Origin: a virus
Reading direction: 5' to 3' (one strand)
Length of the DNA: 23,152 nucleotides
Virus record (IMG/VR): IMGVR_UViG_3300038361_000102
Location: 1 to 23,152 of that record
Under the pieces are notes generated by a model. That model was not told where the DNA came from. It made no database searches and saw only the letters and a list, made by a program, of their open reading frames with translations. This document shows positions 1 through 23,152 of this stretch, piece by piece. Numbering within the stretch: the stretch's first letter is position 1; the number at the start of each line of letters is the position of its first letter. A program made the translations under genes and the position numbers.

Positions 1-54
1 ACCTAAAGTTTGTTGGTCTTCCGGCTCTCTGATTAGAACTAATTTTTTATCCAT
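1..54 (-). CDS. Partial gene, possibly DUF5675-like lysis-associated protein
   Basis: Only the first 18 codons are inside the window; the gene runs off the left edge. Its ATG (54-52) shares one base with the stop codon of the holin-like gene (TAATG), so it is the next gene of the same operon. The visible N-terminus (MDKKLVLIREPEDQQTLG) has the shape of the start of DUF5675-type phage proteins, in which a short basic strand is followed by a T-(I/L)-G turn. Those proteins are often found next to holins. The family guess rests on very few residues. Position after a holin-like gene supports a role in lysis, but an unrelated small protein is possible. Confidence 0.4.
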   Translation of the reverse strand, partial: MDKKLVLIREPEDQQTLG

Positions 55-419
55 TATTTTTTTTTGATTTTATTAATAATTCCTTCGGCAACTCCGCCGG
101 CAAAATAGAATCCAATTATCAAACTAAATGGTAAGCTAAGTGTGTTATTGTTTAGTTCTGCTAATATCTTTGCCGCCTCTATTGTTTCAAACCACACTGA
201 GAATGCTAATAGTATTGCTGACAATATCCACACAAACAAATAAACACAAGTAACAATCAACGCAATCAATCTTTGAGCAATTTTGTATGGTTCATATGCT
301 TTCAACGTATTAATCCAATTTGCCGCCTTTTCTTGTTTAGTGAAAAACACTTTGTCAATACCCTTTGCAGCTATATTCATTACTTTTTCGCTGCCAATAA
401 TTTTGCTGAATATACTCAT
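54..419 (-). CDS. Holin-like membrane protein
   Basis: A 121-residue protein with a hydrophobic segment at about residues 51-75, a second at about 95-112, an amphipathic N-terminus and a lysine-rich C-terminal end (NKIKKK). This size and layout fit small phage holins of the two-to-three-helix kind (GTA_holin_3TM-like), which collect in the inner membrane and open it to release endolysin. Its ATG overlaps the stop of the preceding membrane-protein gene by ATGA, and it is followed without a gap by the partial gene at the window edge, giving a lysis-cassette arrangement. I see no enzymatic motif. Holin is an inference from topology and position; another phage membrane protein cannot be excluded. 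Confidence 0.55.
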   Translation of the reverse strand: MSIFSKIIGSEKVMNIAAKGIDKVFFTKQEKAANWINTLKAYEPYKIAQRLIALIVTCVYLFVWILSAILLAFSVWFETIEAAKILAELNNNTLSLPFSLIIGFYFAGGVAEGIINKIKKK

Positions 420-676
420 TTTTTTAATAGTTCTTTAATATCCCTTTTTATTTCTTGCAATTCTAAAAATAAATACTCTCGATCGTTGTTGTAATCAATA
501 TAATTAATCTTTGATTTCATATCGGTTGTGATTAATTTTATCTGTATTTTGTTGTCCTCTGATTTCACAGAATTTATTTGGCTTAAGACAATTGTAGAAC
601 CTGCTACTGTCACTAACCCAACTATCAAAATAATTAATATTTGGTTCCTGAAATTTCTTAGATTTTTCTCGCTCAT
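416..676 (-). CDS. Small single-helix membrane protein with coiled-coil tail (spanin-like candidate)
   Basis: An 86-residue protein. Residues 12-32 form one strongly hydrophobic helix after a basic N-terminus, giving an N-in, C-out topology. The remaining 50 or so residues are charged and predicted helical, with a heptad-like stretch near the end (FLELQEIKRDIKELLKK). This is the layout of inner-membrane spanins or of holin accessory proteins. No separate lipoprotein partner is visible in the window, so spanin is only a candidate. Start and stop overlap both neighbours by ATGA, so it is translated with them as part of the same cassette. Confidence 0.5.
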   Translation of the reverse strand: MSEKNLRNFRNQILIILIVGLVTVAGSTIVLSQINSVKSEDNKIQIKLITTDMKSKINYIDYNNDREYLFLELQEIKRDIKELLKK

Positions 677-849
677 AATTTTTGTTTTAATGATTTGGCT
701 GGGTTTGCTTTCTCTTTCTCTTTGTTAATCAAAATTTGATTTTCAATTGCATGTAAATTTCTTTGAGCTTGTTCAATCTTTTTCATCTCAGCATAAGCCA
801 TCGATTCTAATCTTACAACTCCTAATTTTGTTATGTCAATAGTTTCCAT
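673..849 (-). CDS. Small charged helical protein, unknown function
   Basis: A 58-residue open frame starting at ATG 849 and ending in TGA that overlaps the next ATG (ATGA). Nearly the whole product looks like one amphipathic helix rich in Glu, Lys, Gln and Asn, with no cysteine and no membrane segment. The perfect ATGA coupling to the following membrane-protein gene, an A-rich leader before the ATG, and the lack of any other gene in this stretch support it being real. It may be a cytoplasmic partner of the lysis cassette or a small virion component. I do not recognise the family. Confidence 0.55.
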   Translation of the reverse strand: METIDITKLGVVRLESMAYAEMKKIEQAQRNLHAIENQILINKEKEKANPAKSLKQKL

Positions 850-891
850 CTTTAAATATTCGTTAAAAAAATTTGTACGAAAATAATAAAA

Positions 892-1227
892 TTAAGTTAC
901 AATTAATGTATTTGTTACATTCGTATATTGCGACAAATAAGCTATTATATTATTCGTTGCAAATAAAAGAATGTCATTTCCATTTTCCGCTGCATCATAA
1001 CCATAAATGAAATCAACCGGCAAATTGCTGTCTTGTCCGAGCGTAAACCGTCCTTTCATATCCAGTTTATTTTCAACATTTAATTCAAATGCAGATTCCG
1101 AGAAATACCAATTTATATCTCCGCTAACTTTTTCGCCACTTTCTGAAAGTGTGGGAACTACTCTACCATATATTCCCGTAAAATTTCCACCCTTGTACGA
1201 AACAGGGTCATTAATTATTATTGCCAT
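892..1227 (-). CDS. Unknown small protein of the fibre/lysis region
   Basis: A 111-residue protein, probably mostly beta strand, with no signal peptide, membrane segment or cysteine. It is rich in Asn, Gly, Ser and Thr, like phage surface or fibre-accessory proteins. It lies between the fibre gene and the lysis-like cassette on the same strand, separated by 18 bases from a 34-codon gene upstream. Position and composition suggest a fibre-associated or virion protein, but I do not recognise a family and give no function. Confidence 0.6.
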   Translation of the reverse strand: MAIIINDPVSYKGGNFTGIYGRVVPTLSESGEKVSGDINWYFSESAFELNVENKLDMKGRFTLGQDSNLPVDFIYGYDAAENGNDILLFATNNIIAYLSQYTNVTNTLIVT

Positions 1228-1245
1228 CTTAATTATCTTTTAATA

Positions 1246-1350
1246 TTAAATCAAATCCTGCGTGTGCATGTCGGGATTTGCACCAAATTTATTTATATAC
1301 GAATATCCAGAAATTTCACCTTCCGCAATACTTTGAAACCAATCTTTCAT
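1246..1350 (-). CDS. 34-residue peptide resembling the start of a phage structural domain
   Basis: A short frame starting 11 bases after the fibre gene stops. The peptide contains GEISGYSYINKFGANPDM, which resembles a motif I recall from the N-terminus of some phage virion proteins (roughly G-x-(P/S)-G-x-x-x-(V/I)-x-K-F-G-x-N-x-D), where it is normally followed by a much longer protein. Here it stops after DLI. It could be a genuine short virion peptide or a remnant of a larger gene cut by recombination. The A-rich leader before the ATG is typical of real starts in this window. Confidence 0.45.
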   Translation of the reverse strand: MKDWFQSIAEGEISGYSYINKFGANPDMHTQDLI

Positions 1351-1361
1351 AATCTTTTTTT

Positions 1362-3287
1362 TTAATTTATTATATGCCATTCCGAAGACCCGGCAATTAT
1401 TTGAATACAATTATATTTTCCTAATGTTTGAGTTGCTTGACCATCTATTGTCTCCGCTCCATTTCCATCAATGGTAACTGTGTATGTAGAATCAATGCTT
1501 TTAATATAGTATGTCCGGCCTGTTATCCCTGATAATGCAGGGAGTGTTATTGTTACTGTGTTGCTTGAACCATCGCAAATTATAACCTCCTCATCTGCTG
1601 CCGTATAATCAGCAGTTTTTGAAACTATTTCTTTTGCAGCACTTCCGCCATTGTGCAAATTAGAAGTCGGTGTCGTTCCTATCCCTACATTTTGCGAGGT
1701 GTCTATTTTAACAGCTTCAATTGCATCTGTATAAATTCCTAATTCATGATTCGTTCCTGTTCCAACCGCTCCGGCCGTGTTAAATGCTTGCACCAACACG
1801 GTAATCGAGGTCGTGGAGTTTTCTACGGTGATAGCTGGGGTGGTTGCTGATTTAATGTGCAATATTGTGGATGGTGTGGATTCTCCTATTCCTACGTCTC
1901 CTTTTAAAATTGTTTTTAAAATATTATCGTCTCCTAATGTTACAGAATTACTTCCATTTCCTGTTGCATTATATCCAAATACATTTTCATTAGTAACGCC
2001 TTCAGCTGAGACCTTTGTATTTGTTCCAACATATGTAGAATTATTAAAAACCTTTGCGCCTGTTGAACCATCTGCTAAATATCGTGCAGCTTGATACCCA
2101 ATTGCTTGAAAATTACTGCCCGACGTGTTAGAATATGCAGCTCGATACCCAATTGCTTGAAAATTACTGCCAGACGTGTTAGAATATGCAGCTTGATACC
2201 CAATTGCTTGAAATTTACCGCCCGACGTGTTAGAATATGCAGCTTGAGAGCCAATCGCCTGAAAATAACTGCCCGACGTGTTAGAATGTGCAGCGAAATA
2301 CCCAATTGCTTGAAAATTACCGCCCGATGTGTTAGAGCGTGCAGCGAAATACCCAATTGCTTGAAAATTACCGCCCGATGTGTTAGAATATGCAGCAGCA
2401 TAACCAATCGCTTGAAAATTACCGCTCGACGTGTTAGAATATGCAGCTCGATAACCAATCGCCTGAAAATTACTGCCCGACGTGTTAGAGCGTGCAGCTT
2501 GATAACCAATTGCCTGGAAATAGCTGCCAGATATGTTCACATATGCAGCTAAATAGCCAATCGCCTGAAAATAACCGCCAGATATGTTCACATATGCAGC
2601 TCGATAACCAATTGCCTGGAAATAGCTGCCAGATATGTTCACATATGCAGCTTGATAACCAATTGCGTCATTCTTTTGAGCAGTAGTCATTGCATTACCA
2701 GCACCAATACCAATTATTGTATTATACCTCCCATCAGTGCCAGCTGTATTAACTAAGTTTCTTCCACCTGTGCCAAAAACCACAGAGCCTAATAATGCGA
2801 CTTGATCAGGAAGATAAATAATAGATGTTCCATTGATAGCGATTTCACCATATACATCTAAAGCCTCCGAAGCTGTCGATCCGCCTATTGCTATTTTCCC
2901 ATTCCCTGCATCAATTAAAATAGAATCTGTTTTTATTAATGTTGTCGGAGTTATGGTCATTCCGGCTATTGTGCCTCTATCTATTATTGTTCTTTGCCTT
3001 ATATTTTCATACTGTGCAAATGAAATAACAGAGTAAACCGGAAAAGAAGATGTAAAATCATGGCTGTTAATTGATAAAGAAGTTGCATCTGCAACGGAAT
3101 CAGCCGATAAAGTGAATGTATCACTTTCTAAAGTGTGTGGATTTGTAATTGTTAATTCATCCCCGGAATAAAGAATTTCATCAATAATAGTTAATATTGA
3201 AATTGTTGTTGTAACACCAAAAAGCACTTCGTCAATATGTGAAATAGCATCAACCTCGATTAATTCTTTGTAATTTTTTACAGCCAT
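1362..3287 (-). CDS. Repeat-rich tail fibre / receptor-binding protein
   Basis: A 641-residue protein, very likely the host-contact fibre. Residues 1-130 look like a beta-rich attachment part. Residues about 130-200 carry typical fibre strands (KIAIGGSTASEALDV; NTIIGIGAGNAM). Residues 207-402 are a tandem array of 17-residue units of the form QAIGYxAAxSNTSGxNF, like the stacked coils of YadA-type trimeric adhesin heads. Further fibre-type segments follow (DVGIGESTP; NVGIGTTP), then a compact C-terminal beta domain (about 560-641), the likely receptor-binding tip. The ATG overlaps the stop of the connector gene by one base (TAATG). Unlike trimeric adhesins of bacteria it has no signal peptide or membrane anchor, consistent with a virion protein. 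Confidence 0.8.
   Translation of the reverse strand: MAVKNYKELIEVDAISHIDEVLFGVTTTISILTIIDEILYSGDELTITNPHTLESDTFTLSADSVADATSLSINSHDFTSSFPVYSVISFAQYENIRQRTIIDRGTIAGMTITPTTLIKTDSILIDAGNGKIAIGGSTASEALDVYGEIAINGTSIIYLPDQVALLGSVVFGTGGRNLVNTAGTDGRYNTIIGIGAGNAMTTAQKNDAIGYQAAYVNISGSYFQAIGYRAAYVNISGGYFQAIGYLAAYVNISGSYFQAIGYQAARSNTSGSNFQAIGYRAAYSNTSSGNFQAIGYAAAYSNTSGGNFQAIGYFAARSNTSGGNFQAIGYFAAHSNTSGSYFQAIGSQAAYSNTSGGKFQAIGYQAAYSNTSGSNFQAIGYRAAYSNTSGSNFQAIGYQAARYLADGSTGAKVFNNSTYVGTNTKVSAEGVTNENVFGYNATGNGSNSVTLGDDNILKTILKGDVGIGESTPSTILHIKSATTPAITVENSTTSITVLVQAFNTAGAVGTGTNHELGIYTDAIEAVKIDTSQNVGIGTTPTSNLHNGGSAAKEIVSKTADYTAADEEVIICDGSSNTVTITLPALSGITGRTYYIKSIDSTYTVTIDGNGAETIDGQATQTLGKYNCIQIIAGSSEWHIIN
2082..2669 (-). 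repeat. 51-bp tandem repeat array inside the fibre gene
   Basis: Eleven complete 51-base units plus a partial twelfth encode 17-residue repeats. The three units nearest the N-terminus share AAYVNISG, while the next eight share SNTSG or NTSS. This split suggests that the array grew by duplicating blocks. The unit length is a multiple of three, so gain or loss of units keeps the frame and only changes fibre length. The repeats also create spurious long open frames in other frames. Confidence 0.9.
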
Positions 3288-3790
3288 TAGATTTTTGTTA
3301 TTTCCGGCGGGTATATTTTTCGAACATTAGCACACTCCCAATATTCATATGTATCTGTATTATTATCAAGGAACAATTTTATTTCCTCCCATGCTCCAAA
3401 TGCCAATTGCCTTGCTCGGTTTTGTTTTGCTTTTATTTCTCCTATTTCAGCTTGCCGGCTTTCTGGAATGTTTTTCTTTACAAAGCCAGCAAATGTATCT
3501 TGCAATTTCGAGTCTGATAAATATTCTGAATAAATAAAAAATGCTAATACATACCGCAAACCTAACTGGGTATATGTAAAATCATTTGCAACAAATGTTC
3601 CACCATTTAGTAATTCAAGATATATTGCTGATGTTGAATTGTTCACTAAATCTTGATATAATTTTGTGCCAATTAATTTTTTCAACTCCCTTTCTTGGAC
3701 TTCCTCTGACCATTGAGCAAATCGGCTTTCATTATTCGCTGCAATTGGTTTAACTGATTGTTGTTTGTTAAATGATAATAATGCTGACAT
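3287..3790 (-). CDS. Head-tail connector protein (DUF6712-like)
   Basis: A 167-residue, mainly helical protein. The part around residues 28-60 (EVQERELKKLIGTKLYQDLVNN) followed by a helix containing YVLAFFIYSEYL matches my memory of the DUF6712/gp6-type adaptor of Bacteroidota phages. These form a ring below the portal and connect the head to the tail. It starts two bases after the portal stop, exactly where an adaptor is expected, and ends in a one-base overlap with the fibre gene. The role is inferred from pattern and position. Confidence 0.6.
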   Translation of the reverse strand: MSALLSFNKQQSVKPIAANNESRFAQWSEEVQERELKKLIGTKLYQDLVNNSTSAIYLELLNGGTFVANDFTYTQLGLRYVLAFFIYSEYLSDSKLQDTFAGFVKKNIPESRQAEIGEIKAKQNRARQLAFGAWEEIKLFLDNNTDTYEYWECANVRKIYPPEITKI

Positions 3791-3792
3791 GT

Positions 3793-5160
3793 TTATTCTG
3801 TTTTAGGTTTTGGAGTTCCGAGCATCTCTGTTGCTTTTTCTTTTGATATACCATAAATTTCTTCAACAATTGCAATGGCTGCCGATAAATCGGATGTTCC
3901 TTCACTTACTGATTGTTGTAATTGCATTAATGCAGTTACACCCCCAACAGACCCTTTTAACGCTGCTTGCGATTCTAAACGTTTAGATTCCGCAATGTCA
4001 ATAATTTCTTCTTCGTCTCCAAACTGCAACGGCCGAATTTCAAAATCTGTTATCGGTTCTTTCCAATGCTGAAAAATATCTTTGAAAATGTTTTCAATTA
4101 TTTGCCGGTCTTTTTTTGTCATTTCATTGTAGAAATCGGCAGCGGCTGTCAATGCTTCGCCGGAAGTTCCGCCCAATTTCCCTTCAACATATTCAATTAA
4201 AATTGTTGGAATTGCTTTATAGGCTTTGCGAATATTATTTGCAACTGACTTTTCATAATTGATAAATATTTTATCATTAACGGTTTGCTCAATTTTTTCA
4301 AATTTCAAACCATTATCAACAGTCATCCCGGTTGTCTCATCTTCAGTAATGTCATCTTCGATAAGCATAATAGATCCACGATTTTCTGCACCCTGAAATT
4401 CTTTTATTTTATCAACAAAATTTTGTTTGTCTTTTTTGTTTGCAAAATAAGCATGGCGAAGTATGTAACTTGCTGTAAAACCATTCCGCAAATCGCCGTT
4501 TTTATACTTAGAAATTTCGCTTTCTGTATCGGCATCGTCTTGAGCAACATCGATTGGCGATAAAGGATAATTATATTCATTATCTAAAAATTGATGATAA
4601 ACTTGCCCTTTATATTTTTCAAAACCGCCGGCGGTTGTTATTTGGGACGTGATAACTTCCGGTTTCATGTTAAAAACATTAACCTTTCTTATTTTCTTTT
4701 TCTCAATTTTACTTGATTTCGATTTATCCCAATTGTCGTAAATAGCAATTTTGCCTGTATATTCTGTATCATCCAAAAGGCCTAAGCGACAATTTTTAAA
4801 TAATAAAGGTTGCACGTCTGAAATATAAAATTTATCAGCACTTTCATAAGCAATATTTAAATGAATAAATGCTCCATTTTGATAAGCAACTGAATGTACG
4901 ATCCTTTCAAGCAAATCGTACATTGTTATCGGTTTATAATTAACCTCCCCGACAACTATTTTATTAATCTCATCACTGAACCCGGAGCCAGCCAAAAAGT
5001 TTGCATACATTTCTGCACTCGCTTTGCCAGTTGTGCTTGCAAGGATAATTCTTTCCATCCGAGATGGATAGGCATTATCAGCACCATTATTCATGATGCC
5101 AGCTTGCTTGTTTTCTTTTACAACCTTTCGAGGCTCTATTTTAATCAGTTCCGTTTTCAT
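3793..5160 (-). CDS. Portal protein
   Basis: A 455-residue protein, the usual size for a siphovirus portal, the dodecameric ring at the head vertex through which DNA is packaged. Features include an N-terminal NNGADNAYPSRMERII segment, a central stretch on a membrane-free alpha/beta core, the GGTSGEALTAAADFYNEMTK helix region typical of portals of Bacteroidota phages, and a helical C-terminus. I place the start at ATG 5160 rather than the in-frame TTG at 5166; the gene then overlaps the previous one by 20 bases. It lies directly before the connector gene. In most phages the portal directly follows the large terminase; here it is about 10 kb away. Confidence 0.75.
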   Translation of the reverse strand: MKTELIKIEPRKVVKENKQAGIMNNGADNAYPSRMERIILASTTGKASAEMYANFLAGSGFSDEINKIVVGEVNYKPITMYDLLERIVHSVAYQNGAFIHLNIAYESADKFYISDVQPLLFKNCRLGLLDDTEYTGKIAIYDNWDKSKSSKIEKKKIRKVNVFNMKPEVITSQITTAGGFEKYKGQVYHQFLDNEYNYPLSPIDVAQDDADTESEISKYKNGDLRNGFTASYILRHAYFANKKDKQNFVDKIKEFQGAENRGSIMLIEDDITEDETTGMTVDNGLKFEKIEQTVNDKIFINYEKSVANNIRKAYKAIPTILIEYVEGKLGGTSGEALTAAADFYNEMTKKDRQIIENIFKDIFQHWKEPITDFEIRPLQFGDEEEIIDIAESKRLESQAALKGSVGGVTALMQLQQSVSEGTSDLSAAIAIVEEIYGISKEKATEMLGTPKPKTE

Positions 5161-5653
5161 CTGCAATATCTACATTTGAAACTTTATGAAATCCATCTAA
5201 TTTATCATTATAAGCTTTGAATACTGTCCTCCGGTTATCGCCTGCAAATTTTTCTAATTGCTCAATAGTTTCACATTTATTAATTGCATCAATCAAATCA
5301 GCAGCGGTTAATTTTTCCGGCATCTTTTCAAATTTGTTTATCAATTTCGGATTTTCCTTCAGCAATTTTTTTGCCTTTTCATCAGTCATATTATAAACTG
5401 TAAAATGTTCATGTTTCCAATATATACGAACACCTTTTTTTAAAATATATTCTTGCTTTTTCGATTTCATCTTAAATTGTTTAATTCCGTTTTTTACTAA
5501 TTCGCTATAATACAACCTTATAGAGCGCTCGCAAAATTTTGGCGAAACACACCATAAAGCCGAATAAGTGTTTAAAACTAAGCGAGTCAATAAATCATCA
5601 GCTAACACTAATTCAATATCAACTCGCTTTATTTTTTCAATATCCGTTATCAC
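5141..5653 (-). CDS. Unknown protein between tail-tube-like and portal genes
   Basis: A 170-residue, charged, mostly helical protein. It starts with GTG in a GTGA overlap with the stop of the tail-tube-like gene, so translation is probably coupled. A central segment (YILKKGVRIYWKHEHFTVYNMTDEKAKKLLKENP) has the form of a small beta hairpin followed by a (L/M)TDExAxxLLxxNP helix that I recall from several phage hypothetical proteins in the same region. The C-terminus overlaps the portal gene. A tail-assembly or head-completion role is possible from its position, but I do not recognise it well enough to name it. Confidence 0.6.
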   Translation of the reverse strand: MITDIEKIKRVDIELVLADDLLTRLVLNTYSALWCVSPKFCERSIRLYYSELVKNGIKQFKMKSKKQEYILKKGVRIYWKHEHFTVYNMTDEKAKKLLKENPKLINKFEKMPEKLTAADLIDAINKCETIEQLEKFAGDNRRTVFKAYNDKLDGFHKVSNVDIADENGTD

Positions 5654-6228
5654 ACCGCCGGAGTTTCTAATGCTACTAATGCTGCTAAGCTTGTTGCATA
5701 ATCCGTATCAAAAAATACGTGTCTTGATACCGTAGAATCTTCCCCATCCTGCGTAGTCATTTCGATTGATTGAATTGCATTATTATCATTGCTTCGTCTT
5801 GTATCTGCACTTTTATAAAGTCCCGTTTCCAAACCATAAATTTCAAAAGCTCCATCGCCGGAAATACCTTTGTTTTTGTTTTCAACAATAATAACCAAAT
5901 CTTCCAAATCATCCAAATCTTCAACAACATCTGCATCAACGCCCCAGGGCTTGAAAGAGAAAAATTGTTTGTATCTTGAAGGTATGTCTTCAGCTACTAC
6001 AATGTCATGCCCTGCATTTTGCGACTTTTTAAAACCCTGCAAAACCCAAGCTTGTTTTGTTGATAACATTGTAATTGCTGATACTTCATTTCCATTTGAC
6101 CCATCATAAGTGATTGTGCTTATGTCGGTTCTATTCAATGCCCATGCCTTAACTTCCAAACCGGCAACCGGCGTTTGCGTATCACAATCATTTATTAAAT
6201 CAGCTGATATTCCTGTTGTACATCCCAT
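5650..6228 (-). CDS. Tail-tube-like protein
   Basis: A 192-residue beta-rich protein resembling the major tail tube proteins of Bacteroidota siphoviruses. These begin with a Cys-containing GIS-x-D/C strand, have a middle segment in which the chain ends with L-x-x-L-x-x-L-V-x-I-V-E-N-x-x-K-G, and then an F-E-(I/V)-Y-G-L-x-x-G-L motif; here all are visible (residues 1-15, about 104-120, about 127-136), plus a final FFDTDYATSLAAL. Such proteins stack into the tube through which DNA passes. It directly follows the capsid gene, and a perfect AGGAGG lies six bases before its ATG, suggesting high expression. A head-decoration protein is the main alternative. Confidence 0.6.
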   Translation of the reverse strand: MGCTTGISADLINDCDTQTPVAGLEVKAWALNRTDISTITYDGSNGNEVSAITMLSTKQAWVLQGFKKSQNAGHDIVVAEDIPSRYKQFFSFKPWGVDADVVEDLDDLEDLVIIVENKNKGISGDGAFEIYGLETGLYKSADTRRSNDNNAIQSIEMTTQDGEDSTVSRHVFFDTDYATSLAALVALETPAV

Positions 6229-6234
6229 TTTTTT

Positions 6235-6240
6235 CCTCCT
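6235..6240 (-). promoter_or_regulatory. Strong Shine-Dalgarno before the tail-tube-like gene
   Basis: On the minus strand AGGAGG stands six bases before ATG 6228, within the 15-base gap after the capsid stop codon. Other genes in this window start after A/T-rich leaders with no such motif, as is normal in Bacteroidota. Confidence 0.7.
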
Positions 6241-6243
6241 ATT

Positions 6244-7314
6244 TTAATATGCAGCTATGACCATGTAAGGCTCCAACATTTTTGCATCTAAATAAGATGC
6301 AACATCCATATAATGTTGTTTGTCTGTTCGGTCATAAAAAGCATCAAAGTTAGTAAAATCACCCTCGTCAGAAGTTCCAATTGGAATATTTGCTTTTGTG
6401 CTAAGATAAGCACGGTGAGGGAAATAATAAGTTGTCCCATTATCCCAATAAGCACGGATATTTCTATCCCAATCAGGACGTACAATAATAGGAATACCCC
6501 TGTATAGCCATTTTGTAGAACCTTCCTCAGTTTGCTGCAACATGAAGCCAAGTGATTGGTCTTCCAAATAATCCACCCAATTAGTGAACAAAGAATGAGT
6601 CAAAACAAACACCTTGTTTTCGGCAGCCATCAAACGAGCATCTGCATTATTATACAAATATCTCAAAGTTTTCAGACCTCTATCGGCAGCAAGAACAATT
6701 TGAGCAGCTTTAGAACCCAAACCATTTTCAGTAATTGTGTAACGAGTTGTTAATGACCCAGTTACTGCATCAATGATTTGCGGCCAGTAGCCATCAAACA
6801 AATTAAAATACGCTTTTGTTGTTCCGCTTGTTAAAAGCTCATCACCAGTCGCATCGCCAACAGGACTTGCATTTGTATCACCTAAAGCAGTTAATCTCAA
6901 AATTGCCTCAACCATCGAATTAACAACCATAGAAGCCAAGAAAGCCATCTGCTCATTGTCTACATCTTCCCATGTTGCCAAGCCAGACGGAGACCGTTTC
7001 CATAATTTGAAAAGCTGACTAATATCATTTTGACAATGAGTTAATCTTGCATCAAAAAGTTTTGGTTCCCATAATTTTTGGGTAACTGCAACGCCAGAGA
7101 CAGCGTTTGGAGTACACCCGCTTGATGCTTTTCCAATCATTCCGGCAACGCCGAAAAATGGAATTTGTGTACCCATTTGGACACCCGTATGGATGTCATT
7201 AGCGGCGGAGATTCTCCCGTCATCGCCATAAAGTTTTTCAAATACAACCTCCACGAAATCTCTCGCTTCTTCATTGTTCATTGTCAAACTCGATAAATCT
7301 ATTGCACTTGCCAT
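6244..7314 (-). CDS. Major capsid protein (HK97-fold expected)
   Basis: A 356-residue protein directly downstream of the protease/scaffold gene, the classical place for the capsid shell protein. It has an N-terminal helical arm, a long alpha/beta body with a segment on imported-shell contacts (WLYRGIPIIVRPDW, about residues 257-270) followed by aromatic strands (ATG-proximal motifs such as MNNEEARDFVEVVFEKLYGD), and a C-terminal end with HYMDVASYLDAKMLEPYMVIAAY. This pattern matches capsid proteins I know from Bacteroidota phages. There is no long charged N-terminal delta domain, consistent with a separate scaffold made by the upstream gene. Spaced six bases from the protease stop. Confidence 0.8.
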   Translation of the reverse strand: MASAIDLSSLTMNNEEARDFVEVVFEKLYGDDGRISAANDIHTGVQMGTQIPFFGVAGMIGKASSGCTPNAVSGVAVTQKLWEPKLFDARLTHCQNDISQLFKLWKRSPSGLATWEDVDNEQMAFLASMVVNSMVEAILRLTALGDTNASPVGDATGDELLTSGTTKAYFNLFDGYWPQIIDAVTGSLTTRYTITENGLGSKAAQIVLAADRGLKTLRYLYNNADARLMAAENKVFVLTHSLFTNWVDYLEDQSLGFMLQQTEEGSTKWLYRGIPIIVRPDWDRNIRAYWDNGTTYYFPHRAYLSTKANIPIGTSDEGDFTNFDAFYDRTDKQHYMDVASYLDAKMLEPYMVIAAY

Positions 7315-7320
7315 TTTGTT

Positions 7321-7818
7321 CTATTTTTTAGTTTTATAAATATGTCTGTTTTTTACGGTTCTTTCCGGATCAGGATTTCCATCCTTATCAAATTTAAAGG
7401 AACTTTTTATCTCAGTTTTAAAAGCTTCAAATTCTGTCTCAACTTTCGCCTGTGCAGATTTCAAAGTTTCAATTTCTGATTTCAAACTTTCGTTTTCAGT
7501 TTTTAAGGCTTCGATATCTTCACCTTCACCTTCGCCTTCGGGTTCTTTAATTTCTGTGATTTCGCCTGCCTCAAATGTTATTTCTTTGCCATCCGGCATT
7601 GTAATTACCCCAGTCGCTGGCGAACCATCAATTTTCACACCTTTCAAACCAACAGCAATTTCAGATTCCGTTTCAATATCGCCGAAATCAATTTCTTGAT
7701 CATTGGCATCTTTCAACATCAAATTTTTAATCTTGCTGCCGATAAATAAAGCTTTCACTTTATCAAAAAAGGAATCAAATTTTTTATCAATTTGCTCCTC
7801 TGTAATTTTGTTTTCCAT
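7321..7818 (-). CDS. Probable nested scaffold protein from an internal start
   Basis: In frame within the protease gene, ATG 7818-7816 would give a 165-residue protein beginning MENKITEEQIDKKFD. The preceding bases on the minus strand are strikingly A/T-rich (TTAATAAAAATACGAAC before ATG), like the leaders of the true gene starts here, while they encode an unstructured Asn/Lys linker between protease and scaffold parts. In lambda (C/Nu3) and similar phages the scaffold is made from just such an internal start. The product would be almost all helix and coiled coil. Inference, not proven. Confidence 0.5.
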   Translation of the reverse strand: MENKITEEQIDKKFDSFFDKVKALFIGSKIKNLMLKDANDQEIDFGDIETESEIAVGLKGVKIDGSPATGVITMPDGKEITFEAGEITEIKEPEGEGEGEDIEALKTENESLKSEIETLKSAQAKVETEFEAFKTEIKSSFKFDKDGNPDPERTVKNRHIYKTKK

Positions 7819-8379
7819 GTTCGTATTTTTATTAATATTTAATTTCGCAACCGCTTTTAAACTTGTTACGATTTCGGTAACAAATCCAAATTCTTTTGAT
7901 TTATTGGCATTAAAACGAGTTTCATCTTTCATAAAATCGCTTGCTTGCTCAATAGTTAATTCTGTATTGTCAGCATAGAAGTTGGCTAATTTGCTTTCAA
8001 CTGACTGCAATTGATCTGCAAATTTCTGAACGTCCTCAGCTTCGCCACCGGCAAAACCAAAAGGATTATGAATAACAATTTCAGAATTTTCAGTAATCAA
8101 TCGTTCTTCACCTGCCAAGGCGATAATTGTTGATATGGATGCACAAAGCCCCTCAATCTGTGTAATGATTTTTTTACCGGATGCTTTCAAAATATCATGT
8201 ATTCCGAAACCTTCATTAACATCACCACCAACAGAATTTATATGAACTCTGAATGTTTCCGCTTCCGGCTGAGCTGCAATTTGATTTTGAATATCTTTAA
8301 TATTAACACAACCAAATTCATTTGCATCTTTGCCTTGAAAAGCAATTATCTCACCATATATGTAAATATGTCCTTCCAT
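7321..8379 (-). CDS. Head maturation protease (ClpP-like) fused to a scaffold-like tail
   Basis: A 352-residue protein in two parts. Residues 1-175 are a ClpP/S14-type serine protease: an INSVGGDVNEG segment (48-57) forms the oxyanion region, Ser81 in GLCASIS is the likely nucleophile, His104 in IHNPFG the base, and Asp152 in KDETRF the probable third residue. Residues 188-352 are charged, with a Glu-rich coiled coil (about 290-330), as in capsid scaffolds that the protease later removes. It lies just before the capsid gene and two bases after the signal-peptide gene. An internal ATG (codon 188) probably also makes the scaffold alone. Confidence 0.8.
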   Translation of the reverse strand: MEGHIYIYGEIIAFQGKDANEFGCVNIKDIQNQIAAQPEAETFRVHINSVGGDVNEGFGIHDILKASGKKIITQIEGLCASISTIIALAGEERLITENSEIVIHNPFGFAGGEAEDVQKFADQLQSVESKLANFYADNTELTIEQASDFMKDETRFNANKSKEFGFVTEIVTSLKAVAKLNINKNTNMENKITEEQIDKKFDSFFDKVKALFIGSKIKNLMLKDANDQEIDFGDIETESEIAVGLKGVKIDGSPATGVITMPDGKEITFEAGEITEIKEPEGEGEGEDIEALKTENESLKSEIETLKSAQAKVETEFEAFKTEIKSSFKFDKDGNPDPERTVKNRHIYKTKK

Positions 8380-8381
8380 GC

Positions 8382-8801
8382 TTATTCAGTCCAGATTTTC
8401 CAAGTTCTATTGATCGTACTTGATTGAGCCGTTGCAGTTGCTACAGTTGCTAATTTCAAAAACGGGTAAAGATTACCGGTTTCGTCTAAAAATGTGTAAG
8501 CTGTATCTACTCCGGTTGTGGTTGTTATAGCTGAACCAATAGTAAACCAATTAACGTAATCGACTGAGCCATAAAGGGTTGTTGTCATTGATGGCGTGCC
8601 GGAAACTGAATCAACAGACAATTGAACTATATATCCAACCTGTTTTTCGACAGCTAAATATATGGTGCTGGATTCCGTATCAGAAGTTGTTAATGCCGCC
8701 GATTGAGAAAACCAGAAATCAGAACCGCTTTGAATTGTTTTTTGAGCATTTGCGAACGCAAACACCCCTAAAAGTGTTAGGATTAAAAATAATTTTTTCA
8801 T
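8382..8801 (-). CDS. Secreted or exported small beta protein in the head gene block
   Basis: A 139-residue protein with a clear signal peptide: MKK, a hydrophobic core (LFLILTLLGVFAFA) and a cleavage site ANA/Q near residue 19, the common Bacteroidota form. The mature part looks like a small all-beta domain (YGSVDYVNWFTIGSA... PFLKLATVATATAQSSTINRTW), similar in style to carbohydrate-binding or phage surface domains that begin with a (E/Y)GSxDxxxW strand. It sits between the tape-measure gene and the protease gene, with a promoter-like box just upstream. Export of a protein from a virion gene block is unusual; it might alter the host surface or exclude other phages. That role is speculation. 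Confidence 0.7.
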   Translation of the reverse strand: MKKLFLILTLLGVFAFANAQKTIQSGSDFWFSQSAALTTSDTESSTIYLAVEKQVGYIVQLSVDSVSGTPSMTTTLYGSVDYVNWFTIGSAITTTTGVDTAYTFLDETGNLYPFLKLATVATATAQSSTINRTWKIWTE

Positions 8802-8832
8802 TCTACTTAGTTTTAATTTAAATTTTAAAAAT

Positions 8833-8840
8833 CAAAATTA
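8833..8840 (-). promoter_or_regulatory. Possible -7 box for the signal-peptide/head genes
   Basis: On the minus strand the sequence TAATTTTG matches the Bacteroidota TAnnTTTG box, 31 bases before ATG 8801. I see no TTG at the expected upstream distance, so support is partial. If real it gives the head genes their own start after the interruption by the plus-strand gene. Confidence 0.3.
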
Positions 8841-8864
8841 AATACATTTATTTGTTTTTTAAAA

Positions 8865-8872
8865 TAGTTTTG
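8865..8872 (+). promoter_or_regulatory. Possible -7 box for the small plus-strand gene
   Basis: TAGTTTTG fits TAnnTTTG and lies 29 bases before ATG 8902. The nearest TTTG upstream (8851-8854) is only 10 bases away rather than about 20, so the match is partial. A short inverted repeat (GTCC-N6-GGAC, 8882-8895) lies between the box and the start. Confidence 0.3.
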
Positions 8873-8901
8873 TTTAATATTGTCCGCCAAAGGACTTTAT
8901 T

Positions 8902-9078
8902 ATGATTTATACACCAGAAGGCTATGGAAAAGTTTATTTTGGAAATAGACCAAAAACCGCTAAAACAGTAATTCGTAGAATAAAAGAAGGTATGATTAAC
9001 TCTAACCACACCTCTTATAAATTAGGGAGACACTATATTATTGAAGTCCCAACTCGTTTTATTTGTAAAGTGAAATAA
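8902..9078 (+). CDS. Small excisionase-like DNA-binding protein
   Basis: A 58-residue frame on the strand opposite to all neighbours, ending two bases before the tape-measure stop. It is basic. Residues 20-49 read AKTVIRRIKEGMINSNHTSYKLGRHYIIEV, which has the layout of the winged helix-turn-helix of excisionases and MerR-type proteins: a recognition helix (TVIRRIKEG), a short turn (the S-N-H wing start) and a wing strand ending LGRxYxIEV. Likely a DNA-binding regulator. Its own promoter-like box lies upstream. The match is read by eye; a moron gene carrying a regulator is the simplest explanation. It does not sit beside an integrase. Confidence 0.6.
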   Translation: MIYTPEGYGKVYFGNRPKTAKTVIRRIKEGMINSNHTSYKLGRHYIIEVPTRFICKVK

Positions 9079-9080
9079 AT

Positions 9081-11447
9081 TTAAACCTCACCACTAACAT
9101 CAATTTCGTTTTGCTCATTTTGTTTTGCTGTAACTTCATCTACTACCAAAACATTTCTTTGCGGAGCATTTTCTAAAGCAGCGGTCATTCCTTCTTCAAT
9201 TTGACCTGATCCGCCTTCAATTGCAGCACGTGGAACCAAACCCCCATCAGAAATGTTTGATGTAGAAACTGAAAACCCCCCGCCGCCGGAAGGAACAGAG
9301 CCACCATCACCATCGCCCGGTAAACCTGATTTGACTGCATATATTTTCTTTACGTTTGCAAAGCCAGCTGCCAAAGCTGCTACCGCCGCCGCCGCTCCCA
9401 AAGCCGGACCCACAATTGGGATGGATGATAAACTTGCAAATGCCCCCGTAGCCCCTTGAATTGCTGATATTGTCGCCGCTGCTGCTGCTGCCAGCTTGCC
9501 GGCTTTCGATTGTTTGCCAAATATATTTGCCAAGTTGTTTGCAAAATCACCGGTCAATTTAGCTTTTGTTTGAAAAGAAATAATATCTGCTTTCTGTTTT
9601 GCTAATCTATATTTTTCTTCAATCAATGAAGTATCAACACCGGTTTTTTTAGCATTCTCAATTTCAGTTTGATATTTTAAATCTAATTGCTCACGTTCCC
9701 ATTCTTGTTTTGTTATTGCATTTTCCTCAGCGATTATTCTTTCGTTTTCAAAATCAACTACTTGCCTATCAATCTCATTTTGTTTATCAATGTCCGCTTG
9801 CTCCTTTGCTTTCTGAATTGCTTCCTGATTTTTTTCATCAGCTTGCAAAATTGTTTCATCAATCAATTCCAAATAAGCATTTGAGTAATCTGTATCAAGT
9901 TGCAATTTTTGAAGTTCATATTCTTGTTTATCAATCAAGCCAGATTCATATTTCTGTTGATTGATTTCATGTTCTTTTGTAGCAATTATATTTAATCGAT
10001 TAGCTTCTTCTTCAATTAAATCTGCTGTCAATTCTTGGTCGCTTTCCAATTTAGATTCATTCTGCAATTCATATGCAGCCAACTCAATTTCTAAATTTTT
10101 AATTGTTGCTTCATTGCCGGCTTTTATATTTGATTCATTTTCTTTGGATAATTTATTTCTTAATCCGGACAATTGGGATGTTGTTTCTTTTGACTTTTTG
10201 AAATAAAATGTTTCAGCTTTTACCCCTTTTGCATATGCCTCCTCCAATTTTTTAATTCTTTCATCACCAAGAAAATTCCAAGCGGCTGCCAGTTCTTTAT
10301 TATTTTCTCTTGCTGCTGTTTGTTCGGCTTCGCCAAGAGCAATAAAGTTTTTCAATACATCCTTATCGATGTTAGCTTTTCGGGCGGCATCGCCAACTTC
10401 CAAATCAAATGCTTCCTCTGCAAACTTTACTTTTTGTTCAGCTAATTGTTTTTCCAGTTCGCCGGCTTCTTCCAAAGCTGCAATTCTTTCTTTGTTTGAT
10501 TTTGCTTGATTTTTTGAAAGTGTAATATTTTTTTCTATTTCCCTTCTTAATGTTGCTTGCTCGCTTATTGCCGCAATTTCTCTATCATTCAAAGCGTCTA
10601 AGGCATATACATAATCATAGGCTGCATTTTTAGCCTTTTCAAATTCATCCTTTATTCCAGAAACCGTTTCTTTAAATGCTTCGCCTGCCTTCCTAAACTC
10701 GCCAGAAAACAAATGTTTGAATGCTTTTATCAAGACCAAAGCCCGTCTTTTTAAAACGTCCATTCCTGCAGATAATTGAGCCATTCGAGCATCCATTTCA
10801 GTTGCTCCTTCATCAGTCGATCTAAATATTTGAACTAATTTCGTAAATATTAAAACAACGCCAGCAACAATTAATACAATAGGATTTGCCAATAATTTCA
10901 ACAATGACAAATCCATTTTGTTTATTCCCGGAATAACTTTTCCGATAACCCCCTGGAAACCTCCCATTCCTTTAGCTGCATCTTTTATGCCTCCAGAATA
11001 ATTTCCAACTTGCCGGGTATTGTCGCCGGTTGCAGATTCTAATTTTTTGAGCCTTTCCGTTAATTCCAGTTTTCGTTTTGCAAGCCGCTTTGAACTTTCG
11101 CTGTTTTCACCTTCCAATTTTGTTTGTCTTGCCCACAGTGTTCCCGTTGCTGTTAATGCCTTTCTTGCCTGCTCCACCGTTGTAATATTATTCAGCTGTG
11201 TATCATTCAACGACTGCAAAACTTTATTATTTTGGTTATATTGAGAAGTTACATTTTTCAATACAGCTTGATTTGATACAAAAGCCTGCCGTTCAGCATC
11301 GGTTGCGTTTTTAGTATCAGTAATTTTTTTATTCAGTTCCTTTTGTTCGTTTTTTAAAGCTGTCAGCTTTTCTAACAACTTAGCATTCTCTTTTAAAACA
11401 TCGTCATAATTGACATCTAATTCAAATAAATTTATCTTCTCTGCCAT
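9081..11447 (-). CDS. Tail tape measure protein
   Basis: A 788-residue protein, the largest of the late block. Residues 10-140 are coiled coil, 182-205 a strongly hydrophobic helix, about 260-640 a long Glu/Lys/Gln-rich helical region, and about 645-700 an Ala-rich hydrophobic stretch (GKLAAAAAATISAIQGATGA and GPALGAAAAVAALAAG), followed by a glycine-rich linker. The end (NVLVVDEVTAKQNEQNEIDV) resembles C-termini of Bacteroidota tape measures. Such proteins fill the tail tube and set its length; using the usual 0.15 nm per residue, the tail would be near 118 nm. The gene starts one base after the tail-tip gene ends and is followed by a gap with a plus-strand gene. Confidence 0.85.
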   Translation of the reverse strand: MAEKINLFELDVNYDDVLKENAKLLEKLTALKNEQKELNKKITDTKNATDAERQAFVSNQAVLKNVTSQYNQNNKVLQSLNDTQLNNITTVEQARKALTATGTLWARQTKLEGENSESSKRLAKRKLELTERLKKLESATGDNTRQVGNYSGGIKDAAKGMGGFQGVIGKVIPGINKMDLSLLKLLANPIVLIVAGVVLIFTKLVQIFRSTDEGATEMDARMAQLSAGMDVLKRRALVLIKAFKHLFSGEFRKAGEAFKETVSGIKDEFEKAKNAAYDYVYALDALNDREIAAISEQATLRREIEKNITLSKNQAKSNKERIAALEEAGELEKQLAEQKVKFAEEAFDLEVGDAARKANIDKDVLKNFIALGEAEQTAARENNKELAAAWNFLGDERIKKLEEAYAKGVKAETFYFKKSKETTSQLSGLRNKLSKENESNIKAGNEATIKNLEIELAAYELQNESKLESDQELTADLIEEEANRLNIIATKEHEINQQKYESGLIDKQEYELQKLQLDTDYSNAYLELIDETILQADEKNQEAIQKAKEQADIDKQNEIDRQVVDFENERIIAEENAITKQEWEREQLDLKYQTEIENAKKTGVDTSLIEEKYRLAKQKADIISFQTKAKLTGDFANNLANIFGKQSKAGKLAAAAAATISAIQGATGAFASLSSIPIVGPALGAAAAVAALAAGFANVKKIYAVKSGLPGDGDGGSVPSGGGGFSVSTSNISDGGLVPRAAIEGGSGQIEEGMTAALENAPQRNVLVVDEVTAKQNEQNEIDVSGEV

Positions 11448-11448
11448 A

Positions 11449-12972
11449 TTAGCTAATTTTAAAAAGTTCGACCTTTGTACCTTTGCGGCTTAATGAATTG
11501 TAACCGGTGATTTTATTTACATAGAAAGTTCCGCCAAGCTCATCAATCTTATAAAGTTCATAGGGTTTGAAATTGTGTATGTCCAGTAATGTTAAATCTA
11601 ATTCTGCATCGTAGCCGACTGGGTCTGTTAGCATAGTTTCTAAAGCGGAATATTCGCTTTCAAAGTCATATGGAAATACAGTGTTGTAATATCTCAATGA
11701 GGTTTCAAATGCTAATCCAAATGTAGCAGTTGTTTGTGTTTTAATTGCCATATTGTACGCTTGGATTGTGGCAGCATCTAACACGAAAAACAACATATTT
11801 TTCAATGGCTCAGGTTTCATGTACTCTGCATACCATGTAAACGGACCACCTGCCGATAATGAGCCTATCGAATACCAGGGGTTAGTATATGATACCCCTG
11901 AATTAGGAATCATTAAATCTATTTTATTTGTAGCGTTTTCTTTTAAATTTATATTATTGCTTGTAATTATGAACGTGCCTGCATCTTCACTAACCAGTGT
12001 ATCTTTTTTGTTCCATTCGATATAGTTGTTTTCTGCATATTTCCCTAATTCATATTTTTTTGTCGCTTTTATTACTTTCCCTGACCAATCGTTTACTACC
12101 CCAGCGGCGATGTCATTAAATTTGTAAAGACTTATTTCATCATTGATGTAGTCAAAATCCATAATACAATTAAACATCACACTAACCGCTTTTAGAAAAT
12201 CCATTACAGTTTTCCCGCCATAATAATCATAGTTAGAGTCTATCATAGCTGATTGGAAATATGTCGGAATTGTTCCGCTATTAAATAGAAATAAATTATA
12301 ATTAGCTCCATACGGTTTAAATGGGACAACATCATAAAGCGGCATCACCATTTTTTGGAAAACCGAATCGTCAGTAAGTGTTCCAGCATTAACCAAAGAA
12401 TAACCAGTCAATGTTTCAATCATTTCAAATACATTAGTAAGGAATATCCCAAACCCACCATCTAGTAATTTCATCCATGATACATTCTGAAAAACATTCC
12501 ACTCGAAAGCCCAATACGGGATGCAATAACCATTTACATTATTTACCTGTATATCTGTTAGCATAGCCCCCCAGCTTGCATATCCAGCCCCCAAGTCCTG
12601 AAAATTATCCCTTAGCAAATCCCTTAGCTTTGTTTCTTTTAAAAGGTCGATAATAGTCCCGTCCTTAATCACTTTCAGATAATATACACTATCTGATTTT
12701 TGGACATAACCCTTACCGTCAATTATCAAATGTATTCCGCCGTCCCACAAATTAACAGTTACCTCTTCATAGGGAATATCTGTCATTGCATTAGGGTTTT
12801 CCAGAAATTCAAATATTTGTTTGTTGTGTGCTGTTATCGGAATTTGAAATGTATTTGTAGTGTTGAATCTTTTCTTATCAATAGTTGAAATATCCGAACT
12901 TTGATAATTTATTCCAATTGCTGTTTTTTCAGACAATTCAACACGTGAACCATTTATTTTTAAAATTCTCAT
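11449..12972 (-). CDS. Large tail-tip / baseplate protein
   Basis: A 507-residue protein next to the tape measure. The N-terminal 100 residues (RILKINGSRVELSEKTAIGINYQSSDI..., then TFQIPITAHNKQIFEFLENP) match the pattern I recall for hub proteins at the tail tip of Bacteroidota siphoviruses and prophages. The rest is aromatic and beta-rich, with many Tyr, Phe and Trp, as in baseplate wall domains. It overlaps the upstream gene by ATGA. Likely role: part of the tail tip that contacts the tape measure and the fibre. Enzymatic motifs are not seen. Confidence 0.65.
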   Translation of the reverse strand: MRILKINGSRVELSEKTAIGINYQSSDISTIDKKRFNTTNTFQIPITAHNKQIFEFLENPNAMTDIPYEEVTVNLWDGGIHLIIDGKGYVQKSDSVYYLKVIKDGTIIDLLKETKLRDLLRDNFQDLGAGYASWGAMLTDIQVNNVNGYCIPYWAFEWNVFQNVSWMKLLDGGFGIFLTNVFEMIETLTGYSLVNAGTLTDDSVFQKMVMPLYDVVPFKPYGANYNLFLFNSGTIPTYFQSAMIDSNYDYYGGKTVMDFLKAVSVMFNCIMDFDYINDEISLYKFNDIAAGVVNDWSGKVIKATKKYELGKYAENNYIEWNKKDTLVSEDAGTFIITSNNINLKENATNKIDLMIPNSGVSYTNPWYSIGSLSAGGPFTWYAEYMKPEPLKNMLFFVLDAATIQAYNMAIKTQTTATFGLAFETSLRYYNTVFPYDFESEYSALETMLTDPVGYDAELDLTLLDIHNFKPYELYKIDELGGTFYVNKITGYNSLSRKGTKVELFKIS

Positions 12973-14081
12973 AGTTGCTGAATATAAGATTTTGGTTTAT
13001 ATACATCAATTACAATGTCATGAAAATTCTTTTTAACGAAATAATTTGGATTCCATTTCACATTGACCTGCAGCCAATCCGGCGAACGTAAATAAGTTTG
13101 TGTTCCGATATTCAGATATACTTTTGGCGAGCTTGCCAAATCCAAATAATATTCCAATTTTGTTGTTCCGGTTTGCAATTTTCGCAACCTCAAACCAATC
13201 TGCAATTCCTTTGTAATAATATTTTCATTTGCTTTCTGATCATACATCTCAGTAAAATATACAGGAACTTTCAATCCATCTTTGATTTTTCTATTGCTTT
13301 TCAGATATTGAGAAAAAACACCGTATTTATAAAATCCTTCTTTAGATAACCATTTTATCCGAATATCATCTTCACACATATCTTCAATTATGATGTAATG
13401 TGTTTGCTCAATTGCACCTGCATAGCTGCCTGTTCTAACTTCTACCTGTGCTGTTCCGGTTATTCCGAACGGGAATGTAGGAACTTTATAAAATCCCTTA
13501 CCGGTTGTTGAAACGGTTTTGTTTGCAGCACCATAAGCCGCTCCGTTCAATTCAAATGTTAAATATTTTGTGTCGGTATCATCAGCATAAAAATACCAAT
13601 TGCATTTATTTGCTAACTTTTGAGAATAAAAAGTTTTAGATTCAAAATCTTGCCAATCCTTCATAGTAGCTCCATACCCATTCTTTAAATCTCTTGCTGA
13701 ATGGACAAAATAATATCTACCGGATGCCGCCGCCGTGTCTCCACCGGAATAATAAGCATGAAAATTAATTGTCATTTCTTGAAACATTTCCGTAGCAACT
13801 TCCGCCGTTGCAACTCCGATTTCAATATCGGCTGCATCTGGCATTAATCCATTGATTATGCCGGTTGCATCCAAAAGAAAATTTCCATCAGCACCGTCAA
13901 AATCTTCATCAATTATCCGGAAATCGTAACTGTCAGAACCCACAACTACTGAGGCAACAATATATAATCCTGTTCCCACAAATGATGCAACATTCAATCG
14001 CCAAAATAAAGGATTATGAGCAGCGAATAATTCAGCACCGGAAACATTGTCGCCTTCCAAACTTAGTGTATATACTGCCAT
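12969..14081 (-). CDS. Tail-tip structural protein
   Basis: A 370-residue beta-rich protein. The C-terminal region contains a pattern known to me from Bacteroidota phage tail modules: an acidic Cys motif (EDMCEDDIRIKWLSKEGFYKYGVF, about 230-253) followed by about 100 residues with a final IVIDVYKPK. No signal peptide, membrane segment or catalytic motif is visible. It starts in a one-base overlap (TAATG) with the previous gene and ends in an ATGA overlap with the hub-like gene, so the two tip proteins are probably made in a fixed ratio. A distal-tail-type role is inferred from position. Confidence 0.55.
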   Translation of the reverse strand: MAVYTLSLEGDNVSGAELFAAHNPLFWRLNVASFVGTGLYIVASVVVGSDSYDFRIIDEDFDGADGNFLLDATGIINGLMPDAADIEIGVATAEVATEMFQEMTINFHAYYSGGDTAAASGRYYFVHSARDLKNGYGATMKDWQDFESKTFYSQKLANKCNWYFYADDTDTKYLTFELNGAAYGAANKTVSTTGKGFYKVPTFPFGITGTAQVEVRTGSYAGAIEQTHYIIIEDMCEDDIRIKWLSKEGFYKYGVFSQYLKSNRKIKDGLKVPVYFTEMYDQKANENIITKELQIGLRLRKLQTGTTKLEYYLDLASSPKVYLNIGTQTYLRSPDWLQVNVKWNPNYFVKKNFHDIVIDVYKPKSYIQQL

Positions 14082-14554
14082 TATTTAATAGTTTTAATTA
14101 CATCACTTTTTATCTGAATACTAAACACTTGACCCATATCATTAATTAATTCATTAACTCGCTTTTCATTTATCACATCCGAAATAACGCCGCCCGGATT
14201 ATTTGCATTTGGAACAGGGATTCCTTCTCTTGCAATTTTCCAAGCGGCCGCAAAAGGATTAATAGAAAGATTTTTTTGCTCTACCCAATCGGCTAAAAAA
14301 GTTGAACCAGCCCATCCAACAAATGCCCGCAAACTATCAACGTCCTGGTTTGTATTTGGCAACCTTCCATTTTCCATAAATTGAGAATGAAAAGCACCTT
14401 TGATGCCGCAATTGATATGACTATCTGAAAATGTACTAAATGGTTCTAATTCCTTTTCGTATTTGCCAGATGCCCGCAAACCCATTTTATTGTACTGAGC
14501 AACCAAAGCCGCAATAGTACTTATTAACCATCCATCAACTTTCTGTTTAACCAT
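14081..14554 (-). CDS. Small tail-completion candidate
   Basis: 157 residues when started at ATG 14554, which overlaps the previous gene's end by eight bases (ATGGTTAA). The frame extends upstream to 14620, but those codons just re-read the end of the previous gene, so I chose the internal ATG. The protein is mixed helical, with a conserved-looking FHSQFMENGRLPN segment and the C-terminal INDMGQVFSIQIKSDVIKTI. Length and position (after the terminator-like gene, before the tail-tip genes) suit a gp10-type completion or neck protein. Assignment is tentative. Confidence 0.5.
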   Translation of the reverse strand: MVKQKVDGWLISTIAALVAQYNKMGLRASGKYEKELEPFSTFSDSHINCGIKGAFHSQFMENGRLPNTNQDVDSLRAFVGWAGSTFLADWVEQKNLSINPFAAAWKIAREGIPVPNANNPGGVISDVINEKRVNELINDMGQVFSIQIKSDVIKTIK

Positions 14555-14984
14555 AATAAATAAATTGCAATTGTGCAACCAGCATATCTGTATTTTCATC
14601 AAGCTGATTAATGCTTTCAATTATTCTTACCGTTTGAATTTCAAAATTATCTAAACAAGCAATTGCATCAATAAATGTCTTGATAGCTGTTTTCATTGTA
14701 TCAAGCCGGCGATCAAATTTCTGCTCATTGGTTTCATCTAATGTTGATTCATAAGTCCCATCATTTTTCACACAATAAGAAAGTGTAGTATTCCCAACTT
14801 CATCACCTGCAACGCCGCCGGAATAGCTGGTTGCAAATGTTACCGGCTCTAATGCAATCATATCTTTATCCTGCAAATCCTTATCACCAGCTTCAGCATT
14901 GATGTATTCAGACAATCCATAAACAAACTCATGCCCAAATGTAACTGATTCAGCTAATGTTCTAATTTCCGATACTACACTCAT
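14547..14984 (-). CDS. Tail terminator-like small protein
   Basis: A 145-residue protein with an N-terminal helix (VSEIRTLAESV), a middle beta section (MIALEPVTF), and a long helix with a conserved-looking EQKFDRRLDTMKTAIKTFIDAIA, ending in strands QLQFIYYG. This overall plan, in which a protein of about 130-150 residues is a mixed alpha/beta fold with the helix before the last two strands, fits tail terminators that cap the tube. It is the first gene of the tail cluster. Recognition is by layout only. Confidence 0.45.
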   Translation of the reverse strand: MSVVSEIRTLAESVTFGHEFVYGLSEYINAEAGDKDLQDKDMIALEPVTFATSYSGGVAGDEVGNTTLSYCVKNDGTYESTLDETNEQKFDRRLDTMKTAIKTFIDAIACLDNFEIQTVRIIESINQLDENTDMLVAQLQFIYYG

Positions 14985-15030
14985 AACAATTTTTTTTTCA
15001 AAATTAACCCAACAATATTAGAAAAACAAA

Positions 15031-15552
15031 TTATTTTTTAATCTTGCTATATTCAGCCATATATTCAGCCGTTGTTTTTTCTAAATATAACTTTGTGAAT
15101 ACTAAATGATATGGCATTTTTTCAACTTCTTTATACTTTAATATATCGCCTCCAGCCAACTTATCAATAGTTGCAAAGCTTCCAAATTTATAAAGGTTTT
15201 CAACACCGGCGGCAATTTCTTTATTTGTAGGTTCATAGCCTAAAAATTCATCTTCTCTATTTTTAATCTTCTCGAGTTCTTGCAATATCCAATTCCATTG
15301 GTAGAAGTAATCAAAGAAATCTAAATTTTCAGGTTGTTCAATATTGCAAACCTTTGTAATGATTGAAGGATAATTTTCAAAATCTTCCTTTTGCAATATG
15401 TATTGAATCTCTTTGATTATTCCAAATGGCTGATCATTCAATTCCTTTGCATCAAATAGATTTTTGCCCTTCAGATATTTAGCCAGCAAAAAATAATCTT
15501 TGTTGTTCGCTGTTTGCAAAACTTCGGATAATGTTTTTTTGTCTAAATTCAT
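15031..15552 (-). CDS. Chaperone-like helical protein of the tail region
   Basis: 173 residues from ATG 15552, which overlaps the upstream micro-gene by ATGA; the frame also has an earlier ATG at 15588, but that part lies inside the micro-gene in another frame. The C-terminal part (KFGSFATIDKLAGGDILKYKEVEKMPYHLVFTKLYLEKTTAEY) fits a signature I know from Bacteroidota phage tail modules, where a helical protein precedes the tail genes. A tail assembly chaperone is plausible. I see no frameshift signal of the kind that makes the longer G-T form of classic chaperones. The product is entirely helical and acidic to neutral. Confidence 0.5.
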   Translation of the reverse strand: MNLDKKTLSEVLQTANNKDYFLLAKYLKGKNLFDAKELNDQPFGIIKEIQYILQKEDFENYPSIITKVCNIEQPENLDFFDYFYQWNWILQELEKIKNREDEFLGYEPTNKEIAAGVENLYKFGSFATIDKLAGGDILKYKEVEKMPYHLVFTKLYLEKTTAEYMAEYSKIKK

Positions 15553-15653
15553 AACATAGATTTTACAGCATAGCCAATAATTAAACACCCGCCGGCAAAT
15601 ATTAGCCCAAAGTCTAAAGCTAACAAAGTATCAATTTTATCTATTTTTCTCAT
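15549..15653 (-). CDS. 34-residue single-helix membrane peptide
   Basis: A very short frame that would be missed by size filters. The ATG (15653-15651) overlaps the terminase stop by ATGA, and its stop overlaps the next ATG in the same way. The peptide (basic start MRKIDK, then LALDFGLIFAGGCLIIGYA) is one membrane helix. Two ATGA junctions in a row argue it is translated. Function unknown; a small membrane protein acting in assembly or host modification is possible. Confidence 0.55.
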   Translation of the reverse strand: MRKIDKIDTLLALDFGLIFAGGCLIIGYAVKSML

Positions 15654-16876
15654 CTCGGCGAACTCCTACGTTTTTTTAATCCAAATCTTGAATGAATAAA
15701 ATATCCGGAAGCCTCGCAAATATGGTCAAAGCCGCTTGACTTGTCAGGTTCGCCGTTCTTGTAACTTTGCTGTTCTAAAGATTCAGTAAGCACCGGGCAA
15801 TTATCCGTATTAACAAAATGGTTTCTTTCTCCTTTATTATTGCAAAAACTCATATTCATTGAATTAACACGGTCTTTTACAAATGGATTTTTAGAGCCAA
15901 CTCTGATTATAAAATTGGCTTGCTTCAACAAAAGGATATCGCTTGATCCGGAAGTACTTTTATTTTTGCCGCTGGCATCCGGATAGATGACAATTGAATG
16001 ACCTTTGAACCTTTCTTGAATAACTTTAATCATCGAAAATGTATCATATATTTTCGTCAATTCTGCAACGGCAATTGGAATATTATTACGAATGATATAC
16101 ACAGCACCATTCATATTCATAATATTAAAATCCATTCCGATATGCAAAACATCGCCTTCCTGGATTGTTGCATCTGAATGATTTAACTTCCGGTCAAAAT
16201 GTTTATAGACTGTCCCGGTATTTAGGTTTACAAACAATCCATTCAAATAAGCCTCGACTTGTTCCGGCGTGTACGAATCTTCTAATGTTTTAATATATTC
16301 TTTTGGCAAAAAAGGATTATCATATGTTCTTGCTCTTATCAATTTCCGGTTTGGCTTTGTTTCTTTAACGTAGTATTTGTAGAACCATCTAAATCCCTCC
16401 GGCGTGCCTACAACATCGGTTTTATTGATTTCATTGTTTGGCAAATAACATCTGTTACGTCCTAAAATAGCCCTGTAAATATCATTCATTTTGGTTAATG
16501 ACAAAACATCAACTTCATCAATCAAGGAATAGGCAACTTCATAACCAATTATGCTTGCTGGATCATCCATCGACCGTAAAATAAAAGAACCGTATTTTGT
16601 CTGAAATTCTTTATCCGTTTTGTTTAAAGTATATTGAATGTTGAATTTATTCAGTAGCATTTCAAATTTAGGAAACGCAATATCTCTAATTAACGGATAT
16701 GAAGGCAAATAATAAGCAACCGGATACATCGGATACCTAAGTTTCATTATGATACTTTTCATAATGCCTGCTTCGCTTTTCCCGGCTCCATAGCCAGCGA
16801 CTAATCCAGTATGAGTTGCACCACTTACAATAAAATCATTTTGATATGGAAGTGTTGTTATCTTTAATTTTGACAT
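15650..16876 (-). CDS. terL: Terminase large subunit
   Basis: 408 residues. The ATPase part has a Walker A loop, GYGAGKS (28-34), and a Walker B strand ending YSLIDE (116-121). The C-terminal nuclease part has a first acidic motif GMDFN (247-251), a second with IYPDASG (298-303) and a third GFDHICEASGY (382-392), as in RNase H-fold terminases. The protein packages DNA into the prohead through the portal and cuts concatemers. The length is short but normal for this phage group. Its start overlaps the small-subunit gene by 41 bases, and it ends in ATGA with the membrane micro-gene. Confidence 0.93.
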   Translation of the reverse strand: MSKLKITTLPYQNDFIVSGATHTGLVAGYGAGKSEAGIMKSIIMKLRYPMYPVAYYLPSYPLIRDIAFPKFEMLLNKFNIQYTLNKTDKEFQTKYGSFILRSMDDPASIIGYEVAYSLIDEVDVLSLTKMNDIYRAILGRNRCYLPNNEINKTDVVGTPEGFRWFYKYYVKETKPNRKLIRARTYDNPFLPKEYIKTLEDSYTPEQVEAYLNGLFVNLNTGTVYKHFDRKLNHSDATIQEGDVLHIGMDFNIMNMNGAVYIIRNNIPIAVAELTKIYDTFSMIKVIQERFKGHSIVIYPDASGKNKSTSGSSDILLLKQANFIIRVGSKNPFVKDRVNSMNMSFCNNKGERNHFVNTDNCPVLTESLEQQSYKNGEPDKSSGFDHICEASGYFIHSRFGLKKRRSSPR

Positions 16877-17231
16877 TTTCCAGCTGAATTGATGTAATTG
16901 GTTCTTCTATTGTTGTCCTGACTGTTTGTTGTGGTTTTCCAATCGTATGTTCTAATATTTCTTTTATCTTATTCCAGTCGCCTTTTTTTAATGCTAAATA
17001 GAACTGATTAGCAACTATTCGCATAATTACAGGTTTTTTATTGTCTTCATGTACTTTCTTTAGTTCACTTAGATCGTACCAAGCTATTTCGCCAAAGGCT
17101 GTTTTAATGTCATCTTTTGAAAATCCTTTTTCTTTTAAAATAGTGTAGATTTTCTTATTTCTGCCTTTTTTATTGATGTTTTGCGGGTTGTTGTCAAACC
17201 CTTTTCCTATTATCTTTTCTGGATTAGGCAT
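16836..17231 (-). CDS. Terminase small subunit-like protein
   Basis: 131 residues, mostly helical. The start (MPNPEKIIGKGFDNNPQNINKKGRNK) is basic and looks disordered, the middle has a helical domain, and the end contains the EILEHTIGKPQQTVR motif seen in small terminase and related proteins of Bacteroidota phages. These bind the packaging site and control the large subunit. It directly precedes terL and overlaps it, the standard order. A tandem 11-base repeat precedes its ATG. Confidence 0.65.
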   Translation of the reverse strand: MPNPEKIIGKGFDNNPQNINKKGRNKKIYTILKEKGFSKDDIKTAFGEIAWYDLSELKKVHEDNKKPVIMRIVANQFYLALKKGDWNKIKEILEHTIGKPQQTVRTTIEEPITSIQLENVKIKDNNTSISK

Positions 17232-17252
17232 TTACGTTGATTTTACGTTGTT
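17231..17252. repeat. Two 11-bp direct repeats at the terminase small-subunit start
   Basis: TTTACGTTGAT and TTTACGTTGTT stand next to each other, overlapping the ATG by one base. Together they form a perfect 9-base core repeated at one helical turn. They could be a packaging or regulatory site, or chance in A/T-rich DNA. Confidence 0.35.
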
Positions 17253-17263
17253 TAATTATGTTT

Positions 17264-18328
17264 TTAGTTTATTAAAACACTATCTATATTATAAACTTCT
17301 TTCATTCTGTTTATTATTATTTGGCAGTTTTTTGGTTCTATTTCAATCATATAGCATTTTCGATTTAATTGCTCGCATGCTGCCATTGTTGATCCAGAGC
17401 CACCAAAATAATCTAACACATTTTCACCTTTATTTGTGTAATGTTCAATAAATGTGCTTGGTAAGCTTACTTTTTTTGCTTGTTTATGCCCAAAATCATC
17501 TGTCATAAAAACACCTTTACTGCTTTCAATAAGTGTTGAAAAACCATCCTTTAGGTTATTAAATTTATTTTTGCCGTTTAAAAATTCTGCAACATAATCA
17601 CACCTCGACATAGGTGATTTATTTGAAATTAGATGTGCATTCCTAAAATCTACTGTGTATAATCTTGAAAAAACGTCTATATGTTTTATTGTGAAGTTTA
17701 TTAGATTTTTTTCGCTATTCATGTAAAATATATGTCCATTACATATATCAAAGTCAAAGTCAAAGTCAAAGTCAAATGGTGGGTCTGTAAACACCATGTC
17801 TGCCTTTTGCCCATCTAAAAGCTTTTTGCAATCTACTTGGTTAGTTGCATCACCACAAATCAAATGATGATTTCCTATTTTAAATAAATCGCCTATTTTG
17901 ATATTTGTTTCAATCTCTTCAGGAATACTATAATCATCCTCCTCTTTTACTTTAACACTTTCAAACTCCGATAAATCAACTCCCCACTCTTCCAATTTAT
18001 CACTTTCCCAACCATCCAATAAATCAAAATCCCATTCACCGAAACTAACATTATCGGCTATAATAAAACGTTGTATTTCGTCTTTACTTAGCTTTGTGGC
18101 TGCTTTAGTCCATTTAACTGGTATTTCTTTATATCCTAATTCTTTAAGACAAATTAATCGTTTGTTCCCACCTAAAACATACATTGTTTTGGGGTCGTAA
18201 ACCAGTGGGCGAAGTTCGAGCATCTTTGGAAATTCTTTGATGCTATTTTGTAACTTCGCCAGATCATTGAATTTTTGCGGGTTGTTCGGATTCAATAATA
18301 AATTTTTCCCTGTTTTTTCTAAAACCAT
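17264..18328 (-). CDS. ParB-domain / DNA methyltransferase fusion
   Basis: 354 residues. Residues 1-120 form a ParB/Srx-like N-terminal domain, with the GGNKRL motif at 53-58. Residues about 140-354 are a beta-class N4/N6-type methyltransferase: motif IV TDPPF (181-185), a helix region, then HKQAKKVSLP (281-290) and motif I VLDYFGGSGST (304-314) followed by the acidic MIEIEP. Such fusions are common in phages and probably methylate phage DNA, giving protection from restriction. No restriction enzyme is visible, so it is an orphan. It is the first gene of the late operon. Directly after DPPF is a (DF)4 insertion encoded by a 6-base microsatellite. Confidence 0.85.
   Translation of the reverse strand: MVLEKTGKNLLLNPNNPQKFNDLAKLQNSIKEFPKMLELRPLVYDPKTMYVLGGNKRLICLKELGYKEIPVKWTKAATKLSKDEIQRFIIADNVSFGEWDFDLLDGWESDKLEEWGVDLSEFESVKVKEEDDYSIPEEIETNIKIGDLFKIGNHHLICGDATNQVDCKKLLDGQKADMVFTDPPFDFDFDFDFDICNGHIFYMNSEKNLINFTIKHIDVFSRLYTVDFRNAHLISNKSPMSRCDYVAEFLNGKNKFNNLKDGFSTLIESSKGVFMTDDFGHKQAKKVSLPSTFIEHYTNKGENVLDYFGGSGSTMAACEQLNRKCYMIEIEPKNCQIIINRMKEVYNIDSVLIN
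17748..17776 (-). repeat. 6-bp microsatellite inside the methyltransferase motif IV region
   Basis: Four complete TCAAAG units and a partial fifth on the plus strand; on the coding strand these encode the repeated Asp-Phe dipeptides right after the catalytic DPPF. Unit length keeps the frame, so slippage would only lengthen or shorten the loop. Confidence 0.85.
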
Positions 18329-18399
18329 TTTACAAACTTAAAGTATTAAATTCAATAAAGCCAACGACCGCATAATAAACAAATAAATAATAACATATG

Positions 18400-18407
18400 C
18401 AAATTTA
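18400..18407 (-). promoter_or_regulatory. Possible late-operon -7 box
   Basis: On the minus strand TAAATTTG matches TAnnTTTG, 71 bases before the methyltransferase ATG. A proper upstream TTG box at about 20 bases is not seen, so this is weak. Confidence 0.25.
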
Positions 18408-18457
18408 TTTTTGCGGTTTTTTTAGCTATAAACCTTATAATCGCTGTGGCATTGAGT

Positions 18458-18829
18458 TTATAACCTTTTGAGCAATTTTATAACCTTTTTCAAAACGTAG
18501 GTTATAAGGTTAATACGGCCGCTGTGGTGGCGGGTTTCCGACGATTTTAGTCGATTTCTTAACTATCTGATTATCAAGTAGTTTAAACCTTTTACTATAA
18601 ATTAGTTAAATTACATATAATATGTAAAAAAAGAAGTACATATATTTTTTCCCTATATAGCAAGGTAGGGGTTTAAGGTTACAAGGTTAATACGGCCGCT
18701 GTGGTGGCGGGTTTCCGATGATATGTTAAAAAAGGAGAAGGTTACAAGGTTAATACGGCCGCTGTGGTAGCGGGTTTCCGACGATTGAAAACTGTTAATT
18801 TTGTAACCTTTTTCAAGAGAAGGTTATAA
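18458..18829. repeat. Iteron-like array: seven copies of AGGTTAYAA
   Basis: The 9-base motif AGGTTAYAA or its complement TTRTAACCT occurs at 18458-18466 (minus), 18478-18486 (minus), 18499-18507 (plus), 18676-18684 (plus), 18739-18747 (plus), 18801-18809 (minus) and 18821-18829 (plus). Two neighbouring pairs are inverted and set 20-21 bases apart, about two helical turns: 18478/18499 (a 9-base stem) and 18801/18821. Three copies form the start of the 47-base repeats. This density in a gene-free region suggests a protein-binding array, such as an origin or operator cluster. Confidence 0.7.
18499..18785 (+). repeat. Three 47-bp GC-rich direct repeats with internal hairpin
   Basis: Copies at 18499-18545, 18676-18722 and 18739-18785 differ at only three positions. 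They begin with AGGTTAYAAGGTTAATACGG and continue with a GC-rich part ending GGGTTTCCGAYGAT, in otherwise AT-rich DNA. Inside is the hairpin CCGCT-GTGGT-AGCGG in copy 3; copies 1 and 2 have G in place of A, leaving a G/T pair that would be G-U in RNA. Spacers are 130 and 16 bases, so this is not a CRISPR array. Likely a protein or ssDNA-structure site. Confidence 0.85.
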
Positions 18830-18908
18830 TTAGAATGATTCTAAATAAGGAATTGCCTTTAATTAGAATGATTCTAAATAGCAAAGTGCTTATTTAGACT
18901 GATTCTAA
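18830..18908. promoter_or_regulatory. Three 15-bp palindromic operators (7-1-7 type)
   Basis: Copies at 18830-18844 and 18863-18877 are the perfect palindrome TTAGAAT-G-ATTCTAA; the third, 18894-18908 (TTAGACT-G-ATTCTAA), has one mismatch. Spacings are 33 and 31 bases, about three helical turns. They lie just upstream of the promoter-like boxes for the rightward genes. The 7-1-7 layout and TTAGAA-N3-TTCTAA core are like sites of Fur-superfamily regulators (Fur, PerR, Irr), but a phage repressor could use the same geometry. Confidence 0.75.
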
Positions 18909-18932
18909 ATAATATTTAACATAATAAAAAAT

Positions 18933-18952
18933 TATTTTTGTAACTATTTTTG
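18933..18952 (+). promoter_or_regulatory. Two overlapping promoter-like -7 boxes for rightward genes
   Basis: TATTTTTG occurs at 18933-18940 and 18945-18952, each fitting TAnnTTTG, 59 and 47 bases before ATG 19000. I see no good upstream TTG element at the right distance, so a bound activator, or relief of repression at the three palindromes just before, might decide activity. Confidence 0.4.
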
Positions 18953-18999
18953 AATTTTTCAGTAAATAAGTATGTAATGTTTAATTTAAAAATTGAAAT

Positions 19000-19251
19000 A
19001 TGGAAACTTCAAAGGAAAAAAGTAGCTTCGAAAAGCGAAAATTAAAAAAGAAAATGGAAAATATGCTGATTGGATTAGCAATTATTTTTGTAACAACATC
19101 AGTAATTTTTACAGCACATGAATTATATTTTTATTCATTTGTTTGCCTAATTGCTTGCGCAATGATGATTGTAATTTTTGCATTATATCAATGGATTGAT
19201 GATGCAACTGATTATCCGGATGGGATTGATTATTATGATAATAAAAAATAA
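19000..19251 (+). CDS. Small two-helix membrane protein
   Basis: 83 residues. A basic, lysine-rich N-terminus (residues 1-20) precedes two hydrophobic helices at about 22-39 and 45-64, then an acidic tail (DDATDYPDGIDYYDNKK). It is the first gene of the rightward operon and therefore probably made early. No family recognised. Early phage membrane proteins often block superinfection or alter host signalling, but nothing here shows that directly. Confidence 0.65.
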   Translation: METSKEKSSFEKRKLKKKMENMLIGLAIIFVTTSVIFTAHELYFYSFVCLIACAMMIVIFALYQWIDDATDYPDGIDYYDNKK

Positions 19252-19264
19252 AAACGTTATTAAA

Positions 19265-19591
19265 ATGCAATACAAAGCACATAAATTAGCGAGATACCAC
19301 AAGTTTACTAAAATTGAACTTTATGAAATGCTTGTGGAGGCATTGGATACATTCCAAGACGATTATTGGAAGAAACAAAATAAAGTGAACCGAATATTTG
19401 ATAATGGTTATTACTTTAACCAATGCAGAAAATGGATTGATTACCAAAAAGGCGTAAATGATAACGAAGGATGTTCTGAAATAGTAGTAGTTAGAGTTCT
19501 GCAATGTTTTGGTAAATTTTCTAAAACGCAATTACCTGAGAAAGTAAAACCTGATATTGAAATACAAGTTTCTGAAAAACCACAGCTGTAG
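19265..19591 (+). CDS. Unknown early protein
   Basis: 108 residues from ATG 19265; the frame continues upstream to 19178, but that part runs inside the preceding gene, so I chose the ATG after it. The product is helical at the start (YHKFTKIELYEMLVEALDTFQDDYW), has a central FDNGYYFNQCRKWIDYQKG section, and a Pro/Glu/Lys-rich C-terminus. It lies in the early/replication block, directly before a strong hairpin. No family recognised. Confidence 0.6.
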   Translation: MQYKAHKLARYHKFTKIELYEMLVEALDTFQDDYWKKQNKVNRIFDNGYYFNQCRKWIDYQKGVNDNEGCSEIVVVRVLQCFGKFSKTQLPEKVKPDIEIQVSEKPQL

Positions 19592-19605
19592 GATAGTAAA
19601 TGAAT

Positions 19606-19679
19606 AAGCGAGCCCCAAAAATTAAGCATTACACCTTTTCAGATATTCTATATTTGGATCTTGGGGTTTCGCTTTTTTT
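19606..19679 (+). terminator. Large hairpin with T run (terminator or attenuator)
   Basis: AAGCGAGCCCCAA (19606-19618) pairs with TTGGGGTTTCGCTT (19661-19674) with one bulged T and one G-U pair, followed by seven T residues. The loop is about 42 bases. A stem of 13 pairs ending in a T run is what a terminator or attenuator looks like; the position after the unknown early gene and before the SSB-like gene suggests it moderates expression of the replication genes. Confidence 0.6.
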
Positions 19680-19713
19680 GTGGTTTAAAATTATAAATAA
19701 ATAAATTAAAATT

Positions 19714-20103
19714 ATGAATTTAACATTAAGTATAAATGCAACAGCATTTAAACACATTTTTACAAAAGTAAAAAACAAGAAAGGCGATATGATTGATGCA
19801 ATTGTAATTCCTTTAGATCCTAATTATTTGCAGAAAACCAAGAAGGGGAATCTGTATATGAATTTCTGGGTAAATGCAATGAAAGAGCCTTTTAAAAATG
19901 ATGATGGGAAAGTCTCTGCAACTCATTCAATAAAGCAAAAATTTTCAAAAGAGATTGCTGAAGGAATGACAAAAGAGGAGAAAAAGGAGCAGCCATATTT
20001 TGGCAATGCAAATATTTTTGGTGGTGGTGATAGTGAGCCAGAGCCGAATACAGCTGAAATTGAAATTTCGAATGAAGAAGGTAGTGATGATTTGCCGTTT
20101 TAA
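19714..20103 (+). CDS. SSB-like protein with acidic DDLPF tip
   Basis: 129 residues. The N-terminal part (about 1-60) is compact with strands such as LTLSINATAFKHIF and GNLYMNFWVNAM, the rest is flexible. From about residue 95 it becomes Gly-rich and then acidic, ending in EEGSDDLPF. An acidic tail finishing in (D/E)D(L/I)PF is the hallmark of bacterial and phage single-stranded DNA-binding proteins, where it docks replication and repair partners. The gene precedes the primase-helicase. I do not recognise a classic OB-fold SSB sequence, so it may be a diverged or unrelated ssDNA-binding protein. Confidence 0.65.
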   Translation: MNLTLSINATAFKHIFTKVKNKKGDMIDAIVIPLDPNYLQKTKKGNLYMNFWVNAMKEPFKNDDGKVSATHSIKQKFSKEIAEGMTKEEKKEQPYFGNANIFGGGDSEPEPNTAEIEISNEEGSDDLPF

Positions 20104-20133
20104 TTAATCCAACAATTTTCGCGAATAAGCAAT

Positions 20134-22524
20134 ATGATAACAATTTTCAGAAACATTTTTGATTTAACAAATCCTTATTATGTTGCAATTGATGACATTC
20201 TTAATCGAATAAAAGATGGCAATTCAAAAGCAGTTATTCAAAAAATCAGGGATGAAAAAGACAAAGACAAGCGGAATAAAATCAAAACCAGTTTACCCTC
20301 AATTTTGTTTTCCGGCAAATTCTCCGAACGTGAAGACTTTGCTTTGATAGACCACAGCGGGTTCATTGTTATCGATATTGATGATTTGCAAATTAATGAT
20401 ATTGATGATATAAAATCCGTTGTGTTTTGTGAGCCGGCTGTTTATTCCGGCTTTGTTTCGCCCAGCGGCAATGGATTGAAAATTGTTGTAAAAATTCCGC
20501 CCATTAAAGAAAAGCATATTTTGTTTTTTCTGGCTATTGAAGAGCATTTTAATAAGTTACTTGCTGATTTCACTTCTACAAAAAAGAATGAAAAGAAATA
20601 CAAAGGTAAAATTTCAAAAGTAGATGAAAAGCAGGGTAAATATTTGAAAGTTCATATTGACAAGTCAGGGAAAAATTTGAGCAGGGTTTGTTATGAAAGT
20701 TTCGACCAAGATATTTATATTAATGCAGATGCTGAAACTTGGCAAAATGAGTATGATGCTAAAGACAAACAAAAGAAAAATGAATTTGATGGCAATGTTG
20801 TTGCTGATGAAGGTGAAATTTATAAAGGCTTACTAAAATGGCTCAATAAATCTGAACATTATTCTGAAGGCAACCGGAATAATTATCTGTATAAATTAAT
20901 TTCGGCATGTTGCCGGTTTGGAATAAGCAAAGAAAATACTAACAATTATATAACAATTGATTTCAATGATTTACCGGCGAAAGAATTGAATACAATTTTG
21001 GATTCTGCATATAAAGGAAATCCATTTGGAGTTGAAACATATAAAAAAGGTAATGGATCTGTAATCCCGGAATCTGATCATAAAAAATTACAGCAAAATA
21101 TATCTGCATTCTGGACAGTTAGCGAAAAGGGCAAAGTAACAATCGATTCAAAAGCATTCATGAAATTCATTTATGCAAATGGGTTTTCAATATATGAGCC
21201 GCTAAGTTCTTTTGATGATTGGTATTTTATCCGGATTGAAAACATGGTTGTAAAAAAAGTAGGTGTAAGGACAATTAAGCATTTTGTTCTTAATTATGTT
21301 TCAAAAAATGCTCCGGGTCCGGTTTATGACGAACTGCAAAATAACCTGATATATTTTGGGAAACCGTATCTGAGTACATTGCCAAATACAAAAATAAATC
21401 AGGTTCAAGATACAGCCGACAATGTTTATGTTTTTTTCAATGGATTCTATTATGAGATAACCAAAGACGAAGTGAAAAAAATGGATTATATTGATTTGAA
21501 AGGTCAGCACATTTGGGAAAAGCAGATATGTAGCGAAACCATCGACAAAATAGAACCTTACAAAGATTTAGATTTTTTCCATTTCATTCAAAATGCTTTG
21601 GGAAATGATGGTGAAAAAATAAGGAGCTTCTGCACTTCTATCGGCTACACATTACATACATATAAAAAGATGTCATTAACCAAAGTACCTTACTTTTGCG
21701 ATATGGCTGCTGGCGAGTTGGATGGGATGCAGGAAGGCGGGACCGGCAAATCAATGGCAATGAAAATTGTCAAGTATGCAAGAAATGTAATTGTTGTTGA
21801 TGGAAAAGATTATAATCCGAAAACTACATTTAAATTTCAGCGAGTGAAAGAAGATACTCAAATTGTAATTCTTGATGACTTTGAAGAAGATTTGCGGGAT
21901 TTATTCGTTAAAATTACTGATGGATTTACAGTTGAAGCAAAGAACAAAAATCAGATATTTATTCCTTTCGCTGAATCGCCAAAGTTCATGATTAATTCGA
22001 ATAAAATTCCGAAAGGGTTTTCAGATAGCTATTTGCGGAGGGTAAACATAGTTGAATTTACAAATCATTATAATGCTAATAAATTGCCTTATGATGAGTT
22101 CAAGAGGGTATTTTTTACCGATTTCAAGCAATCCGATTGGAACAAATTCTACTCATTTTTATTCGACTGCATTCAATTATACTTGTCTGATGGCTTAATA
22201 AGCAGTGAAGGCGGCAACCTCGATAAGAAACGATTAATTAAAAGCACCAGCAAACCTTTTGCAGATTTTTGGTTGGATCATAACTGGCGAAATATGGATG
22301 ATTTTCATAAATCCCGAGAAATAGTATCTGAATTTAATGCGGTAAATGAAGGTGATAAAGATTTAACTGACCAAAATTTTTTGAAACGATGCCGGAACTT
22401 ATGTAAGATTTACGGATGGGAATATCATTCTTACGGAGTTGGAAAAAATCGCTCTATTCGATTTGCAGGATTTAATTTTGATTTGCATTTAGAAAATAAG
22501 AGTGAGATTGAATTGAATTTTTGA
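20134..22524 (+). CDS. Primase-helicase (BT4734-like N-terminus plus SF3 helicase)
   Basis: 796 residues, the main replication enzyme. Residues about 60-200 resemble the BT4734-like/VirE-N primase-type domain: FIVIDIDDL (77-85) with acidic residues at the active site, then SPSGNGLKIVVK (109-120) and a later NLSRVCYESFDQDIYIN. A linker/primase C-terminal-type part follows (about 225-320). Residues about 480-690 are a superfamily 3 helicase: Walker A GGTGKS (535-540), Walker B IVILDDFEED (577-586), sensor PKFMINSN (616-623) and a double Arg (635-636). It likely opens the origin and makes primers. It starts 30 bases after the SSB-like gene. Confidence 0.85.
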   Translation: MITIFRNIFDLTNPYYVAIDDILNRIKDGNSKAVIQKIRDEKDKDKRNKIKTSLPSILFSGKFSEREDFALIDHSGFIVIDIDDLQINDIDDIKSVVFCEPAVYSGFVSPSGNGLKIVVKIPPIKEKHILFFLAIEEHFNKLLADFTSTKKNEKKYKGKISKVDEKQGKYLKVHIDKSGKNLSRVCYESFDQDIYINADAETWQNEYDAKDKQKKNEFDGNVVADEGEIYKGLLKWLNKSEHYSEGNRNNYLYKLISACCRFGISKENTNNYITIDFNDLPAKELNTILDSAYKGNPFGVETYKKGNGSVIPESDHKKLQQNISAFWTVSEKGKVTIDSKAFMKFIYANGFSIYEPLSSFDDWYFIRIENMVVKKVGVRTIKHFVLNYVSKNAPGPVYDELQNNLIYFGKPYLSTLPNTKINQVQDTADNVYVFFNGFYYEITKDEVKKMDYIDLKGQHIWEKQICSETIDKIEPYKDLDFFHFIQNALGNDGEKIRSFCTSIGYTLHTYKKMSLTKVPYFCDMAAGELDGMQEGGTGKSMAMKIVKYARNVIVVDGKDYNPKTTFKFQRVKEDTQIVILDDFEEDLRDLFVKITDGFTVEAKNKNQIFIPFAESPKFMINSNKIPKGFSDSYLRRVNIVEFTNHYNANKLPYDEFKRVFFTDFKQSDWNKFYSFLFDCIQLYLSDGLISSEGGNLDKKRLIKSTSKPFADFWLDHNWRNMDDFHKSREIVSEFNAVNEGDKDLTDQNFLKRCRNLCKIYGWEYHSYGVGKNRSIRFAGFNFDLHLENKSEIELNF

Positions 22525-22553
22525 TATTTTAACGGATTATTAAACGATAAATT

Positions 22554-22745
22554 ATGAGTAAAGAAAAAATTATAAAAGCATTAGAGAAATTAAAGGAAGA
22601 TGCAAACGAATTCAGTAATTTTGCTTTAATGAATGAAGGTTATAGAATTGCTATAATGGATGCGATAGACTTAGTTGAAAAATTAACTATGCCCGGTGGT
22701 GTTAGATGTCTGTATTTTTTATTTTTTTTAGGGGGAGGGCTTTAA
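22554..22745 (+). CDS. Small unknown protein with unusual C-terminus
   Basis: 63 residues. The first 48 form charged helices (SKEKIIKALEKLKEDANEF, IMDAIDLVEKL) typical of small phage early proteins. The last 15 (MPGGVRCLYFLFFLGGGL) change abruptly to Gly, Phe and Leu encoded by runs of T and G, as if the original end was lost or replaced. The gene follows the primase-helicase by 29 bases. Function unknown. Confidence 0.5.
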   Translation: MSKEKIIKALEKLKEDANEFSNFALMNEGYRIAIMDAIDLVEKLTMPGGVRCLYFLFFLGGGL

Positions 22746-22761
22746 AATAATTCTCCTTTTA

Positions 22762-22793
22762 TTTGCATATATCATATATACTATGTATATTTG
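22762..22793 (+). promoter_or_regulatory. Bacteroidota-type promoter for the two-gene unit
   Basis: TTTG (22762-22765), exactly 20 bases, then TATATTTG (22786-22793): a full match to the Bacteroidota consensus TTTG-N19-21-TAnnTTTG, the best in this window. Transcription would begin close to 22800, about 17 bases before ATG 22817, which suggests these genes are read separately from the replication operon. Confidence 0.8.
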
Positions 22794-22816
22794 TAGTGTA
22801 ATTAAAAACAAAGATT

Positions 22817-23017
22817 ATGAAATACATCAAGAAAATAAAAACAACACTAAGGAAAACCAATAAACATGCTGGCGAAATGGATGATGTTTTTAATACAAAA
22901 AGCGAACTTAACTCAGTTGACCTTAGCTTTTACGAGAATGGGATGTTGATATTTGTAGAAGATGAAAACCAAGTTTATAAAATATACCAAAAAGAAATAT
23001 TAACATGCGAAAACTAA
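22817..23017 (+). CDS. Small protein paired with an RHH-like gene
   Basis: 66 residues. The N-terminus is very basic (KYIKKIKTTLRKTNKH), and the second half has a strand-rich segment (NGMLIFVEDENQVYKIYQKEIL). The stop lies 13 bases inside the next gene, so the two are coupled, and both share a strong promoter. The arrangement resembles small toxin-antitoxin or regulator pairs, but I do not recognise a toxin family. It might also be a host-derived regulator or partner of the RHH-like protein. Confidence 0.6.
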   Translation: MKYIKKIKTTLRKTNKHAGEMDDVFNTKSELNSVDLSFYENGMLIFVEDENQVYKIYQKEILTCEN

Positions 23018-23139
23018 TAGACATACCAGAAGAAAACAAAGTACTTGAAAAGCTTCAAATACTTGCGGTAAAAGCAAAGAAAGACCTTAAAAACTACATA
23101 CAGGACTTACTTGTAGAACACGTGCGGGGGCAAAAATAA
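23005..23139 (+). CDS. Ribbon-helix-helix-like DNA-binding protein
   Basis: 44 residues, shorter than usual gene-finder limits. The beginning MRKLIDIP reads as the DNA-contacting strand of a ribbon-helix-helix dimer; residues 11-24 (NKVLEKLQILAVKA) and 26-40 (KDLKNYIQDLLVEHV) are the two helices, with the typical L/K-x-(L/Y)-I-x-D-L-L pattern of Arc/MetJ-type antitoxins and regulators. It overlaps the preceding gene by 13 bases and ends 13 bases before the window edge. Autoregulation at the 22762-22793 promoter would be expected. Confidence 0.6.
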   Translation: MRKLIDIPEENKVLEKLQILAVKAKKDLKNYIQDLLVEHVRGQK

Positions 23140-23152
23140 ATATTGCAGCTAA

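Follow-up and report, generated by a model that had tools for sequence, protein, structure and literature searches.

A phage of Bacteroidota carries three Fur-type boxes in front of its replication genes and is, as judged from these boxes, one of a broad set of Bacteroidota phages with the same box at promoters. We give a probability of roughly one half to the reading that a Fur-family protein, most likely that of the host, binds the three boxes and controls the early promoter, a reading in which both the identity of the binder and the sign of the control are inferred. Collectively, the sequence data suggest that viruses of Bacteroidota may tie their gene expression to the iron regulator of the host.

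Three Fur-type boxes upstream of the replication genes

The stretch of DNA analysed here, referred to as the window, spans all 23,152 bases of an IMG/VR record and represents a linear phage fragment. An intergenic region of ~670 bp separates two divergent gene blocks. The leftward block holds a ParB-like methyltransferase gene, the terminase and the virion genes, and the rightward block encodes a small protein, a 129-aa protein, a 796-aa primase/helicase and further small proteins (Table 1). A second contig (L003), 99.3% identical to the window over 8 kb, adds ~4.2 kb on the right with HNH, VRR-NUC-like, YqaJ-like and AAA-type genes. The primase and the capsid have their relatives in phages of Flavobacterium, Polaribacter, Bacteroides and Elizabethkingia, by which the host group is Bacteroidota; the closest relatives of the terminase are from phages of other phyla. 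No nucleotide match to the phage was found among GenBank phages. Three G+C-rich direct repeats of 47 nt, 94-96% identical to each other (18500-18546, 18677-18723 and 18740-18786), lie in the AT-rich intergenic region and adjoin inverted repeats of AAGGTTACAAGGTTAA; they have no Rfam match and may constitute an origin of replication or an array of regulatory sites. On the minus strand, positions 1362-3287 encode a tail-fibre-like protein with many tandem NFQAIGYQAA-type repeats.

Table 1. Positions of the boxes, candidate promoter elements and genes discussed in the text. Positions are those of the window unless a contig is named.
Feature	Position	Strand	Remarks
Fur-type box 1, TTAGAATGATTCTAA (extended TAATTAGAATGATTCTAAATA)	18830-18844		centre 18837; matrix score 26.6
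Fur-type box 2, TTAGAATGATTCTAA	18863-18877		centre 18870; matrix score 28.5
Fur-type box 3, TTAGACTGATTCTAA (with flanks TTATTTAGACTGATTCTAAATAA)	18894-18908		centre 18901; matrix score 30.4
Candidate -7 element, TAATTTTG	18796-18803	+	upstream of box 1; consensus match only
Candidate Bacteroidota -7 element, TATTTTTG	18933-18940	+	+32 from box 3 centre; consensus match
Second candidate -7 element, TATTTTTG	18945-18952	+	+44 from box 3 centre; consensus match
ParB-like/DNA methyltransferase gene	17264-18328	-	start of divergent leftward block
Rightward operon gene 1, 83 aa	19000-19251	+	weak DUF3784 similarity, under curated cut-off
Rightward operon gene, 129 aa	19714-20103	+	PHROG of unknown function
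Primase/helicase-like protein, 796 aa	20134-22524	+	BT4734-like N, PriCT_1, DUF5906
44-aa protein, ribbon-helix-helix-like by eye	23005-23139	+	no significant Pfam match
Fur-family protein, identical in Freya_1 and Danklef_1	L229 4082-4510; L230 44806-45234		C-terminal mini-domain

The first-pass annotation had described two perfect palindromes and one with a single mismatch, spaced by three turns of the helix, and all of this holds at the positions in Table 1, with start-to-start distances of 33 and 31 bp (about three helical turns). In box 3 the similarity runs beyond the 7-1-7 core (TATTTAGACTGATTCTAAATA). Compared with two exact sites and three with at most one mismatch in the real window, 200 dinucleotide shuffles of the whole window gave one and five, respectively, in total, and 2000 shuffles of the local 501 nt gave two matches with at most one mismatch. 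These shuffles, together with the zero counts of control palindromes described below, rule out a chance origin of the boxes. When up to three mismatches were allowed, the window held 8 sites against 5.4 expected, which is no enrichment; the cluster of boxes alone stands out. The boxes are intact in L003, which is too similar to the window to serve as independent evidence for them. As RNA, boxes 1 and 2 fold with about -2 kcal/mol each and box 3 with -5.7 kcal/mol; mutual pairing of all three reaches -26 kcal/mol, as is expected of tandem palindromes in any case. Since the single folds are weak and neither a terminator-like site nor an Rfam family was found at the boxes, we rejected an RNA hairpin or terminator, a reading that is also at odds with the many boxes elsewhere that sit between divergent genes.

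The window sites fit a 21-bp box, TATTTAGAATNATTCTAAATA, of Bacteroidota chromosomes. A scan for tandem copies in the genomes of 84,980 species returned 77 loci, and the tandem boxes of Bacteroidota among them precede FeoAB, TonB-dependent receptors (assigned by Pfam), a solute-binding protein and an amine-oxidoreductase read as protoporphyrinogen-oxidase-like. Exact single boxes on chromosomes were found before SufS, SufB, SufA-like and FeoA genes, as read by eye. In Riemerella anatipestifer, the predicted Fur box is ATTTAGAATTATTCTAAAT according to the results section of the published study, the abstract of which gives another, E. coli-like sequence, and binding of promoter fragments by the purified Fur protein was reported from gel shifts (PMC5609570). 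With a scoring matrix built from 53 chromosomal Bacteroidota boxes, the three window sites (Table 1) scored on a par with the chromosomal boxes (median 27.4), whereas 60 shuffled windows reached 19.0 at most. Since the initial search pattern did not include the flanks, their agreement counts as additional evidence. As a motif, the window palindromes are firmly identified, in core and flanks, as Bacteroidota Fur-type boxes, which bears out the original reading of a Fur-superfamily site. PerR and Irr, put forward alongside Fur as possible regulator types, are not favoured: the chromosomal copies of the box examined in this phylum were at iron and Fe-S genes, and the Irr-type pairs found are rhizobial. 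Irr is an alphaproteobacterial regulator. The tandem pairs of Rhizobiales precede one gene type, presumably mbfA-like, which fits Irr, and the window phage, with its Bacteroidota capsid and primase relatives and Bacteroidota -7 elements after the sites, does not point to an alphaproteobacterial host with Irr. Eggerthellaceae and their relatives (L030, L048, L074, L081 and L098) carry tandem copies of TTAGAGTAACTCTAA, at several loci near a gene that is MerR-like by eye; these palindromes belong to a different regulator with a similar half-site.

Recurrence of the box and its distance to the -7 element

Scanning viral contigs for tandem pairs gave 25 stretches, including the two contigs of the window phage. 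The exact 21-mer was present in at least 120 viral stretches, and two control palindromes of the same composition were each found in none; on this scope, the recurrence of the box across phages is firm. The dereplicated phage set comprised 140 sites in 113 loci. At 134 of these sites the centre of the box fell outside ORFs of at least 100 aa, which make up 72% of the DNA. Several phages of differing gene content carry three to seven boxes each (six in G006 and seven in G033, near matches counted), and many boxes are perfect palindromes over at least 21 bp. Genes near the boxes include those for terminase, portal, head maturation protease and tail fibre. Most of the other phage boxes precede virion or late genes, whereas those of the window precede early (replication) genes, a difference that we counted against the host-Fur reading. 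Among cultured phages, Freya and Danklef of Polaribacter have three boxes each, before portal, tail and fibre genes, and Arctus_1 of Leeuwenhoekiella has weaker ones. Elizabethkingia phage TCUEAP1, which resembles the window phage in gene order, has one weak site only and no triple array, which likewise counts against this reading. Footprinting via relatives of the primase turned up only two near-identical contigs, and no close box was found in the part of MW202828 examined. Among the open-access papers searched, none dealt with Fur boxes at phage core promoters. Four viral contigs (L006, L016, L022 and L028) have tandem TTAGAATNATTCTAA pairs that lack the TAT/ATA flanks, and the binder of these pairs may differ from that of the other phage boxes.

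Bacteroidota promoters are characterised by a -7 element, TAnnTTTG. Early promoter-like boxes had been proposed just after the palindromes; the sigma-70 version of this proposal fails, as such promoters are no more frequent than chance at the window boxes, and the proposal stands for Bacteroidota -7 elements, candidates for which start at 18933 and 18945. If the candidate upstream of box 1 were used, the boxes would fall downstream of its start. Measured from the palindrome centre, TAnnTTTG was found at +23 to +26 in 42 of 280 oriented phage sites compared to 2 of 120 chromosomal sites, and at +11 to +13 in 10 of 120 chromosomal sites compared to 1 of 280 phage sites, counts that describe a tendency, since kinship among the phages reduces their independence and the majority of phage sites lack TAnnTTTG at both distances. 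In 24 of the 42 phage cases the element starts at exactly +24. The genes downstream of the sites in these 42 cases fall into 12 unrelated families, of which the two largest account for 19 and 9 cases, and many of the ten chromosomal cases are related Algoriphagus loci. A minor peak at +44 among the phage boxes includes the window itself, and the late boxes of G033 have a common spacing of +17. At four loci with boxes between divergent genes (L122, L138, L153 and L210), a -7 element is present on either side, one at about +24 and the opposite one at +44 or +45, a difference of two helical turns.

On chromosomes the box fills the promoter spacer, with the -7 element starting at about +12. Phage boxes tend to precede the -7 element and to cover the -33 region, in which no TTG element can be made out. 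The window boxes do not have the in-spacer position either (Table 1), a position that is a trait of the repression design and lies outside the definition of the box. The phage spacing, mostly about +24 compared to +12 on chromosomes, does not match a repression design taken over from the host. As the window boxes lie upstream of the -7 candidates (box 3 centred at about -44 or -56) and not in the spacer, recruitment of the polymerase or an operator that senses copy number may explain them better than simple occlusion. This geometry suggests that the protein at the phage boxes may help or gate the polymerase at a set distance, unlike the spacer occlusion at host iron genes.

Candidate binders of the phage boxes

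In the reading that we prefer, the three boxes would form the control region of the early (replication) promoter. Fur-family dimers, most likely iron-loaded host Fur, would occupy adjacent boxes on the same face of the helix and set the activity of the promoter just downstream, with either of the two -7 candidates behind box 3, and early expression would thereby track the iron state of the host or its free Fur. Binding of host Fur and an iron response at the window boxes are plausible: Fur is encoded in 38 of 40 genomes sampled from the host class, and we know of no other owner of the site in Bacteroidota. No protein family was present in all box-bearing phages when 22 genomes were clustered, and one common site without a common phage regulator points to a host protein. 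In line with the earlier statement that no Fur-type gene is in the window, no PF01475 match was found in the window or in L003, which together leave the phage sequence incomplete. Further points against host Fur are the geometry, which is unlike that of chromosomal Fur-box promoters, the centre base of the phage boxes (see below), the incomplete phage sequence and the phage-encoded Fur-family protein of two cultured species.

The same two cultured species bring in the alternative that ranks next, in which a phage-encoded regulator (a captured Fur DNA-binding domain or, in other phages, an unrelated protein) acts as an iron-independent promoter switch; we regard this as unlikely, though a serious contender. 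Freya and Danklef combine their three boxes with a Fur-family protein of their own (142 aa, PF01475 E = 3.5e-9), encoded shortly before the gene for the terminase small subunit; in this protein, typical Fur metal-site residues were not evident by eye. In G013, a distant Fur-like protein is encoded upstream of a terminase gene and shares a mini-domain with the Freya protein, placed after the winged helix in Freya and before it in G013. The spacing of +24 (or +17 in G033) without a TTG -33 element resembles activator-dependent promoters. The centre base also sets phage and chromosomal boxes apart, being G or C in 119 of the 140 phage sites compared to 24 of 46 exact chromosomal boxes (p = 1.4e-5), so the binder or its preference may differ from chromosomal Fur. 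However, Fur matches were limited to 3 of 42 box-bearing phage records, with Freya and Danklef above the curated cut-off and G013 below it, and neither the window phage nor its L003 extension has one. A profile search for further members of the small Fur-like phage protein family returned only its seeds, adding no convincing member, and no common alternative regulator was found across the phages. A weak match in Cellulophaga phage Nekkels, a 70-aa winged-helix-like protein, was rejected as not convincingly Fur. At L117 4042-4464 the mini-domain is followed by a Fur-like winged helix, the reverse of the Freya order. It also stands alone near terminase genes in related box-bearing phages (L127 4103-4264, L165 8911-9066, L169 180-341 and L226 8836-9006), as a small protein with the conserved sequence MIEIxNGRVFVDGKETxDPxLIGYAVLDFAE.

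The in-phase tandem palindromes between divergent blocks also look like repressor operators, and they could be ordinary operators of a lysogeny repressor or of the 44-aa ribbon-helix-helix-like protein, the match to the Fur box being coincidental. Among the small proteins encoded in the known phage sequence, this 44-aa protein alone is a DNA-binding candidate, and in G006 a gene weakly similar to helix-turn-helix proteins follows a box pair at a distance of 10 bp. We consider coincidence very improbable, as the agreement with the Fur box spans 21 bp and is common to phages of differing gene content; moreover, neither a repressor nor an integrase was found in the known 27 kb of the phage (window and L003), the genome of which is incomplete. 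Least probable of all is that the boxes are mainly a decoy: host Fur would be titrated by the replicating genome, host iron uptake or phage promoters would be derepressed, and genome copy number would thereby be sensed. In favour of this are the titration of Fur by boxes in multicopy, well established in the laboratory, the many perfect palindromes of at least 21 bp and the up to seven boxes per genome, but the preferred spacing to the -7 element before 12 unrelated gene families points to promoter function, and a pure decoy would need no such spacing.

For the phages at large, we put at slightly less than even odds the proposal that many Bacteroidota phage lineages have a class of promoter in which a perfect Fur box precedes the -7 element by a preferred distance and on which host Fur or a captured phage copy would act as an expression switch, tying the timing of infection to host iron or, through Fur titration, to genome copy number. 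If Fur binds, widespread phages of Bacteroidota would read the iron state of their hosts, and iron supply would act on phage production via a defined promoter element. The original single-phage proposal is partly supported; recurring in many phages, mostly at late genes, the element would represent a wider phenomenon. The box followed by TAnnTTTG may also serve as an annotation aid for the starts of transcription units in Bacteroidota phages, whose promoters are difficult to predict. The element is easily recognised and is present in cultured phage-host pairs.

Comparison with known systems

The Fur box of Riemerella shares with the window sites the 7-1-7 palindrome, the AT flanks and an intergenic position close upstream of genes. 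In the Bacteroidota chromosomal arrangement, the box lies in the -33/-7 spacer, whereas in the window three in-phase copies of the predicted site precede the -7 element, at phage replication genes. The Irr-type box of Rhizobiales, TTTAGAA-N3-TTCTAAA at mbfA-like genes, has a near-identical core and also occurs in tandem pairs, but it belongs to an alphaproteobacterial regulator, and the primase and capsid relatives of the window phage indicate Bacteroidota hosts. The Forsetiviridae phages Freya and Danklef resemble the window phage in having three boxes and a Bacteroidota host, with their boxes in intergenic positions before virion operons. They are not close relatives of the window phage, encode a Fur-family protein of their own and have single boxes at late genes.

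Iron repressors act at prophage-borne toxin genes, Fur at stx1 and DtxR at corynephage tox. To our knowledge, iron-repressor control in phages has been limited to such passenger toxin genes and has never been described for replication or virion genes. Like the arrangement proposed here, the stx1 and tox systems have a host iron regulator acting on phage-carried DNA. Their sites, however, serve a passenger toxin gene, whereas those of the window lie at replication genes and most of the other phage boxes at virion genes.
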